From Ruegeria profundi (GTDB lineage Bacteria > Pseudomonadota > Alphaproteobacteria > Rhodobacterales > Rhodobacteraceae), in NCBI RefSeq assembly GCF_001507545.1, contig NZ_LQBP01000003.1:310001-374000 (forward strand): a stretch of 64,000 bases of DNA, in the 5' to 3' direction. Below are positions 1-64,000 of this stretch, piece after piece. Each line of letters opens with the position of its first letter. The first letter of the stretch is position 1. The notes below the pieces were generated by a model, which saw only the letters and a list, made by a program, of their open reading frames with translations, searched no databases and was not told where the DNA came from. The translations under genes were made by a program, and so were the position numbers.

Positions 1-454
1 TGCCTGCACGCTGTGCCTGAGCTGTGTCTCGCTGTGCCCATCCGGCGCGTTGATCGACAACCCCGACAAGCCGCAACTGAACTTTCAGCAGGATGCCTGT
101 CTGCAATGTGGCTTATGCAAGGGCATCTGTCCCGAGGATGCGATCTCTTTGGTTCCGCAACTGGATCTCAGCGACGCCGCATTGTCGCAGCAGGTTCTGA
201 ACGAGGAGGAACCATTTGCCTGCGTGGAATGCGGTGCCCTGTTTGGGGTGAAGTCCACGATCGAGCGGATCATGGAAAAGCTATCGGGCACGCATCCGAT
301 GTTCGCCACCTCAGAACAAGCTCGGATGATCCAGATGTGCGACAACTGCCGCGTGAAAGTGCAGTTCCAGCACGACGACAACCCGTTCCAGTCAAAACCG
401 AAGCCCAAGGTCGTCACGACCGAAGACTACTTCTCAGACAGAAAGGATCACTGA
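1..454 (+). CDS. 4Fe-4S ferredoxin-type protein, C-terminal 150 residues (cut by left edge)
   Basis: The frame is open from base 2, so only the C-terminal part is visible and no start can be assigned. Two clustered-cysteine motifs follow one another: CTLCLSCVSLCP (visible residues 2-13) and CLQCGLCKGICP (about 33-44), the pattern of a ferredoxin domain binding two 4Fe-4S clusters. Two further cysteine pairs (CVECG and MCDNC) lie in the tail and could bind another metal or cluster. The role is probably electron transfer in the cytoplasm. The neighbours (Mrp carrier, DUF4444 and DUF6505 proteins) suggest the accessory end of a formate dehydrogenase locus, which is inference. The stop overlaps by 7 bases the end of the convergent cytochrome gene. 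Confidence 0.85.
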   Translation, partial: ACTLCLSCVSLCPSGALIDNPDKPQLNFQQDACLQCGLCKGICPEDAISLVPQLDLSDAALSQQVLNEEEPFACVECGALFGVKSTIERIMEKLSGTHPMFATSEQARMIQMCDNCRVKVQFQHDDNPFQSKPKPKVVTTEDYFSDRKDH

Positions 455-1176
455 AGCTGTAGCGGGGCGCCAAGTTCCGCCGCCTTGATAACCGACACAA
501 AAGCCAGAATCGCCTCAAGCTCTTCCAAGGTCATTTGGACCGGATGGATGGGTGAGGGGCGCTCGGGGTCGAAAGGCGGCGTCAGCCCGTCGATCTGCGT
601 AAAGGCGGGGTGGGGGTTAAGGGCGAAGAAGGCTTCAAACCGTTCGGACCAATCCGGCATCGCGCGCAGCACCGCAAAAGAGGGGGTCGAGCCCAGCCCG
701 TTCATCCGGTTCCGTGGGCCGATCACGTGACACCGTCCGCAATGGGTCATCGACAATTCCTCGCCCCGAAGTGCATCGCCATCGACAGCGGTTTCCTGCT
801 GGGTCGCTGCGGCTTCGAAACTGGCAGAGAAGGGTGCGCCTTGTTCCGGTGCAAAGCTTTCAACCGTATTTTTGCCGATATCGGACAACAGCCAATCGCG
901 GAATCGCTCATGCCTGGCGTCACTTTCGATCCGCAGGTGATAGACCACACCGGCGCGAGCAAAGACCGGATCACCCGGAGGAGCCGTTTCCAACAGCAAA
1001 ACACCCGCATCATCCGCAATAACGCGTATCCCGGTCTTGAGCGAGAAGCGTGGAAGAATATGTTGCAACAGACCGGACTCTTTCACCTCAGCCGGGGCGG
1101 CAAGCCCCAGTGCCTCTTGCGACAAAGAGGGGGTGGCAGAGAGCGTCAGGGTCAGGCACAAAAGGACAAAGCGCAT
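448..1176 (-). CDS. Secreted cytochrome c with truncated TupA-like domain
   Basis: The 242-residue product starts with a Sec signal peptide (residues 1-19, cleavage near SLSQ). One haem-attachment motif, CGRCH, lies at 146-150, so the mature protein should be a periplasmic c-type cytochrome; Met172 or Met215 could be the distal ligand. Residues about 30-55 (ESGLLQHILPRFSLKTGIRV) resemble the start of tungstate/molybdate-binding proteins of the TupA type. Residues about 88-118 (RFRDWLLSDIGKNTVESF) resemble their end, but the roughly 130 residues normally between are missing. It may be a fusion of a collapsed binding domain with a cytochrome. The ligand is unknown. The gene is convergent with the ferredoxin-type gene and divergent from the Mrp gene. 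Confidence 0.7.
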   Translation of the reverse strand: MRFVLLCLTLTLSATPSLSQEALGLAAPAEVKESGLLQHILPRFSLKTGIRVIADDAGVLLLETAPPGDPVFARAGVVYHLRIESDARHERFRDWLLSDIGKNTVESFAPEQGAPFSASFEAAATQQETAVDGDALRGEELSMTHCGRCHVIGPRNRMNGLGSTPSFAVLRAMPDWSERFEAFFALNPHPAFTQIDGLTPPFDPERPSPIHPVQMTLEELEAILAFVSVIKAAELGAPLQLQ

Positions 1177-1284
1177 GGCCTAATCTAGCGGCCTGGCCCC
1201 AAATGCGTCAATTGAACAGAAAAAGACGGAGACACATGCAATGAAAATCAGCCACAAGGTTGGGCAGACGAACGGGGTGCAGGC

Positions 1285-2346
1285 ATGAGTGTTCGGGACG
1301 CGGTTCTGGCAAACCTGAAAAAGATTGCCGATCCTGTCTCTGGTCAGGATATCGTCAGCGCGGGTGTTGTACGTGCGTTGAACGTGGACGGCGGCACCGT
1401 GCGGTTTGTGCTGGAGATCGACCCGAAACAGGCCGAGCGTATGGAACCCGTACGGGCCGCTGCGGAACAAGCCGCACAGATGGTTGAAGGCGTTGCCAAC
1501 GTCTCCGCGATGATGACGGCGCACTCCGACAAGGCGCCGCCGGATCTGAAGCCCAAACCAAAACCGTCGCAAACCGGACCCCAGGCCGTGCCGGGTGTTG
1601 ATCGGATTATTGCTGTTGCGTCGGGCAAGGGCGGTGTTGGTAAGTCGACAGTCTCGGCCAACCTTGCCTGCGCCTTGGCGGCTGAAGGACGCCGCGTCGG
1701 CCTGTTGGACGCGGATGTTTATGGCCCGTCGCAGCCTCGTATGCTTGGGGTCTCGGGTCGTCCCGCCAGCCCCGATGGCAAGACGATCCTGCCACTGCGT
1801 AATCATGGCGTGACCATGATGTCGATGGGCCTGATGACCAACGAAGGGCAGGCCGTTGTCTGGCGTGGCCCGATGCTGATGGGTGCGCTGCAACAGATGA
1901 TGAAGCAGGTACAATGGGGCGCGCTGGATGTGCTGATCGTGGACCTGCCGCCCGGTACTGGTGATGTCCAGTTGACGTTGAGCCAGAAATTCAAGGTGGA
2001 TGGCGCCATTGTCGTTTCAACCCCGCAGGACGTGGCCCTGATCGACGCCCGTAAAGGGATCGACATGTTCAAACAGCTGAAAACGCCGATTGTTGGAATG
2101 ATCGAAAATATGTCGACCCATATCTGTTCGAACTGCGGGCATGAAGAGCATATCTTTGGTCATGGCGGTGTCGCATCCGAAGCTGAGGCGCTGGGCGTTC
2201 CATTGTTGGGGGAAATTCCGCTGCACTTAGACATTCGTCTGGCCGCCGACGGAGGTGCCCCCATCGTGGTCACAAAGCCCGACAGCCCGCAGGCAGAGGC
2301 ATTTCGTAAAATCGCCCGCGATCTGATTGCCAAGGGCAACGCATGA
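1285..2346 (+). CDS. apbC: Mrp/ApbC-type iron-sulfur cluster carrier ATPase
   Basis: The 353-residue product has the usual Mrp architecture. An N-terminal MIP18/DUF59-like domain (about 5-75) is joined by a proline/lysine-rich linker to a P-loop ATPase with deviant Walker A GKGGVGKST near 114-122. The bridging cysteines of the family are present as CSNC (C281 and C284). Such proteins bind a 4Fe-4S cluster at a dimer interface and hand it to apo-targets in the cytoplasm. It is first in a chain with the DUF4444 and DUF6505 genes: its TGA overlaps the next ATG by four bases. Placement beside a ferredoxin-like gene fits a role in maturing an Fe-S enzyme encoded to the left, which is inference. 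Confidence 0.92.
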   Translation: MSVRDAVLANLKKIADPVSGQDIVSAGVVRALNVDGGTVRFVLEIDPKQAERMEPVRAAAEQAAQMVEGVANVSAMMTAHSDKAPPDLKPKPKPSQTGPQAVPGVDRIIAVASGKGGVGKSTVSANLACALAAEGRRVGLLDADVYGPSQPRMLGVSGRPASPDGKTILPLRNHGVTMMSMGLMTNEGQAVVWRGPMLMGALQQMMKQVQWGALDVLIVDLPPGTGDVQLTLSQKFKVDGAIVVSTPQDVALIDARKGIDMFKQLKTPIVGMIENMSTHICSNCGHEEHIFGHGGVASEAEALGVPLLGEIPLHLDIRLAADGGAPIVVTKPDSPQAEAFRKIARDLIAKGNA

Positions 2347-3032
2347 ACAAACCGGTCTTTCCTCCCTTGTTGATGGGCCATCCCGCGCAGGGTGGAGAGG
2401 ACCCATTTGAGCGCGCGCAGGCCATGGCGGCGCTTGGTTGCGATGGCGGTACCGTCGTCTATAACATTCAGGCCGACCACCTCCGCGCGGCCATCGTCTT
2501 TGCGCCCGAAGTGCCTTTGCAGGACGCCATGGTGATGCTGCCGCTTTGTGCCGTTGGTTTTCAGAACGCACTGGGTGCATTGGCGCCACCCGAGGTTGCC
2601 GTACATCTGGGGTGGGATGGTCTGATCTATGTGAACGGCGCGAAATGTGGGATGTTCCATGTCGCCGCGTCGACCACCGATCCCCAGATCGAGCCTGATT
2701 GGCTGGTCGTCGGCTGGGAGCTGGCATTGCTGCAAACAGGCGAAGATCCGGGGAAAACGCCCGATGTGACAGCACTTTACGACGAAGGCTGTGCCGATGT
2801 CTCTGCCGTGCAGTTGGTCGAAAGCTGGTCGCGTCATATGCTGACTTGGCTCAACCGCTGGCAAGAGGATGGCAATGCCCCTTTGCATGGAGAATGGATG
2901 GGGCTGTTGCAGGGTGTGGGTGAACCGTATGAGGGGGGCGTATTCCTCGGCACGGACGAACGGTTCGGAATGTTGATCCGTGACGGTTCACAGACCAGAC
3001 TGCGGCCACTGACCGAATTGTTGGAGAACTGA
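2343..3032 (+). CDS. DUF4444 protein with biotin/lipoate ligase-like domain
   Basis: This 229-residue soluble protein resembles a family found in Rhodobacteraceae and Rhizobiales in which a biotin/lipoate A/B protein ligase-like fold is followed by a DUF4444 domain. Family-like stretches include LPLCAVGFQNALGALAPPEV near 70-90, VHLGWDGLIYVNGAKCGMFH near 93-112, and a tail GEWMGLLQGVGEPYEGGVFL near 184-203, like the C-terminal cap domain. I do not see a canonical ligase lysine motif I could stand on, so enzymatic function is uncertain. It overlaps apbC by four bases (ATGA) and the next gene by one base, so the three are surely co-translated. A role in enzyme maturation is inferred from context only. 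Confidence 0.7.
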   Translation: MNKPVFPPLLMGHPAQGGEDPFERAQAMAALGCDGGTVVYNIQADHLRAAIVFAPEVPLQDAMVMLPLCAVGFQNALGALAPPEVAVHLGWDGLIYVNGAKCGMFHVAASTTDPQIEPDWLVVGWELALLQTGEDPGKTPDVTALYDEGCADVSAVQLVESWSRHMLTWLNRWQEDGNAPLHGEWMGLLQGVGEPYEGGVFLGTDERFGMLIRDGSQTRLRPLTELLEN

Positions 3033-3514
3033 TGATGAAACTGGCCCGAGCAATCCATTTCGACGAAAGCGATATGAACGTGTTTCACTCTCCGGCGCGA
3101 ACCGGTGAGTGGTGCATCTCGGGCGGGTTCGAGTTCTCGAATTGGGGGCAGGCCGATCTGGAAGGTAAAGCGCGTCAGGCTTTTTCGAATGGCTGGCTTG
3201 GTGTCGAAACCTTCGGACGTGTGACATTTGTCGCGGTTACGCAGATTGAAGAGGCCGAACTGGATCAGGTCACGAAAAACCTTGCCGAGCACTTTGTGCA
3301 ATTCTACGGCGCGCCCTCAGTTGAAGCAGCGTTAGGAGTGGCACAGGCGGAAGTGGCGCAAATGTGCGATCTGTGCGAGGAACACGCGCCAAACACGCTG
3401 TTGACCGTGGCGCGCGAGCTTTCCGAAACCGGCGTTCATGAGGCATTCCGGATCATCACACCTCAAGAAACCCAGCTTGAGGCGCTGGCCGTTCACGGCT
3501 CGGCCGATGAGTGA
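3032..3514 (+). CDS. DUF6505-type conserved protein
   Basis: This 160-residue cytoplasmic protein has no signal peptide or membrane segment. The start overlaps the previous stop (TGATG), and a second ATG follows at once. I recognise it as the small DUF6505-like protein that accompanies DUF4444 and Mrp genes in alphaproteobacteria, with moderate confidence. Visible features are MKLARAIHFDESDMNVF at the N-terminus and a cysteine pair, MCDLC, near residue 111 that might bind a metal. No function is known to me. As last gene of the apbC unit it is likely expressed with the Fe-S carrier; it ends 4 bases before the convergent flavin reductase gene. Confidence 0.6.
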   Translation: MMKLARAIHFDESDMNVFHSPARTGEWCISGGFEFSNWGQADLEGKARQAFSNGWLGVETFGRVTFVAVTQIEEAELDQVTKNLAEHFVQFYGAPSVEAALGVAQAEVAQMCDLCEEHAPNTLLTVARELSETGVHEAFRIITPQETQLEALAVHGSADE

Positions 3515-3517
3515 GAG

Positions 3518-4018
3518 TTAAATCTGGTCCGCGAACCCGCCGAACTGGCCGCGTTTGAAAATCAGGCCTTTGCCCTTGCGGTACATCACGCGTTCCACCT
3601 CACCTATGATGATCAGGTGATCGCCGGCCTCATGTTTGGCGTGTAACTTGCAGTCAAACCGCGCCAGGCATTCGGCCAATTGCGGACGTTTTTTGTGATC
3701 CAACGCCCAATCCATATGCGAGAAGTCCAGCCCATCGCGGGCGAACTGTAGTGCCTGTTCTTGTTGATCCTCGGCCATCACGTGAATTGAATAGTGCTGA
3801 CACGCGTTGAATGAGTTGAAGCGATGGGAATCCTTGGCGAGGCACCACAACACCAATGGTGGGTCCAGCGACACCGACGAAAAAGAGTTCACAGTAATCG
3901 CACGCGGCCCATTCCCCGTATCCGTCGTAATTACCGTAACGCCGGTTCCAAAGCACCCTAGAGCCTCGCGATAAGAGCTGACTTGATCCGGCGTGGGGGT
4001 GAAGTTTTTTTCTGTCAT
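3518..4018 (-). CDS. Flavin reductase-like FMN-binding protein
   Basis: The 166-residue product belongs to the flavin reductase (HpaC/DIM6/NTAB) split-barrel family. Typical features are an N-terminal segment with ALGCFGTGVTVIT, a flavin-binding region AITVNSFSSVSLDPPLVLWC, and a C-terminal HLIIIGEVERV. Such proteins reduce FMN or FAD with NAD(P)H, commonly for a partner monooxygenase, but none is adjacent. I place the start at the internal ATG (MTEKNF) because AAGAG lies a few bases upstream and the preceding 24 codons (MLSAFHGQTSQVV) do not look like the family. The gene stands downstream of the exonuclease gene with 90 bases between. Its substrate partner cannot be told from here. Confidence 0.85.
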   Translation of the reverse strand: MTEKNFTPTPDQVSSYREALGCFGTGVTVITTDTGNGPRAITVNSFSSVSLDPPLVLWCLAKDSHRFNSFNACQHYSIHVMAEDQQEQALQFARDGLDFSHMDWALDHKKRPQLAECLARFDCKLHAKHEAGDHLIIIGEVERVMYRKGKGLIFKRGQFGGFADQI

Positions 4019-4108
4019 TTTACGCTCTTGCAGTCGTCGTGACTCAGGTGCCACGACCTGCGAAGTTTGTCCATGAAAAGCTGACAACACAACGGAATGT
4101 GTCGATGT

Positions 4109-5521
4109 TTAATTCATGTCTTCCAACAGGCGGCCATGCTGGCGGGTCGCTTCGACGACGGCACCAAAGGTCGCCATGCCGCGGGCTTGCAGCATTGGCA
4201 GCATCTTGACCAGGGCTTGCGCCGTCGCAACAGCATCACCCAGCGCCGTATGCCGCAACTCATTCGGAATGGTGATCTCAAGCCGCGCGCATAAGGCATC
4301 CAGTGTGTGTTTATCGCTCGCCCCAAAAAGAACCGCAGACAAAAGAACCGTGTCCAGAATAGGGTGATCCCATTCGACCTCCATCCGCTTGGCGTGGCGC
4401 CGCAAAAAGGCCATGTCAAATGGTGCGTTATGGGCGACGATCACCGCATCCCGGGCGAACTGATGGAAGGTACGACCTGCCTCGACAATATCCGGCGCAC
4501 CCTGAACCATATGGTCGCTGACTTTATGTACTTTGGTTGAGGCTGGCGGGATCGGCATACCGGGATCGACCAGCATGTCTAAATGTTCGCCTTCGACAAT
4601 GCGCCCATTGACGACCCGAACTGCTCCGATCTGGACAATCTCATCCTTGTGCGGCAGTAGCCCTGTGGTTTCGGTGTCGAACACCACAAAACACAGTTCC
4701 TGCAGCGCGAGGGATTCGAACTGGCCTCCGTCCGTGCTGTTCAACAGGTCGAAATCATAGACCAGGGGCCGCGCTTCTTCGGGTGAGATATTCACGGCGC
4801 TTTCGTCAAAAATCAGTAAGTAACCGGGAGCGTCCCCCAATGGCTTCATCCGCGCTGAATAGGTTTGCGCACCGTCGACGCTGGTGAGAGTACAGTCGAC
4901 TTCAAACCCGGATTTCGACAGTTTCTTGTGGGCCTGCTCCAAGGGTCCGCGCTGCAGGTATTCGAACAAAGACGCGTTTAGACGAGGATGCGCGATCTGG
5001 GCCAGAACTCCGGCGGCCTGCCCGTCATAAAGGACGATCCTATGCGTCGGACTGGCGAGAACCATCGCGACAGGTATCTCGGTCAGCAGCGCCGTAAGCC
5101 TCTCTTTTTCGGCTGTCAGATAGGCGGTTTCGGCTGCAACGGCTTGGGCGACATCCAGGGTTTTCCCAGAAAGTTGCTCGGCCAACCCCGCCGCAGCAGG
5201 CGCAAGATCGCCCAGATAGCGCGCGGCTTGCGTATCGACATCCGTGCTGACACCAGCATGGGCACGCGCGCGCAATTGTGCTGACAAGCGTTCGATGGGT
5301 TTCGCAACATTGTCGTCAAACAGAAGCCAAACAGCGATAATCAGGGCGATGAACCCAAATCCCATCAGGATTTCTGCCATGATGAACGCATTGACAAGGG
5401 ATGGGTCAGCGACGCGCAGGTAACTGATCCAAAGCGCAACAGAACTAACGGCAAGCGCACCAACGGCCAACAGGCAGAAGAACAGAAAAATGCGTACGCG
5501 CAGGCTTAACCGGTTTAGCAT
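4109..5521 (-). CDS. Membrane-anchored DnaQ-like 3'-5' exonuclease with PAS-like region
   Basis: The 470-residue product begins with two membrane helices (about 10-34 and 46-69), then a HAMP-like linker and a PAS-like sensor region (about 150-245). A DEDDh exonuclease domain ends it. Catalytic residues are visible: FDTETTG near 282, HNAPFDMAFL for the second Asp, and HTALGDAVATAQ for the final His and Asp. Similar 'DNA polymerase III epsilon-like' proteins sit in VC_2705 acetate-symporter clusters. The chosen start (MLNRLSLRV) is the internal ATG that lies 2 bases past the upstream stop, instead of the longer frame starting inside that gene. A signalling or nucleic-acid turnover role at the membrane is plausible; replication proofreading is unlikely. 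Confidence 0.85.
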   Translation of the reverse strand: MLNRLSLRVRIFLFFCLLAVGALAVSSVALWISYLRVADPSLVNAFIMAEILMGFGFIALIIAVWLLFDDNVAKPIERLSAQLRARAHAGVSTDVDTQAARYLGDLAPAAAGLAEQLSGKTLDVAQAVAAETAYLTAEKERLTALLTEIPVAMVLASPTHRIVLYDGQAAGVLAQIAHPRLNASLFEYLQRGPLEQAHKKLSKSGFEVDCTLTSVDGAQTYSARMKPLGDAPGYLLIFDESAVNISPEEARPLVYDFDLLNSTDGGQFESLALQELCFVVFDTETTGLLPHKDEIVQIGAVRVVNGRIVEGEHLDMLVDPGMPIPPASTKVHKVSDHMVQGAPDIVEAGRTFHQFARDAVIVAHNAPFDMAFLRRHAKRMEVEWDHPILDTVLLSAVLFGASDKHTLDALCARLEITIPNELRHTALGDAVATAQALVKMLPMLQARGMATFGAVVEATRQHGRLLEDMN

Positions 5522-5522
5522 G

Positions 5523-6041
5523 TTACACTCCGCAGGTGACCTCGATGATTGGGTCTTGGGCACTGACATTCAGCCAGTCGGCGTTCAGTATCCCGCCATC
5601 GTCGCCGAATTCTGCCCCGTCCGCCAGACTGGCGCGGCTATTTGTGGCGCAGTTAACAGCAATCGGAAGTTTCTCTACAGGCGCCCAGCGACCAAAAAAG
5701 TACATGTCCACAAGCCTTTGTTCCGGAACTTGTTCATTTGTCCGAACAGACACCGTGTCGACCGCAGCGAAGCGATTGACGAATGGCATCGCATAGGTCC
5801 AGGGGCGATAGAAGGCTTTGCTTTCGACCTCCTGCACGATTTCCATACCTTCGGGCAGGGTCTCGACTGTTCTGTCGTACCATGAATACTCACTGGCGAT
5901 CGTCACTCCGATCATGCCCAACCCTGCGGCGACAGGCGCTGACCAGCGGGGCAGGCGACCGCCCGTCAGTTTGTTCACCAGCATGGCCACGCCGGCAAAG
6001 GCAAAGCCCGCAAAGATTGTGCCGATCAGTTCCAGAAACAT
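5523..6041 (-). CDS. Small membrane-associated protein of unknown function
   Basis: I do not recognise this 172-residue protein. Residues about 4-22 and 35-52 are hydrophobic and glycine/alanine-rich (FAGFAFAGVAMLV, VAAGLGMIGVTIA), suggesting two membrane helices. They are followed by a soluble part of about 115 residues starting EYSWYDRTVETLPEG, probably periplasmic. The gene sits between the CBS/DUF294 gene (46 bases upstream) and the exonuclease gene (start 2 bases downstream), so it is likely co-transcribed and perhaps co-translated with the exonuclease. Two cysteines (VNCAT, VTCGV) in the last 45 residues could form a disulfide outside the cytoplasm. No catalytic motif is visible. Confidence 0.75.
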   Translation of the reverse strand: MFLELIGTIFAGFAFAGVAMLVNKLTGGRLPRWSAPVAAGLGMIGVTIASEYSWYDRTVETLPEGMEIVQEVESKAFYRPWTYAMPFVNRFAAVDTVSVRTNEQVPEQRLVDMYFFGRWAPVEKLPIAVNCATNSRASLADGAEFGDDGGILNADWLNVSAQDPIIEVTCGV

Positions 6042-6086
6042 ATATCTCTCCGAATTCCGGGCGATTGCACCCGTTTATTTTCTTGT

Positions 6087-7910
6087 CTAGCCCAGCATAC
6101 CTTTGCCATGGCCCACGGCAGATTGCATCGTTTTTACAACAACGAAAGCGTCGCGTAGATGACTTCGCTCAAAGTCCGACAAAGCGGATGGCGGAAGATA
6201 GTTGTTGGGTTTTTCACCGGACTTTACCAGCCTCACCTGATGTTCCAGCCGTGTTTCTGCTATCAGATCATAAGCATCCAGTAGATCGCGCGCACCGGAC
6301 GGGCTGAGGACATTTGCCGCTTCGGCAGCTTTCAAACGGGCGCGCGTGTTGGCCTCGGTCAGTTGTCCCTGCAGGCTGTAGACGCGGGCCAGATCGACGA
6401 CAGGCACAACGCCATTGTGCTTAAGGTCCAGCGTGTTGCGATGCTCACCCGACCGAATGGTCGCAAACCCGCGCAGTAAGCCAAGTGGCGGAGTATGTTT
6501 CAACGAGTTTGAAATCATGTGCGCCACGAAGATCGAGTTCGCATTGGCCGCCGCCAGCGTGTCGGCCTGAAGGTCTTCGAACAGTTCGAACGCGCCGCCG
6601 ATTGGGCGCAGATCGAACATCACCGACGCCAGCATTTGTGCTTCGGGGTTTGGTTTCGCGATCCAGCCGCTGAAATAGTCGCGCCAAACGCGCACTGGCT
6701 GGCACCAACGCGGATTGGTCGCCATCATGTCTCCGGGACAGTAAAAATATCCGCAAGTGTCCAACCCGTCGGAAACAAACTTAGCCAGATCCGTGAAATA
6801 GGCCATGTCGCCCTCGGTCACGCTGTCATCCAGCATCAGGCAGTTGTCCTGATCCGAGACTCCGGTCTGTTCCTGCCGTCCTTGTGAGCCGCAAGCCAGC
6901 CAAAGATACGGCACCGGCGGCGGGCCAAGTTTCTGTTCAGCCAAAGCAAGCAGGCGACGGGTGGCGGTATCCGCGATGTCCGTAATCAGGCGAGTGACAA
7001 TTTCGTGCCGGTTCCCGCCAGCGACCAGTTGTACCAACAGCTGCGGAATCTCTGCAGTAACCTGCGCCATTTCATCCGCCGAATTTGCATGTGCGATCCG
7101 GCGCACCAACTCGGCAGAGTTCACAGCTTGGTAATGCGTCAGGTCAGTCTGAGTCACAATCCCAATCAGCTTTCCGCCTTCACAGATCGGTATGTGACCA
7201 ATCCCACGCTCCATCATCACGTGCAGAACGTCCGAGCCGATATCAGACGGCGACAGCGTGATAGGGTTCGGCGTCATGATTTCCGAAACCGGAGTACCCG
7301 CAGGCATCCCATCCGCCACGTATTTACCCGATATGTCACGCAGGGTTGCTATACCCAGCAGGCCATCGCTTTCGGTCACGCATAGTGACGAGATATGGCG
7401 GTCTCGCATCAGCCGCGCGGCCTCGTTTACAGGCAAAGAAGGCGGGCAGGTGGCCGGGTTATGCGCCATCAGCACGTCGATCGAGCTGGTTGCAAGGCTT
7501 TGCGGGCTGACCCGGTCGCCTCGTGTTCGGTTGAAAAACTTGGCGACGACGTCATGGTCGTCGATTAACCCGCGCACCACATTGGGGGGCAGCACCATCA
7601 GCACAGATGGCGTGTGCGCATGTGCGTGGGTGGCGGCTTTGCCGTCTTTCATCAGGCCGCGCTCGCCAAAGGAATTTCGCAGGCCCAGTTGCGAAACAAC
7701 AGCGCCGTTTTCATCCGTGATCTGCACCTGTCCTTCGTAAATCACAAACAGGCCGGGCAGAGTGTTGCCAAGCTCGTAGACAGGGAAACCTTCGTCGACC
7801 TCCCACACCTCGACCTGTTTTGCCAGATCGTCCAGCGTTTCGGGGGGCAGAGCGTCGTACGGGTGTACGGATTTCAGAAACCGGGTGATCTGGTCATGGG
7901 ACAAAGGCAT
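6087..7910 (-). CDS. cNMP-binding/CBS/DUF294 nucleotidyltransferase-like protein
   Basis: The 607-residue protein is modular. A cyclic-nucleotide-binding-like domain (about 10-125) is followed by a CBS pair (about 143-262), a DUF294 putative nucleotidyltransferase domain with the GlnD-like signature GSQGRQE (341-347) and SDQDN (352-356), and a C-terminal DUF294_C helical region. This is the usual layout of the protein found beside VC_2705-type acetate symporters. The nucleotidyltransferase residues (Gly-Ser, two Asp) look intact, so it may modify a protein or nucleotide in response to ligands of the sensor domains; the target is unknown. It follows the symporter gene across a strong terminator hairpin, so part of its expression may come from read-through or its own promoter. 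Confidence 0.88.
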   Translation of the reverse strand: MPLSHDQITRFLKSVHPYDALPPETLDDLAKQVEVWEVDEGFPVYELGNTLPGLFVIYEGQVQITDENGAVVSQLGLRNSFGERGLMKDGKAATHAHAHTPSVLMVLPPNVVRGLIDDHDVVAKFFNRTRGDRVSPQSLATSSIDVLMAHNPATCPPSLPVNEAARLMRDRHISSLCVTESDGLLGIATLRDISGKYVADGMPAGTPVSEIMTPNPITLSPSDIGSDVLHVMMERGIGHIPICEGGKLIGIVTQTDLTHYQAVNSAELVRRIAHANSADEMAQVTAEIPQLLVQLVAGGNRHEIVTRLITDIADTATRRLLALAEQKLGPPPVPYLWLACGSQGRQEQTGVSDQDNCLMLDDSVTEGDMAYFTDLAKFVSDGLDTCGYFYCPGDMMATNPRWCQPVRVWRDYFSGWIAKPNPEAQMLASVMFDLRPIGGAFELFEDLQADTLAAANANSIFVAHMISNSLKHTPPLGLLRGFATIRSGEHRNTLDLKHNGVVPVVDLARVYSLQGQLTEANTRARLKAAEAANVLSPSGARDLLDAYDLIAETRLEHQVRLVKSGEKPNNYLPPSALSDFERSHLRDAFVVVKTMQSAVGHGKGMLG

Positions 7911-7934
7911 CAGTCGATCCTTGGCTTCTGGTGG

Positions 7935-7966
7935 AAAAATCCCGCCCGGTGGAATGCCGGGCGGGA
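7935..7966 (-). terminator. Rho-independent terminator of the symporter gene
   Basis: A perfect 10-bp stem TCCCGCCCGG / CCGGGCGGGA (7940-7949 and 7957-7966) with a 7-base loop is followed on the minus strand by a T run (7935-7939). It lies between the symporter stop and the DUF294 start, so it should reduce read-through from the transporter genes into the DUF294 and exonuclease genes. Confidence 0.85.
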
Positions 7967-8019
7967 AAAGTTGGTCGAAAAACGCGGCACTTGGAGGTTA
8001 TCCATATGCCGCATCATGC

Positions 8020-9804
8020 TCATTTATTCTGAGCTGCACCCGCGCCACGGGGAATACGGACGCTTTCGACCAGTTCCTTGATCTCCTGCGGAGTCTCTTT
8101 GGTCATGCCAGCGACAACATATGCGACTGCAAAGTTGATCATCGCACCGATAGCGCCGAACGAGGTCGACTTGATCGGACCCAGCAGCGGGTCAGCATCG
8201 GTGAACGAGTTGGTGCCCGGAATGAACAACCAGCCTTTGTGCAGGAAGATGTAGACCAGGGTCACGACCAGACCAGCCAGCATACCGCAGACCGCACCGG
8301 TGTTGTTGATGCGGGTCGAGAAGATCCCCATCATCAGCGCCGGGAAGATCGAGGCAGCCGCCAGACCGAAGGCCAAGGCCACTGTTTGCGCCGCAAAGCC
8401 CGGTGGGTTCAGACCCAGGTAGGTTGCGACAACGATTGCCACGGCCATTGCGATACGAGCGGCCAGAAGCTCACCCTTTTCCGAGATCTGCGGGTTGATC
8501 GCACCTTTTACAAGGTCGTGCGACACGGCCGACGAAATCGCCAGCAACAGGCCCGCAGCGGTTGACAGAGCAGCCGCAAGACCACCAGCAGCGACCAGAC
8601 CGATCACCCAACCGGGAAGGTTGGCAATCTCGGGGTTGGCAAGAACCAGGATGTCACGGTTGAATTTGGTCAACTCGTTTCCGACCCAGCCTTTTTCCTC
8701 AGCGATCGCCTGCAAGTCAGCGTTCTGATCGTTGTAGTACTGGATTTTGCCGTCGCCGTTCTTGTCTTCCCAGTCCAGCAGACCGGTTTTCTGCCACGTC
8801 TTCATCCAGTCGTAACGCGGATCGTTGTCGATATCTTCGATAGCAACCGCACCACCTTCAATGCCACCGTTCGGCCACATCATGTCACTGATGTTCAGAC
8901 GCGCCATTGCGCCAACCGCAGGAGCAGTGAGGTACAGCAGCGCGATGAATACCAGCGTCCAGCCAGCGGACCAGCGGGCGTCAGACACTTTCGGCACGGT
9001 GAAGAAGCGCATGATTACGTGCGGCAGACCGGCCGTACCGATCATCAGCGACAGCGTGAACAGAACCATGTTCAGCGTGTTTGCGTGGTGTGCTGTGTAT
9101 TCCGCAAAGCCCAGCTCGGTCACGATCGCGTCCAGCTTGGTCAGCAAAGGCTCACCACTGGCAGTGTCGCCAAACAGGCCAAGCGCCGGAACGGGCGTAC
9201 CGGTCAGTTGCAGCGAAATGAAGATCGCCGGGATGGTGTAGGCTGTGATCAGCACGCAGTACTGAGCGACCTGGGTATAGGTCACACCTTTCATCCCGCC
9301 GAACACCGCGTAGGCAAACACCACACAGGCACCGATCAGCAGACCGGATGTGTTGGACACCTCAAGGAAGCGGCCAAAGGCCACGCCCACGCCAGTCATC
9401 TGACCGATAACGTAAGTCACCGACGCAACGATCAGACAGATCACCGCAACGATACGTGCGGTCTGGCTGTAAAAACGGTCGCCGATGAATTCCGAGACGG
9501 TGTATTTGCCGAACTTACGCAGATAAGGCGCAAGCAGCAGTGCCAGCAGCACGTAGCCCCCGGTCCAACCCATCAGGAAGGTTGAGTTGTCATAGCCGGT
9601 AAAGGCAATAAGGCCCGCCATCGAGATGAACGAGGCCGCGGACATCCAGTCCGCCGCAGTCGCCATACCGTTTGTAACGGGATGAACGCCGCGACCAGCG
9701 GCGTAGAATTCGGATGTGGAACCCGCGCGGGCCCAGATCGCGATGCCGATGTATAACGCAAAGGATGCGCCAACAAACAGCAGGTTGATGGTAAACTGGT
9801 CCAT
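8020..9804 (-). CDS. Sodium:solute symporter, VC_2705 (acetate ActP-like) family
   Basis: The 594-residue protein has about 13 hydrophobic segments of the sodium:solute symporter (SSS) family, e.g. DWMSAASFISMAGLIAFTGY (52-71) and FGGMKGVTYTQVAQ (168-181). Its pairing with a DUF4212 gene identifies the VC_2705 subgroup, thought to carry acetate or other short carboxylates with Na+. An insertion of about 75 residues (roughly 308-385) between membrane segments contains an EF-hand-like loop, DKNGDGKIQYYN (347-358), that may bind calcium. The start is an ATG 5 bases after the DUF4212 stop. The nearby acetyl-CoA synthetase supports acetate as the likely substrate. It ends at a strong terminator. 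Confidence 0.92.
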   Translation of the reverse strand: MDQFTINLLFVGASFALYIGIAIWARAGSTSEFYAAGRGVHPVTNGMATAADWMSAASFISMAGLIAFTGYDNSTFLMGWTGGYVLLALLLAPYLRKFGKYTVSEFIGDRFYSQTARIVAVICLIVASVTYVIGQMTGVGVAFGRFLEVSNTSGLLIGACVVFAYAVFGGMKGVTYTQVAQYCVLITAYTIPAIFISLQLTGTPVPALGLFGDTASGEPLLTKLDAIVTELGFAEYTAHHANTLNMVLFTLSLMIGTAGLPHVIMRFFTVPKVSDARWSAGWTLVFIALLYLTAPAVGAMARLNISDMMWPNGGIEGGAVAIEDIDNDPRYDWMKTWQKTGLLDWEDKNGDGKIQYYNDQNADLQAIAEEKGWVGNELTKFNRDILVLANPEIANLPGWVIGLVAAGGLAAALSTAAGLLLAISSAVSHDLVKGAINPQISEKGELLAARIAMAVAIVVATYLGLNPPGFAAQTVALAFGLAAASIFPALMMGIFSTRINNTGAVCGMLAGLVVTLVYIFLHKGWLFIPGTNSFTDADPLLGPIKSTSFGAIGAMINFAVAYVVAGMTKETPQEIKELVESVRIPRGAGAAQNK

Positions 9805-9809
9805 TGGGT

Positions 9810-10094
9810 TTACTCCTCATCCACGCCGTGTTCGGCGTCCAGCTTGTTCATGCGCCAGGCGTAGTTGAAGATCAGCACCAGAAAGACCAGGATTGATCCT
9901 TGCTGAGCGAACCAAAAGCCCAGATCAGTACCGCCTATGGCGATGCCCGATAGCAACGGACGCAGCAGGATGCCGAATCCAAACGACACCAGCGCCCAGA
10001 TCGCGAGGCTGATGTAGATGAGACGCAGGTTGGCCTGCCAATAGCCCTTGTCGGCCTCGGCAGTCTGCGCGGAGTCTGTTGATTGATCCGCCAT
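9810..10094 (-). CDS. DUF4212 small subunit of sodium:solute symporter
   Basis: The 94-residue protein has two membrane helices (LIYISLAIWALVSFGFGILL and a second near FAQQGSILVFLVLIFNYAW). The conserved DUF4212 features are an N-terminal YWQANLRLI stretch and a tail YAWRMNKLDAEHGVDEE. Such proteins are encoded immediately before VC_2705-type symporters and are treated as their small subunit. A good ribosome-binding sequence (AAGGAGGAACC on the minus strand) precedes the ATG. The 178 bases between adk and this gene probably hold its promoter; a short hairpin (GAGCC/GGCTC) just after adk may end the upstream transcript. Confidence 0.9.
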   Translation of the reverse strand: MADQSTDSAQTAEADKGYWQANLRLIYISLAIWALVSFGFGILLRPLLSGIAIGGTDLGFWFAQQGSILVFLVLIFNYAWRMNKLDAEHGVDEE

Positions 10095-10272
10095 TGCGGG
10101 TTCCTCCTTGTTCTCGTTTGGCAGTCCTTGCCCAACTCCTCCAGTGCGTCGGACCGCTTCTCGAATGTGCCAAACGCCCCGTGACGTCAGGCAAAACTTC
10201 TCCGGTCCGCCAAGGCGGGTCCATTGAAGTATTCTGTTGTTGGATCAGAGCCTTGCGGCTCGTCTCCTCCCC

Positions 10273-10956
10273 TTAGGTCATAACCTCGCGCACAACCCCT
10301 TGCAGGTCGCGGGCGATGTCATCGATCTGGCCCATGGCATCAATGCCTTTCAGCACGCCTTGGGTCTTATAGTAGTCAATCAGCGGTGCGGTCTGTGCGT
10401 GATATGCGGTCAGTCGGGATGCGACTGTCTCTGCGTTATCATCCGCACGGCGCTTGAATTTAGTGTGGCCGCACTTGTCGCACTTGCCGTCTTCTACCGG
10501 CTGCTTGAACTTGTCATGATATCCTTCACCGCAGCCGGCGCAGGTGTAGCGCCCCGAGATGCGGATCACCATTTCCGCATCTTCAACCTCGAGGCTGATG
10601 GCAGAGTTGATTTTTTGACCGGACGAAGCCAGCAGGTCGTCCAGCGCCTCGGCCTGTACGGTGGTGCGCGGGAATCCATCCAGAATGACGCCTTTTGCAC
10701 AATCGGGCTGGGTCATACGGTCGCGCAGGATGGCGATGACGATCTCATCACTGACCAGTTCGCCGGCCTCCATCACGGCCTTGGCGGCTTTGCCAGCTTC
10801 GGTCTTTGCAGCGACAGCTTCGCGCAGCAAGTCACCGGTGCTGAGTTGAACCAGTCCGAACTTTTCCTCAAGCATCCGAGCTTGCGTGCCCTTCCCGGCA
10901 CCCGGAGGGCCGAGAAGGATCAGAACGGCAGGAGATATGGTCGTGGCAGCGTCCAT
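10273..10956 (-). CDS. adk: Adenylate kinase
   Basis: Adenylate kinase interconverts ATP + AMP and 2 ADP in the cytoplasm. The P-loop GPPGAGKGTQ is near the N-terminus, followed by the AMP-binding STGDLLREAV and the DGFPRTTVQAEAL motif. The LID carries four cysteines (CAGCGEG and CDKCGH), the zinc-binding form. The start is the internal ATG of MDAATTIS, preceded by GAGGAT and only 8 bases after the acetyl-CoA synthetase stop; the longer frame runs back into that gene. Coupling to acs is functionally sensible, because acetate activation yields AMP that this enzyme recycles. It could be a second adk copy beside one in the ribosomal protein cluster, which lies outside the window. Confidence 0.95.
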   Translation of the reverse strand: MDAATTISPAVLILLGPPGAGKGTQARMLEEKFGLVQLSTGDLLREAVAAKTEAGKAAKAVMEAGELVSDEIVIAILRDRMTQPDCAKGVILDGFPRTTVQAEALDDLLASSGQKINSAISLEVEDAEMVIRISGRYTCAGCGEGYHDKFKQPVEDGKCDKCGHTKFKRRADDNAETVASRLTAYHAQTAPLIDYYKTQGVLKGIDAMGQIDDIARDLQGVVREVMT

Positions 10957-10963
10957 CACATCC

Positions 10964-12928
10964 TCACTTGTTCGCACGGTTTTCGATAAGGTCTTCGACA
11001 ACCGAAGGATCGGCCAGTGTCGACGTGTCACCCAGGGCGCCAAAGTCGTTTTCAGCAATCTTGCGCAGAATACGACGCATGATTTTGCCGGAGCGGGTCT
11101 TGGGCAGGCCCGGCGCCCATTGGATCACGTCAGGGCTGGCAATCGGTCCGATTTCGGTTCGAACCCAGGTGCGTAGCTCTTTCACAAGGTCGTCCGAAGG
11201 TTCACGGTCATTCATCAAGGTGACGTAGCAATATATACCTTGCCCCTTGATTTCGTGCGGGTATCCGACAACGGCGGCCTCGGCCACGGCGGCATGCGCC
11301 ACAAGTGCGCTTTCCACTTCGGCGGTTCCCATACGGTGGCCTGAGACGTTGATCACGTCATCCACGCGCCCGGTGATCCAATAGTCGCCATCCTCGTCAC
11401 GGCGGCACCCGTCACCCGTGAAGTAGTAACCTTTATAATCCGAGAAATAGGTCTTTTCGAACCGCTCATGGTCACCCCAGACAGTCCGCATCTGACCGGG
11501 CCAACTGTCTTTGATGCACAGAACGCCCTCAACCCCGTTGCCTTCGATTTCGACACCTGATTGCGGGTCAAGAACGACTGGCTCAATGCCAAAGAATGGC
11601 TTCATCGCGGCACCCGGCTTCATCGCGTGTGCGCCGGGCAGGGGGGTCATCAGGTGACCGCCGGTTTCTGTTTGCCACCACGTGTCGACGATGGGGCATT
11701 TGCCTTTGCCGATAACCTCGTTGTACCAGGTCCAGGCTTCGGGGTTTATCGGCTCACCCACGGTGCCAAGCGTGCGCAGATCGCTCAGATCACACTTCTC
11801 GGCATATTCATTGCCCTGACCCATAAGGGCGCGAATTGCCGTCGGCGCAGTGTAGAACTGGTTCACCTTGTGTTTTTCGCAGACCTGCCAGAAGCGCGAG
11901 GCATCCGGATATGTCGGGACGCCTTCGAACATCACCGTGGTCGCACCGTTTGCCAGCGGACCATAGACGATGTAGCTGTGTCCAGTAACCCAGCCGACAT
12001 CCGCAGTACACCAATAAACGTCGCCGTCGTGATAGTCGAAGGTGATCTCGTGCGTCATGGCGGCATACACAAGATACCCGCCTGTGGAATGCACAACGCC
12101 CTTCGGTTGACCGGTCGATCCCGAGGTATAAAGAATAAACAGGGGATCTTCGGCGTTCATCTCGGCAGGTGCGCTGTAGTCATCCGCCTCAAGCGCCATT
12201 TCGTTGTAGTCGTAGTCACGACCGTCGACCCACGTCGTCTGACCGCCAGTACGCTTGACCACCAAACACTTTACGGTGTCTTTGCAATGCAACAAAGCCG
12301 CGTCCGCGTTGGATTTCAGCGGTGTCTTGCGGCCACCGCGCGGAGCTTCATCTGCGGTGATGACAACCTTGGCGTCACAACCATTCACACGAGCGGCCAG
12401 CGCATCCGGGGAGAAGCCGGCGAAAACGATGGAGTGAATTGCGCCAATCCGAGCGCAGGCCAACATCGCGTACGCGGCCTCGGGGATCATCGGAAGGTAT
12501 ATGATAACCCGGTCACCTTTACGCACGCCAAGGGACTCAAGGATGTTCGCCATCCGGCAGGTGCGACGGTGAAGCTCGGCATAGGTAATGTGCTGGGCTT
12601 CGTCACTTGGGTCATCCGGCTCCCAGATGATCGCGGTCTGATCGCCGCGTGTTTCCAAGTGACGATCCAGGCAGTTGGCGGACACGTTCAGCGTACCATC
12701 GGCGTACCAATTGATACCGACCGAACCAAATTCGTAGCTGACATCTTTTACCTGAGTGTAGGGCTTGATCCAATCTACCCGCTTGCCTTGTTCACCCCAG
12801 AACGCAATAGGGTCTTCGATTGAGGCCTTGTACATTTCACTGTACTTTTCAGCATCTACATGGGCGCGTGCAGCGGTTTCGGCGGATGGCGGATACACTT
12901 TAGAATCTGCCTGGGCAGCGGTTGTCAT
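10964..12928 (-). CDS. acs: Acetyl-CoA synthetase (AMP-forming)
   Basis: The 654-residue enzyme converts acetate, ATP and CoA to acetyl-CoA, AMP and PPi. Adenylate-forming family motifs are clear: the P-loop-like [11 protein letters not shown], the GEPINPEAW and TWWQTETGG motifs, and the C-terminal [10 protein letters not shown], whose lysine is the usual acetylation-regulated residue. The start is the ATG of MTTAAQ, nine codons into the longest frame, because AGGGAGGAG lies at ideal distance. The gene leads the acs-adk pair. The divergent side faces an AT-rich regulatory region shared with the TRAP operon. Confidence 0.97.
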
Positions 12929-13343
12929 ACTGAGGCTCCTCCCTCTTGACTTCATTTCACTGGGCCGAATCTTGCCCGTGGAACGGGCGATGTCGACCCG
13001 TATCCTCCCCGACGAGGATAATAAGCAGTTCTGAAAACAATGAAATAAATTACCGATATCCTTAGTTTTATTTGTAAATAAATTTTATCCTACTGTAAAA
13101 AAGTGTAAACTAATTTCTAGATAGGTTTAAAAAAGTATAAAAAACAATTACATAGATGTTATGCTTCCAAGTGCGAATTTGGCAGCTTTCAGTTTGGATT
13201 TTTTACATCCCTGACTCATCTTTCGGTTGTTAGCGCTGGTAGACACCCTGCTTGGACATACCAGTCTGGGGTTGGCAGGTTTCGATGTTGGCCCTAGCCT
13301 TATCCCAAGCGTTTATGTAAGAAGCGCAAAAAAGGGAGAAATC
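12929..13343. promoter_or_regulatory. Divergent regulatory region between acs and the TRAP operon
   Basis: These 415 bases hold no gene. The centre (about 13025-13165) is strikingly AT-rich against the GC-rich surroundings and carries one inverted repeat and a pair of direct repeats (listed separately). The right end carries AAAGGGAGAA, the ribosome-binding site of the TRAP solute-binding gene. Promoters for both the acs-adk and TRAP units must lie here; I cannot place -35/-10 boxes with confidence. Confidence 0.6.
13067..13141. promoter_or_regulatory. AT-rich inverted repeat plus helically phased direct repeats
   Basis: TTTATTT (13067-13073) and AAATAAA (13076-13082) form a 7-bp inverted repeat around GT. 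Two 14-base direct repeats, TAAAAAAGTGTAAA (13096-13109) and TAAAAAAGTATAAA (13128-13141), start exactly 32 bases apart, about three helical turns, so a protein could bind both on one face. The cognate regulator is unknown. Confidence 0.45.
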
Positions 13344-14363
13344 ATGATGAACAAATTGTTCAGCGGTGCTGCTGTCGCCGCCGTAAGCGTTGCATTCGTG
13401 TCCGAGGCCGCGGCAACCGAATGGAATGCATCGGTCTGGGGTAAGCGTCGCGCCTTTACCGAGCATGTCGAAAAGCTGGCGGAACTGGTCAGTGAAAAAA
13501 CCAATGGCGATTTTACAATCAATGTCAGCTATGGCGGCCTGTCAAAGCCGCGCGAGAACCTTGACGGGATTGAGATTGGCGCGTTCGAAATGGCGCAATT
13601 CTGCGCTGGGTATCACCGCGACAAGAACCGCGCGATCACCGTGCTTGAACTGCCGTTTCTGGGTGTAAACACGCTGGAAGAAGAAGTAGCAGTCAGCCAT
13701 GCCGTCTATGATCACCCGGCGGTCAAGGAAGAGATGGCGCAGTGGAATGCGCGCATCATTATGACCTCGCCCATGCCGCAGTATAACTTGGTGGGCACCG
13801 GCGAACCCCGTGATGAACTGGCCGAGTTCGAAGGAATGCGGGTTCGTGCCACGGGTGGTCTGGGTCAGGCTTTTGAAGCGGTCGGCGGCGTGCCGACCTC
13901 GGTCCCTGCAACCGAAGCCTTCAACGCGATGGAATCGGGCGTCGTCGATACAGTTGCCTTTGCGCAGCACGCTCACCTGTCATTCGGCACCATCAACGAG
14001 GCCGATTGGTGGACCGCCAACCTGAACCCCGGCACGGTTAATTGTCCGGTCGTTGTGAATATCGATGCGTATGAGTCGCTACCGGCTGAGCATCGTGAAG
14101 CACTTGATAGTTCCATTGACGAAGCGATTGACCACTATCTTGCCAATTATGGTGGCTTGCTTGAACAGTGGGACGGCGTTCTGACCGAAAAAGGCGTGCA
14201 GAAGGTGGAAATCGACGAGGCCGTACTGCAAGAGTTCCGGACCAAGGCAGCCGATCCGATCCGCGAGCAGTGGATCGCGGATATGTCCGCACAGGGACTT
14301 CCGGCGCAGGATCTTTATGATCTCGTACAAACCACGCTAAAGCAGCAACGCGGCGGAAACTGA
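13344..14363 (+). CDS. TRAP transporter solute-binding protein (DctP family)
   Basis: The mature periplasmic protein follows a signal peptide (residues 1 to about 23, ending SEAAA). The DctP fold is recognisable from HVEKLAELVSEKTNGDF, the conserved core NLVGTGEPRDELAEFEGMRV with its RATGG continuation, and VPATEAFNAMESGVVD. In this family the Arg of VRATGG binds the carboxylate of the ligand. The specific ligand cannot be read from sequence; an organic acid is likely. The start at MMNKLF follows AAAGGGAGAA; the longer frame upstream (from 13227) lies in the promoter region. It is first of a complete P-Q-M operon, next to acetate activation genes. Confidence 0.93.
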   Translation: MMNKLFSGAAVAAVSVAFVSEAAATEWNASVWGKRRAFTEHVEKLAELVSEKTNGDFTINVSYGGLSKPRENLDGIEIGAFEMAQFCAGYHRDKNRAITVLELPFLGVNTLEEEVAVSHAVYDHPAVKEEMAQWNARIIMTSPMPQYNLVGTGEPRDELAEFEGMRVRATGGLGQAFEAVGGVPTSVPATEAFNAMESGVVDTVAFAQHAHLSFGTINEADWWTANLNPGTVNCPVVVNIDAYESLPAEHREALDSSIDEAIDHYLANYGGLLEQWDGVLTEKGVQKVEIDEAVLQEFRTKAADPIREQWIADMSAQGLPAQDLYDLVQTTLKQQRGGN

Positions 14364-14371
14364 TAGCCGGC

Positions 14372-14397
14372 TTCGGGTGCCTGACCGGGCACCCGAA
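14372..14397 (+). other. Intercistronic hairpin between TRAP P and Q genes
   Basis: TTCGGGTGCC (14372-14381) and GGCACCCGAA (14388-14397) form a perfect 10-bp stem with a 6-base loop and no T run. Such hairpins after a binding-protein gene commonly protect the upstream mRNA and make the binding protein more abundant than its membrane partners; here that role is inferred. Confidence 0.6.
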
Positions 14398-14425
14398 CAC
14401 CAATATAAAATAGGGGATCACCGGA

Positions 14426-15055
14426 ATGGCAGGACAGGCCACGGTGCTTGAAGACGGCAGCCTCCTCAGTCGGCTGGATCGTCACTTGTTGAAGTTAGAG
14501 CAGTTTTTGGCATTGATCAGCGGTCTGGCTGTTTTTGGCCTGATGGTGCTTGCCGTTGTTTCCGTTAGCGGGCGTAATGCAATCAATGCACCTTTACCCG
14601 GCTATGTGGACTGGATTGAACAGGCCATGCCGTTGATAGCCTTCCTGGGTATTTCTTATGTACAGCGCAGCGGTGGGCATATCCGCATGGACATCATGAT
14701 CGCGCGTTTGCACGGCCGCGCGCTTTGGCTGTTCGAGCTGATCTCAGTGATCTTGATCCTTGTGCTCATGCTGGCGCTGGTCTGGGGCAGTTGGTCCCAC
14801 TTTGACCGATCTTTTGACTTCGGCGCTCCACTCTGGAGCCGCGACAGCTCAATCGACATCGGTATTCCGCTCTGGCCTGCCAAGTTGCTGGCGCCGGTGG
14901 CGTTTTCGGTTCTGTGCGCGCGGTTGATGCTGCAGGTATGGGGGTATGGCCGCGCCTTTCTGTTGGGGCTGGAACATCCGGTCGCCGTACCCCTGATCCA
15001 GGATGCGGCGGCGCAGGCCGCGGCCGAGGCAGAACAATTCGAAGGGCAGGACTAA
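14426..15055 (+). CDS. TRAP transporter small membrane subunit (DctQ family)
   Basis: The 209-residue protein has four predicted membrane helices. The DctQ hallmark lies near the middle, where WIEQAMPLIAFLGISYVQRS is followed by GGHIRMDIMIARL. The N-terminus is a soluble tail of about 35 residues and the C-terminus is alanine/glutamate-rich. It forms the membrane complex with the large subunit and receives ligand from the binding protein. It lies 62 bases after the P gene, beyond an intercistronic hairpin, and its stop is 3 bases before the M gene. GGGGATC precedes its ATG. Confidence 0.92.
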   Translation: MAGQATVLEDGSLLSRLDRHLLKLEQFLALISGLAVFGLMVLAVVSVSGRNAINAPLPGYVDWIEQAMPLIAFLGISYVQRSGGHIRMDIMIARLHGRALWLFELISVILILVLMLALVWGSWSHFDRSFDFGAPLWSRDSSIDIGIPLWPAKLLAPVAFSVLCARLMLQVWGYGRAFLLGLEHPVAVPLIQDAAAQAAAEAEQFEGQD

Positions 15056-15058
15056 CGC

Positions 15059-16462
15059 ATGGACACGATAGACATTGGCCTGTGGGTCACAGGCGGTCTA
15101 CTGGTTTTGGTCGTCACAGGCATGCGGGTGGCTTTTGCAGCCGGTCTTGCCGGGCTTGTGGGGCTGGTATGGATTTTCTGGGCCAAGTTCGGATACGAAC
15201 CGGATCGCTTCGGCAAAGCTCTGACAGTTGCCGTCAAAACGGCGGGGCAGGTGCCGCATTCGAAAGTGGCCGCCCATACGCTCAGCCTCATCCCGACCTT
15301 TATCCTGATTGGGTACCTCGCCTACTACGCAGGTCTTACCCGCGCGCTATTCGAGGCCGCAAAACGCTGGGTGGCGTGGGTGCCGGGGGGATTGGCTGTA
15401 TCGACAGTGTTCGCAACGGCCGGGTTTGCTGCTGTATCCGGCGCGTCGGTGGCAACTTCGGCAGTCTTTGCCCGGATCGCCATCCCGGAAATGCTCAAGG
15501 TCGGATACAACAAGCAATTCGCAGCCGGGGTCGTTGCTGCCGGTGGGACGCTGGCCTCGTTAATCCCGCCTTCGGCAATCCTTGTGATCTACGCCATCAT
15601 TGTTGAGCAGGATGTAGGCAAGCTGTTGTTGGCGGGCTTCATTCCCGGAGCGTTTTCGGCAGTGATTTACGGGCTGCTGATCGTTGGCATCGCGGTCTTT
15701 TTCAAAACTGTTGGCCCTCCGGTCACAGGCTTTACATGGAAACAGCGCTTTGCCTCGTTGCCCGGTGCATTGCCGATCGTTGCCGTGATCCTGATCATCA
15801 TCTGCTTTGTCTACAACCCGTTCGGTGAAAAAGCGTGGGGCACCCCAACCGAGGGGGGCGCAATCGGCGCCTTCATCGTCTTCTGCTTTGCCGTTTTCCA
15901 CGGAATGCGCTGGACCGAGTTGAAATCCGCCCTGCTGGAAACCGCCAAGCTGACCGCGATGATTTTTTCGATCATCTGGGGCGTGCTGATCTATGTGCGC
16001 TTTCTGGGGTTTGCTGATTTGCCGGGGGCGTTCTCGGACTGGATCACGTCATTGGAAATGGCGCCGATGCTGATCCTGATCTGCATACTTCTGGCCTATG
16101 CAGTGCTGGGTATGTTCATGGACGCTATCGGTATGCTGCTGCTGACGCTGCCCGTTGTCTATCCGGCAGTTATGGCATTGAACGGGGGAGAGACGGTCAG
16201 CGCCGCAGAAAGCACCTTTGGCATGTCCGGCCCGATGTGTGCGATCTGGTTTGGTATACTGGTAGTCAAAATGGCTGAGTTCTGTTTGATCACTCCGCCC
16301 ATCGGCCTGAATTGCTTCGTAGTCGCCGGCGTTCGCCCTGATCTGAGCGTTCAGGATGTGTTCAAAGGCGTGACACCGTTCTTTATCGCGGATGGTGTCA
16401 CCATTGCTTTGCTTGTGGCGTTCCCTGGCATCGTTCTTTACCTGCCGTCATTGGCCGGATAG
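15059..16462 (+). CDS. TRAP transporter large permease (DctM family)
   Basis: The 467-residue integral membrane protein carries the substrate and sodium ions. Family features include AGFAAVSGASVATSAVFARIA (about 120-140), GGTLASLIPPSAILVIYAI and the C-terminal ITPPIGLNCFVVAGV. These are the two pseudo-symmetric Na+-binding loops of this transporter type. Length and hydrophobic profile are typical. It is the last gene of the TRAP operon, with a bidirectional-looking hairpin just after it. Confidence 0.94.
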   Translation: MDTIDIGLWVTGGLLVLVVTGMRVAFAAGLAGLVGLVWIFWAKFGYEPDRFGKALTVAVKTAGQVPHSKVAAHTLSLIPTFILIGYLAYYAGLTRALFEAAKRWVAWVPGGLAVSTVFATAGFAAVSGASVATSAVFARIAIPEMLKVGYNKQFAAGVVAAGGTLASLIPPSAILVIYAIIVEQDVGKLLLAGFIPGAFSAVIYGLLIVGIAVFFKTVGPPVTGFTWKQRFASLPGALPIVAVILIIICFVYNPFGEKAWGTPTEGGAIGAFIVFCFAVFHGMRWTELKSALLETAKLTAMIFSIIWGVLIYVRFLGFADLPGAFSDWITSLEMAPMLILICILLAYAVLGMFMDAIGMLLLTLPVVYPAVMALNGGETVSAAESTFGMSGPMCAIWFGILVVKMAEFCLITPPIGLNCFVVAGVRPDLSVQDVFKGVTPFFIADGVTIALLVAFPGIVLYLPSLAG

Positions 16463-16491
16463 AAAAAGCCCCCGGCGATGGGCCGGCGGCT
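16462..16491 (-). terminator. Terminator after ornithine cyclodeaminase gene
   Basis: AGCCCCCGGC (16467-16476) and GCCGGCGGCT (16482-16491) form a stem with one mismatch. On the minus strand it is followed by TTTTT (16463-16467). It ends the arginase-ornithine cyclodeaminase unit and probably also blocks transcripts from the TRAP operon, although that side has no T run. Confidence 0.75.
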
Positions 16492-16515
16492 AAGTACTGC
16501 CATTTGCGGGTCTTT

Positions 16516-17556
16516 TCAGCTTGCCCGCATCAGCATCCCATACAGGTCGCGTGGATCGTCGGGGTCGGCCAGCATGTCCAATGGCTCGTAAAAATCAGTG
16601 CCTTCGATTGCGGACTTGATGTAACGCAGGGCCGAAAAATCCTCGATCGCAAAGCCGACGCTGTCGAAAAGGGTGATTTGGCGATCATCGCGACGCCCTT
16701 CGGCTTGACCGGTCATGACCTTCCACATTTCGGTCACTGGGTGATCATCATCCAACGCCTGAATCTCACCTTCGATCCGTGTCTGTTCTGGATATTCGAC
16801 AAAGATGTCTGACCGCAGAAGGATATCCTTGTGCAATTCGGTCTTGCCGGGGCAGTCGCCGCCGATGGCGTTTATGTGCACGCCGGGGCCAACCATGTTG
16901 TCGGTCAGGATCGTTGCGTATTTTTTGTCAGCCGTGCAGGTCGAGATGATATGCGCGCCCTCAATCGCCTCTTCCGGGGTTGAGCAGGAGACGACGGTCA
17001 GTCCCGTTCCCTGAAGGTTTGCGGCGCATTTCTTGGTCGCGTTGCTGTCAGTGTCATACAGGCGCACCGTTGTGATCCCGCACATTGCTTTGAAGGCGAG
17101 ACACTGAAACTCTGACTGGGCACCGTTGCCGATCATCGCCATGACTGTAGAGGATTTGGGTGCCAGATAGCTTCCGACCAGCGCCGATGTCGCGGCTGTG
17201 CGCAGGGCGGTCAGCATGGTCATTTCGGTCAGAAGGGTGGGATAGCCGGTGTAAACATCCGCCAGCAGGCCAAAAGCGGTCACGGTCTGCAACCCTTCGG
17301 ACGTGTTCTTCGGATGGCCGTTGACGTATTTGAAACCATAGGCTTCGCCGTCTGACGTGGGCATAAGCTCGATCACGCCGTGCGGCGAATGCGCAGGGAT
17401 ACGCGGAGTTTTGTCAAAGCTTTCCCACCGCTTAAAGTCGGATTCGATCTGGTCGGCGATCTGGGTGATCATCCGCTCGACCCCGACGTGATGCACAAGC
17501 CGCATCATGTTATCGACGGATACAAAAGGCACAAGCGCCTTGTCGGAAGGTTGCAT
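16516..17556 (-). CDS. Ornithine cyclodeaminase
   Basis: The 346-residue enzyme should convert ornithine to proline and ammonia using bound NAD+. The family (with mu-crystallin) is recognised by the Rossmann motif AMIGNGAQSEFQ, the preceding TEMTMLTALRTAATSAL with the substrate-contacting Arg, and INAIGGDCPGKTEL with the catalytic Asp. RBS AGGAGA lies just upstream of the ATG, overlapping the stop of the small gene before it. With arginase it forms a short arginine-to-proline route. The divergent Lrp-type regulator is the likely controller. Confidence 0.92.
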   Translation of the reverse strand: MQPSDKALVPFVSVDNMMRLVHHVGVERMITQIADQIESDFKRWESFDKTPRIPAHSPHGVIELMPTSDGEAYGFKYVNGHPKNTSEGLQTVTAFGLLADVYTGYPTLLTEMTMLTALRTAATSALVGSYLAPKSSTVMAMIGNGAQSEFQCLAFKAMCGITTVRLYDTDSNATKKCAANLQGTGLTVVSCSTPEEAIEGAHIISTCTADKKYATILTDNMVGPGVHINAIGGDCPGKTELHKDILLRSDIFVEYPEQTRIEGEIQALDDDHPVTEMWKVMTGQAEGRRDDRQITLFDSVGFAIEDFSALRYIKSAIEGTDFYEPLDMLADPDDPRDLYGMLMRAS

Positions 17557-17565
17557 CGGGGTCTC

Positions 17566-17706
17566 CTATCGGCGGGACAGGTGGAGATCAGCAATCATGC
17601 AGCGCATGGTTCCACCGTTCGTTTCAAGTGTTGGAACCGCCAGTGGCGGCGGAGCGGGGTGGTCGTGTTTTTCAAAACCTGCATGACGGTTCGCGGGGGG
17701 ATGCAT
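17566..17706 (-). CDS. 46-codon gene resembling the catalytic tail of an arginine deiminase-fold enzyme
   Basis: An unlisted short frame lies exactly between rocF and the ornithine cyclodeaminase gene. Its ATG overlaps the rocF stop (TGATG), GGAG sits 6 bases upstream of it, and its TAG is 9 bases before the next ATG, so it is well placed for translation. The product begins MHPPANRHAGF and ends PTLETNGGTMRCMIADLHL plus SRR. That tail matches the C-terminal segment of the DDAH/CtlX/arginine deiminase superfamily, where the Cys after GG(S/T) is the nucleophile. It is far too short to be an enzyme (normally about 250-310 residues). It may be a remnant kept in frame for translational coupling, or a small protein in its own right. 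Confidence 0.6.
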   Translation of the reverse strand: MHPPANRHAGFEKHDHPAPPPLAVPTLETNGGTMRCMIADLHLSRR

Positions 17707-18626
17707 CAAAAGCTCCGGGTTGGGCGGTCAAAGATGCGGCGACCCAACAATGAGGCCGCAAGATCAACCATCAGCCTTGCGGTGCGACCGCGTTCGTCAA
17801 GGAACGGATTCAGCTCCACAAGGTCCAGCGCGCAGACGAGGCCACTTTCGTGCAGCAGCTCCATGACCAGATGCGCCTCACGCTCGGTTGCGCCGCCGGG
17901 TACGGTTGTTCCGACGGCGGGGGCGATAGAGGGATCCAGAAAATCGACATCCAGCGAGACATGCAAAAGGCCATTCGCTGCGCGGACACGGTCAAGGAAA
18001 GCGATCAGGGGGGCTTTGATACCGTGTTCATCAATGCTGCGCATGTCGGCCAGCATTGCGTGATCTTTCTCTAGCCGCGCACGTTCGGCGGGATCGACCG
18101 AACGCAACCCGATCATGCCCACGCGATCAGTCGGGACTGGATTGGTCACCGGGGGAAACGCGTCAAAGCCGGGCTGGCCCGTGAAATAAGCCACCGGGGT
18201 TCCGTGAAGGTTGCCGCTGCCGGTACTGTCGGGCGTGTGAAAGTCGCTATGGGCGTCAAGCCACAACACGAATAGCGGGCGGCCCAGCTTTTTGGCGTGG
18301 GCGGCCATACCGGAAACAGTACCCATGGATAATGCGTGATCGCCGCCCATGAATATGGGTAGCCCTTTCGCAGCAGAGTCTTGCGCCGCACGGCTCAGCG
18401 CGCGGGTCCAGCCGATGACTTCGGGCAGTGCAAACAGATGGTCGTGCAAAGGCACATCTGTTTTGTCGGGAGAAACATTGCCGATGTCTGAAACCTGGTG
18501 TCCCAGATCAATCAAGGCCTGATCCAGACCGGCCACCCGATAGGCGTCTGGCCCCATCCGGCAGCCCTGACGGCGCTTTCCCGCATCCATCGGAGCGCCG
18601 ACCAATATAACGTGTTTGTTGTCCAT
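17706..18626 (-). CDS. rocF: Arginase
   Basis: The 306-residue product hydrolyses arginine to ornithine and urea with a binuclear Mn2+ centre. All ligands are visible: GGDHALS (His97), DAHSDFH (Asp124, His126, Asp128) and SLDVDFLDP (Asp226, Asp228). The substrate-binding stretch GSGNLHGTPVA is intact. Length is typical of the ureohydrolase family. It heads a three-gene unit with the small ORF and ornithine cyclodeaminase and is divergent from an Lrp/AsnC regulator, with 86 bases between. Agmatinase is a possible alternative, but the HGTPVA loop and the pairing with ornithine cyclodeaminase favour arginase. Confidence 0.95.
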   Translation of the reverse strand: MDNKHVILVGAPMDAGKRRQGCRMGPDAYRVAGLDQALIDLGHQVSDIGNVSPDKTDVPLHDHLFALPEVIGWTRALSRAAQDSAAKGLPIFMGGDHALSMGTVSGMAAHAKKLGRPLFVLWLDAHSDFHTPDSTGSGNLHGTPVAYFTGQPGFDAFPPVTNPVPTDRVGMIGLRSVDPAERARLEKDHAMLADMRSIDEHGIKAPLIAFLDRVRAANGLLHVSLDVDFLDPSIAPAVGTTVPGGATEREAHLVMELLHESGLVCALDLVELNPFLDERGRTARLMVDLAASLLGRRIFDRPTRSF

Positions 18627-18663
18627 ATGTTTGTTTAACCATTCAGTACGGGTTGCGAAAAGA

Positions 18664-18700
18664 GGTCAAAGTGTTCAAAAAGAAACCGATGCATTCAAAA
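18664..18700. promoter_or_regulatory. Candidate operator repeats between arginase and Lrp regulator
   Basis: TTCAAAA occurs at 18674-18680 and again at 18694-18700, exactly 20 bases apart, with a partial copy GTCAAA just upstream. The spacing of about two helical turns in a divergent promoter beside an Lrp-type gene fits a multimeric regulator site. This is pattern inference only. Confidence 0.35.
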
Positions 18701-18712
18701 TGAGAAGGCACC

Positions 18713-19141
18713 ATGGACGGTTTGGACAGTAAGCTGCTAAATGCCTTGCATCGGGATGCGCGGGCATCGCTCTCGGAATTGGCGGATACGCTTGGTGTGA
18801 CGCGGACAACCGTACGCAGCCGCTTGCAGCGCCTAAAGCAATCTGGCGAGATCGTGGGTTTTACCGTGCTTACCCGGCAGGATGTTGCGGAAAGCCCTGT
18901 GCGTGGCCTGATGATGCTTGAGATCGAAGGCCGTGGGACCGAACGAACGATGGCACGCATTGCCGCCCTGCGCCAAGTACGCGCCGTGCATACAACAAAC
19001 GGCAGTTGGGACCTAATCGCGGAGATCGGCACCGAGACCTTGGCGGAACTCGACGAAGTTCTTTTCCTGATCCGACGGATGGAGGGGATCACCCGGTCCG
19101 AGACCAATCTATTGCTATCCACGCGAAAAGGCCGGGTCTGA
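18713..19141 (+). CDS. Lrp/AsnC family transcriptional regulator
   Basis: The 142-residue protein has an N-terminal helix-turn-helix (residues 1-60, with LSELADTLGVTRTTVRSRLQ) and a C-terminal RAM ligand-binding domain. It contains GSWDLIAEIGTETLAELDEV, the conserved amino-acid-sensing region. Such regulators form octamers and respond to amino acids. Divergent placement from rocF strongly suggests it activates arginine breakdown in response to arginine or ornithine, as ArgR/PutR-type Lrp members do; this is inference. AGAAGG precedes the ATG. Confidence 0.92.
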   Translation: MDGLDSKLLNALHRDARASLSELADTLGVTRTTVRSRLQRLKQSGEIVGFTVLTRQDVAESPVRGLMMLEIEGRGTERTMARIAALRQVRAVHTTNGSWDLIAEIGTETLAELDEVLFLIRRMEGITRSETNLLLSTRKGRV

Positions 19142-19243
19142 ACCTTCGCAGTGTTTTGAGCTTTAAGGAATTTGTGCAACAGTTGCTCCGCGTCGCCCAC
19201 CCGCGCGCGGGATCGTTGCAGTGCCTCAGAGCAGAGGAAGACT

Positions 19244-21853
19244 ATGACCACGCAGGAGATTGACAAAGAGCTGTGGGCAGTGCGTCTTGCCGAGCGCGCG
19301 GCTGGGTTTCTCGAAAAACCCGCAGTACGGATTGCGGTCCCGATTTTTGTTACACTGATCGCGCTGGTCGTTCTGCATGAACTGTCCGAGCATGTAAAAT
19401 GGGCCGATGTTAAGGCGGATGTGGCGAATACGCATTGGACAGTCTTGGCAATCGCCCTGGGCTGGACCTGTTTCAGCTTCTTGTCGCTGTCCATGTATGA
19501 CGTATTCGCCGTGCAGAGCGTAGCAAAGGGAGAGGTGCCTCTGACCGTTGCGGGAATGGCCGGGGCAAGCGGGTATGCCGTGTCCAACTGCCTTGGGTTC
19601 TCGTACATCACCGGAACAGCGATCCGCTATCGTATCTATGCCTCGCTTGGGCTGGATCTCAGCCGTGTTGCGGGTGTCATTGCGACGTCATGGATCGCGT
19701 TTTGGTCTGGGCTGGTGCTTTTGCTGGGTATTTTGTTCACTTTTCACCCGGACGGAATATCAAAGATTTTGCCGATCAGCGATACGACTGAGACCGTGAT
19801 CGGGCTGGGCTTGCTTGCCGCACTTGCTGCGCTGTTTCTCTGGCTTGCAAAGGGCGGGCGTAAGCTGGCCTATGGCGGATTCGGATTCAACCTGCCGGGC
19901 GGCAAGCTCGCAGGTCTGCTGACCCTGGCAGCAATCGGAGACCTGTTCGGCGCGTCGATGGTGCTGTACACCCTGTTGCCCAATGATCTGGGGGTCGGGT
20001 ATCCGTATTTCTTTACGATCTTTATAGGCGCGATTGCAGTCGGCATTCTCAGCCACGCGCCCGGCGGAATTGGCGCGTTCGAGGCGACATTGATTGCAGG
20101 TCTGGGTGCCTCTGGCCGGTCTGACGTTATCGCGGCCCTGTTGCTGTATCGGTTGGTCTACACGTTTTTACCCTTTGTTGTAGCCAGCCTTGCGATCGCG
20201 GTGGCCTCGGCGCTGACACACCGCCATCACATCAGCGGTGCAGCCACGTGGATCTACCGTGCGATACGGCCGATCGTTCCTATGGTGGCCGCAGGTGTGA
20301 CTGCCGTGGCGGGGATCATTCTGCTGGTTTCGGGGGCTTTGCCGTCCAGTAGCCAGAGCCTTGGCGTGCTGCGTGACGTCCTACCGCTGTCCTTTGTCGA
20401 GGCGTCTCATCTGGCGGGCAGCACTGTCGGCGTTTTGCTGATCCTGGTCTCACGCGGGTTGTTCCGCAAACTTTATCGCGCGTGGGTCGTTGCGATGCTG
20501 CTGATGGTGGCTGGATGCGTTGCCTCGTTGACCAAGGGGTTGGATACGCATGAAGCCATCGGCATGCTGGTCTCAACTGCCGTGCTCGCCACGTTTCGCG
20601 ATGCGTTCTATCGCGTCAGCGGTGCTTCGATTTTCCGACTGAACATTCCGTGGCTGGTCAGCGTGATCGCCTTGTTGGCAGTGATCTTCTGGATCGGGTT
20701 ATTTGCCTATTCGCATGTCGAGTACCAGAACGCATTGTGGTGGGAATTCGCCTGGAGCAGCGACGCCTCGCGCTTCTTGCGCTCTAGCCTGGTGGTCGCG
20801 GTGATTGTTGGCGTTGTTGCTGTTAACTCTTTGTTCGGGCGGGAAATACCTCAGCCAGTACGGACTGAAATACCACCAGTGGTGGAACGTTTGGCGTTAG
20901 AAAGCGAAGACACCGAGGCGCAGATTTCGCTGACCGGAGACAAACAGTTTCTGATCGCGCCAGACGATAGCGCGTTCCTGGCCTACGCTGACACCGGAAA
21001 TGCCTTGATCAGCAAGGGCGAACCGGTAGGCGACGAAAAGACAGGTAAGCAGTTGATCTGGCAACTGCGCGAGATGGCGGACAAGGAAGGTAAGCTTTGC
21101 GCATTCTACAGCGTTTCCACAAAATACCTGCCGACCTTCCTCGACCTTGGCCTGTCTATTCTGAAAATCGGAGAGGTCGCGCGGGTGCCACTGAAAGACT
21201 TTTCGCTTGATGGGAAATCCCGCAAGCGGTTCCGACAGGCAAAGAACCGGGCCGAGCGGGAGGGATATGTTTTTGAAATCATCCCGAAAGAAAAACTGGC
21301 CCCGATCCTGCCCGAACTGCGCAAGGTGTCAGACGACTGGCTTGAAAACAAGGCGGGCGCAGAGAAAGGTTTTGCCCTTGGCGGTTTTGATGATGAATAC
21401 CTGTCGTATTTTGATCATGCTGTGCTGCGCAATGGGGATACGGGTCAGATTGTTGCCTTTGCCAATCTGTTTCAAAGCGGTCATAAATTCGAACTGTCAC
21501 TGGACCTGATGCGGTATGAGCCTGACAGTCCCAGCTTTGTCATGGATGCTTTGTTTGCTGAAATGATGTCATGGGGGGCCGAGCAGGGGTTTCAGTGGTT
21601 TTCACTGGGGGCCGCACCGTTTTCAGGGATTGAGAACCGGCAGCTTGCCTCATTCTGGAACCGCGTCGGCGGTTTTGTTTATGAACATGGCGAGCAGTTC
21701 TATCATTTTGAGGGGTTGCGGTCTTTCAAACAGAAATTCGACCCGGAATGGAGCCCGAACTATCTGGCCAGCCCAGGCGGATTGGCAGCGCCCCGGATTT
21801 TGTACGAAGTAAATGTCCTGGTCTCAGGCGGTCTGCGCGGTTTGACGAAATAG
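19244..21853 (+). CDS. mprF: Phosphatidylglycerol lysyltransferase/flippase (MprF)
   Basis: The 869-residue protein has an N-terminal half of about 13-14 membrane helices (flippase domain, DUF470-like). The C-terminal soluble DUF2156 aminoacyltransferase domain runs from about residue 555, e.g. FLIAPDDSAFLAYADTGNAL, RKRFRQAKNRAEREGYVFE and QWFSLGAAPFSGIENRQLA. MprF transfers Lys or Ala from tRNA to phosphatidylglycerol and flips the product, lowering surface negative charge. The amino acid used cannot be told here. The start MTTQEID is chosen because GAGGAAG lies just upstream; the preceding 24 codons are cysteine-rich and unlike the family. It follows the Lrp gene by about 100 bases and may share its transcript. 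Confidence 0.93.
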   Translation: MTTQEIDKELWAVRLAERAAGFLEKPAVRIAVPIFVTLIALVVLHELSEHVKWADVKADVANTHWTVLAIALGWTCFSFLSLSMYDVFAVQSVAKGEVPLTVAGMAGASGYAVSNCLGFSYITGTAIRYRIYASLGLDLSRVAGVIATSWIAFWSGLVLLLGILFTFHPDGISKILPISDTTETVIGLGLLAALAALFLWLAKGGRKLAYGGFGFNLPGGKLAGLLTLAAIGDLFGASMVLYTLLPNDLGVGYPYFFTIFIGAIAVGILSHAPGGIGAFEATLIAGLGASGRSDVIAALLLYRLVYTFLPFVVASLAIAVASALTHRHHISGAATWIYRAIRPIVPMVAAGVTAVAGIILLVSGALPSSSQSLGVLRDVLPLSFVEASHLAGSTVGVLLILVSRGLFRKLYRAWVVAMLLMVAGCVASLTKGLDTHEAIGMLVSTAVLATFRDAFYRVSGASIFRLNIPWLVSVIALLAVIFWIGLFAYSHVEYQNALWWEFAWSSDASRFLRSSLVVAVIVGVVAVNSLFGREIPQPVRTEIPPVVERLALESEDTEAQISLTGDKQFLIAPDDSAFLAYADTGNALISKGEPVGDEKTGKQLIWQLREMADKEGKLCAFYSVSTKYLPTFLDLGLSILKIGEVARVPLKDFSLDGKSRKRFRQAKNRAEREGYVFEIIPKEKLAPILPELRKVSDDWLENKAGAEKGFALGGFDDEYLSYFDHAVLRNGDTGQIVAFANLFQSGHKFELSLDLMRYEPDSPSFVMDALFAEMMSWGAEQGFQWFSLGAAPFSGIENRQLASFWNRVGGFVYEHGEQFYHFEGLRSFKQKFDPEWSPNYLASPGGLAAPRILYEVNVLVSGGLRGLTK

Positions 21854-21868
21854 CAGCTAGTTGAGGCT

Positions 21869-22058
21869 GGCGCGGGTGGGTGTGGTTTGCGACATGTCCT
21901 GTTCCAAGCCGCATTGGTTGCCTCCCATCACAATAATGATGGCCTTCGCGGATCGACTTCGAAACGCTGGGAAATCGCACAACGTCACCGTTATGGCGGT
22001 CGGGCGAAAACTCGTCATTATCGCAAATACCCTGTGCAAAAGGCGTCAGAAATGGGAA
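21869..22058 (+). pseudogene. Remnant of an IS110-family transposase C-terminus
   Basis: Two adjacent frames carry pieces of the C-terminal transposase domain (IS116/IS110/IS902 type). In the first, LRHVLFQAALVASHHN (to about 21934) corresponds to the usual R-x-LY-x-AAL-x-A-x-x-HN segment. In a second frame MAFADRLRNAGKSHNV and then AVGRKLVIIANTL (to about 22058) correspond to the FY-x-RL...GK...AV-x-RKLL segment. A frameshift and a loss of several residues separate them, and no N-terminal DEDD part is present. The rest of the 421-base stretch 21854-22274 holds no gene; a CCTCC-TTTC-GGGAGG hairpin near 22228 may end glpR transcripts. Confidence 0.6.
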
Positions 22059-22274
22059 ACGGGGCGGCCGTGTTAGATACAATTGCTAGAAACTCTTGCC
22101 CTGGCAGGTATTAATGGCAGCCACCGCATATCCACCGGCAAACCCATGAGGAACAGAAACAGCGCCAGTAACCTCGGGTCGTTATAACAGCCCAGCTACT
22201 GACCTAACAACCGCATGGTTAGTCCTCCTTTCGGGAGGGTTGATCCAATCTCAGCCGTTGAAACTGTTTTGAGA

Positions 22275-23036
22275 TTAGGAACACAGCTTTACCTGTGTCT
22301 GCCACTCAGTGCATTTCACGGCCAATCCTGCAGGCAGAGGCTGATCTGTGTAGAACATGTCCACCTCAGACAGCGAGGCTATACGTGCGGGCGCGGTACG
22401 TTGAAACTTGGTTTGGTCTGCCACCAAGCAGGTCTTGCGGGCTTGCGCGATGATGGTCTGGCTGACACGCACCTCTTGAAAGTCGAAATCCAACAGGTCT
22501 CCGGCAGTATCCAGGGCAGAACATCCTATGATCGCAAAGTCAAATTTGAACTGCTCGATGGTTGCGACCGTCAGGTTGCCGACCAATCCCCCATCTGACC
22601 GCCGCAAAACACCGCCCGCCACAACGATCTGGCAGTTAGGGTTTTCGACTAATATGTTGGCAACATTCATGTTGTTGGTCACCACCATCAGGTCTTTGTG
22701 GCCCAGCAATTGCCGGGCGACGGATTCGGTCGAGGTGCCGATGTTCAGGAAAATCGATGCACCATCGGGAATATCCTGTGCACAGTGCTGCGCGATCAGG
22801 GCTTTGGACTCGGCGTTCATTGCGCGGCGGTCTTCGTAACCAATATTGGAAACGCCCGAGCGTAGAACGGCGCCGCCGTGAACGCGGTCGAGTTTCCCCA
22901 TGTCCGACAGTTCGGACAAGTCGCGGCGGATGGTCTGAACCGTGACATTAAACCGAGCGGCGAGGTCCTCGACCATCACACGGCCGTCTTGCCGGGCAAT
23001 GTTCAAGATATCCGACTGGCGAAAGGAAAGGGACAC
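22275..23036 (-). CDS. glpR: DeoR-family repressor, probably of glycerol-3-phosphate use
   Basis: The 253-residue regulator has an N-terminal DeoR helix-turn-helix (SFRQSDILNIARQDGRVMVE, then VTVQTIRRDLSELSDMGK with the recognition helix and the HGGA wing). The sugar-phosphate-isomerase-like effector domain includes IFLNIGTSTESVARQLL and AGGVLRRSDGGLVG. Divergent placement from glpD and matching operator-like repeats in the gap point to GlpR, which releases DNA when glycerol 3-phosphate binds. The ATG is preceded on its strand by AGGAGCAAACC. Confidence 0.9.
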   Translation of the reverse strand: MSLSFRQSDILNIARQDGRVMVEDLAARFNVTVQTIRRDLSELSDMGKLDRVHGGAVLRSGVSNIGYEDRRAMNAESKALIAQHCAQDIPDGASIFLNIGTSTESVARQLLGHKDLMVVTNNMNVANILVENPNCQIVVAGGVLRRSDGGLVGNLTVATIEQFKFDFAIIGCSALDTAGDLLDFDFQEVRVSQTIIAQARKTCLVADQTKFQRTAPARIASLSEVDMFYTDQPLPAGLAVKCTEWQTQVKLCS

Positions 23037-23057
23037 GGTTTGCTCCTATTGCTTGGG

Positions 23058-23073
23058 TTCGTTTATGTTCGTT
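23058..23073. promoter_or_regulatory. Putative GlpR operator, glpR-proximal
   Basis: TTCGTTTATGTTCGTT contains two TTCGTT half-sites as a direct repeat with 10-base periodicity, 22 bases upstream of the glpR ATG. The same 16 bases occur inverted at 23136-23151. DeoR-family regulators of this type are known to use repeated TTCGTT-like sites. Confidence 0.65.
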
Positions 23074-23135
23074 TTTGCTGGTGGCGCAACATAATCTTCG
23101 CCCTTAACCGTAGATTCATGCTCAAATTGCGGCAT

Positions 23136-23151
23136 AACGAACATAAACGAA
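23136..23151. promoter_or_regulatory. Putative GlpR operator, glpD-proximal
   Basis: AACGAACATAAACGAA is the exact reverse complement of the glpR-proximal site, 78 bases away centre to centre and 75 bases before the glpD ATG. The pair could support looping and joint repression of both genes. Confidence 0.65.
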
Positions 23152-23226
23152 GAATCGCATTGACCAAACGAGGGCCTATACGGTTAATAAGCGCGCGTTT
23201 CGCGTTGAAGTGGGAATCATCCGGTT

Positions 23227-24810
23227 ATGGAACAGACAAACGAACAGGTTTTGGACCTTTTCATCATTGGCGGCGGTATCAACGGCTGCGGTATCGCGCG
23301 GGATGCGGCTGGGCGCGGGCTTTCGGTGGCGCTGGCTGAGATGAACGATCTGGCGTCGGCGACCTCTTCGGCGTCGACCAAGCTGTTTCATGGTGGGTTG
23401 CGGTATCTTGAGTATTTTGAGTTCCGCCTTGTCCGCGAGGCTTTGATCGAACGCGAAACCCTGCTGCGGGCGATGCCGCATATCAGTTGGCCGATGCGCT
23501 TCGTCCTACCGTATCACGCGGATATGCGCTTTGATTCCGAAACGCCAACCTCGCGCTTGCTGGGCACTGTGATGCCCTGGATGAAGGGACGTCGCCCGGC
23601 TTGGCTGATCCGGTTGGGATTGTTCATGTATGACCATTTGGGAGGGCGAAAAATCCTTCCCGGAACTGCTTCGTTGGATCTAAAAAGCGCGCCTGAGGGG
23701 CGGCCTTTGCAGGACAGGTTCGAAACCGCCTATGAGTATTCGGATTGCTGGATCGAAGACTCACGGCTGGTCGTACTCAATGCCCGCGACGCTGAGGCGC
23801 GCGGCGCAAACATCATGGTTCGAACCGAGGTTCTGTCAGCCGAGCGCATGGGCAATCTATGGCAGGTTACGGTTCGCAATCGCGACAGCGAAGAAACGCG
23901 GGTGATCAAAGCAAAGATGCTGATCAACGCGGGTGGTCCTTGGGTTGGCGACATTATCCAGACGAAAATCCGTGTTAACTCGCGTGAGGGTGTCCGATTG
24001 GTTCGCGGCAGCCATATCGTGACTCGCAGACTATTCGACCACGACAAATGCTATTTCTTTCAGGGTGAGGATGGCCGGATCATTTTTGCCATTCCATATG
24101 AGCGTGACTACACCCTGATCGGGACAACAGATCAGGATCATCCGAACCCGTCCGAGCGTCCAGTCTGTACCGAAGCAGAACAAGAGTATCTGTGCGCCTT
24201 TGCGACGAAGTACTTCAAAACCCCTGTGACGCGCGATGAGATCGTCTGGACCTATTCCGGGGTGCGGCCGCTCTATGATGACGGTGCCAGCAGCGCGACT
24301 GCGGCGACGCGGGACTATACGCTTAAAGTCGATGCGCAGGGTGGGGCGCCCGTGCTGAATGTCTTTGGCGGCAAGATCACAACATACCGGCGATTGGCGG
24401 AAAGCGCGCTTGAGAAAGTGGCCGAGCATTTTCCGGATCTGCCCGGCCCGTGGACCGCAGGCGTTGCCTTACCCGGAGGAGACTTTCCGGTTGATGGGGT
24501 GCAGGATTTGGTAGCCGGTCTAGAGGAAGATTTTGTCTTTTTGGATCGCGCTTGGGCCGAACGTCTTGTGCGCGCCTATGGGACCGAGGCCCGCGATATT
24601 CTGGCAGATGCCAAAACCGCCGGGGATTTGGGAGAAGATTTTGGTGCCACGCTGACCGCGCGCGAATTGCAATGGCTGATGGACAAAGAGTATGCGCGTA
24701 TGGCCGAAGATGTCGTCTGGCGTCGTAACAAGCTTGGTCTGCGACTAAGTGCAGATCAGGTCGCGCGCATTCAGGATTGGATGGACCAACATAGGCAGGC
24801 TGCCGCCTAG
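23227..24810 (+). CDS. glpD: Aerobic glycerol-3-phosphate dehydrogenase
   Basis: The 527-residue flavoenzyme oxidises glycerol 3-phosphate to dihydroxyacetone phosphate and passes electrons to quinone at the membrane. The FAD-binding FIIGGGINGCGIARDAAGRG is at residues about 12-31, followed by the family motif SSASTKLFHGGLRYLEYFEF. Further on are INAGGPWVGDI and the C-terminal cap domain. Length is standard. No glp transport or kinase genes are adjacent, so the substrate may come from lipid turnover or from a transporter encoded elsewhere. The ribosome-binding site is weak (GTGGGAATC). Confidence 0.96.
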   Translation: MEQTNEQVLDLFIIGGGINGCGIARDAAGRGLSVALAEMNDLASATSSASTKLFHGGLRYLEYFEFRLVREALIERETLLRAMPHISWPMRFVLPYHADMRFDSETPTSRLLGTVMPWMKGRRPAWLIRLGLFMYDHLGGRKILPGTASLDLKSAPEGRPLQDRFETAYEYSDCWIEDSRLVVLNARDAEARGANIMVRTEVLSAERMGNLWQVTVRNRDSEETRVIKAKMLINAGGPWVGDIIQTKIRVNSREGVRLVRGSHIVTRRLFDHDKCYFFQGEDGRIIFAIPYERDYTLIGTTDQDHPNPSERPVCTEAEQEYLCAFATKYFKTPVTRDEIVWTYSGVRPLYDDGASSATAATRDYTLKVDAQGGAPVLNVFGGKITTYRRLAESALEKVAEHFPDLPGPWTAGVALPGGDFPVDGVQDLVAGLEEDFVFLDRAWAERLVRAYGTEARDILADAKTAGDLGEDFGATLTARELQWLMDKEYARMAEDVVWRRNKLGLRLSADQVARIQDWMDQHRQAAA

Positions 24811-24816
24811 AATAAG

Positions 24817-24844
24817 ACCCCGCCCAACAGGCGGGGTTTTTCTT
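24817..24844 (+). terminator. Rho-independent terminator of glpD
   Basis: ACCCCGCC (24817-24824), loop CAACA and GGCGGGGT (24830-24837) run into TTTTTCT. It begins 7 bases after the glpD stop and also separates glpD from the convergent RND gene. Confidence 0.92.
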
Positions 24845-24849
24845 TGGGC

Positions 24850-27800
24850 TTACGCTGTTTCCTCGGATGGTCCGGGATCGTTCTTTGACCCTTTGATCCA
24901 TTCCCTGAGGCTTTGCATCAACGCGTATAGAACCGGCACCAGAATGACTCCAACCAGCGTCGCTGCCAGCATTCCACCAAACACGGCCACGCCGATGGCT
25001 TTCTGGCTGGCCGCGCCTGCACCGCTGGCCACCAGCAGCGGGACAACACCAAGCAAGAACGACAGGGCGGTCATCATCACCGCGCGGAATCGCTGAAACG
25101 CGGCTTCGGCGGCGGCTTCTTTGATCGACAGACCTTGGGCCCGTTGCTCCATCGCGAACTCGACGATCAGGATGCCGTTCTTCGATGCGAGGCCAACAAG
25201 CATGATCATCCCGATCTGAGTATACAGGTTGATATCGCTGCCAGCGACAGCAACTGCAGCCACCGCGCCGAATAGGGCAACGATCACCGAAAGCAGGATG
25301 GACACCGGCATGCTCCAACTTTCGTATTGGCCAACCAGGAAGAGATATCCGAACATGATCGCGAGACCCAGGATCACAACCACAAGTCCACCCGTCGCCA
25401 ATTGCTGTTGCGCGGTTCCTGTCCATTCGAATGCGTACCCGGGGGGCAGGGCAGTCGCGGATTCTTCGGTCATCACGGTGATTGCGTCACCCGTTGAAAG
25501 CCCCGGCGCAGGAACTGCCGTAACGGTGGCCGAGCGGAATAGGTTGTGCCGTTTCAGTAGGACCGGGCCCAAAACGTTTTCAACATCGACCAAAGTTCCC
25601 AGTGGAACCATCTCACCCGTCGTGGAACGAACATAAAGGTTCGAGATATCCTCGACATTGTCGCGATAGCTGCCGTCGGCTTGGATCATCACGCGATAGA
25701 CCCGTCCGAACAGGTTGAAGTCGTTCACGTAGTAGGACCCAAGCTGCGCCTGCATGGTCTGGAAAACTTCGGCCACCGACACTTGCAGCGTTTTGGCTTT
25801 CTCTCGGTCCAGATCAACAAACAGCTGTGGAACATTTGCCCGGAAAGTCGTGTAAGACTGACCGATCTCGGGCCGCTGGTTCGCTGCGTAGACAAACGAT
25901 CCTACGGCCGAGGCCAAATCCTGCGGCGACCCACCACCTGTTTGCTGAACCTCCATTTCAACACCGGCCGACATGCCCAGACCCTGAATGGGGGGCGGGT
26001 TGAAGGCGACGACCGAGGCCGCCGACTCACCGTTAGCAATAGCCAGGATTTTCGCAAGAATCGCGTTGGCGCTCAGGTCTTCCTCCTGACGCTCGTCCCA
26101 GTTGATAAGGTTTACAAAGATTGCAGCTCCGTTGGTGATGGTCCCGTTCAGCATCGAGTAGCCGTTAATCAGAACTGTACTTGATACACCGGGGATTTGC
26201 TGAATCTGTTCATCCAACCGGGCCGAGACGACCTCGGTCCGTTCCAACGTGGCCGCATCGGGCAGTTGGATGTCGACGAAAAGATAGCCGTTATCCTCAA
26301 GCGGCAGGAAGCCACTGGATGTGTTCGACATGATCGTCCCGCCGCCCATTGCCAACGCAACGATGATGCCAAGTCCAATAACAGGCAGTATCAGTAGTTT
26401 ACGGACAATTGCGACATAGCCGCCCCGAACGGTGCCGATGAAGTTTTCGAAGACGGCCAACAGCCCTTTGGGGGGACCGGAACGTGCCCGCAGCACCAGC
26501 CCGCACAAGGCCGGAGACAGCGTCAGCGCGTTGATGGATGAGATCACGACCGCGGTTGAAATCGTCACGGCGAACTGTGAATACAGCCGCCCCGAGATGC
26601 CGGGCATAAAGGTCACCGGCACAAACACGGCCAGCAGAACCAATGTGGTTGCGATGACCGGGCCAGTGATCTGCCCCATCGCCTTGCGGGTTGCCTCGGC
26701 GGGCGGTAGCCCTTCCTCTGCGATGATCCGCTCCACGTTTTCGACCACAACAATCGCATCGTCCACCACGATCCCGATGGCCAGAACTAGGGCGAACAGC
26801 GAGATTGTGTTCAACGACATTCCAAACAGCAGCAGGAATGCGAATGTCCCGATCAGCGAGACCGGGATTGCGACCGCGGGAATAATTGTCGCGCGCCAAC
26901 TGCCAAGGAAGACGAACACAACGGAAATCACCAAAGTGAAGGTCAAAATCAGGGTTGAGACCACATCATTCAGGGATTGTTCCACAAAGTCCGTGGTGTT
27001 GAAGGGGACGTCATATTCCACATCGGATGGGAATGTGCGCGATAGGCGCTCAAGCTCTGCCTCGACGCGTTCGGAAACCGCCAGCGCGTTTGCTCCGGGG
27101 GCTTGATAGATGCCAATGACTGTTGCTGGAACGCTGTCGAAAAAACCCGAGGCCGCATAGTATTCTGCGCCCAGTTCCACACGTGCGATATCCCTGACCC
27201 GCACGATTGACCCTGCATCGCCGGTGCGAATGACAATCTCTCCGAATTCATCGGCCGAGGTCAGACGGCCCTTGGTCTTGATCGTGTACTGAAAGGTTTG
27301 CCCTTCAGGAACCGGAGGCGCCCCAATTGACCCTGCTGATACTTCGACGTTTTGCTCGCGAATGGCGTTGATCACGTCGCCCGGCGTGATCGACAAGGCC
27401 GCCATCTGATCCGGGTCCATCCAGATCCGCATGGCATATTCCAGATTGGTCAGAACGTCCGCCTTACCGACACCTTGAACACGCGCCAGCGCGTCTTTGA
27501 GGTTGATCGACGCATAGTTCGACAAGAACACACTGTCATAAGTACCATTCGGCGAGGTCAGAGTGACCAGCAACAGCATGTTGGTGGACGCCTTTTGCGT
27601 GACCACGCCCGATGATGTCACCTCAGCCGGTAGCGACGACATCGCCTGCGCCACGCGGTTCTGCACGTTGACCGAGGCGATGTCGGGATCGGTTCCCACC
27701 TCAAAGGTAATATTCAGCGAATAGCTCCCGTTGTCCGAAGACGTGGACGTCATATAAATCATGTCATCCACACCGTTTACCTGCGCTTCAATGGGCGCGG

Positions 27801-27987
27801 CGACGGTATTTTCAACAGTTTCGGCGTTTGCACCGGTATACGTTGTGGACACACTCACAACCGGCGGAGTGATGTCGGGGAATTGAGCCACGGGCAAGAC
27901 CAGATAGCCGATACCGCCCATGATTGTCAGGACAAGCGAAATAACAAGCGCCAGCTTGGGGCGGCTGATGAACAGGGCTGAGAACAT
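24850..27987 (-). CDS. RND efflux pump, inner-membrane permease (HAE1/AcrB type)
   Basis: The 1045-residue protein has the AcrB-type layout: one N-terminal helix, a large periplasmic loop, six helices, a second loop and five further helices. Diagnostic stretches are [20 protein letters not shown], the [17 protein letters not shown] segment of helix 4 with the proton-relay Asp pair, and [18 protein letters not shown]. It drives drug or solvent export by proton antiport, together with the membrane fusion protein encoded 3 bases upstream. No TolC-type outer-membrane gene or local regulator is adjacent, so a shared TolC elsewhere is likely. Substrate range cannot be predicted. Confidence 0.95.
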
Positions 27988-27990
27988 CGG

Positions 27991-29157
27991 TTATTCTCCC
28001 GGCTGCTCAGATGCGACGACCGCATCAACGGCAACGCCAGGCCGGACCCTTTGTAAACCTTCAACAATCACGCTTTCGCCCTCGCGAAGACCGTCTTTGA
28101 CAATGACCGCCGTACCCTCCGTGTTGCCGGTGGTGATGTAACGCTGTTCCACCATCTGCTGATCGTTGACCACAAGCACAAAGTCCCCGCGTTGGTCACG
28201 TTGCAGCGCGGCTTGGGGGATCATAACCTCAAGCGTTGGTTCCAGCGCCTCAATCCGCACATTCAGGAAGGCCCCGTCGACGATCAACCGGTCAGCATTT
28301 GCGAACTCGGCGCGCATTGCAATTGCGCCGGTCAAGGGGTCGATGCGGTTGTCGACGAATACGATCTTTCCTGTCTCATCCAGTTCTGTGCCGTTTGGCA
28401 GGTTTATGCGAACATTCGGGCTTTTTTCATTCTCGGAGAGGGACGAAGGTGTCGCGCTCATGGTCTCAAGGACTGATGTGAATTGTTTTTCGTTTACCGA
28501 GAAGTTCACGTAAATCGGAGCTTCGCTGACGATATTGACCAGCGGCGGGTTGGTTGGCCCAACCACGTCACCGACACTGATTGCAACCCGTCCGATGCGA
28601 CCGTCGAAAGGCGCGTGAATTTCGGTGTAGCTGAGGTCAAGCTCTGCTTGCTGGATCGCAGATTTGGCGGCTTTTACTTCGGCTTCGGCCACCAATTCAT
28701 TCGCGCGCGCGATGTCGCGTTCAGCTTCGGGGGTGGCATCCCGTTCGAAAAGCTCTTGTTTTCGCGCCAGTTCAACCCGCGCCAGTTCAAGGTTTGCCTC
28801 GGCCCGGTCAAGATCGGCGTTTCTCGCTTCGAGTGTTGCTTGGTAGAGATCAGGCTCAATTGTAAACAGCAGGTCGCCTTGTTTGACCAACGCGCCATCT
28901 TCGACGTTCTGACTTTCCAGAAAACCGCTGACGCGCGCCACGATGTCAACCTTGTTCAGGGCTTCGGCCCGTCCGATGAACATGGCCTCTTCGGTGATCT
29001 CTTCGGTATAGGCTGCTGCGATCGACACTTTCGGCGGGGCGGCGTCACCTTGATCCTGCGCGGAAGCCATTTGCGCAACGGTCAGGCAGGCCAAGGCTGC
29101 AAGGGCGCTGCTGGGTCCGGTAAAACGGAAAAAAGTGTTCTTCAATGTAAGGGACAT
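27991..29157 (-). CDS. RND efflux periplasmic adaptor (membrane fusion protein)
   Basis: The 388-residue adaptor has a signal peptide (to about residue 34, AQMASAQ) followed by barrel-sandwich, coiled-coil and beta-barrel parts. Residues near FIGRAEALNKVDIVARVSGF and GDLLFTIEPDLYQATLEAR form the lipoyl-like half motifs. LDRAEANLELARVELARKQ begins the hairpin coiled coil, and YTEIHAPFDGRIGR closes it. It links the inner-membrane pump to an outer-membrane channel. The start MSLTLKN is preferred because GAGGCG precedes it and a signal peptide follows directly. There is no lipobox cysteine, so it is probably held by protein contacts only. Confidence 0.92.
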   Translation of the reverse strand: MSLTLKNTFFRFTGPSSALAALACLTVAQMASAQDQGDAAPPKVSIAAAYTEEITEEAMFIGRAEALNKVDIVARVSGFLESQNVEDGALVKQGDLLFTIEPDLYQATLEARNADLDRAEANLELARVELARKQELFERDATPEAERDIARANELVAEAEVKAAKSAIQQAELDLSYTEIHAPFDGRIGRVAISVGDVVGPTNPPLVNIVSEAPIYVNFSVNEKQFTSVLETMSATPSSLSENEKSPNVRINLPNGTELDETGKIVFVDNRIDPLTGAIAMRAEFANADRLIVDGAFLNVRIEALEPTLEVMIPQAALQRDQRGDFVLVVNDQQMVEQRYITTGNTEGTAVIVKDGLREGESVIVEGLQRVRPGVAVDAVVASEQPGE

Positions 29158-29361
29158 GGCAGGCGCCTCGTTGAAAATGCGATTTATTGCGCCAGAACGG
29201 TTGGCCACCCTGACGAGTCGACTGAATTCAAGGTCAGGATGGACGTTTTAAAATCATATCTCAAGCATCTTGAATGCGAGCCAGACGCAGAGAACGAGAA
29301 AATTTCGTCGGTGTAAGGCCGACTTAGATCAATCTGCTGATGTAAATGGGGCTAAAAAGCG

Positions 29362-29386
29362 AAAAACGGGGGCTGGACAACCCCCG
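29362..29386 (-). terminator. Terminator of metG
   Basis: CGGGGG (29367-29372) and CCCCCG (29381-29386) with an 8-base loop are followed on the minus strand by TTTTT. The hairpin begins about 26 bases after the metG stop. Confidence 0.85.
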
Positions 29387-29411
29387 CTTTCAAGTTCCGG
29401 TTTGCGCCAGA

Positions 29412-31130
29412 TCAGGCGCGTGTGCCTGAAAACCGGCTTTGCCAGTCTTCGCGCTGTTCATCTGTAACCTTGGTGAACAACACATCAGGAACGGTGAAGG
29501 AATGGCCCGCAGGCAGGGCGTCAAGCGCAGCCGAGACGTCGTCGGGCCAGCTTGTGTCCAGCGTGTTCATCGCGCTCAGCATCTTGGCTGACGTATCTGG
29601 AATAAACGGCGCGCTGAGCACGGCATATAGGCGTATCAGATTCAGGCCCAAACGCACCTGTACCGCGGCTTGGTCCGGGTCCTCTTTAAAGGTCGACCAT
29701 GGCGCTGCGGCTTGCAGATATTCGTTGCCTGCAACCCAGATCGCCCGCAGTTCTTGAGCGGACTTGCGAACCTCCATTGCCTCCAAATGCCCTTCGTAGG
29801 CGCGGATGCGTTTGGTCAGGTCTTCGATCAGAGTTTGTTCACGCGCTCCAAGAGCACCGCCCTCGGGCACCGTTTCGCCAAATTTCGAGCGGCAGAACTT
29901 GGTAATCCGACTGACGAAGTTACCCAGAACGTCCGCAAGATCCTTGTTCACCGATTGCTGGAAGTTTTCCCAGGTGAATTCACTATCGCTGCTTTCGGGC
30001 GCATGGCTTAGCAGCCACCAGCGCCAGTAATCGGCGGGCAGAATCTCCAGCGCCTGATCCATGAACACGCCACGGCCTTGCGAGGTCGAGAACTGGCCGC
30101 CGTCATAGTTCAGGTAGTTGAATGACTTAAGGTGATCGACCATTTTCCATGGCTCACCCGAGCCAAGAATGGTCGCGGGGAAGGACAGCGTGTGGAAAGG
30201 GACGTTGTCCTTGCCCATGAACTGCACGTAACGCACGTCTTCGGCACCCTTGTCGGTGCGCCACCAGCGTTCCCAGTCTGCGTCGCTTTTGCCGTTGGCA
30301 TCGGCCCACTCCTTGGCGCAGGCGATGTATTCGATCGGCGCGTCGAACCAGACGTAGAACACTTTGCCTTCCATGCCGGGCCAGTCCTGTTCGCCTTTCT
30401 TGACCGGCACACCCCAGTCCAGATCGCGGGTGATGCCCCGGTCTTGCAGGCCGTCACCATCATGCAGCCATTTCTTGGCAATGGATGTAGTCAGGATTGG
30501 CCAATCGGTCTTGGAGTCGATCCACGCATCAAGCTGATCTTTCATTGCGGACTGACGCAGATACAGGTGCTTGGTCTCGCGCACCTCAAGATCGGTCGAA
30601 CCCGAAATCGCTGAGCGTGGATTGATCAGATCGGTCGGGTCAAGCTGCTTGGTGCAGTTTTCACATTGGTCGCCGCGCGCGCGCTCATACCCGCAGTTGG
30701 GGCAGGTGCCTTCAATATAACGGTCGGGCAGGAACCGGCCATCCGCGTTGGAGTAGACCTGCTTCTCGCTCACCTCACGGATCAGACCTGCATCATCCAA
30801 CTTGCCTGCGAAATGTTGTGTCAGGCGTTTGTTCTGCTCGCTTGATGAACGACCAAAGTGATCAAAGCTCAGACCGAACCGTTTCGCGATATCTGCCTGC
30901 ACGGCATACATATCGGCGCAGTATTCGGCCACAGGTTTGCCCGCCTTGGCCGCGGCCAATTCCGCCGGGGTGCCGTGTTCATCAGTGGCGCAGAGGAACA
31001 TGACCTCATTCCCCCGGCCACGCTGATAACGTGCATAAAGATCGGCAGGCAATTGCGAACCGATCAGGTTGCCGAGGTGCTTGATCCCGTTGATGTAAGG
31101 GATCGCCGAGGTAATGAGAATCCGAGCCAT
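29412..31130 (-). CDS. metG: Methionyl-tRNA synthetase
   Basis: The 572-residue class I synthetase charges tRNA-Met in the cytoplasm. The HIGH-type motif appears as [16 protein letters not shown], the zinc knuckle as [17 protein letters not shown], and the KMSKS-type loop as the variant [10 protein letters not shown], where the second lysine of the usual motif is replaced. The C-terminal anticodon-binding helices follow and there is no EMAP-like extension. It stands alone, with its own terminator and a 112-base gap upstream. The unusual KMSKS loop is seen in one branch of MetG enzymes and need not mean loss of function. Confidence 0.95.
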
Positions 31131-31242
31131 TTTGTGTGTCCACGTATCTAACTTCGCGCCCGTCTACATGATGTAGGCGATCAGCAAAAGACCGGTTTCT
31201 GTCTTGTAGCCCTGCAAAACTGCACAAAGCCCGCAGCTGTCG

Positions 31243-32463
31243 CTATTCCTCTCGGGATCTTTTGAGCAAGCGGCCGATGGTGAACGATGTACGCGGCGCA
31301 TAGACATAGTTCGTCCGCTCCTCCGGTGTTGGGCGTGAGCGCATCCGGGCCACACCGAACACGATCAATACGACATGTCCGGCGGCGACGAACGCAAACA
31401 GTGCGCCTGGACCATATTGCTGAATCAGAGTCGATGAGACGTAGGGCGATGCAATCGCCCCCAGCGCATACCAGAACATCAACGCCGCAGAAAGTTCGAC
31501 ACGCTCTTCGGTGGTCGCAAAGTCATTTGCGTGGGCTGACGAAACCGAAAAGATCGGGAAAGTTGTGAGGCCAAAGACCGCAGCCGCCAGCATAACGCCC
31601 ACAGTGCCGGTGTCACTGGCAGCCATCGTCACACCGCAACTGAGCACCGCAGCGACGGACAGCCAGATCAGCACCCATCGCCTGTCATATTTATCTGCAA
31701 GCCAACCAAGCGGGTATTGCGCCAAGGCTCCGCCCAGAACAAATGATGCGAGGAAAAAGGCGATCTGATCGACATTCAGTCCAACCTCTTGCCCGTAGAC
31801 AGGGCCAACCATACGAAATGAGGCAGAACTGAGTGCCGCGACGATCACGCCCGCAACCGCAAGCGGAGAGCTGCGCCACGCCAGCTTGGGCCGAAGGCGC
31901 GGAGCATCGGGGGTTTCCGGCTGATTTGCCTTGGTCAGGGTCAATGGCAGCAACGCCGCACAGCACAAAATGGCCAGAAGGTTATATGAAACATAAGATG
32001 CAGGGGGCAGAACCGCGATGATAAGCTGCGCGCAAAGCGATGCGCCCATGTCGACGAACCGATAGGTTCCCATCGCCCGCCCGCGTGTTTCGTTAGTGAC
32101 TTTGGCGTTCAGCCAAGCCTCAATCACTGTATAGCATCCGGCGACGCACGTGCCCGAAGCAATCCTGAGGGCCGCCCAGATATACGGGTTATCGGTCAAG
32201 GTGTGTCCAAGCAGCCCCATCGCGCCCAAGGCGGTGCAGACGGCAAACGCACGGGAATGCCCAACATTCCCCATCAGTCGCGGTGCCCACCAGCAGCCGA
32301 CGAAGAATCCGATGAAGTGAGCCGAACCTAGCAGACCAATCTGACCGGTCGTGAATTCGAGCGTCAGACCCGAAATGGCGTCCAGCGGTCCAACGCCACC
32401 TGTTGAAAGCTGCAGCAGAATGACAGATAGGAAAAGGGCGGCAAAGGAAATGATCGTGCGCAT
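31243..32463 (-). CDS. MFS transporter (YcaD-like)
   Basis: The 406-residue protein has twelve predicted helices with major-facilitator features: the loop-2 region GCWWAPRLMGNVGHSRAF and the second-half counterpart QYPLGWLADKYDRRWVL with a clear D-x-x-R-R signature. RIASGTCVAGCYTVIEAWLN resembles the YcaD/DHA2-like subgroup. Substrate is unknown. The start is the ATG of MRTIIS, preceded by AAAGGTGG at 8 bases; a TTG seven codons earlier is the longer alternative. It lies 70 bases after the YceI gene and may share its transcript. Confidence 0.88.
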   Translation of the reverse strand: MRTIISFAALFLSVILLQLSTGGVGPLDAISGLTLEFTTGQIGLLGSAHFIGFFVGCWWAPRLMGNVGHSRAFAVCTALGAMGLLGHTLTDNPYIWAALRIASGTCVAGCYTVIEAWLNAKVTNETRGRAMGTYRFVDMGASLCAQLIIAVLPPASYVSYNLLAILCCAALLPLTLTKANQPETPDAPRLRPKLAWRSSPLAVAGVIVAALSSASFRMVGPVYGQEVGLNVDQIAFFLASFVLGGALAQYPLGWLADKYDRRWVLIWLSVAAVLSCGVTMAASDTGTVGVMLAAAVFGLTTFPIFSVSSAHANDFATTEERVELSAALMFWYALGAIASPYVSSTLIQQYGPGALFAFVAAGHVVLIVFGVARMRSRPTPEERTNYVYAPRTSFTIGRLLKRSREE

Positions 32464-32533
32464 AGTGGGGCCACCTTTACGCAATAAGTTTGCGATGCGC
32501 GCGTCTTATCGACACTGCGGCGTCGTTTTTTGT

Positions 32534-33130
32534 CTATTCGGCCCGTTTGATCTCGGCTTTGATATCCAGTCCGACGGTATCCTGTACCAGATCGGTATAG
32601 CCCGAGGCCCCAAAGTCGTGACGATTCAGGGCCCCTGTCAGACGGATAGAAAGCATGTCCAGATTGGCGGCGTCACTTCCGGGGGGACGAAACAGGTCCG
32701 CTTGCAAGGTGATCGGGCGGGTCACACCGCGCAGGGTAAGATCTCCGGTGATTGTTGCCCCGCGCGAGATTCGTCCACCTTCGCCAAGCTGCACTTCGGT
32801 TGAAACGAACTGAATGGTTGGAAATTGTTCCACGTCCAGAACGCCTTGGCCCAGCATTGCGCTTCGAGCAAAAGGCAATCGGGTCCGAGCCTCGGCAGCG
32901 TTCAGTGTTACACTTACAGTGCTGTTTGCCAGGTTGCTCAGGTCAATCTGAATATCCGCCGATTGAATTGGCATGGTGCCGGATTGTGCAAGCCCTGAAA
33001 TATCGAATGTAAAGTCCACGGACGTGCCCTCGGGGACCAATTCGTACCGGGTGGTTGCGGCATGGGTCGGATGCGCCACGGAAAGGCTCGCGAGCCCCGC
33101 CAGCAGGATCCGGCGGGTCAACCCGGTCAT
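32534..33130 (-). CDS. YceI-family periplasmic lipid-binding-like protein
   Basis: The 198-residue product has a signal peptide with consecutive arginines (MTGLTRRILLAGLASLSVA, cleaved after HPTHA). This may be a Tat-type leader, though it also fits Sec. The mature part matches the YceI lipocalin-like barrel, for example YELVPEGTSVDFTFDISG near the start and GDLTLRGVTRPITLQADL. Such proteins bind isoprenoid chains, often quinone-like, and are linked to respiration or stress. The ATG overlaps the TGA of the upstream MFS gene (ATGA), implying translational coupling. Confidence 0.85.
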   Translation of the reverse strand: MTGLTRRILLAGLASLSVAHPTHAATTRYELVPEGTSVDFTFDISGLAQSGTMPIQSADIQIDLSNLANSTVSVTLNAAEARTRLPFARSAMLGQGVLDVEQFPTIQFVSTEVQLGEGGRISRGATITGDLTLRGVTRPITLQADLFRPPGSDAANLDMLSIRLTGALNRHDFGASGYTDLVQDTVGLDIKAEIKRAE

Positions 33131-34341
33131 GCCATTGCCTCTTGCCTGCGGGGGCGTGAGCGGTGAAGCAGTACAAGGAGTATGGCGATGTTCAGCCCGT
33201 TCCAGAGTATGCCGTTGATAAAGGCGAGCTGGTAGTTTCCGGTCACGTCGTAAATCCAACCGGACATCCAGCCGCCAAGTGCCATGCCGAGGATGGTCAT
33301 CATCATGACAAAACCGACGCGTGCTCCGGCCTCTTGCGGGGCCATGTATTCGCGCACGACCAGCGCATAGCTCGGCACGATGCCACCCTGTGCCAAGCCG
33401 AACAGCAAGCTGACGATATACAGTGAAACCATCCCGTCATAGGGCAGGAACAGGAAAAGCGCGATGCACTGAAGCACCGATCCGCCCAACAAGGTCATGA
33501 CACCCCCCAGCTTATCGGCCACGATGCCCGAGATCACCCGACTGACCACTCCGCCCATAAGCATAAGGGACAGCATCTCGGCCCCCACGGCGGGACCGTA
33601 GCCCAGCCCGACGCAGTAGGAAACGATGTGTACCTGCGGCATAGACATCGCAACGCAGCACCCGATACCGGCCAGACCCAAAATGTATTGCAGGGCACGT
33701 GGCGAGATTCCGACGCTACGCGCGTTGATCTGAGCATTCGCAGCGGCTGTGCTATGCGCCTCAATCGGGACTTGACGACGCAGCAGAAGGGAGAGGGGAA
33801 TAACAACAACCAATGTGATCACGGCGAGTGTCAAATAGACCTGTTGCCAGCCATCGCGGGCCAGAATACCGGATAGCATCGTTGGCCAGATAGCTCCGGA
33901 CAAGTAGTTGCCACTCGCCACCAGTGCCACGGCAATCCCACGCCGCCGCATAAACCAATGCGAGATATCAGCGATCAGGGGGCCAAACCCGATCGACGTC
34001 CCAAGCCCCAGTAGCAAATGCGCCACTGACAGCAGCAGGATGTTCGGTGCCCATGTCGCCAGTAGATAGCTGACCGCGCTCAGTACCGCTGCACCGATCA
34101 ACGCTTTGGTCACACCCAACCGGTCGACCATCTGCCCCAGCCACATATTCCCAAGCGCAAAGCCGACCATCGCCAGAACATAGGGCAGTGAAGCCTCGGC
34201 CCGTCCGGCGCCAAACTGCGTCTCGATGGCAGGCATCACGACGATCACCGCCCACATGCCGACATTCGCCACCGTCGCAATGGCGAGTGTGATCAGCAGG
34301 CGGAGCCAGGAATAGCGGCTGTCATGGATCGGATGACTCAT
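33127..34341 (-). CDS. MFS transporter (monocarboxylate/oxalate-type)
   Basis: The 404-residue protein has twelve helices and the family loops GNMWLGQMVDRLGVTKALIG and VISGIVADKLGGVMTLLGG. The pattern, with LGLGTSIGFGPLIADISHWF, resembles the monocarboxylate porter/OxlT-like MFS branch, so an organic acid is a reasonable guess. It is followed by yceI with an ATGA overlap. The upstream 81 bases before the ATG are AT-rich (TTTAACTTTACGAATTTTTTTC near 34389) and probably carry its promoter. Confidence 0.88.
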   Translation of the reverse strand: MSHPIHDSRYSWLRLLITLAIATVANVGMWAVIVVMPAIETQFGAGRAEASLPYVLAMVGFALGNMWLGQMVDRLGVTKALIGAAVLSAVSYLLATWAPNILLLSVAHLLLGLGTSIGFGPLIADISHWFMRRRGIAVALVASGNYLSGAIWPTMLSGILARDGWQQVYLTLAVITLVVVIPLSLLLRRQVPIEAHSTAAANAQINARSVGISPRALQYILGLAGIGCCVAMSMPQVHIVSYCVGLGYGPAVGAEMLSLMLMGGVVSRVISGIVADKLGGVMTLLGGSVLQCIALFLFLPYDGMVSLYIVSLLFGLAQGGIVPSYALVVREYMAPQEAGARVGFVMMMTILGMALGGWMSGWIYDVTGNYQLAFINGILWNGLNIAILLVLLHRSRPRRQEAMA

Positions 34342-34422
34342 GCAGAGACGCTAGGGCCGGTGTCAAGCTTTTGCCAGTCACAAGTTATTTAACTTTACGA
34401 ATTTTTTTCACGCTGCAGGATG

Positions 34423-35043
34423 TCATACCAATTCATCCGTGGTCTCGATCCGGGTCAGGTTCAGACCGGCGCGCGGTTTGGTTTGGGTGGCCTGCCAACT
34501 GACCGGGGGCAGGGCGCGGGCGCGGCGGCGGGTCAGGGTCCAGCGCCTTGCGTCGCCCTGATGATCTGCGGCCATGTGCCAGCGCGTCTCAACCCCTTGT
34601 GCGCCGCCATCTCCGGGGGTTAGCAGCAACCCCAGCGGTGCCCGCCCCATCAGCCCCCCGTGTTCGGCAGCCAAATGCATCCGCCGCACCGGCGTCAGCC
34701 CGGGTGCACCGGGCAGATCGCAGATGATCAGCGGAACCGCCCCGCTGCGCAGCGCCTCTTCCATGCACCACAACAAATCTTCGGCGCGGGTGGGGCGGAC
34801 GAATAGAAACCGCGCCGGATCGGCAAACGGCATCATCCCGTCGGGGTTCAGTTGCGCAGGCTCCCACGCGGGGGCAATCCATAGTATCGGTCCCTGTGCC
34901 TGACCGGCCAGCCACATGGCAAAGCTGCGCCGGGCAGGGCCGCAGGCTTCGTGTACGCGGCCCAGTTGCAGGGTGATCTGTGACTGTAGAACCAGCCCCG
35001 GCACGTCGCGCGCGGGTTTACGGCCAAGCAGGTTTGTAGACAT
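34423..35043 (-). CDS. ImuA-like SOS-response protein
   Basis: The 206-residue protein resembles ImuA, the RecA/SulA-related accessory of ImuB-DnaE2 translesion synthesis in alphaproteobacteria. Points of similarity are [20 protein letters not shown] near residue 28, the [18 protein letters not shown] segment, [20 protein letters not shown] and the [10 protein letters not shown] strand. The Walker A typical of RecA is not intact. A GAAC-N7-GAAC SOS box lies 17 bases upstream of the ATG, which independently supports the call. ImuB and DnaE2 are not adjacent, which is unusual: the three normally form one operon. Confidence 0.72.
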
Positions 35044-35059
35044 GCTGACAGCCTAGCAT

Positions 35060-35074
35060 GTTCTTATTTTGTTC
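35060..35074 (-). promoter_or_regulatory. LexA/SOS box upstream of the imuA-like gene
   Basis: On the plus strand GTTC-TTATTTT-GTTC, hence GAAC-N7-GAAC toward the gene. Both forms are established LexA targets in alphaproteobacteria including Rhodobacter. The box is 17 bases from the start codon. Confidence 0.75.
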
Positions 35075-35102
35075 TCAAATTGTAAATGGCGCCATCAAGC
35101 CT

Positions 35103-35684
35103 TTAGCGGGACAAAATCAAACGGCCATCGGTGAACTGGATGTTTGAGAACCGGTGCAGGTAATCCATGCCCAGCAACGATTGACGCAGGTCCCCTTCAT
35201 TTACCCAGGCCGAGACACCCTTGTCGATGATTGGCCCCAGTTCAAGACTGTCCAGTCGAACGGGTGCTGTCCGCACCTCTCCGTTCGCGGTAAAGGCGCG
35301 GCCGAGATAGTTGAGCTGCTCCGGGTCTATGCCGATACGTCTGGCATCCTGCTCGCTTAACACAATCTGGCTGGCACCCGTATCGACAAGGAAGGTGATC
35401 GGCTCTCCGTTTACCAGAACCGGCAAGTAATAGTGACCATCATAGGCCCGTGGAACCTCAATCGCCTCGCCCGTGATGGTCATCTGCGGCGTAGGGCCAA
35501 CGGTCGAGCGGATGTCGTCCCACAGCCCGACAACGGCGATCGCTCCGACAAAGATAAAAACCCAGGCCATGGCCTGCTGCACGGTTTTGTTCAGCGACTG
35601 ACGGTTTTGTGAGACGAACCAAAACACAACCGCCGCGCCAAGCACGACCAGATAAACCAAGTGTCCTATGTTGTCGCCGTCCAT
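35103..35684 (-). CDS. Membrane-anchored retropepsin-like aspartic protease (TIGR02281 type)
   Basis: The 193-residue protein has two N-terminal membrane helices (about 8-26 and 38-55). The clan AA aspartic protease domain shows its single active-site motif FLVDTGASQIVLS near residue 98. The flap/hydrophobic stretches GRAFTANGEVRTAPVRLDSL and SLLGMDYLHRFSNIQF follow as in retropepsins. The domain should work as a dimer, facing the periplasm. Substrates are unknown. It lies 40 bases downstream of the marC start and may belong to the ABC-F/marC transcript. Confidence 0.88.
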   Translation of the reverse strand: MDGDNIGHLVYLVVLGAAVVFWFVSQNRQSLNKTVQQAMAWVFIFVGAIAVVGLWDDIRSTVGPTPQMTITGEAIEVPRAYDGHYYLPVLVNGEPITFLVDTGASQIVLSEQDARRIGIDPEQLNYLGRAFTANGEVRTAPVRLDSLELGPIIDKGVSAWVNEGDLRQSLLGMDYLHRFSNIQFTDGRLILSR

Positions 35685-35724
35685 ACGAATACCCTTATCA
35701 ACATCACATCAGATATATGGGTGT

Positions 35725-36345
35725 TTATGAGGCAAAACCAAAGGCCTTGAGGCCATCCAGAATGAACTGAACCGACAGCGCCGCCAGCAGCATCCCCAAC
35801 AACCGAGTAATGACGTTCAGCCCCGTTTTACCCAATATACGCGCGATCAGGCCGCCCAACAGAAAGAAAATCAGAACCACGGCCATGACCGCCAGCATCA
35901 CCAAGGTCGCCTCGGCAATGCCCAGAATGCCCGGATGCTGACCCGCCAGCAGGATGATTGTCGCAATCGAACCCGGCCCGGCCACAAGCGGAATTGCCAG
36001 CGGAAACACAGACGGGTCGGGGTGCTCTTCAACCTCGGCCCGATCCTCACGGCGTTTGGTACGACGTTCGAATAGCATATCGAGTGCGGTCAGAAACAAC
36101 AGCGCGCCACCAGCGACCTTGAACGCCTCCATCGAGATGCCGACAAAGCCCAGAACGGCCTCGCCGAAGGCGGCAAAGGCAACAAGGATACCAGACGCCA
36201 CGGCACAGGTGCGGTAGGCCGTTCTGCGGCGCTCACGCGCGTCCATTTCTTGCGTCATCGCAACAAAGATCGGGGTAGTACCGAATGGGTCGATCACCAC
36301 GAACAGGGTAGTAAACGCGGTGACGAAAAACGCCAGGTCAATCAC
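35725..36345 (-). CDS. MarC-family integral membrane protein
   Basis: The 206-residue protein has six predicted helices with the family motif FVVIDPFGTTPIFVAMTQ near the N-terminus and PLAIPLVAGPGSIATIILL in the middle. MarC proteins were once linked to multiple antibiotic resistance, but their transport role is not established. Its ATG overlaps the stop of the ABC-F gene (ATGA), so the two are co-translated. A charged loop (FERRTKRREDRAEVEEHPD) separates the halves. Confidence 0.9.
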   Translation of the reverse strand: MIDLAFFVTAFTTLFVVIDPFGTTPIFVAMTQEMDARERRRTAYRTCAVASGILVAFAAFGEAVLGFVGISMEAFKVAGGALLFLTALDMLFERRTKRREDRAEVEEHPDPSVFPLAIPLVAGPGSIATIILLAGQHPGILGIAEATLVMLAVMAVVLIFFLLGGLIARILGKTGLNVITRLLGMLLAALSVQFILDGLKAFGFAS

Positions 36346-38195
36346 GCGGCATTCTCGGCGTTTTCAAGGCGTTCGGCGGCCGCGACCCATAGGGCTTCGG
36401 CCTTTTGCATCGCCTCGACGACCTCGGCGAACTTGCGGTTCCAGGTTTCCAGATCGTTGATCCTGTCGTTTTCATACAGCGCCGGGTCCGCAAGCCTTGC
36501 CGATAGTTTTTCGTGCATATCCGTCAGCTTTTCGATCCGGTCCTCGCATCTACGCAGTTCGGCGCGCAGGGCCAGCATGGTATCGCGCGAAGGGCGTTTG
36601 GGCGTTACCACTTGTTGTTTTTCCTTGACCGGCTTGTCACGCGACAACAGCATGGCGCGATAGGCTTCAAGATCTTGCTCAAAGGGTTTGACCGTACCGT
36701 CCGAGACCAGCCACAGCCTGTCCGCGACCAGAGACAACAGATGCATATCGTGGCTGACCAGAACCACGGCACCGGAATAGGCGGTCAGTGCCTCGACGAG
36801 CGCCTCGCGGCTTTCGATGTCCAGGTGGTTGGTTGGCTCGTCGAGGATCAGCATGTGCGGGGCATCGATGGTGGCGATCAACAGTGACAGCCGAGCCTTT
36901 TGACCACCCGACAGACGACCGACCAGTGTTTCTGCCTGATCGGCGTTCAACCCGAACCCAGCCAGACGCGAGCGCCACTTTCCCGGAGCTTCGTCCGGGC
37001 GCAGCCGCCGCAGATGGTCAAGGGGCGTTTCGTCCACGTGCAATTCATCCACCTGATGCTGCGCGAAATAGCCAATGCGCAACCGGTTGCTACGGGTCAT
37101 CTTGCCCGCCATCAGGGGCAGACGATCAGACAGAAGCTTGGACAGGGTCGATTTGCCCTGACCGTTCTTGCCCAGCAGGGCGATGCGGTCATCCTGATCA
37201 ATACGCAGGTTCAGGCGTCGCAACACCTCGGTCTCGCCATATCCCGTGACGCCGCCTTCTATCTGAATGATCGGCGGCGACAATTCCTCGGCCTCGGGGA
37301 ATGAAAAGGCGCGCAACGCGGCTTCTTGTGGCGTTGAAACCAGTTGGATGCGCTCGATCATCTTCAGGCGCGATTGTGCTTGAACCGCCTTGGATGCCTT
37401 ATAGCGGAACCGATCCACAAAGCTTTGCAAATGGGCGATGCGCGCTTTGGCCTTCGCATTCTCGGATTCGGCCTGCGCCAGACGTTCAGCCCGACGTTCG
37501 GCAAATTTGTCGTAAGGCACCGCGTAATAGGTGAGTTTTCGATCCTCAAGGTGCAGAATCGAGCCAACCGCACGGTTCAGCAACCCGCGGTCGTGGCTGA
37601 TGATGATCACGGTATGGGGGTATTTCGCCAGATAACTCTCCAGCCAAAGCGCACCTTCAAGGTCCAGATAGTTGGTCGGTTCGTCCAGCAGCAGCAGGTC
37701 AGGTTGTGCAAACAACACCGCCGCCAACGCAACGCGCATTCGCCAACCACCCGAGAAATCGGAACATGGGCGCAGTTGGTCATCATCATCAAACCCCAAA
37801 CCCTTAAGGATCGAGGCCGCTCGGGCCTCGGCCGACCAGGCGTCGATATCGGCCAGACGCGTCTGAATATCGGCAATGCGCGCGGGGTCTTCGGCGGTCT
37901 CGGCCTCGGCCATCAGCGAGCTGCGCTCGGTATCCGCGGCAAGAACTGTATTGATCAGCGAGACATCAGAGGACGGCACCTCTTGTGCCACCCCTCCGAT
38001 CCGGGCGCGTTTCGGCAGGGCGATATTACCCGACTCCAAGGCCAACTCGCCCCGGATCAAACGGAACAGGGTGGTTTTTCCGGTCCCATTGCGACCAACC
38101 AGACCAACCTTGTGGCCATCCGGAATGGTTGCGCTGGCACCGTCAAAAAGAGGGCGGCCTTCGACCGCATAGGTGATGTCTTCGATCCGTAACAT
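36342..38195 (-). CDS. ABC-F ATPase (Uup/YheS-like)
   Basis: The 617-residue soluble protein has two ABC domains: Walker A GRNGTGKTTL and GKNGQGKSTL, signatures FSGGWRMRVAL and LSGGQKARLSL, Walker B DLLLLDEPTNYLDL and MLILDEPTNHLDI. The linker between the domains (about 230-290) is basic and helical, the P-site tRNA interaction motif of ribosome-acting ABC-F proteins. A C-terminal coiled coil (about 545-610, RAELRRCEDRIEKLTDMHEK) is present. Such proteins act on stalled ribosomes or in ribosome assembly rather than in transport. YheS is the nearest assignment; Uup is possible because of the tail. Confidence 0.9.
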   Translation of the reverse strand: MLRIEDITYAVEGRPLFDGASATIPDGHKVGLVGRNGTGKTTLFRLIRGELALESGNIALPKRARIGGVAQEVPSSDVSLINTVLAADTERSSLMAEAETAEDPARIADIQTRLADIDAWSAEARAASILKGLGFDDDDQLRPCSDFSGGWRMRVALAAVLFAQPDLLLLDEPTNYLDLEGALWLESYLAKYPHTVIIISHDRGLLNRAVGSILHLEDRKLTYYAVPYDKFAERRAERLAQAESENAKAKARIAHLQSFVDRFRYKASKAVQAQSRLKMIERIQLVSTPQEAALRAFSFPEAEELSPPIIQIEGGVTGYGETEVLRRLNLRIDQDDRIALLGKNGQGKSTLSKLLSDRLPLMAGKMTRSNRLRIGYFAQHQVDELHVDETPLDHLRRLRPDEAPGKWRSRLAGFGLNADQAETLVGRLSGGQKARLSLLIATIDAPHMLILDEPTNHLDIESREALVEALTAYSGAVVLVSHDMHLLSLVADRLWLVSDGTVKPFEQDLEAYRAMLLSRDKPVKEKQQVVTPKRPSRDTMLALRAELRRCEDRIEKLTDMHEKLSARLADPALYENDRINDLETWNRKFAEVVEAMQKAEALWVAAAERLENAENAA

Positions 38196-38299
38196 GCGCC
38201 GCTCTTATCAGAGCATCCGAGACGCCGCCAGCGGGTAGGCGTGTTCATTACTGAACCTATGTGCTAGCGCTGGTCCGGTTGGCTTTGGACGGATAAAAA

Positions 38300-39502
38300 A
38301 TGCGCGCGGCTTCTTCGCCTCCTTCCCTGATTACCTTGGTGTTCGCGACCGCATTGTCAGTTTTGACGCTGAATATGTTCCTGCCATCGCTGGCACGAAT
38401 GGCCGAGGATTTTCAGGTCGATTACGCGTTGGTGAACCTCTCGGTCGCCGGTTATCTGGCCGTATCTGCCGTGCTGCAACTGGTAATGGGGCCGTTGTCT
38501 GACCGGTTTGGTCGTCGACCCATCCTTTTGATCTGTATGTCTGTTTTCGTGTTGGCCTCGGTCGGTTGCGTTCTGGCCGACACGATCTGGGGCTTTCTTG
38601 GGTTTCGATTGCTACAGGCCGCAGTCGTGGCCGGGCCTGTTCTGTCCAGCGCTGCCATACGGGACATGCATCCACCCAACGAGGCCGCCAGCAAGTTAGG
38701 GTATGTCACGATGGCGATGGCACTGGCCCCGATGCTGGGTCCGATGCTGGGCGGTGCGCTCGACAGCTTGTTCGGTTGGCGCGCAGGCTTTGTCCTGTAT
38801 TCAATACTGGGGGCAGGGGTTCTGGTTCTGTTGTGGGCCGATATGGGAGAGACCAATACCAATCGATCCTCAACTTTTGCGGCCCAGCTGGCGGAATACC
38901 CTCACCTGTTTCGCGCCCGCAGGTTCTGGGGGTACGCCCTATGCGCGGCGTTTTCTATCGGAGGGTTCTACAGCTTCATCACCGGAGCGCCCCTTGTGGC
39001 GGCGGCGTGGTTCGATCTTAGCCCCGCGATGCTGGGGTTGGGGATTGGTATTATCACGGGCGGCTTCATGGTGGGCAATTTCATCACTGGACGGATCGCA
39101 GCGCGAACAAAGCTGACCACAATGATCCTGATCGGGCGTGTTGTCGCGTCGACAGGGCCGCTTGGGGGTGTGTTGCTGTTCCTAGCGGATCTCGGTTCGG
39201 TTTGGGTCTTCTTCGGGTCTGCCATCTTCGTCGGGTTCGGCAACGGTCTGACAAATGCCAACGCTAGCGCAGGTCTGATGTCAGTCCGCCCCAAACTGGC
39301 AGGTAGCGCTGCGGGTCTTTCGGGGGCGATGATCGTTGCCCTGGGCGCTGTTCTGACCTCGCTTACCGGGCTTTGGGTCAGCCCCGAAAACGGTCCGTTC
39401 CTTGTGTTGGGAATGATGTGGGCGTGCAGCTTCGCGGGTCTGCTGGCTGTCCTGTATGTGCGCTGGGTCGACAGGCGCGACCCATTGCCCGACGCGATCT
39501 GA
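38300..39502 (+). CDS. Bcr/CflA-type drug efflux MFS transporter
   Basis: The 400-residue protein has twelve predicted helices of the DHA1 family. Marks of the Bcr/CflA branch are FLPSLARMAEDFQVDYALVN, the loop MGPLSDRFGRRPILL, and the helix-5 stretch YVTMAMALAPMLGPMLGGAL with the antiporter motif. It probably exports drugs or small metabolites by proton antiport. It has its own promoter region, divergent from the ABC-F gene, where the short inverted repeat GTTCA-TTAC-TGAAC lies at 38243-38256. Confidence 0.9.
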   Translation: MRAASSPPSLITLVFATALSVLTLNMFLPSLARMAEDFQVDYALVNLSVAGYLAVSAVLQLVMGPLSDRFGRRPILLICMSVFVLASVGCVLADTIWGFLGFRLLQAAVVAGPVLSSAAIRDMHPPNEAASKLGYVTMAMALAPMLGPMLGGALDSLFGWRAGFVLYSILGAGVLVLLWADMGETNTNRSSTFAAQLAEYPHLFRARRFWGYALCAAFSIGGFYSFITGAPLVAAAWFDLSPAMLGLGIGIITGGFMVGNFITGRIAARTKLTTMILIGRVVASTGPLGGVLLFLADLGSVWVFFGSAIFVGFGNGLTNANASAGLMSVRPKLAGSAAGLSGAMIVALGAVLTSLTGLWVSPENGPFLVLGMMWACSFAGLLAVLYVRWVDRRDPLPDAI

Positions 39503-39604
39503 GCCGCAGCGCATCATAGTGCTTTTCATATCGCAAATACCGTGATACGCGGCGCGCGATGGATTTCGGCGCGACCCCGCGCCTTAAGGTAAGGAGAGGC
39601 CAAA

Positions 39605-40027
39605 ATGGCACTGGAACGCACATTCTCGATCATCAAGCCCGATGCAACCCGCCGCAATCTGACTGGCAAGATCAACGCCAAGTTCGAAGAAGCTGGACTG
39701 CGCATCGTTGCGCAAAAGCGCATCCACATGACCAAGGAACAGGCTGGCAAGTTCTACGAAGTGCATGCTGAGCGCCCGTTCTATGACGAACTGTGCGAGT
39801 TCATGTCCTCGGCTCCGGTTGTTGTTCAGGTTCTGGAAGGCGAGGGCGCCATTGCAAAGAACCGCGAAGTCATGGGCGCAACCAACCCCGCAGACGCGGC
39901 CCCCGGCACCATCCGCGCCGAGTTTGCCGAGTCGGTTGGTGAAAACTCGGTCCACGGATCGGACGCACCGGAAACCGCTGCTGTGGAAATCGCGTATTTC
40001 TTCTCGGGAATCGAACTGGTTGGCTAA
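39605..40027 (+). CDS. ndk: Nucleoside diphosphate kinase
   Basis: The 140-residue enzyme balances nucleoside triphosphates by a ping-pong phosphohistidine mechanism. [19 protein letters not shown] at the N-terminus and the active-site [16 protein letters not shown] with His117 are complete. AAGGTAAGGAGAGG gives a strong ribosome-binding site. A good terminator follows 24 bases after the stop, so the gene is monocistronic. Confidence 0.97.
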
Positions 40028-40050
40028 ACTGCCATCAGCTTGGATTTTAG

Positions 40051-40082
40051 GGCCGCTCCCGGTATCGGGTGTGGCCTTTTTT
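40051..40082 (+). terminator. Rho-independent terminator of ndk
   Basis: GGCCGC...GTGGCC with an inner CCCG/CGGG stem (40051-40076) is followed by TTTTTT (40077-40082). The last bases overlap the end of the convergent TfoX-C gene. Confidence 0.88.
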
Positions 40083-40428
40083 ATACGGGTTTGAGATCGT
40101 CTGCCGAGACACGCACGCCAACCGCATCCAAATCCGAGATTATCTGCGTTTCGGGCTTTAAACTGACACTGGCTTTTATTGCGTCAAATCGTTGGCGCAG
40201 CGCCTTTTTCTCTTCGCCTTTGCAGTCGTTCCAGGGCCGGCCTTGCAGGCCCATGACCAGCACGTAATACCCAATAAAATGCGGGCGCGTACCGGCCTGA
40301 AGTATGCGCGCATAAGCTTCATCCGGACCCATCTCGCGCAGGTGTTGCGCCGAGTGGATGCCTGCCTTTGCGCAGGCTTGCTCAAATGCCGGGCCGAGAT
40401 TGCGGATCGAAGTGATGGGGTCAGACAT
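40081..40428 (-). CDS. TfoX C-terminal domain protein
   Basis: The 115-residue protein consists of only the C-terminal (helix-hairpin-helix-like) domain of the TfoX/Sxy competence regulator family. It has DPITSIRNLGPAFEQACAKA, then GIHSAQHLREMGPDEAYARI and YYVLVMGLQGRPWNDC. Stand-alone proteins of this kind are common in alphaproteobacteria and their role is not defined. Two start codons are possible (40434 or 40428); MSDPITS is the usual family start. No clear ribosome-binding site is visible. It is convergent with ndk. Confidence 0.82.
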   Translation of the reverse strand: MSDPITSIRNLGPAFEQACAKAGIHSAQHLREMGPDEAYARILQAGTRPHFIGYYVLVMGLQGRPWNDCKGEEKKALRQRFDAIKASVSLKPETQIISDLDAVGVRVSADDLKPV

Positions 40429-40731
40429 GCGCATCTAATAGCCATGTGCTGCGGTGATGTCGACCTGACGCAGGATCAGAATTTCATCGGACTTGCCACA
40501 TGCGGCGATGTGCGATTTCATGAGTTCGTGTCGTAATGGGGTTCGGATGTCAAAGAGTAGGTGTATCGGCGAAATATCCGGCAACAGAAAAAAGAAAGCG
40601 TCGCTTGGGTTAAACAGCAAGACAACAAGGACCTTCAGACTCTGCTTGATAGACGAAGGTGCCAGTAATCAGAAAGTAACTGCGACACTAGAGAACGACT
40701 ACCTTGATACTTGGAAAAAAGGTCGCTCGTT
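40429..40731. other. Gene-free stretch upstream of the CHAD-ParA-CYTH unit
   Basis: About 300 bases with no convincing gene; a short plus-strand frame (40493-40735) has no family likeness and no ribosome-binding site. Promoters for the tfoX-C gene and the CHAD operon should lie here. I looked for a Pho box and saw no convincing one. Confidence 0.5.
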
Positions 40732-42246
40732 ATGAAGCAGACAAGTGGTTTCTTTGTCCTTCCGGGTCGATTTGATGTAAACAAACTCGCTGGTGAGCTG
40801 AAAGGTTTGACCCCGGTGTTCGACGCGCCGACAACTGCCTGCGTGTTCAACCTGCTGGACTGCCATGATCAGTCATTGCGGGCAGAAGGGCGGTTATTGC
40901 TTGAGATCAACGGCAAGTTGCACCTGCTGCAAAGCGACGGCGAGGTGTTGGTTCAAGACAGCGGCAAAGCAAGATTTGTGCAGGATTTGCCAGAAGGTCC
41001 GGTGCGTGACGCCTTGGCTGGATTTCCCAAGCTGCGCGCGTTGATGAGCATCGGGACCGGCACGATGGAGCTCGGCACCTACAAGGTGCTGGACGACCTG
41101 CAAAAGACACAAGTTCGGGGCAGTGTCTTTTCGCTAACCTCGGAGAAAGGACAGGTCGCGCTTGTGCATGTTCAGCCTATGCGCGGCTACGACCGGGCCT
41201 TTCAATCCGTCTGTTCGACGTTGCAGAGCATCACGGCGGGAACGTCTGGTCTCGAGCCTGTGTTTCAAACCCTTTTGCGAGACAGCATTCCCTATAACGC
41301 CAAGCCCGAGGTTCAACTGGGCACGCAGGAGCCGTCGATCGAAGTGGCCGTGGATATTATCCGTACTTTTCTGGCCGTTGCACGCCAGAATGAAGCGGGG
41401 GTCATTGCTGATATCGACACTGAATTCCTGCACGATTATCGCGTTTCGCTGCGGAGAATCCGGTCTGTTCTGAGCCTGTTCAAAGGCGTGTTTTCTCCAA
41501 AACAGACAGACGCGTTGAAACGTGAATTCTCGGACCTGATGGCGCCAACCGGGCGTGTGCGGGATTTGGATGTCTATCTTTTGGAGAAAGACATCTACTT
41601 CAATCTGATACCGCCCAATCTTCATCCGGGCGTGCAAGCCATGTTTGAGCAATTCGAAAAGGAAAGGACAAAAGCCCTTACAAGCCTGTCCAAACGCTTT
41701 CGAAGCGCGACTTACGAACGACAGATGAACGATCTTTCAAAGTTGTTTTCTGGTACCAAGGGGTTGGAACCGGGCCCAAATGCGAAACGCGGTGCCTATG
41801 ACTACGCCTGTGCGCTGATTTGGAAGCGGTATCGCAAGGTGTGCAAACTGGCGCGCAGCATCACTCCTGACACCCCGGATGAGATCGTGCATGACCTGCG
41901 GATCGATTGCAAAAAACTGCGATACTTGATGGAGTTCTTTGCCCCTCTGTTCGACAAAGGTGATTTCAAAACGCTCATCAAACCACTGAAAAAGCTTCAG
42001 GATAACCTTGGCCTGTTCAACGACTACTCGGTCCAGCAAGAAGCGTTGCATGCGTTTGTTGCGGCCCAAAGCAACGCGCAGGGTCGCGCGAATGCTCAGC
42101 TTGCCATGTCCGTCGGTGGCTTGATTGCCGTGCTGGACCAGCGCCAAAAAGCCGAGCGTGAGCGCGTGATCGCCAATTTCCAACATTTCGACAGCCCGGA
42201 CATCCAGGACCTGTTCCGAACCCTGTTTCACCATAAGGAGGACTGA
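40732..42246 (+). CDS. CHAD-domain protein with CYTH-like N-terminus (polyphosphate-binding candidate)
   Basis: The 504-residue protein ends in a CHAD domain (about 200-495). The conserved histidine helices are visible: FLHDYRVSLRRIRSVLSLF and VHDLRIDCKKLRYLMEFF. CHAD domains are known to bind polyphosphate and target proteins to polyphosphate granules. The first 150 residues look like an eroded CYTH fold: LLDCHDQSLRAEGRLLLEI parallels the usual YLDTPD...LR..G..LR, but most phosphate-binding Arg/Lys are gone, so catalysis is unlikely. The start is the ATG following AAAAAAGG at 9 bases; a TTG seven codons earlier is less likely. The ParA gene begins 3 bases after the stop, and a CYTH gene follows. 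Confidence 0.88.
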   Translation: MKQTSGFFVLPGRFDVNKLAGELKGLTPVFDAPTTACVFNLLDCHDQSLRAEGRLLLEINGKLHLLQSDGEVLVQDSGKARFVQDLPEGPVRDALAGFPKLRALMSIGTGTMELGTYKVLDDLQKTQVRGSVFSLTSEKGQVALVHVQPMRGYDRAFQSVCSTLQSITAGTSGLEPVFQTLLRDSIPYNAKPEVQLGTQEPSIEVAVDIIRTFLAVARQNEAGVIADIDTEFLHDYRVSLRRIRSVLSLFKGVFSPKQTDALKREFSDLMAPTGRVRDLDVYLLEKDIYFNLIPPNLHPGVQAMFEQFEKERTKALTSLSKRFRSATYERQMNDLSKLFSGTKGLEPGPNAKRGAYDYACALIWKRYRKVCKLARSITPDTPDEIVHDLRIDCKKLRYLMEFFAPLFDKGDFKTLIKPLKKLQDNLGLFNDYSVQQEALHAFVAAQSNAQGRANAQLAMSVGGLIAVLDQRQKAERERVIANFQHFDSPDIQDLFRTLFHHKED

Positions 42247-42249
42247 GGC

Positions 42250-43005
42250 GTGAAGATCATTGCCTGCTACAGCAACAAGGGCGGTGTGGGTAAAACCGCA
42301 ACCTCGGTAAACCTGGCCTACGCCTATGCGCAAGCAGGGTTCAAAGTGCTGCTATGCGATCTTGATCCACAAGGGGCGTCTGGATTCTATTTTCGGGTGA
42401 AGCCCTCCAAGAAACTGACAGACGCCCGGTTTTTCGAGGACGTGCAGCGTTTTACCAAATCGATCCGGGCCAGTGATTTTGAAGGCTTGGACGTACTGCC
42501 TGCGAACCTGACTTTTCGCGATTTTGACGTGTTCCTCTCGCGGATGCGGAACAAACGATCACGGTTGAAAAAAGCGCTTGTTTCAGCGGGCAGCGACTAT
42601 GACGTTATCATACTGGACTGCCCACCAAACTTTTCTACCTTGTCCGAGAATATCTTCAAGGCTGCCGATTTGATCGTTGTACCCGTTATCCCTACGACGC
42701 TTTCTGAAAGAACGCTTGAGCAATTGGTCAGTTTCTTCGACGAACAAAAGTTGCCCAAGAAAAAGATAAAGGCGTTCTTCTCGATGGTGCAGCGGCGAAA
42801 GACTTTGCACCTTGAGACGATGGAAAAGATGCGAAAGCTATACAAAAAACGGTTTCTTCAAACAGAAGTACCATTTGCAGCGGATATCGAGCGGATGGGG
42901 CAAAATCGCGCCCCGGTCAGCATCTATGCCGGCCGCAGCGTGGCGAACACCGCCTATCAGGCGTTGTTTGATGAACTGGAAAACGGAGTGGTTTCAACCA
43001 AATGA
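42250..43005 (+). CDS. ParA/MinD-family ATPase
   Basis: The 251-residue ATPase has the deviant Walker A KGGVGKTATS (residues 10-19), the DLDPQGASGF motif and the Walker B-like VIILDCPPNFSTLSE. There is no N-terminal helix-turn-helix and no C-terminal MinD amphipathic tail, so it is a small cargo-positioning type (as in ParA, McdA or PpfA). It uses GTG as start, with AAGGAGGA 8 bases upstream. No ParB or plasmid functions are near, which argues against DNA partitioning. Sandwiched between CHAD and CYTH genes, it may position a polyphosphate body using the CHAD protein as adaptor. That is inference. Confidence 0.9.
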   Translation: MKIIACYSNKGGVGKTATSVNLAYAYAQAGFKVLLCDLDPQGASGFYFRVKPSKKLTDARFFEDVQRFTKSIRASDFEGLDVLPANLTFRDFDVFLSRMRNKRSRLKKALVSAGSDYDVIILDCPPNFSTLSENIFKAADLIVVPVIPTTLSERTLEQLVSFFDEQKLPKKKIKAFFSMVQRRKTLHLETMEKMRKLYKKRFLQTEVPFAADIERMGQNRAPVSIYAGRSVANTAYQALFDELENGVVSTK

Positions 43006-43469
43006 GTACGGAGATTGAGCGCAAGTTTCTGGTGGCAAAGTTGCCGGATCTGAGCGGCGCAGACAAAGCCGTCGTACGTCAGGGCTATTTGACTGCACCA
43101 GACGATTCAACGGAACTGCGCCTGCGTCAGAAGAACGATAAGTTCTTCCTGACCCTCAAGGGCGGCGGCACGATGGTGCGGGTTGAGCGTGAGGCCGAAA
43201 TCTCCTCTGAGCAATTTGAAACCTTCTGGCCCGAGACAGCGGGCCGCAGGGTGGAAAAGGAGCGCTATACCGGTCAGTTGCCGGACGGGCGCGTGTATGA
43301 ATTGGATGTGTTTCTTGGGGACTTGGCCCCGCTTCGATTGGTAGAGGTGGAGTTTCAAACTGAGGCAGAGGCCAGTGCCTACACGCCCCCTGATTGGTTT
43401 GGGGCCGATGTCACCGCGGATAAACGCTACAAGAACAAGACGATGGCAACTAGCGGCGTACCTGCCTAA
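43002..43469 (+). CDS. CYTH-domain phosphatase-like protein (triphosphate tunnel enzyme)
   Basis: The 155-residue protein is a complete CYTH domain. The N-terminal EIERKF gives the E-x-E-x-K signature; ELRLRQ, LTLKG, RVEREAEI, KERY, ELDVFLG and LVEVEF supply the basic and acidic residues of the tunnel, and ADKRYKN ends it. Such enzymes hydrolyse inorganic triphosphate or related substrates with Mg2+/Mn2+; adenylate cyclase and thiamine triphosphatase are family alternatives. It overlaps the ParA gene by four bases (ATGA) and overlaps the convergent kinase gene by four bases, leaving no room for a terminator. Confidence 0.92.
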   Translation: MSTEIERKFLVAKLPDLSGADKAVVRQGYLTAPDDSTELRLRQKNDKFFLTLKGGGTMVRVEREAEISSEQFETFWPETAGRRVEKERYTGQLPDGRVYELDVFLGDLAPLRLVEVEFQTEAEASAYTPPDWFGADVTADKRYKNKTMATSGVPA

Positions 43470-44836
43470 GTCTTTCGCGCCAGTTTGATCTTTGCCTCTA
43501 GTCCGGGATCGCAATTGCGTGCCTCAAACGCGCCAGCGTGCATGTGAGAAATCGCGGCCACCAGCGCCAGCCCCAGACCGGCGTTGCGTTCGGTGCGGGC
43601 GGGGTCAAGCGTGACAAACGGCATTTGCAGGCGCGACAGATCCTGTTGCGGAACACCAGGACCCTGATCACGGACGCTGAGGCATGTATAAGCGCCATCG
43701 TCAGATAAGTTGATTGTGACAGCCGTATCCTGCGGCGCATATCTCATTGCGTTTTCCAGTAGGTTTGACAGCGCTTGCGACAACAGAGGGCGATGCCCCG
43801 GTATGGGCGCGGTCGTTCCGGTGACCTTGAGTTGGATGCCCTGGTCACTGGCAACAGGCTCATACAACTCGACCACGTCTGCAACCAATTGCTGTAGGTC
43901 TACCGGTTCGAACTGTTCGCGTCCGACACCTGCCTCGGCCCGCGAGATTTCGGTCAGTTGCCCAAGCACGCGCAGCACGTGATCGATTTCCACACTGGCA
44001 CGCGCGATATCAATCGCGCGCTCCTTATCCGTTTTGGAAGGATCAGACAGTGTTTCGACCCGTTGTTTCAGGCGTGACAGAGGCGAGCGTAGATCATGCG
44101 CAATGGAATTCGACGTGGTGCGCAGGTTGCTGACCAGTTCTTCGATCCGGTCCAACATGGTGTTGAGCGTCCCGGACACCTGATCGAATTCATCCCCGGT
44201 GCCGCGCAGGGGCATTCGCCGGGACAGATCGCCCGAAACGATATCCTCGGCCGTATTGGCTATATCGGACAGGCGGGCAAAGACAAGTCGGGTGAACAAC
44301 CATCCGGTCAGAACGCTCAGCCCCAAGGCAATGCCCAAGGCGATGCCAACGGTTTGCAGCAGCACGCGATCAAATTGTTGTCGTGCAAGCGCGTCCCGGC
44401 CGACCAAAAGACGCTCACCTCCGGGAAGGCGAACCGAAGCGGCCGAGATCGGAACCAGTTCGTCATTGTCTGCGCGGCGCAACTCAAGATCGACCCAACC
44501 ACTGCCGGCGGCGATGTGATCAGGCCATTGTTTGAGGTTCCCCGCCAGCTTGACGCCAAACGGATCTGTCAGCAGATACAGGGCGTCTCTTTCCGCTGCG
44601 GTCGGAATGCGCCGCTCAATTGCCCTGAGCAACCCAAGCAGGCCGCGACGTTCATATTCATCCGCAAGCCCGGTCAGTTCGGCTGAGACGACTGAACGGG
44701 TTTCACCCTCAATCGTGCGGTTCGCCGTGACATAGACCAGCGCAAGGATGGTGGCCGTCAACAACGTACTCAGAGCCATGCTGGCCAGAATAAGACGTGT
44801 ACGGGAATTGTTGAAAGACAGTCGGATGTTATCCAT
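43466..44836 (-). CDS. Sensor histidine kinase
   Basis: The 456-residue kinase has two membrane helices (about 13-36 and 155-180) flanking a periplasmic sensor of about 120 residues. A HAMP linker, the H-box SNSIAHDLRSPLSRLKQ, the N-box LLENAMRYAP and the G-boxes DQGPGVP and GLGLALV follow. It should phosphorylate the response regulator encoded just upstream, whose gene overlaps this one by 8 bases. DegP lies next in the same direction, so an envelope-stress signal is likely but not proven. The C-terminus is complete. Confidence 0.93.
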   Translation of the reverse strand: MDNIRLSFNNSRTRLILASMALSTLLTATILALVYVTANRTIEGETRSVVSAELTGLADEYERRGLLGLLRAIERRIPTAAERDALYLLTDPFGVKLAGNLKQWPDHIAAGSGWVDLELRRADNDELVPISAASVRLPGGERLLVGRDALARQQFDRVLLQTVGIALGIALGLSVLTGWLFTRLVFARLSDIANTAEDIVSGDLSRRMPLRGTGDEFDQVSGTLNTMLDRIEELVSNLRTTSNSIAHDLRSPLSRLKQRVETLSDPSKTDKERAIDIARASVEIDHVLRVLGQLTEISRAEAGVGREQFEPVDLQQLVADVVELYEPVASDQGIQLKVTGTTAPIPGHRPLLSQALSNLLENAMRYAPQDTAVTINLSDDGAYTCLSVRDQGPGVPQQDLSRLQMPFVTLDPARTERNAGLGLALVAAISHMHAGAFEARNCDPGLEAKIKLARKT

Positions 44837-45509
44837 CAGATATCATGTAACCGGCGCCCCGGACGGTTTCGATCATCGGCGGCTCGCCACCTTCGTCCAA
44901 CTGGCGGCGCAGCTTTGAGATATGAACATCGACAACATTCGTGTTTGGATCAAAGTGATAATCCCAAACACCCTCCAGCAACATGGTCCGCGACACCACG
45001 CGGTTTTTCCGGCGCAGGAAAAATTCCAGAATCTGGAATTCGCGCGGGGTCAGGGTAATCTCGCGCCCGTTGCGGGTGACCTTGCGGGTCAGCAAATCCA
45101 TTTCAAGGTCACGGCAGGTCAGCGTCGGGCTTTCCTCGGCCTCTTGCGGACGGCGCAGCAGTGCTTCGATCCGGGCGTGAAGTTCTTGGAAAGAGAACGG
45201 CTTGACCAGATAGTCATCCGCCCCGGCGCGCAGCCCTTTGACGCGTTCGTCAACTGCGCTCATTGCTGTCAGCATCAAAACCGGCGTTTTCACACCTGCC
45301 GCGCGCATGGATTTGATCAGGGACAATCCGTCCAAGCCCGGCAGCATCCGATCCAGCACAACGGCGTCAAATCCGCCGTCAGTGGCATGGTACAACCCCT
45401 CACGGCCATCTTCGGCGGCTTCGACGATGTAACCTTCCTCACCAAAGCCCTTGGCGATGAACTCACGGGTGTCTTCGTCATCTTCGACGATCAGCAGGCG
45501 GCGGCTCAT
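44829..45509 (-). CDS. OmpR-family response regulator
   Basis: The 226-residue protein has a receiver domain (acidic pair VEDDED near 8-13, phosphorylation site Asp53 in VVLDRMLPG, conserved Thr in LMLTAM, Lys in YLVKPF). It also has a winged-helix domain with LTPREFQILEFFLRRKNRVV and VVDVHISKLRRQLDEGG. It lies between degP and its kinase gene, with the kinase start overlapping its end. The unit probably regulates degP and other envelope genes in response to periplasmic damage, a Cpx-like arrangement; the actual targets are unknown. Confidence 0.94.
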   Translation of the reverse strand: MSRRLLIVEDDEDTREFIAKGFGEEGYIVEAAEDGREGLYHATDGGFDAVVLDRMLPGLDGLSLIKSMRAAGVKTPVLMLTAMSAVDERVKGLRAGADDYLVKPFSFQELHARIEALLRRPQEAEESPTLTCRDLEMDLLTRKVTRNGREITLTPREFQILEFFLRRKNRVVSRTMLLEGVWDYHFDPNTNVVDVHISKLRRQLDEGGEPPMIETVRGAGYMISDG

Positions 45510-45581
45510 GATCCGAGTTCCTTTCTACCCAGATTTAAACACAAAATATCGGGTAAAGCACTTGGTTTTAGGGGCGTTACG

Positions 45582-45609
45582 TGCCGGGTGCGTCGTTGCG
45601 CACCCGGCA
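45582..45609 (-). other. Perfect hairpin between degP and the response regulator gene
   Basis: TGCCGGGTGCG (45582-45592) and CGCACCCGGCA (45599-45609) form an 11-bp stem with a 6-base loop. There is no T run on either side, so it is more likely an mRNA 3'-end stabiliser or a partial attenuator between degP and the regulator than a full terminator. Confidence 0.6.
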
Positions 45610-45693
45610 GTCCCGGCAGTTTGCGGACAAATCAAACCACCGGGGAGGCGCCCGCCAATATCTCCCCGTCATGTGGCGCGCGCTTGTCTCAGA

Positions 45694-47130
45694 TCAGGCG
45701 ATTTCCACCGCGACGAAGATCTGGTTTCCGCCGCGATTGATCAGAACAAGTGCGGGATCGGTTTTTTCGCTGTCCAGTGCGGCTTTAAACGCGTCCGGAG
45801 TTGCGGTTTCTTTACCGCCCAGCTTAACGATCACATCGCCCCGCTGCAGACCGGCTTTGGCCGCCGGGCTGTCGGGTGTTAGGTCAGTGACGACCACACC
45901 GTCGACATTCTCCCCCACACCCATTTCGGCACGATTGCTGTCGGTCAGCGGAGCGACGGTGACACCCAGCGTGGTGCCCGAGATGCCTTCGTCCACAGGC
46001 TTGTCGACCTGGGCCGAGGCGCTTTGATGTTGGCCGATGGTCAGCTGAACCTGTTGTTCCTTACCATTGCGCAAAACAGTTAATACACTGTCAGTGCCGA
46101 CCTTAGTGGTACCAACAAGAAGCGGCAGATCGCTGCTGGAGTCGACCGGCTCATCGTTGAAAGTCAGAATGACATCGCCTTGTTGCAGCACGCCCTCGGC
46201 TGGGCTGCCGTCGACAACGTCCGATACCAGCGCACCGGTGTAGCTGTCGATGCCCAGTGCCGCCGCAAGGTCCGGGCTGACGTTCTGGATCGAGACACCC
46301 AGCCAGCCACGGCTGACCTGGCCGTCATCGCGCAGGTCAGCAGCGATGTGCTCCACGATGTTTGAGGTCACGGCAAAGCCAAGGCCCACCGACCCGCCTG
46401 TGGGCGAGTAGATGGCCGAGTTCACGCCGACCACTTCGCCGTCCATGTTGAACAGCGGCCCTCCTGAGTTGCCCTTGTTGATCGCCGCATCGGTCTGGAT
46501 GAATTCAGCATATGGCCCGTCCGAGATGTTCCGCCCTTTGGCCGAAACGATTCCGGTAGTCACGGTCGCGTGGAGGCCGAACGGATTGCCGATTGCCACA
46601 ACGTCCTCGCCGACGCGGATCACGTCGCTATCGCCCATCTCAACGGCTTGCAAAGCTTCGTCGGCGTCGATCTTCAGAACGGCAATATCGGTCAGCGGGT
46701 CGGTTCCGATGATCTCGGCTTGGTAGCTGCGGTCATCTGACAGGCGAACCGTCACAGACGCGGCGTTTTCCACAACATGATGGTTGGTCACGATGTATCC
46801 GGCCTCATCCAGAACAAAACCCGACCCAAGACCCTGTGCCGGTCCGCGCTGCGGCGCGTTGAACCCTTCCGGCAGGCCGAAGCGTTCAAAAAACTCTCCG
46901 AACGGGTGTTGATCAAAGTCGAACTGACGACCCTGAGCGGGAACCGGAGCTGCGCCTTGTTCGGCGATCACGGTAACAACCGACGGTGATACGGCCTCAA
47001 CCAGATCAGCCACTGCTTCGTCGGCCAGAGAGGGCAGGGCGGTGGTCGCCAGCATGGCCGCGCCCAGTGTTCCGGCACCAACCCAACCGGCTGTCCCGGG
47101 CAAAAGTAGAGAGGATTTGCGAATGCTCAT
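45694..47130 (-). CDS. degP: DegP/HtrA-type periplasmic serine protease (Do family)
   Basis: The 478-residue protein has a signal peptide, a trypsin-like domain and two PDZ domains. The catalytic triad is visible: His in GYIVTNHHVVENA, Asp in DPLTDIAVLKID and Ser in KGNSGGPLFNMDG. PDZ1 holds RGWLGVSIQNVSPDLA and PDZ2 the AGLQRGDVIVKLGGKE stretch. It degrades or refolds damaged envelope proteins. The start MSIRKSS is chosen for its AGGAGA site at 5 bases. That site lies in the 3' arm of a long hairpin in the mRNA leader, suggesting translational control. It leads the degP-regulator-kinase group. Confidence 0.95.
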   Translation of the reverse strand: MSIRKSSLLLPGTAGWVGAGTLGAAMLATTALPSLADEAVADLVEAVSPSVVTVIAEQGAAPVPAQGRQFDFDQHPFGEFFERFGLPEGFNAPQRGPAQGLGSGFVLDEAGYIVTNHHVVENAASVTVRLSDDRSYQAEIIGTDPLTDIAVLKIDADEALQAVEMGDSDVIRVGEDVVAIGNPFGLHATVTTGIVSAKGRNISDGPYAEFIQTDAAINKGNSGGPLFNMDGEVVGVNSAIYSPTGGSVGLGFAVTSNIVEHIAADLRDDGQVSRGWLGVSIQNVSPDLAAALGIDSYTGALVSDVVDGSPAEGVLQQGDVILTFNDEPVDSSSDLPLLVGTTKVGTDSVLTVLRNGKEQQVQLTIGQHQSASAQVDKPVDEGISGTTLGVTVAPLTDSNRAEMGVGENVDGVVVTDLTPDSPAAKAGLQRGDVIVKLGGKETATPDAFKAALDSEKTDPALVLINRGGNQIFVAVEIA

Positions 47131-47134
47131 TTTT

Positions 47135-47182
47135 ATCTCCTGTTTGTGCACGCGGTCGTTGCCGCGTGTTCAAGCAGGAGAT
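47135..47182 (-). promoter_or_regulatory. degP leader hairpin burying the ribosome-binding site (RNA thermometer candidate)
   Basis: On the mRNA, AUCUCCUG pairs with CAGGAGAU (8 bp), enclosing UUG/CAA (3 bp) and CACGCGG/CCGCGUG (7 bp) around a CAACGA loop. The parts are separated only by a 1x1 and a 2x2 mismatch. The 3' arm contains the AGGAGA ribosome-binding site and ends 4 bases before the AUG. The hairpin has no T run, so termination is unlikely. Confidence 0.65.
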
Positions 47183-47849
47183 GCGCGTTTAATCTGTGTG
47201 TTTTCTGTTTGAACTGTTAAAAATTCTTAATTTTGCCACAAACGTCTGTCCGCAGTTCGCGGTTTCAGGGGAGAAATCGGAGGATTTGTGCGAATCAACC
47301 CAGACGAATCGGTGGATTGTTGCCGGTTTAGGTGACAAAGAGCAAAAAGGGTTGAATTGAATGAAATTTGTTAACAAATCCGCTGCCCATAATTTCGGCT
47401 TAAAGAAGATCATCTTTGAGTTGTAGTAATGCTCACGCAACGAAGATATGAGCGAAAACAAATCATGCCAAAGACAGCAGATTGCCAAATAAGCATGTGC
47501 CTATTGGGTGAAATTAGATTCGAGCGACGGATTGCAACTCGCCTTTAGGTGGATCGATGCCTTAGGGATGTTGCGGAAAAACCATTCTGAGACTGACAAA
47601 ATCCACCGCTCCTTCCAATTTTACATTGTTTGATCCGGTCGGATCGGTGACGATGGATTTGCCCAAGCGAGGGGGAGCCGACGGCACTAGGGGGTGTCGA
47701 AGGCTTGTCACAGTCACTGGAAACGCTGAGCGGCATGTTAACGAGGGGGTCTTGTTTAGGTTCGGCGGCGGAACAGCCAAGGGTGTCTACTGACACGATT
47801 GGCCGCGTTTCCGGGATTGATGAAAAGTGGTAGTCCTGTTTTGGGTACC
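47183..47849. other. Gene-free region upstream of degP
   Basis: About 670 bases between degP and the mobA-like gene hold no gene I can support. Short minus-strand frames at 47189-47488 and 47545-47796 have no family likeness or ribosome-binding site. The part nearest degP is AT-rich (about 47195-47260) and should contain its promoter. The rest has no visible repeat or RNA gene; a decayed gene or a small RNA cannot be excluded. Confidence 0.4.
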
Positions 47850-47873
47850 GGCCCGGTCGTTATCGACCGGGCC
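47850..47873 (-). terminator. Hairpin just after the mobA-like gene
   Basis: GGCCCGGTCG and CGACCGGGCC form a perfect 10-bp stem with a TTAT loop, starting 4 bases after the gene's end. The T run is missing (CCAAAACAG follows on the minus strand), so this is a terminator or 3'-end stabiliser of moderate certainty. Confidence 0.55.
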
Positions 47874-47876
47874 GCG

Positions 47877-48482
47877 TTACGTTTTGGGGCCACGTTTTGC
47901 GCGCCACTTTGCCCAGTCTTCAGGCGTATCCAGATCAAGCAGAGCGTTTTGATCAGGCAGGGTTTGCAAGTGCAGTTTGTCAGCCTGCGCGCGCACGATG
48001 GATTGCGCACCGTCATCCCCTGTTAACTCACCAAGTTGGTCAAAAAGGCGGCGGTCGAAAACCACAGGATGACCCGGTTTGCCGTCGGCTGTTGCCCCGC
48101 GCCATATCAGCTTTTCAGGGTGGGTCCTCACGGACGCAAGCACGGCGTTCAAATCATCGGTCGTAATCACAGGCAAGTCCGCCAGCAACACCATGACCGC
48201 GGGCGCGTCAGGCGGTACTTGCGCCAATGCACCGCGCAGGCTGGCATTCATGCCTTCACTTGCATCCGCAATTTCAACTTTGCGTAACGCCAGCCCGTCC
48301 AATACCTCATACCGGGGATGCGGAGCAGGGGGCAGGGCAACGATCACAGGTGCCGCGTCCCGCGCAATCATTGCTGTGCGGCGCAATAAGGGTTGGCCTT
48401 CGACGGTCTGCAGCAGCTTGTCCTGACCACCCATGCGGCTGGATTGGCCGGCTGCGAGCAGAATGATGGGTATATTAGCCAT
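47877..48482 (-). CDS. MobA-like NTP transferase (MocA-type)
   Basis: The 201-residue protein begins with the nucleotidyltransferase motif IILLAAGQSSRMGGQDKLL and continues with LLADLPVITTDDL, the metal-binding acidic motif, and GHPVVFDRRLFDQL. This pattern fits molybdenum-cofactor cytidylyl/guanylyltransferases (MocA/MobA). The start MANIPI is an internal ATG with GGTGG upstream; the longer frame overlaps the preceding flavoprotein. It follows that flavoprotein by 31 bases. No molybdoenzyme is adjacent, so the substrate is uncertain. Confidence 0.85.
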   Translation of the reverse strand: MANIPIILLAAGQSSRMGGQDKLLQTVEGQPLLRRTAMIARDAAPVIVALPPAPHPRYEVLDGLALRKVEIADASEGMNASLRGALAQVPPDAPAVMVLLADLPVITTDDLNAVLASVRTHPEKLIWRGATADGKPGHPVVFDRRLFDQLGELTGDDGAQSIVRAQADKLHLQTLPDQNALLDLDTPEDWAKWRAKRGPKT

Positions 48483-48513
48483 TAAACCACCATGCCGCCA
48501 CAACCGGTCCGTG

Positions 48514-50931
48514 TCATCCCCGCATCCGCGCGCCGTCCGCATCAAAGAGAGGCTCCGAAATCACCCGAGCCTTACGCATTTGACCAAGGATCTCGATTTC
48601 AACCTCCAACCCGTCGGTTACCCGATCCACCGGCAGAAATCCAAGGGCAACTGACTTCTCGGCATAATGCGAATACCCGCCCGATGTGCAGAAGCCGACA
48701 ACCACGCCATCCAGCCAAATCGGTTCGTACGCGTTGACATCGGCATCGTTGGCGTCGACTTCAAAGGCCACAAGTTTGCGTGTGGGACCTTGCGCTCGAT
48801 CCTTTTCGGCTGCGGAACGGCCGATGAAGTCAGTATTTTTCGAGAAGGAGATAAAACGGTCCAGACCCGTTTCGGCGGCAGTATAGTCGGGCGAGAATTC
48901 TTGCATCCACGATCCAAAGAACTTATCCAGACGCAGGCTCATCATCGCGCGCATGCCGAAAGGCACCATGCCATGCGATTGGCCGGCTTGCCACAATGTC
49001 CACCAGAGCTGCCTTTGGGCCATCGGATCGCAGTAAATCTCATACCCCAGATCGCCTGTATAACTGACACGCTGCACGATACAGTCCGTCATGCCGACCG
49101 TCATGCGCCGCACGTCCAGAAACCGCAGGTCCGAGATGTCATCTCGGGTGCAGGCCGACAGAGCCTGTGCCGCGTTCGGGCCTGCGATCTGAAAACCGTT
49201 CAACCTGTCGCTGATATTTTCGACATGCACGCCGTTTTCCTGATGCTGCAGGAACCAACGCATGTGAAAGGCTTGGCTACCGTACGAGGCTGTCAGATGG
49301 AATTCACCTTCCTTCAGGCAGGAAACGGTGAAATCCCCGATCAGCTTGCCCTTTGCCGACAACATAGGGGTCAGTGATACCCGGCCCGGTTTTGGAATGC
49401 GCCCAGCCATGATCCGGTCCAGCCAGTCACGCGCCGAGTGTCCCGTTATGCGGTACTTGCCGAAATTGTGGACTTCGTTGATGCCAACAGCGCTACGAAC
49501 TGCACGCACTTCGCGCCCTGTTGCGTCAAACGCGTCCGAGCGGCGGAACGACGGCGTCTCATAGCTTGGCTCGTCGCCTTGGGCAAAATAATTGGGAACC
49601 TCCAACCCGTATTGCTGACCCCAGACCGCACCCAGATCGCTGAAGATGTCGTACATCGGGGTCGTGCGGTTGGGCCGTGCGGCGGGCAGTTCTTCGTTCG
49701 GGTAGGCGACACTGAACCGTTTCTGATAGTTCTCGATCACCTTCGGGCGGGTATAGCCCGGGCTGATCCAGTCGCCGAACCTTGCGACGTCCATGGCAAA
49801 AACATCGCGTTCGGGTTCGCCCTCGATCATCCATTGCGCCAGGGTCAGACCAACACCGCCGCCTTGGCTGAAACCGGCCATCACGCCGCAGGCCGACCAA
49901 TAGTTCCGCACCCCTGGCACTGGCCCGACCAGCGGATTCCCGTCCGGCGCAAAGGTGAACGGCCCGTGGATCACCGACTTTACCCCGGCTTCGGCGAGGA
50001 CAGGGAAGCGTTTGTACGCAAACTCGATACTGTCGGTGATCTTGTCATAGTCGTCAGGCAGCAGTTCATGGCCGAACTCCCACGGTGTGCCGTCGACCGC
50101 CCATGGCTTGCAGGGTTGCTCGTAAAAACCGATGCAAAGACCGCGCCCTTCCTGCCGGAGATAGCTTTCGCCAGCCGGGTCCATGACATGCGGATGCTCG
50201 CCGCCTGCGTCGATGATCGCTTCGATCTGAGGGATCGAATCCGTCACCAGATACTGATGCTCCATCGGGTGCAGCGGGAAGTAGATGCCTGCCATCGCTC
50301 CAACCTCGCGAGCCCAAAGGCCGCCTGCGTTTACCACGTGCTCCGCGTGAATGGTGCCTTTGTCCGTGACAACGTCCCACGTGCCATCGGGGCGCTGATT
50401 GGTTTCGCGAACCATGCAATGTGTTTCGATCGTAGCGCCGCCCATCCGAGCAGCCTTGGCATAGGCGTGCGTTGTGCCCGATGGGTCAAGGTGCCCGTCC
50501 AACGGATCGTAAAGCGCGCCGATGATCCCGTCGGTATTGGTGATGGGCGCGATTTTCTTGATCTCTTCCGGTCCGACGATTTCGGTTTCCAACCCCATGA
50601 ACCGATGTTTGGCGCGTTCAGCCAGCAGCATGTCGAACCGGTCCTGATTGTCGGCCAGCGTCACACCGCCGACATGGTGCAGGCCACAGGACATGCCAGT
50701 GATTTCCTCAAGCTCTTTGTACAACCGGATCGTATAGCCTTGCAGCGCCGCCATGTTCGTGTCGCCGTTCAAGGTATGAAACCCGCCCGCCGCATGCCAG
50801 GTCGAGCCGCTGGTCAACTCCGAACGCTCAAGCAGCATGACGTCTGACCAGCCAAGTTTGGTCAGATGGTACAGTACGGAACAGCCGACGACGCCGCCGC
50901 CAATTACCGCCACGCGGGTTTCGAGTTTCAT
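48514..50931 (-). CDS. Dimethylglycine/sarcosine dehydrogenase-like flavoprotein with GcvT domain
   Basis: The 805-residue protein has an N-terminal FAD domain (VAVIGGGVVGCSVLYHL, residues 8-24) with SGSTWHAAGG, whose His46 is the usual covalent FAD attachment site. A C-terminal aminomethyltransferase (GcvT) region contains GRVSLTPMLSAKGKLIGDFT and the later DLGYEIYCDP. Such enzymes oxidatively demethylate dimethylglycine, sarcosine or related N-methyl compounds, passing the one-carbon unit to tetrahydrofolate. They are common in marine Rhodobacteraceae that use glycine betaine. The start MKLETR follows GAGGC. Several similar proteins occur per genome, so the exact substrate is open. Confidence 0.88.
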   Translation of the reverse strand: MKLETRVAVIGGGVVGCSVLYHLTKLGWSDVMLLERSELTSGSTWHAAGGFHTLNGDTNMAALQGYTIRLYKELEEITGMSCGLHHVGGVTLADNQDRFDMLLAERAKHRFMGLETEIVGPEEIKKIAPITNTDGIIGALYDPLDGHLDPSGTTHAYAKAARMGGATIETHCMVRETNQRPDGTWDVVTDKGTIHAEHVVNAGGLWAREVGAMAGIYFPLHPMEHQYLVTDSIPQIEAIIDAGGEHPHVMDPAGESYLRQEGRGLCIGFYEQPCKPWAVDGTPWEFGHELLPDDYDKITDSIEFAYKRFPVLAEAGVKSVIHGPFTFAPDGNPLVGPVPGVRNYWSACGVMAGFSQGGGVGLTLAQWMIEGEPERDVFAMDVARFGDWISPGYTRPKVIENYQKRFSVAYPNEELPAARPNRTTPMYDIFSDLGAVWGQQYGLEVPNYFAQGDEPSYETPSFRRSDAFDATGREVRAVRSAVGINEVHNFGKYRITGHSARDWLDRIMAGRIPKPGRVSLTPMLSAKGKLIGDFTVSCLKEGEFHLTASYGSQAFHMRWFLQHQENGVHVENISDRLNGFQIAGPNAAQALSACTRDDISDLRFLDVRRMTVGMTDCIVQRVSYTGDLGYEIYCDPMAQRQLWWTLWQAGQSHGMVPFGMRAMMSLRLDKFFGSWMQEFSPDYTAAETGLDRFISFSKNTDFIGRSAAEKDRAQGPTRKLVAFEVDANDADVNAYEPIWLDGVVVGFCTSGGYSHYAEKSVALGFLPVDRVTDGLEVEIEILGQMRKARVISEPLFDADGARMRG

Positions 50932-51187
50932 GAAAGCCTCCGTCAGTATTTCGGCCAGTCTGATCAGCACGGTCCTTGGCGCAACGCCGAATGCGACAGA
51001 TCGTGTCGTTTCAGAAGTCTGTGTCAGGCAGAATGCAACACGGTTAGGTGACGGACCGGCTAGGGTTCGGTTTTAACCGACCCGTGCACTTGGAACTGCG
51101 GGAGAACTTGATCTTTCGCCGAACACTTGCCCTGCGCAACAAGATAGTTTCCCCAAAAAGGGGCCAGTTTGTTTTCCAGAATTCGAC

Positions 51188-52495
51188 CTAAAGCGGCCTG
51201 ATCTTCAGTTCCGTCACCCGATTGCCATCCTTGGCGGTGACTTCGAACCGAAAGCCGTGGAACGAAAAGACCTGACCAATCACGGGGATCATCTGAGCCT
51301 CGTGAATGACAAGACCTGCAAGCGTGTTCGCCTCATCATCAGGCAGAGACCAGTCCATCGCTCGGTTCACATCTCGAATGGTCATCGCGCCCTCGATCAG
51401 GAACTGTCCATCTTCGGTACGGGTCACGGGGACGTCTTCCTCGATATCGAACTCATCGGCGATTTCACCAACGATTTCCTCAAGGATGTCTTCAAGCGTA
51501 ATCAGACCCCGTAACGAGCCATACTCGTCCACAACCAGCGCAAAATGGCTGTGCATCCGCAGGAATTCCCGCATCTGGTCGTCGAGAGTCGTGGTTTCTG
51601 GTACGAAATAAGGGTCATTCGCCACTTTTGAGATGTCGAACTCCTTCAGCCTGTTGGCATCGCCCTGATTTCCCCCAGCCTGTGCATACATGGCGCGGAA
51701 CAGATCCTTGGCGTGAACAACGCCAACGATGTTTTCAGGTTCATCGCGGAATACAGGCAGCCGGGTATGAGGGCTTTTCAGACATTGCTGCAAGATAGCC
51801 TCGGGCGCATCGTCCGCGTCGATCATCTCGATATTTGACCTGTGAAGCATGATCTCTTCCACTGCCCGGTCACCCAAGTCCAGCGCGCCGAGAATGCGGT
51901 CGCGGTCTTCTTTCTGAACCACGCCTTCGGAGTGGCCCAGTTGCAAAGCGCCTGCGATTTCCTCACGCACGGCAAGGATGTTGCTGTCAGGGTCGATCTG
52001 AACGCCGAAGAGGCGCAGAACCCCGCGCACCAAAAGGCGCACCGCCGCCACAATCGGCGAAAAGACCGTAACAACGACGCTGATGATCGGAGCCACCGCC
52101 GAAGCCGCTTTTTCCGAGTTTGTAATCGCATAGGTCTTGGGCAGAACCTCGGCAAAGATCAGAACCAGCAGGGTCATCACCAGCGTTGCCAGGGCAACGC
52201 CGCTTTCGCCGAAAAGCCGCGTAAACAGCGCAGTCGCCAGCGAGGCGGCGAGGATGTTTACCAGGTTATTGCCAAGCAGGACCGAACCGATCAGCCGCTC
52301 ATTATCGTCGGTGATTTCCAGCGCCTTTTGCGCTCCGCGAGACCCCTTGTCGGCCTGCGCCCGCAGCTTTCCGCGCGACGATGCGGTCAATGCCGTTTCA
52401 GAACCCGAGAAAAAGCCCGATAGGACGAGCAACAACAAAATGGCGCCTGTGGTTACCCAGAATGCGCCGTCGATCAAAGAAGAAGAGGGTTCCAT
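51188..52495 (-). CDS. HlyC/CorC (CNNM-like) family membrane protein
   Basis: The 435-residue protein has an N-terminal DUF21/CNNM membrane domain (LLLLVLSGFFSGSETALTAS near 18-37, GNNLVNILAASLATALFTRL near 75-94). A CBS pair (about 205-340, with VDEYGSLRGLITLEDILEE) and a C-terminal CorC_HlyC domain follow. Such proteins are implicated in magnesium and cobalt export or resistance. The CBS acidic segment probably senses Mg-ATP. It stands on the same strand as xerD, 63 bases downstream of it, with a GC hairpin between. Confidence 0.9.
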   Translation of the reverse strand: MEPSSSLIDGAFWVTTGAILLLLVLSGFFSGSETALTASSRGKLRAQADKGSRGAQKALEITDDNERLIGSVLLGNNLVNILAASLATALFTRLFGESGVALATLVMTLLVLIFAEVLPKTYAITNSEKAASAVAPIISVVVTVFSPIVAAVRLLVRGVLRLFGVQIDPDSNILAVREEIAGALQLGHSEGVVQKEDRDRILGALDLGDRAVEEIMLHRSNIEMIDADDAPEAILQQCLKSPHTRLPVFRDEPENIVGVVHAKDLFRAMYAQAGGNQGDANRLKEFDISKVANDPYFVPETTTLDDQMREFLRMHSHFALVVDEYGSLRGLITLEDILEEIVGEIADEFDIEEDVPVTRTEDGQFLIEGAMTIRDVNRAMDWSLPDDEANTLAGLVIHEAQMIPVIGQVFSFHGFRFEVTAKDGNRVTELKIRPL

Positions 52496-52530
52496 CGGTC
52501 CTTGGTTGTTGGTTTTTCTGCAATGGTTAT

Positions 52531-52568
52531 GGGGGCGCGACCCCTGCGGATCAAGGGGTTACCCCTTG
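52531..52568 (-). repeat. GC-rich hairpins at the end of xerD
   Basis: CAAGGGG-TTA-CCCCTTG (52552-52568) overlaps the xerD stop codon and is followed by a second GGGG...CCCC pair (52531-52544). Both resemble the short GC-rich hairpin elements scattered through Roseobacter intergenic regions. They may act as terminator or mRNA stabiliser; no T run is seen. Confidence 0.45.
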
Positions 52569-53512
52569 TCTTCGGAGTCTTTCGCCAGCGGGTGATGCTC
52601 TAACACCAGTTCAGCCAGTCGCTCGTCCAGGACATGGGTATAGATTTCTGTCGTCGCCACATCGGCATGGCCCAGCAGGGTTTGGATTGACCGCAGGTCT
52701 GCGCCATTGGCAAGCAGATGTGTGGCAAAGGCATGGCGCAGCGTATGCGGAGTGACCTTTTCTGGCGAGACCCCGCCCTGAACCGCCAATTCCTTGACCA
52801 AAAGAAAAAACATATGACGTGTAAGGTGGCCGGATTTCCCGCGTGAAGGGAACAGGAACTTAGACCGCTGACAACCGTCTGCGACCAGTTGATCTTCGTT
52901 TTCATCCCGCATCACTAGCCACGCCGCCAGCGCATCGCGGGCAGGGGGGGAGAGAGGTACCATCCGCTCCTTGCCGCCCTTGCCCAGCACCAGCAGCATA
53001 CGCGGATCGCCCCGTGCCGATGAGACCGGCAGTGAAACCAACTCGGTCACGCGCATACCGGTGGCGTATAGCACCTCCATCAGGCAGGTGTTGCGCACCC
53101 TGTCGGCCTTGGTGCGTCCGGTCTGGCGGGCGGCTTGCAGCAGGCGGTCAACCTCGGGCACGTCCAGCGTTTTGGGCAAGCGTTTCTTGCGCCCTGGACC
53201 CTTGATTTGAATGGCGGGGTTGGTGTCTCGCCAGCCTTCTTCGAACGCAAATCGGTAAATCTGTTTGATGGCCGACAACCGCCGCGCGCGGGTAGACTGC
53301 GCCAACCCTTGGGCGTCGCAGTCGATCAGATAAGCCTCGATCAGGTCGCGTTCAGCGTTGGAAAACCCGGCCTTTCGCGCCCCTAACCACGCCGCAAAAT
53401 CCTTGAGATCGCGACCATAGGCCAACAATGTGTTGTTGGCTGCGCCCAACTCTGCCGCTTGTGCCTGCAGAAAGGTGGAAATCCACGAGTCGGATGTGGA
53501 CGGGGACGCCAT
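52559..53512 (-). CDS. xerD: Tyrosine recombinase XerD
   Basis: The 317-residue integrase-type protein has the SAM-like N-terminal domain and a catalytic domain with R (GMRVTELVSLP), K (LGKGGKERMVPLS), H-x-x-R (TPHTLRHAFATHLLANG), H (LLGHADVATT) and Y (IYTHVLDERLAEL). It resolves chromosome dimers at dif with XerC, in which FtsK takes part. Its gene starts 3 bases after the stop of the unknown envelope gene. The ATG at 53512 is preferred over GTG at 53518. There are no att sites or cargo nearby, so a housekeeping Xer role is most likely. Confidence 0.93.
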   Translation of the reverse strand: MASPSTSDSWISTFLQAQAAELGAANNTLLAYGRDLKDFAAWLGARKAGFSNAERDLIEAYLIDCDAQGLAQSTRARRLSAIKQIYRFAFEEGWRDTNPAIQIKGPGRKKRLPKTLDVPEVDRLLQAARQTGRTKADRVRNTCLMEVLYATGMRVTELVSLPVSSARGDPRMLLVLGKGGKERMVPLSPPARDALAAWLVMRDENEDQLVADGCQRSKFLFPSRGKSGHLTRHMFFLLVKELAVQGGVSPEKVTPHTLRHAFATHLLANGADLRSIQTLLGHADVATTEIYTHVLDERLAELVLEHHPLAKDSEDKG

Positions 53513-53514
53513 CG

Positions 53515-55038
53515 TCACGAAGCCTGCAAGATCAGAAGGTTCAAGGCCGCACGGCGGGCAGTATCCTCAAGCCCCACCCGGCGCAGTGTTGCGATGGCCG
53601 CGGTCAGATCGACCAGATTTCCCCGTGCGCCGTGGGCGAACAGTTCCATCGTTTCCAGAATGGCCTCGCCTAACTGATCGTTGTTCAGCATCGCCTCGAT
53701 ATCCGACGGGATTGGCGCGGCCCAGGCAAAGCCCTGCGCCACCGCATCAGCCAACGGTGACGGAGTGCGGGCGCGCCCAGGGTCGCCTTGCGCCAGAGCC
53801 GCGAGAAACTGACTTTCCTGCGACTGGTTTGGTGGTGAGAGGGCGGCCGTCTCATATAGGTCCGACAGCAGCAGGATGCGCCACCGAAGGTTTTCGGCTT
53901 GGGGATCAGGCAGTGAAAACTGCGACAATCGGCCAGCAAACAACTCGGCAAAAGGAACTTCTAGCCCGACATCGCGCATTTGGTCCCAGACAGGCGGTAG
54001 CGTTTTGGCAATGGCTCCGGGTTTTCCGGATTCCAGCGCGCTTTCGAATTTCTGGATCGCGGCCACGCGATCCCAAACCGCGCCCGAGGCCGCAGGGTCA
54101 CGCTCGGTATAGAGCCCTAGCAACTGGTTGGGTGTAAGTGCGCCGATCCGCGTCAAACGCTCCGCCGCTTCGATCTGTGCTTTCCACCCGGCAACGTCGC
54201 GCAGGTCTGCATTTGCGAATGCGCGGGGTAAAGGGGCCGAGGGCAGGCGCTCTCCAATGGCTTCGAACAGCCGAAAACTCAGCGGGTCGGGATTGTCCGG
54301 CTGCGGCAGATATTCGGCGTCTTCAAACAATTCGGGGCTGAGAAACCTGTCCAGAACATCTAGATCTTCGGGCGGTAGAACCTGCAGCGCGTGGGCTGCC
54401 TCCAGCGTTAATGCTGCAGAACTCCAATCACCGCGCCGCGCCTTGCAAAATATCTGAGCAGCATAGTCCTGCGACAGATGTGGCTGCGCGATCAAAGCTG
54501 TGCAGCTTCGGTCTTCATCCCCGGTCAACAGGGTGGCGTCAAACCAACGCTGAAACCGCTCGCGACTGTTGGTCGGGCCAGCAAGTTGTACCAGTGATTG
54601 CGCGGGATCGGCGGCGCCCAGCTGCATCAACCGGTCTAACCGCGCCAGCAGCAGCGTTTCCTCGGCATTCGGCCCGGTGGGTGCGCGCGCTTCGGACAAC
54701 AACAGTGTGAACAGCAATCGTTGCATGGCAGGGTTGTGATCCAGCGGTGCTTGGGCGATCAGCGATGCCAGACGGTCAGGGTCGCTGTTTTGCCACATAT
54801 CCACGGGCAGCCCGGTTACAGATGACGACACCAGCCCAAGCGGTTGCGACAAAGCCTCAAGCGGCGTGACCTCGACCCCCGGTTGCACACCTGTTTGTGT
54901 CACTGGTGGTTCAAGCAAAACGGTTTCCGGCAGGTTTTCTGGCGGATTGCTTAACCATTCAATAACAGAAAGGGGTTCCTGCTGCGCTTGCGCCGATCCG
55001 GCCACAAACAGCGCCAGCAGTGCGGTTTTATTCCACAT
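53515..55038 (-). CDS. Secreted helical-repeat protein of unknown function
   Basis: The 507-residue protein begins with a signal peptide (about residues 1-18, ending AQAQ) and a proline-rich linker (LSNPPENLPETVLLEPPVTQ). The rest is predicted all-helical and leucine/alanine-rich, with repeated segments such as LLLARLDRLMQLGAADP and AAHALQVLPPEDLDVLD. This suggests a TPR/Sel1-like scaffold facing the periplasm. I do not recognise a named family. It starts inside the end of the preceding small membrane-protein gene (ATG of MWNK overlaps its last codons), and its TGA lies 3 bases before the xerD ATG. All three are therefore tightly linked. Confidence 0.78.
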   Translation of the reverse strand: MWNKTALLALFVAGSAQAQQEPLSVIEWLSNPPENLPETVLLEPPVTQTGVQPGVEVTPLEALSQPLGLVSSSVTGLPVDMWQNSDPDRLASLIAQAPLDHNPAMQRLLFTLLLSEARAPTGPNAEETLLLARLDRLMQLGAADPAQSLVQLAGPTNSRERFQRWFDATLLTGDEDRSCTALIAQPHLSQDYAAQIFCKARRGDWSSAALTLEAAHALQVLPPEDLDVLDRFLSPELFEDAEYLPQPDNPDPLSFRLFEAIGERLPSAPLPRAFANADLRDVAGWKAQIEAAERLTRIGALTPNQLLGLYTERDPAASGAVWDRVAAIQKFESALESGKPGAIAKTLPPVWDQMRDVGLEVPFAELFAGRLSQFSLPDPQAENLRWRILLLSDLYETAALSPPNQSQESQFLAALAQGDPGRARTPSPLADAVAQGFAWAAPIPSDIEAMLNNDQLGEAILETMELFAHGARGNLVDLTAAIATLRRVGLEDTARRAALNLLILQAS

Positions 55039-55177
55039 TCAGGATTACCGGTTCTCGGATTTCGCCTTCCGGGGCCGAAAAGTCCGCGCCGAAAAACGGC
55101 CCGAGATAGGCGTATGCCACCAGCCCGACAAAACACAGGCAAATCAGATATACTAAGAACTTGATTAGACGGCCCAT
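55028..55177 (-). CDS. 49-residue membrane protein of unknown function
   Basis: A short frame runs MGRLIKFLVYLICLCFVG then LVAYAYLGPFFGADFSAP and ends EPVILNVE. It has one membrane helix (about 5-25) and a short periplasmic acidic/proline tail. Its TAA lies inside the first codons of the downstream 507-residue gene, an overlap of 11 bases that argues for real coding. The ribosome-binding site is weak (GGGGCAG). The AUG is 79 bases from the divergent aroK start, so both promoters must share that gap. No function is known to me. Confidence 0.65.
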   Translation of the reverse strand: MGRLIKFLVYLICLCFVGLVAYAYLGPFFGADFSAPEGEIREPVILNVE

Positions 55178-55256
55178 TGCTCAACGCTGCCCCAATTTTC
55201 TCTTTTGCCATAGTTATAGCTAGCATTTTTCTTAAGATCACGTCATTCACGGTGAA

Positions 55257-55844
55257 ATGAGCGAAATTAAGCATAACACCTCCGGTACGGAAGCTGGGGC
55301 GGGGTTTGTCCTGCACAAAACGGTGGTTCTTGTTGGCATGATGGGAGCGGGAAAGACCGCCGTGGGGCGCGCGCTTGCTGCCCGATTGGGCGTTCCGTTC
55401 CTTGACAGCGATGCCGAGATCGAATCGGCGGCGAACATGACGATCCCCGAGATATTCGAACGTGATGGAGAACCGTTCTTTCGCGGCAAGGAATCGCAGG
55501 TCATCGGGCGATTGCTGGACGAGGAAAAGGGCATTCTTTCGACGGGGGGCGGGGCTTTTCTGGCTGAACGGAATCGCACCATGATTTCCGAGCGCGGTGT
55601 TTCTGTCTGGCTCCGGGCCGATCTTGAGGTTCTGTGGAACCGGGTCAAACACAAAGACACGCGCCCCTTGTTGCGCACGGTGGATCCTTACGCGACCCTG
55701 CGCAACCTGTACGAACAGCGCGTCCCGATTTATGCGCAGGCCGACTTGATCGCAGAGTCGGATGGTGAGACCTCGATCGACAATATGGTGAACCGGGTGT
55801 TGGATGCGCTTGCAACACGCCCCGATGTTTTGGAACAGAAGTAA
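55257..55844 (+). CDS. aroK: Shikimate kinase
   Basis: The 195-residue enzyme phosphorylates shikimate in aromatic amino-acid synthesis. The P-loop GMMGAGKTAVGRALA (residues 28-42) is followed by DSDAEIESAANMTIPEIFE with the metal- and shikimate-binding Asp/Arg positions, the GGGAFL loop and the LID region KHKDTRPLLR. The N-terminal 20 residues are an extension relative to the minimal enzyme. The last base of its stop overlaps the aroB ATG, so the two are coupled. It is divergent from the small membrane-protein gene. Confidence 0.95.
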   Translation: MSEIKHNTSGTEAGAGFVLHKTVVLVGMMGAGKTAVGRALAARLGVPFLDSDAEIESAANMTIPEIFERDGEPFFRGKESQVIGRLLDEEKGILSTGGGAFLAERNRTMISERGVSVWLRADLEVLWNRVKHKDTRPLLRTVDPYATLRNLYEQRVPIYAQADLIAESDGETSIDNMVNRVLDALATRPDVLEQK

Positions 55845-56956
55845 TGCATCAAACCGTACACGTAGACTTGGGTGAACGTTCCTATGACGTTGAAATCGGC
55901 CCCAACTTGTTGGCGCAGGCTGGCGCCCGGATCGCCCCGCTGCTGCATCGCCCAAAGGTGGCCGTTGTGACAGATCAGAACGTTGGCGCGCTGCACTTGG
56001 AGGCCCTGCGCGAAGGTCTGGCCCCGAGCGGGATTGAAATGACCTCTCTGACTTTGCCTGCAGGTGAGGGTACCAAAAGCTGGCCGCATTTCGAGCGTAC
56101 GGTCGAATGGCTGCTGGCCGAAAAAATCGAGCGCAGGGATGTCGTTATCGCCTTTGGTGGCGGAGTCATTGGCGACTTGGTTGGTTTCGCCGCAGCGGTT
56201 CTGCGGCGCGGTGTTCGGTTCGTGCAAATCCCGACCTCGTTGCTGGCGCAAGTTGACAGTTCGGTAGGTGGCAAGACCGGGATCAACGCGCCGCAAGGCA
56301 AGAACCTGATTGGAGCTTTTCATCAGCCGACACTGGTTCTGGCAGATACCTCGGTGCTGGATGCGCTGACGCCGCGCGATTTCCTGTCAGGCTATGGTGA
56401 GGTTGTGAAATACGGCCTGCTGGGCGATGCCGAGTTTTTTGAATGGCTCGAGGCCAATGGCCCATCCGTATCCGGCGGTGAAATGGCCGCTCGGGTTCAT
56501 GCGGTAACACGTTCGGTCCAGATGAAAGCCGATATCGTGGCCCGTGACGAAACCGAACAGGGCGACCGCGCATTGCTGAACCTTGGCCATACGTTCTGTC
56601 ATGCGATTGAGGCTGCGACCGGCTATTCCGACCGGCTGCTTCATGGCGAAGGTGTCGCCATCGGTTGCGCGCTGGCGTTTGAATTGTCCGCGCGCCTGGG
56701 CCTGTGTTCGCAGGAAGATCCCAGCCGTGTTCGAGCACATCTGCGGGCAATGGGGATGAAAACCGATCTGGCAGATATTCCAGGTCAGCTGCCAAGTGCC
56801 GAGGCCCTTGTTGACCTTATGGCGCAGGACAAAAAGGTTATTGACGGTCAGCTTCGGTTCATTCTGGCACGTGGCATTGGTAAGGCCTTTGTCACTGCGG
56901 ACGTGCCGCGCGACGCAGTAATTTCTGTTTTGGAGGACGCGCTGGAGGCAGTGTGA
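55844..56956 (+). CDS. aroB: 3-dehydroquinate synthase
   Basis: The 370-residue NAD+- and metal-dependent enzyme converts DAHP to 3-dehydroquinate. The NAD-binding DVVIAFGGGVIGDLVGFAAA, the stretch VPTSLLAQVDSSVGGKTGIN (here IPTSLL) and the metal-binding LNLGHTFCHAIEAATGY with HGEGVAIGCALA are all present. It follows aroK with a one-base overlap. The convergent site-2 protease gene ends immediately after the stop (56957), so no terminator fits between. Confidence 0.96.
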   Translation: MHQTVHVDLGERSYDVEIGPNLLAQAGARIAPLLHRPKVAVVTDQNVGALHLEALREGLAPSGIEMTSLTLPAGEGTKSWPHFERTVEWLLAEKIERRDVVIAFGGGVIGDLVGFAAAVLRRGVRFVQIPTSLLAQVDSSVGGKTGINAPQGKNLIGAFHQPTLVLADTSVLDALTPRDFLSGYGEVVKYGLLGDAEFFEWLEANGPSVSGGEMAARVHAVTRSVQMKADIVARDETEQGDRALLNLGHTFCHAIEAATGYSDRLLHGEGVAIGCALAFELSARLGLCSQEDPSRVRAHLRAMGMKTDLADIPGQLPSAEALVDLMAQDKKVIDGQLRFILARGIGKAFVTADVPRDAVISVLEDALEAV

Positions 56957-58027
56957 TCACCGGCTTCGGATGACCATCAACTCACCAATATTCTCACGGG
57001 TGATGTAACCAACCATATTCCCGGCCTGCGTGCAGACCGCGATGGCCGGGGCACCCTTGTATAAAGTGTCCAATACGGTTTCGAGCCCGCTGGTCAGTTG
57101 AACCCGTGGAATATCTGTCTCCATAATGGACGTCGCCGGTTCCGAGCGGGGCGTGTCCCCGGCCAATGCAGCAAACAGCCGATTCCGGGTCACAAAGCCC
57201 TGCAGAACTCCGCTGCCATCCAAAACAGGAAACTCGTGCTGAGTGGTGCTGATGACGGCCTGAGCAGCAGTCGCTAACGAGTCAGTTGGTGACAGGGCGC
57301 GGAACTCGGTGATCATTGCATCACGCGCCAGAACCCTGCGCGCGACGGAGCGCATGGCGACATCCTGGCTTTCGGAATTGGCAGCGACAAAGACGAATAT
57401 CGCGATCAGCACCAAAATAGGATTGCCGGAGCTCAACCCTAAAAAACCAAGCGCGACAGCCACGACCTGCCCACCCGAGGCGGCGATCCTCGTGGCTTTG
57501 ACGCGATCCATTTTCAAGCAAAGAAGCGCCCGGAATACCCGCCCTCCATCCATCGGGAACGCGGGTATCATGTTAAACGCCGCCAACAGCAGGTTCACGT
57601 AAGCCAGACGGTTCAGCAGACCGAAGTCTGTCGAGTCGATCTGCGCCATTGTTTCAAGCGGCATTCCCGCCCCAAGCGCGACCAGTACAAACCAAATGAC
57701 GATATTCACCGCTGGTCCGGCGAGGGCAACCCAGACCTCTTGTATTGGCTGCTCCGGCATCCTTTCCAGCCGGGCCAACCCGCCAATCGGCAACAGGGTT
57801 ATATCGGGGGTTTTGATCCCAAAACGCCGCGCCATAAGGGCGTGGCCAAATTCGTGTGCCACGACGCACGCAAACAGCGCCAGAACGAATGCGACGTTTT
57901 CGATTGCTGCTGGCAGGCCTGCGCTGGAATAGGCCGCAAATCCGACCCACGCTAGAAGTAGAAAAAAGGTGACATGGACCCTTAGTTCCGACCCAAGAAC
58001 GCGGCCGAGTGAAAAGGACCATGTCAT
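56957..58027 (-). CDS. Site-2 protease-type zinc metalloprotease (M50) with CBS pair
   Basis: The 356-residue integral membrane protease has the zinc motif VAHEFGHALMARRFG in its second hydrophobic segment. The third zinc ligand region is NMIPAFPMDGGRVFRALL (N-x-x-P...DG). Two CBS domains (about 225-350, e.g. IMETDIPRVQLTSGLETVLD) form the cytoplasmic C-terminus, like the SpoIVFB branch, where CBS may sense ATP. The substrate is unknown; an anti-sigma factor is a common case. It lies 18 bases downstream of ssb, perhaps in the same transcript. Confidence 0.9.
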   Translation of the reverse strand: MTWSFSLGRVLGSELRVHVTFFLLLAWVGFAAYSSAGLPAAIENVAFVLALFACVVAHEFGHALMARRFGIKTPDITLLPIGGLARLERMPEQPIQEVWVALAGPAVNIVIWFVLVALGAGMPLETMAQIDSTDFGLLNRLAYVNLLLAAFNMIPAFPMDGGRVFRALLCLKMDRVKATRIAASGGQVVAVALGFLGLSSGNPILVLIAIFVFVAANSESQDVAMRSVARRVLARDAMITEFRALSPTDSLATAAQAVISTTQHEFPVLDGSGVLQGFVTRNRLFAALAGDTPRSEPATSIMETDIPRVQLTSGLETVLDTLYKGAPAIAVCTQAGNMVGYITRENIGELMVIRSR

Positions 58028-58045
58028 GATATGTCTCCGATTTGG

Positions 58046-58549
58046 TTAGAACGGTATTTCGTCGTCGTCGATACCACCCGACGCGGGCGCAGGCGCGCTG
58101 GACTGCGAGCCATAGGGGTCGCCGTAGCCACCGCCAGCCTGACCACCGCCATATCCACCTGACTGACCGCCGCCATATCCGCCGCCGCCGCTTTCGCCGC
58201 GCGCATCCAACATCACCAAGGTAGAGCCAAAACCCTGCAAGACGACCTCGGTCGTGTATCGATCCTGACCGGATTGATCCTGCCATTTGCGTGTCTGTAA
58301 CTGGCCTTCAAGGTAAACCTTGGACCCTTTTCGAAGGTATTGTTCGGCCACACGCACAAGCCCCTCGTTGAAGATCGCAACCGAGTGCCATTCAGTCCGC
58401 TCTCGACGCTCACCGGTATTGCGGTCCTTCCAGGTTTCGGACGTGGCGATACGCAAGTTGCATACCTTGCCGCCGTTCTGAAATGTACGAACCTCGGGAT
58501 CGCGGCCAAGATTTCCGACCAGAATCACCTTGTTGACTGAACCCGCCAT
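58046..58549 (-). CDS. ssb: Single-stranded DNA-binding protein
   Basis: The 167-residue protein has the OB fold from [20 protein letters not shown] to [13 protein letters not shown] (about 3-113), a glycine-rich linker ([20 protein letters not shown]), and the acidic tail DDDEIPF that recruits replication and repair proteins. The start MAGSVNK follows GGGGAAA; the longer frame upstream adds 19 codons that do not fit the family. It binds single-stranded DNA during replication and repair. No SOS box is seen within 200 bases. Confidence 0.96.
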
Positions 58550-58755
58550 GTATTTCCCCGTTCTGAATTGACGTAAGTGCGCCCGAATCTGACGCTGTGT
58601 TCCCAAGCGACCCTATACGCCCTGACACTTGGGTGAAACACAGTTAGTGAATGCAACATCGGGCAAGAAATCACCCAATTTCGTTCACTAAGCTTTCATT
58701 TTTAATTGAAATATCTATACTTCACGAGGTTCCTGAACGAGCGAGATTTGCATTA

Positions 58756-59334
58756 ATGCGTTTTCTGGTTGGGTGTTTTGTTGTTTTTTGCTTTGCTCTG
58801 GTGTCGGTTCCGGTGACAGCGCAGACGTTGTCGACCAAAAGCCGCAAGGACATTTTCTTAAAACAATCCAAGGTCTTGGATAGCCGTGCGGCGACTCAGT
58901 ACAGGGATTCGGAACGGCTTAAGCCAAAGACGGCACAGCCGAGTTTTAGCAAACGTTACACCGGGAAGTATCGCGGCGAATACATGACCCTGGCCCGACA
59001 GGCGGCACGCAAACACAGCGTCCCGGAAGAGCTTTTCCTGCGTCTTGTACAACAGGAAAGCGGCTGGAACCCGAATGCAAGGTCACATAAAGGCGCCTTG
59101 GGATTGGCGCAGTTGATGCCCGGTACAGCGCAGCTTTTGGGCGTTAATCCGCATGATCCAAAGCAAAACCTGGAAGGCGGAGCGCGCTATTTGTCGTGGC
59201 AGTACCGTAAATTCAAATCCTGGCGCCTTGCACTGGCAGCGTATAATGCCGGACCTCAGGCCGTTGAAGAACATGGTGGCATACCGCCTTACAAGGAAAC
59301 CCAGAATTACGTGAAGGTGATCTGGGGCGGCTAA
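58756..59334 (+). CDS. Secreted lytic transglycosylase (SLT domain)
   Basis: The 192-residue protein has a signal peptide (about 1-22, ending VTAQT) and a C-terminal SLT domain. [20 protein letters not shown] carries the catalytic Glu, followed by [20 protein letters not shown] and [20 protein letters not shown]. It cleaves peptidoglycan between MurNAc and GlcNAc. The chosen ATG (MRFLVG) starts a normal signal peptide; the longer frame (58651) adds 35 unlikely codons. It is divergent from ssb, with a 206-base gap holding both promoters. Confidence 0.9.
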
Positions 59335-59441
59335 CGGCGGCCTGCCGTCCGTCGTGACGCCGAGTACTCTGACGTCGGACGCAGATTGCAAAACCTCTCA
59401 ATCCCAACAAACTGCCCGCCAATCACAGAGTTGCGTTGGAC

Positions 59442-59472
59442 AAAAAAGGGCACCGGCTCAGCGCCAGCGCCC
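59442..59472 (-). terminator. Terminator of the ABC transporter operon
   Basis: GGGCACCGGC (59448-59457) and GCCAGCGCCC (59463-59472) form a 10-bp stem with two wobble pairs on the minus-strand RNA, followed by TTTTTT (59442-59447). It lies about 20 bases after the ATPase stop. Confidence 0.8.
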
Positions 59473-59492
59473 AATTTGTAGAATGCTTACGT

Positions 59493-61580
59493 CTATTCCG
59501 CTGCGATTTTGATGACTGGCTCCATCCGGGCTAGCACATCTTCGGCCAAATGACACTTTATCTGATGCCCATCGGCCAATGTTTTAACCGGTGGCACGTC
59601 CTTTTCGCACAAGCCGCCGGGGACCTCGGATTTCCAGCGACAGCGGGTTTGGAATGGGCAGCCCGGTGGCGGGTTCATCGCCGATGGGATATCGCCCTCA
59701 AGCACAATATGTTGCTTTTCGATAGACGTATCCGCAATGGGCACCGCGCTGAGAAGCGCTTCGGTATAAGGATGATAGGGCGGGGAAAAGACCTGATCGG
59801 TCGAGCCCAGTTCTACAACGTGCCCCAGGTACATAACCATCACCCTGTCGCTTAGATAGCGGACAATAGAGAGGTCATGGCTGATGAACAGCAAAGTGGT
59901 CTTATGCTCGCGCTGAATCTCCATCAGCAGGTCTGTCACTGCCGCTTGGACTGACACGTCAAGGGCCGAGACCGGCTCATCCGCCACCACGATCCGCGCG
60001 TCTCCGGCAAAGGCGCGGGCAATTCCTACGCGCTGCTTTTGTCCACCGGACAGCTGCCGCGGCATGCGATCAGCAAAGGCGCGAGGCAGTTTTACCAAGT
60101 CCAACAATTCCAGCATCCGTTGCTTTCGCTCGGCTTCTGTATTGCCAACGCCGAAGATTTCAAGCGCACGGATGATCTGGCGCCCAACAGTCATCGACGG
60201 GTTCAGGGTATCAAAGGGGTTCTGAAACACCATCTGAACCTCACCCACCGTTTTGGCATCGCGTTCTTCGATTGGCACAGCCTCGATATTGCGATTGTCC
60301 AGCAGGATTTGCCCGTCCGTCGCCGTTTCCAGCCCCATCAGAACCTTGGCAAAGGTCGACTTTCCACAACCGGATTCACCCACAATGGCAAGTGTTTCAG
60401 ATTCGTGCGCCTCGAAACTGAGCGTTTCGTTGGCTTTCACAACCTTGGTTTCACCACCGCCGAACAAGGCATTTGCAGCCACCTCATAGTATTTCTTGAG
60501 GTTGTCCATCTTCAGAACAGTACGGCCAATTTCGGCCTTTTCCTTTTGCTCGGCCACTGTGATCGGAGCGTTCCAGTCGATCTCTTGGAACTTCAGGCAG
60601 CGCGTGTGATGGCGGTCATTGCCTGGCACCGGCTCCATCAGAATGTTTTGGGCGTCGCAGCGGCCTTCTTCGAAATAGTCGCAGCGCGGGCCAAAGTTAC
60701 ATCCTGGCGGGCGTTCATGGGGCAGGGGAAAGTTACCAGGAATGGCCACCAGAGGACGGGCGTTCTTATCTGCCCCCGGGAGAGGGATCGAGCGGAACAG
60801 CGCCTGAGTATAAGGGTGCTGCATTTCGTCGAACACGTCCTTGATCGAACCACGTTCGACCGCCTCACCGGAATACATCACGCAGAGCCGATCGCAGGTC
60901 TCCAGAACCAGCCCAAGATTGTGCGAAATAAACAGCATCGAGGTGCCGTATTTCTTACCCAAATCTTTAACCAGTTCGACCACAGCAGCCTCGACGGTCA
61001 CGTCCAAGGCGGTCGTCGGTTCATCAAGGATCAGCAGCGACGGCTTGGACATCAGCGCCATCGCGATCACGATCCGTTGCTGCTGGCCGCCTGACAGCTG
61101 ATGCGGGAAGGAATTCAGCATACGTTCAGGATCGGGCAAGCGCACATCGGTGACAACCTCCAGCGCGCGGGCATAAGCCTCTTCCGCGCCGACGCCTTCG
61201 TGGATCATTGGCACTTCCATCAGTTGCCTGCCGATCTTCATGGCAGGGTTCAGCGAGGCCATTGGTTCCTGATAGATCATCGCGATTTCGTTGCCGCGTA
61301 TATCACGCAATTCGTCTGACGTCATCTCGGACAGATCGCGGCCTTTAAACTTGATTGTGCCACCAACGATTCGGCCATTCTTGCCTAGATCCTGCATCAC
61401 ACCCAGCGCCACGGTGGACTTGCCGCAACCGGACTCACCCACAAGCCCTACAGCCTCACCGGGCTGCACGCTGACCGAAAAATCCATTACGGCCGGTATT
61501 TCCCGTAGGCGAGTAAAGAAGGAAATCGACAGCTTGTCGATTTCAAGGATCGGGCCGTCATATTCCGCCAGTTTGTTCAT
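59493..61580 (-). CDS. Peptide-type ABC transporter ATPase, two fused domains
   Basis: The 695-residue protein joins two oligopeptide-type ATPases in one chain. The first has Walker A VGESGCGKSTVALGVM, signature LSGGQQQRIVIA and Walker B LLILDEPTTALDV. The second has VGESGCGKSTFAKVLM, signature LSGGQKQRVGIA and ADEPVSALDV. Each is followed by the oligopeptide/dipeptide C-terminal domain, where the cysteines of GCNFGPRCDYFEEGRC and GCPFQTRCRW could bind a cluster or metal. It powers the permeases encoded upstream. The likely substrate is a peptide, or a nickel- or opine-like compound; the binding protein is outside the window. Confidence 0.92.
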   Translation of the reverse strand: MNKLAEYDGPILEIDKLSISFFTRLREIPAVMDFSVSVQPGEAVGLVGESGCGKSTVALGVMQDLGKNGRIVGGTIKFKGRDLSEMTSDELRDIRGNEIAMIYQEPMASLNPAMKIGRQLMEVPMIHEGVGAEEAYARALEVVTDVRLPDPERMLNSFPHQLSGGQQQRIVIAMALMSKPSLLILDEPTTALDVTVEAAVVELVKDLGKKYGTSMLFISHNLGLVLETCDRLCVMYSGEAVERGSIKDVFDEMQHPYTQALFRSIPLPGADKNARPLVAIPGNFPLPHERPPGCNFGPRCDYFEEGRCDAQNILMEPVPGNDRHHTRCLKFQEIDWNAPITVAEQKEKAEIGRTVLKMDNLKKYYEVAANALFGGGETKVVKANETLSFEAHESETLAIVGESGCGKSTFAKVLMGLETATDGQILLDNRNIEAVPIEERDAKTVGEVQMVFQNPFDTLNPSMTVGRQIIRALEIFGVGNTEAERKQRMLELLDLVKLPRAFADRMPRQLSGGQKQRVGIARAFAGDARIVVADEPVSALDVSVQAAVTDLLMEIQREHKTTLLFISHDLSIVRYLSDRVMVMYLGHVVELGSTDQVFSPPYHPYTEALLSAVPIADTSIEKQHIVLEGDIPSAMNPPPGCPFQTRCRWKSEVPGGLCEKDVPPVKTLADGHQIKCHLAEDVLARMEPVIKIAAE

Positions 61581-61634
61581 CTGTGTTTCTCCTCACCAGA
61601 CAGCGGGAAGCCCCTTCATCTGGCTAAAAATATC

Positions 61635-61661
61635 CCGGGGGTCCGGGGGCAGAGCCCCCGG
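61635..61661 (-). repeat. GC-rich hairpin repeat of Roseobacter type
   Basis: CCGGGGGC-AGA-GCCCCCGG (61643-61661) forms an 8-bp stem, with an additional CCCGGGGG just to its left (61634-61641), followed toward the ATPase gene by GGGATATTTTTAGCCAG. This composite resembles an element commonly found between Rhodobacteraceae genes (recalled, not searched). Function could be partial termination between the permease and ATPase genes. Confidence 0.5.
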
Positions 61662-61672
61662 CCTCTATCACA

Positions 61673-63136
61673 TCAGTCCTTCAAACTTTCCTCGCGCAAC
61701 CCGTCGGCCAGCAGGTTCAAACCCAGAACCAGCGACAACAGCGCAAACGCAGGGGGAAGGGCCGGGTGGAGATAGATCGAAAGAAGCTTGCGCCCCTCAT
61801 TGATCGTTGAACCCCAATCCGGGCTTTCCGGTGGCAAGCCCAGCCCGAAGAAACCCAAGGTTCCCAGAAGGATGGTGGTGTAACCAATCCGCAGGCAGAA
61901 ATCGACGATCAGCGGACCGCGTGCATTTGGCAGGATTTCCCATAGCATGATGTACCATGGCCCTTCACCGCGGGTCTGTGCGGCCGCCACGTAGTCACGT
62001 GTTTTGATATCCAGCGCCAACCCCCGCACGATGCGAAACACCGTAGGTGAGTTCACAAATACGACTGAGACAAACACAACAAGGATACCACCAGGGATGT
62101 CAAAGAGATCCAGATAGGTTGGCAGGCCCCAGATTCGATAGCTGTCGGTGTTGATGATGAAACCACTTGTCGAGATCAGCGACAGGTAAAGCCAGATCGC
62201 TACACCTAGCACCCCGATCAAGAGCGGTGTGCGGAACTTAGGCCGCGTGTAGTAACGCGAGTTCAGCAACACACCGATGAACAGGATCGGGAACAGGAAC
62301 AAAACGGCGGCCATATAGTTTGGAACACCTGTTGCAACGATCTCTGGAGTTACCAGCAGATAGAATAGCAAGATCACCGGGAAAGCCAGGATCAGGTTCG
62401 CCAGAAACGACAGGAACGTGTCCAAACGGCCCCCGTAGTACCCGGCGGGCAACCCCAAAGTAATGCCGACCATAAAGGCAAACAATGTGGCCAGCGGCGC
62501 GATTTGCACCACGATCCACGCCCCTTTGACCATACGGCTGAATACATCGCGCGCAAGGTTGTCGCCGCCCAGCAGATACCAGGCGTATTCGCCCTCTTCC
62601 GCGGTTGGCAAGGGCGTTCCGGGGACTTTGTTTTTCATCCCCGAAAGCTGCACCAACGGATCATGTGTAACGATCAGGTCCAGCGCACCAAAAATGCCGG
62701 TGAACACCCAGAACATCACAAGACCAAAGCCGATCATGCCAATGGGACTATCGAACAATTTGCCGTAAAGGCCCAGACGCCGTTTAAAGGCAATTGACAT
62801 GGCGTACAGGATAATCAGCGACAGCCAGACAGGCAGAAACTGCTGTGATACTGCGCCCACGATCCCTGCACTGGTGCCCATCACAATGCCAAGCACGATG
62901 TAAGCCAAAGCTAGCGCAACACAGGCGATAAAGCTAAAACGCAAAGCGTTTTGCGTTAGTCCGCGCAGGCCAGAACCCGAGCTGACCGTGCCATCCATGT
63001 TGATGCTCAACGGCGCTTCGGGCAAAAAGATACTCCCCACGATCCAGATCACGATGGACAACAGAAGCGCCGCGATTGCGATCATCAGCAGTGGGTTCAG
63101 GAAGGCGATAGAGCCGGTCCAGGTTAGCGGTTCCAT
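61673..63136 (-). CDS. Peptide-type ABC transporter permease (DppC/OppC-like)
   Basis: The 487-residue integral membrane protein is longer than a usual DppC (about 300 residues). It carries extra N-terminal helices (TM segments near 13-35, 70-90 and 100-120) before the core. The binding-protein-dependent transport EAA-like loop is YVAAAQTRGEGPWYIMLWEI with LPNARGPLIV. FVGVTLGLPAGYYGGRLDTF-like sequence (here MVGITLGLPAGYYGG) marks the start of the permease domain. It pairs with the permease gene 13 bases upstream and the fused ATPase downstream. Confidence 0.9.
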   Translation of the reverse strand: MEPLTWTGSIAFLNPLLMIAIAALLLSIVIWIVGSIFLPEAPLSINMDGTVSSGSGLRGLTQNALRFSFIACVALALAYIVLGIVMGTSAGIVGAVSQQFLPVWLSLIILYAMSIAFKRRLGLYGKLFDSPIGMIGFGLVMFWVFTGIFGALDLIVTHDPLVQLSGMKNKVPGTPLPTAEEGEYAWYLLGGDNLARDVFSRMVKGAWIVVQIAPLATLFAFMVGITLGLPAGYYGGRLDTFLSFLANLILAFPVILLFYLLVTPEIVATGVPNYMAAVLFLFPILFIGVLLNSRYYTRPKFRTPLLIGVLGVAIWLYLSLISTSGFIINTDSYRIWGLPTYLDLFDIPGGILVVFVSVVFVNSPTVFRIVRGLALDIKTRDYVAAAQTRGEGPWYIMLWEILPNARGPLIVDFCLRIGYTTILLGTLGFFGLGLPPESPDWGSTINEGRKLLSIYLHPALPPAFALLSLVLGLNLLADGLREESLKD

Positions 63137-63149
63137 GATCTATCCCTCC

Positions 63150-64000
63150 TTACGAAATGCGAATGCGCGGGTTGAGGTACACATAGCCGATATCCGAGAT
63201 CAGCTGCGTGACCAGCACAACAAAGACCGACACGACCGAGATAGCCAACAGCAACTGTATGTCGTTGTTGCCTGCCGCCTGAACCAGTGCCCAGCCAAAC
63301 CCTTTGTAGTTGAACAGGGTTTCAACAATCACGACACCGTTCAGCAGCCATGGGAACTGCAGCATGATGACGGTGAAAGGCGCGATCAGTGCATTGCGCA
63401 GCGCATGTTTCATAACGATGTTCGGAAAAGACACGCCTTTGAGCCGTGCGGTGCGAATATATTGCGCGGTCATAACCTCGGTCATGGACGCGCGCGTCAT
63501 TCGGGCAATGTAGCCCATGCCGTAAAGGGCTATGGTAAGCACCGGGAGAAAGAAATTCTCAAAGGTTGGATTGTCCATTGCCTGCGTTGCGGTGCCTTTG
63601 AACCATTTCAGGCCTACGGTGGACGAAGTGAAGATCGCGATGAAGATCACGCCCGATACATATTCCGGCGTCGCCGTGGTTATAATGGAGAATGTAGACA
63701 AAGACCTGTCCAGCGCCGAACCTTCGCGCATCCCTGCCAACACGCCAACGATAAGGGCAGACGGCACCATCAAGACAAGGACCCAGAACATCAGATATCC
63801 GGTATTTCCAAGTCGTTTTCCGACGATTGTTCCAACCTCATCCTTGAAAACGGTGGAGTAACCCCAGTTGCCCTGCAGAACACCGCAGTACCTAGGTGTG
63901 TTTTCCTCGGTCGATCCGGGTCGTGTACAGGTCCCTACGAACGTGCCGTCGTCCAGCGTCTTTGTGAACCCCGGAACCACGCCCAACCACTGACCGTATT
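63150..64000 (-). CDS. Peptide-type ABC transporter permease (DppB/OppB-like), cut by right edge
   Basis: The open frame runs off the right edge, so the N-terminus is missing; 283 residues are visible. The core is typical: GNWGYSTVFKDEVGTIVGKR, then LIVGVLAGMREGSALDRSLS and TATPEYVSGVIFIAIFTSS. The EAA-like loop is QYIRTARLKGVSFPNIVMKH with ALRNALI. The C-terminal helices follow the OppB pattern and end with YLNPRIRIS. It forms the membrane channel with the second permease encoded 13 bases downstream. Confidence 0.92.
   Translation of the reverse strand, partial: YGQWLGVVPGFTKTLDDGTFVGTCTRPGSTEENTPRYCGVLQGNWGYSTVFKDEVGTIVGKRLGNTGYLMFWVLVLMVPSALIVGVLAGMREGSALDRSLSTFSIITTATPEYVSGVIFIAIFTSSTVGLKWFKGTATQAMDNPTFENFFLPVLTIALYGMGYIARMTRASMTEVMTAQYIRTARLKGVSFPNIVMKHALRNALIAPFTVIMLQFPWLLNGVVIVETLFNYKGFGWALVQAAGNNDIQLLLAISVVSVFVVLVTQLISDIGYVYLNPRIRIS

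Follow-up and report, generated by a model that had tools for sequence, protein, structure and literature searches.

A CHAD–ParA gene pair conserved in several proteobacterial groups is a candidate positioning system for polyphosphate bodies

The genes for a CHAD protein, a ParA-type ATPase, and a CYTH enzyme are adjacent in the marine bacterium Ruegeria profundi, and the coupling of the first two, as judged from gene order, is nearly constant among the closest relatives of the ATPase. This arrangement suggests, without proving it, that the cells invest energy in spacing their polyphosphate stores or apportioning them. We put at about even the chances that the operon encodes a system, driven by ParA, that positions polyphosphate bodies or ensures their inheritance.

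Results

Gene organization

The operon lies in a 64,000-nucleotide stretch of R. profundi DNA (the window; Table 1). Its three genes are all on the forward strand, with a 3-base gap between the CHAD stop and the ParA start and a 4-base overlap between ParA and CYTH; the coordinates confirm this spacing, which a sequence-only reading of the window had described. That reading had no mention of a fourth operon part, a gene for a ribbon-helix-helix (RHH) protein of ~60 residues, which is found upstream of CHAD in many relatives.

Table 1. Coordinates of the operon and its parts in the window
Feature	Position	Strand	Description
Putative operator, decayed	40515–40540	.	Place of relatives' TGACGTCA-centred repeats (by-eye alignment); reads atttcatgagttcgtgtcgtaatggg
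RHH gene, diverged or decayed copy	40547–40735	+	62 aa; stop overlaps CHAD start by 4 bases
CHAD protein gene	40732–42246	+	504 aa; presumed polyphosphate-binding cargo adaptor; Pfam CHAD, PDB matches, AlphaFold/Foldseek
N-terminal CYTH/TTM-like domain of CHAD protein	40732–41331	+	~Residues 1–200; without ExExK catalytic motif
CHAD domain	41356–42048	+	Residues 209–439
Shine-Dalgarno-like AAGGAGG for ParA	42235–42241	+	Within 3' end of CHAD gene; sequence
ParA-type deviant Walker A ATPase gene	42250–43005	+	251 aa; GTG start
CYTH/TTM enzyme gene	43002–43469	+	155 aa; intact ExExK (EIERK)

CHAD protein

By sequence, the CHAD protein has the polyphosphate-contact residues. Its CHAD domain scores 210.8 bits against the Pfam model (cut-off, 25.6), and the protein matches PDB entries 3e0s (E = 5e-49) and 6qv7 (E = 6e-49). 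By alignment, H234, R237, R241, R277, R397, and Y398 correspond to the polyphosphate-contacting H253, R256, R260, R296, R418, and Y419 of Chlorobium CtCHAD, and all six are invariant in 28 aligned rows. According to excerpts of the work on this solved structure, mutation of these residues weakens polyphosphate binding, CHAD proteins are found at polyphosphate granules, and removal of CHAD in Ralstonia, or of ygiF, has no apparent phenotype (PMC6537752). Copper resistance has been tied to ygiF in excerpts of another study (PMC10892726).

In its N-terminal half, the protein resembles a dead CYTH (TTM) fold. No Pfam CYTH match was found in the CHAD protein, and in its AlphaFold model (pLDDT 89.5) this half matches CYTH/TTM-fold structures moderately, with Foldseek returning the TTM enzymes 5a65, 2gfg, and 3sy3 (E = 1e-4 to 8e-4; TM 0.44–0.50 by target length) as well as full-length YgiF (5a60). 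The earlier label of a CYTH-like/CHAD protein therefore holds, by Pfam for CHAD and by this moderate structural match for the N-terminal half. An active CYTH domain within the CHAD protein was rejected, ExExK being missing from each of the 79 CHAD proteins for which the N-terminus was available (81 loci less two cut by contig ends). The AlphaFold model has no long disordered basic N-terminal tail of the RHH-ParB kind, a point against the positioning model.

ParA ATPase

The ATPase has intact motifs. The KGGxGKT motif with its signature lysine (K10–T16), Walker A' (D37/D39-P-Q), and Walker B (D123-C-P-P) are invariant in 18 rows, and the Pfam AAA_31 model scores 134.4 bits, over its cut-off, which bears out the identification as a small ParA-type ATPase. 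The protein matches 51 PDB sequences, the best being 8ray (E = 1e-24). The C-terminus is not conserved and thus gives no hint of a MinD-type membrane helix; the structure model was poor (pLDDT 66) and was therefore not used. Median dN/dS for ParA is 0.06, with dS saturated, and signs of purifying selection were seen on all three genes. ParA is full length in all 28 Ruegeria loci, and a 130-amino acid remnant of it occurs beside intact CHAD and CYTH genes in one genome of the same genus as the window genome (G027), which counts against the positioning model.

The Pfam models BcsQ and MipZ also exceed their cut-offs on ParA, as would fit a regulatory switch without movement, in which ParA, in the manner of BcsQ, FleN, or MinD, would use the CHAD protein to sense ATP or polyphosphate and would control CYTH or polyphosphate kinases. 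The tight coupling of CHAD and ParA, often with an enzyme gene, points the same way, as does the stimulation of the YgiF triphosphatase by CHAD described in excerpts of PMC6537752. The basic character of ParA (pI 9.6) and the presence of Soj/ParA chains among its best PDB matches argue against a switch, which we consider unlikely.

CYTH enzyme

The third gene encodes what is predicted to be an active enzyme of tripolyphosphatase type. It scores 33.2 bits against Pfam CYTH, over the cut-off, and is close to NE1496 of Nitrosomonas europaea (3typ, E = 3e-53; 2fbl, E = 7e-53), which we take to be NeuTTM. ExExK is kept in 65 of 67 CYTH genes of loci L001–L081 and is present in the window copy, so the earlier description of an intact CYTH enzyme stands.

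Conservation of the operon

CHAD lies directly upstream of ParA, on the same strand, in all of the best 80 of 131 ParA relatives, a set that covers 24 named genera and unnamed MAGs and spans alpha-, beta-, and gammaproteobacteria and one Desulfobulbaceae MAG. The count includes one CHAD gene split over two frames (L034) and one cut by a contig end (L070). The commonest spacing in these loci is a 4-base overlap (34), followed by a 3-base gap (27). A strain-specific accident is thereby rejected, and with it the possibility, raised in the sequence-only reading, that the arrangement is confined to this strain. CYTH follows ParA in 63 of the same best 80 of 131 loci and is absent from 17, two of which are short contigs. 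The CHAD–ParA core of the proposed trio thus holds as a unit, whereas CYTH is an optional member; the persistence of CHAD and ParA in the 17 loci without CYTH also weighs against the regulatory switch.

An independently drawn sample of 149 genomes from the order yielded 18 ParA matches, of which 16 adjoin a CHAD gene by coordinates; the other two (G000:C1 and G110:C30) have no CHAD neighbour, and none of 13 weaker CHAD matches adjoins such a ParA. On a ParA tree of 59 rows, 26 of the 27 rows in the window-type clade (support 100/100) are CHAD-adjacent, adjacency recurs in deeper lines, and the adjacency label changes 4 times, compared with 20.1 when shuffled. No CHAD was found upstream of two plasmid rows (L131 and L134), including the side across the record start. 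In a sister set, the 30 best loci phylum-wide, 23 ParA genes have no CHAD neighbour; like the two exceptions in the order, these count against the positioning model. Across the phylum, CHAD and the wider ParA family tend to occur together (57/68 vs 145/330; odds ratio 6.6, Fisher), but this was rejected as evidence because flagellin, which has no known link, scores likewise (66/68 vs 264/330 by by-eye count; odds ratio 8.3, Fisher).

The spread of the operon is patchy, with 17 carriers among the 149 genomes of the order; copies occur on plasmids, including those of Paracoccus, and betaproteobacterial rows are nested among alphaproteobacteria on the ParA tree. Such a pattern is consistent with a mobile operon of co-transcribed neighbours without joint action, in which ParA was acquired by chance and kept by hitchhiking. 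We doubt this strongly, as the same gene order and coupling hold across alpha-, beta-, and gammaproteobacteria and in the Desulfobulbaceae MAG, and both the adjacency in deeper ParA lines and the signs of purifying selection stand against it.

RHH gene and putative operator

In many relatives the RHH protein co-occurs with a putative repeat operator: of 48 loci that have a clean RHH gene, 44 carry exact TGACGTCA within 400 nt upstream of CHAD, compared with 3 of 48 that lack one. In the window both elements appear diverged or decayed. The RHH copy scores 28.7 bits against an HMM built from 10 clean relatives and has no Pfam match, and exact TGACGTCA was not found at the operator site. RHH_1 exceeds its cut-off in three of eight ~60-amino acid relatives scanned and falls below it in the other five. 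A possible operator regulon was considered and rejected. Across 12 genomes, TGAYRTMATGACGTCAT gave 27 matches with up to two mismatches and the control pattern gave 4; operon-side sites were recognized in just two of the genomes (G139 and G054).

The basic-tailed RHH protein and the repeats that precede the operon resemble the omega/delta system, in which, as described in excerpts of PMC9499535, an RHH ParB autoregulates and also activates ParA. The RHH protein might likewise be the true partner of ParA, similar to ParG or omega. The TGACGTCA array would then be the centromere to which both bind, and CHAD would be a passenger or would use their complex to tie polyphosphate to DNA; the link between RHH and operator and the occurrence of the operon on Paracoccus plasmids are in keeping with this. 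However, 20 of the 28 Ruegeria loci have lost RHH or carry a decayed copy although ParA, CHAD, and CYTH there are full length, and RHH was not found in 26 of 68 other loci examined. The ParG Pfam model also remains below its cut-off for the RHH proteins (best, 19.2 bits; cut-off, 21.4). An RHH partner is thus improbable, and the CHAD protein is taken as the partner of ParA because Ruegeria lacking RHH keep the other three genes at full length.

Polyphosphate-related genes

The gene ppk1 adjoins the operon in one relative (L072) and lies ~3 kb away in two others (L066 and L078), ppk2 is nearby in a fourth (L071), and pstB-phoU-phoB is near the operon on plasmid pCP157_03. A NUDIX gene is directly 3' of the operon in 13 distinct loci (99 rows searched). 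Together with the kept contact residues, these neighbours, seen in some relatives, strengthen the link to polyphosphate made from the sequence alone. As a caveat to the positioning model, PPK1 was not found in the window genome or in eight other genomes of its genus searched, and polyphosphate there would therefore rest on PPK2, for which genome G000 has five matches. PPK1 is missing from 10 of the 17 operon carriers of the order, which fits the metabolic role of a regulatory switch and a spatial role equally well.

ParA might instead segregate or tether another cargo, such as a nucleoid region or PHB granules, with CHAD bringing in polyphosphate secondarily. In Pseudomonas aeruginosa, polyphosphate granules are organized on the nucleoid by the DNA-binding AlgP (excerpts of PMC9239181 and PMC13052382), which is compatible with such an arrangement. 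No other cargo was recognized beside the operon among the few gene families searched, a weak argument against it, and we would be greatly surprised if this reading were correct.

Discussion

We infer contact between ParA and the CHAD protein, binding, and motion as follows. The CHAD half of the protein would coat the granule while ATP-bound ParA dimers occupy the nucleoid. Binding of ParA by the CHAD protein, for which the dead CYTH-like domain may be responsible, would trigger ATP hydrolysis, and granules tracking the resulting ParA gradients would be spaced or split between daughters. CYTH would remove tripolyphosphate ends, and RHH, where present, may repress its own operon as an autoregulator.

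The overall interpretation put forward from the sequence alone is partly supported, by the conservation of the pair, the contact residues, the intact ParA, the closeness of CYTH to NE1496, and the phosphate-gene context in some relatives; it had counted CYTH, an optional member, in the trio and missed RHH and its operator. A bolder form of it, to which we lean slightly less than evenly, is that this is the first ATP-driven machine for polyphosphate granule positioning and inheritance, a portable RHH-CHAD-ParA-CYTH(-NUDIX) operon of several proteobacterial groups and plasmids, in which a dead CYTH domain has become the site where a polyphosphate coat protein docks ParA.

Positioning of polyphosphate by a ParA–CHAD pair was not found in print in a search of the open-licence PMC literature. 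The adjacency of CHAD and parA, together with ppk, has already been published: excerpts of PMC10892726 and PMC6416229 present a folD-ppk-parA-CHAD cluster of Acidithiobacillus with another reading and without the positioning idea. A 2025 review, in excerpts, names AlgP for polyphosphate granule organization, marks its ATP dependence as unknown, and lists the granule-placing proteins of Caulobacter as not identified (PMC13052382). The ParA–CHAD pair is a specific candidate that could be deleted in cultivable genera, Ruegeria and Paracoccus among them. If the proposal is true, it would add another cargo to the ParA/MinD list and give CHAD proteins a cell-biological role.

Comparison with known systems

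The Acidithiobacillus cluster is alike in gene content, being a conserved set in which parA accompanies ppk1 and the gene for a CHAD protein; that protein, however, is a CYTH-CHAD for which a possible adenylate cyclase function is described, and neither RHH nor a separate CYTH is reported in the excerpts of PMC10892726 and PMC6416229. AlgP shares the presumed cargo and a nucleoid scaffold with the proposed system but is a histone-like tether whose ATP dependence is listed as unknown (PMC13052382, excerpts).

Chlorobium tepidum CtCHAD (6qva, polyphosphate complex) resembles the operon CHAD protein in its long CHAD domain (34% identity) and kept contact residues, and excerpts of PMC6537752 make no mention of ParA for it, whereas the operon protein has a ParA neighbour. 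Unlike YgiF-type active CYTH-CHAD fusions, the operon CHAD proteins have no catalytic ExExK in the N-terminal domain. NE1496 is a close sequence relative of the operon CYTH (E = 7e-53), which differs in being encoded together with CHAD and ParA.

As in pSM19035 delta/omega and ParF/ParG, ParA occurs with a small basic-tailed RHH protein and a repeat operator preceding the operon, but here a CHAD gene intervenes, and many loci keep ParA and CHAD without RHH. ParA/MinD ATPases are joined to their cargos by partner proteins (PMC10241942, excerpts), and, as in McdAB-type systems, a ParA gene is coupled to the gene for a putative cargo-binding partner in 80 of 80 loci (best 80 of 131), cargo binding being predicted from residues. 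No McdB family was among the library matches of the operon proteins, in libraries that may not include an McdB model, and the match of ParA to McdA is weak (E = 5e-5). The proposed system is like the McdAB carboxysome system in pairing a small deviant Walker A ATPase with a neighbouring gene product presumed to associate with the cargo, and in having a non-DNA cargo, and differs in that the presumed cargo is a polyphosphate body and the partner a dead-CYTH/CHAD protein.

Conservation of the CHAD-ParA gene pair

The three same-strand genes described in the sequence-only reading, encoding a CHAD protein, a ParA-type ATPase, and a CYTH enzyme, were borne out in coordinates and families. They are located in a Ruegeria-like genome, G000 (the window is G000:C3:310001-374000), for which the closest loci are those of Ruegeria. 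The trio is flanked by NDK, by a TfoX_C-like gene on the opposite strand, and by a convergent histidine kinase, response regulator, and trypsin/PDZ protease. Promoter-like and terminator-like sites around the trio were not more frequent than expected by chance.

Genes of the trio (positions in the window)
Gene	Position	Strand	Family match
CHAD protein	40732-42246	+	Pfam CHAD, 210.8 bits
ParA	42250-43005	+	AAA_31, 134.4 bits
CYTH	43002-43469	+	Pfam CYTH, 33.2 bits

The grouping also held up in a neighborhood survey. When genome contigs were scanned with ParA, 131 relatives emerged, and in all of the best 80 of these CHAD is directly upstream of ParA on the same strand (split over two frames in L034 and cut by the contig end in L070). 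CYTH follows ParA in 63 of these 80, again on the same strand; of the 17 loci that lack it, two (L069 and L080) are short contigs. The CHAD-ParA junction is a 4-base overlap in 34/80 and a 3-base gap in 27/80. As 27 of the 80 loci are from Ruegeria, the independent cases number fewer than 80. By their titles, the records cover 24 named genera, of which Enemella is doubtful; Alcaligenaceae, Colwellia, Neiella, and a Desulfobulbaceae MAG are among the carriers in these best 80. The doubtful contig (L044) is titled Enemella evansiae, an actinobacterium, and holds an alphaproteobacterial-type operon; the assembly is perhaps mislabeled or mixed.

An order-wide draw of 149 genomes gave 18 ParA matches with E at most 1e-50, spread over 17 genomes, and 16 of the 18 adjoin a CHAD gene by coordinates. 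The 31 CHAD matches in these genomes comprise 18 above 180 bits, containing the 16 ParA-adjacent ones, and 13 others, none of which adjoins such a ParA. Median dN/dS values in Ruegeria are 0.06 for ParA, 0.09–0.13 for CHAD, and 0.06–0.07 for CYTH, which are rough owing to saturated dS. Given this coupling, it is decidedly unlikely that the operon genes have no joint action.

Phylogeny and exceptions

In a tree of 59 ParA proteins, the window-type sequences form one clade (27 rows, 100/100 support), 26 of which are CHAD-adjacent, with L082 as the exception. CHAD adjacency recurs in deeper ParA lines (L095, L096, and L100/L104), and this label changes 4 times on the tree versus 20.1 times in shuffles. 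Alcaligenaceae rows are nested within alphaproteobacteria, which suggests transfer. ParA matches occur in 10 plasmid records, six of them Paracoccus (65–69% identity); CHAD is upstream in all three Paracoccus plasmids examined and was not found in the more distant matches examined (Pontibacter, Halomonas, and Marinobacter). At four loci (L017, L031, L083, and L084), a same-strand gene whose sequence presumably marks it as cytochrome P450-like stops a short distance before CHAD.

L082 is a second ParA of G000 (G000:C1:274895-275635), located directly downstream of a gene that we take from its sequence to be gyrA-like; neither CHAD nor CYTH was found in the 12 kb examined. It groups with the ParA of another genus (L086), and G000 alone among the 149 genomes has two ParA matches. 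Genome G110 has one ParA without a CHAD neighbor (L085). Conversely, G027, of the same genus as the window, has intact CHAD and CYTH, and its ParA is a 130-amino acid remnant open frame with an internal deletion (L122, G027:C11), a natural ParA loss.

Across the phylum, 68 of 398 genomes have ParA at E at most 1e-40. CHAD is upstream (flank at most 1.5 kb) in 7 of the 30 loci with the best phylum-wide matches, window included, and not in 23. These 23 form a sister set to window-type ParA, many beside two recurrent neighbor genes, which we take to be truA-like and RnfH-like. This orphan family occurs in other proteobacteria (L097-L099, L101-L103, and L105-L121). Co-occurrence at this depth was considered as evidence and rejected: CHAD is present in 57/68 ParA-bearing versus 145/330 other genomes, and a flagellin control, counted by eye, gave 66/68 versus 264/330 (odds ratio 8.3 versus 6.6 for CHAD). 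The co-occurrence is thus unspecific, and we do not claim that orphan ParAs act on CHAD.

An upstream RHH-type gene and its putative operator

Many loci have, directly upstream of CHAD, a small basic-tailed protein absent from the sequence-only reading, with a ribbon-helix-helix (RHH) pattern (KKNTSLRLDxKTLKALKIRAIEEDTSVQKIIExLxxxYL). An HMM built from 10 clean copies matched in 54 of 96 loci with sufficient upstream sequence, 48 of the 54 above 60 bits (L088 and L132 in this count are one plasmid region). Among eight ~60-amino acid relatives scanned, Pfam RHH_1 exceeded its cut-off in three, and the ParG model remained below its own. Repeats centered on TGACGTCA precede the gene. In the 400 nt before CHAD, the exact core is present at 44/48 loci with clean RHH versus 3/48 without (Fisher 1e-18, loci counted without regard to kinship), compared with 66 of 1920 random windows. 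The window copy scores 28.7 bits with no Pfam match, and its operator region has no exact core.

RHH is clean in 8 of 28 Ruegeria loci. Because it is lost or decayed in the other 20, with CHAD, ParA, and CYTH full length by aligned stretch in 28/28, it is best read from sequence as a putative dispensable autoregulator. Plasmid RHH ParBs are autoregulators and ParA activators, according to the available passages of PMC9499535. A partition-like RHH-ParA complex would correspond to the latter role and would lack an intact RHH in those 20 loci; we regard it as unlikely.

A second RHH-like family lies upstream of some CHAD-ParA operons (L086 3213-3566, L047 1800-2186, L080 1309-1728, and L078 1524-1736), with RHH_9 below cut-off in L086, and perhaps stands in for the small RHH.

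Polyphosphate context

The ppk1 gene adjoins the operon in L072, and two Colwellia loci have it at a distance of ~3 kb. In L071, ppk2 is near the operon. A NUDIX gene directly follows the operon in 13 distinct loci (99 rows searched), a histidine-phosphatase (SixA-like) gene follows ParA in L096, and pstB-phoU-phoB lies upstream in Paracoccus marcusii pCP157_03. PPK2 occurs in 147/149 genomes, with five matches in G000. Counting against a polyphosphate context, PPK1 was not found in G000 and 8 other same-genus genomes of the 149 searched, nor in 10/17 ParA-bearing genomes. Each of these nine same-genus genomes has 3–5 PPK2 matches.

Proteins, proposed mechanism, and known systems

ParA matches 51 PDB sequences (top 8ray, E 1e-24), and its Walker motifs are invariant in 18 rows; its AlphaFold model was poor (pLDDT 66) and set aside. 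The solved matches of CYTH are 3typ (E 3e-53) and 2fbl (E 7e-53), the latter named NE1496, which we take to be the triphosphatase NeuTTM of Nitrosomonas europaea. NeuTTM is listed among inorganic triphosphatases in the accessible part of PMC8233210.

The most likely reading, to which we give an even chance, is a ParA-type system that positions polyphosphate bodies or sees to their inheritance, the CHAD protein acting as adaptor. At the sequence level it is backed by the coupling of the genes, by conservation of the residues for binding and catalysis, and by gene context. The CHAD protein would coat the granule and stimulate the ATPase of ParA, which would form nucleoid gradients along which polyphosphate bodies may move. 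A regulatory switch is possible though doubtful, and another cargo for ParA appears highly improbable.

It is already known that CHAD proteins occur on granules, that CYTH and CHAD can be fused, and that CHAD is found in polyphosphate gene clusters (PMC6537752, in part). A conserved grouping of parA with CHAD and ppk is in print for Acidithiobacillus, without a positioning idea in the available portions (PMC10892726, PMC6416229). A ParA/MinD cargo survey has neither "polyphosphate" nor "CHAD" in its main text (PMC10241942), a review names AlgP and, in the passages available, lists ATP dependence as unknown (PMC13052382), and the open-licence literature searched yielded no statement that ParA positions polyphosphate granules.

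The match of the window ParA to McdA is weak (E 5e-5). The CHAD protein was modeled by AlphaFold (504 residues, 28 alignment rows, pLDDT 89.5, pTM 0.84). Its N-terminal half moderately resembles the CYTH/TTM enzymes 5a65, 2gfg, and 3sy3 (E 1e-4 to 8e-4, TM 0.44–0.50 by target length, rmsd 6–7), in keeping with its earlier label as CYTH-like/CHAD, and the catalytic ExExK is missing in 79/79 loci with a covered N-terminus. Full-length YgiF (5a60) matches at E 1e-8, but the rmsd of 21.7 indicates that the two halves are arranged differently. The C-terminal half folds like the long CHAD domain of CtCHAD from Chlorobium tepidum (6qv7, 6qva; TM 0.93–0.94 by target length). Mutating six residues of CtCHAD reduced polyphosphate binding (PMC6537752, in part), and all six are kept in the window protein as H234, R237, R241, R277, R397, and Y398 (hand-counted alignment), invariant across the 28 rows.
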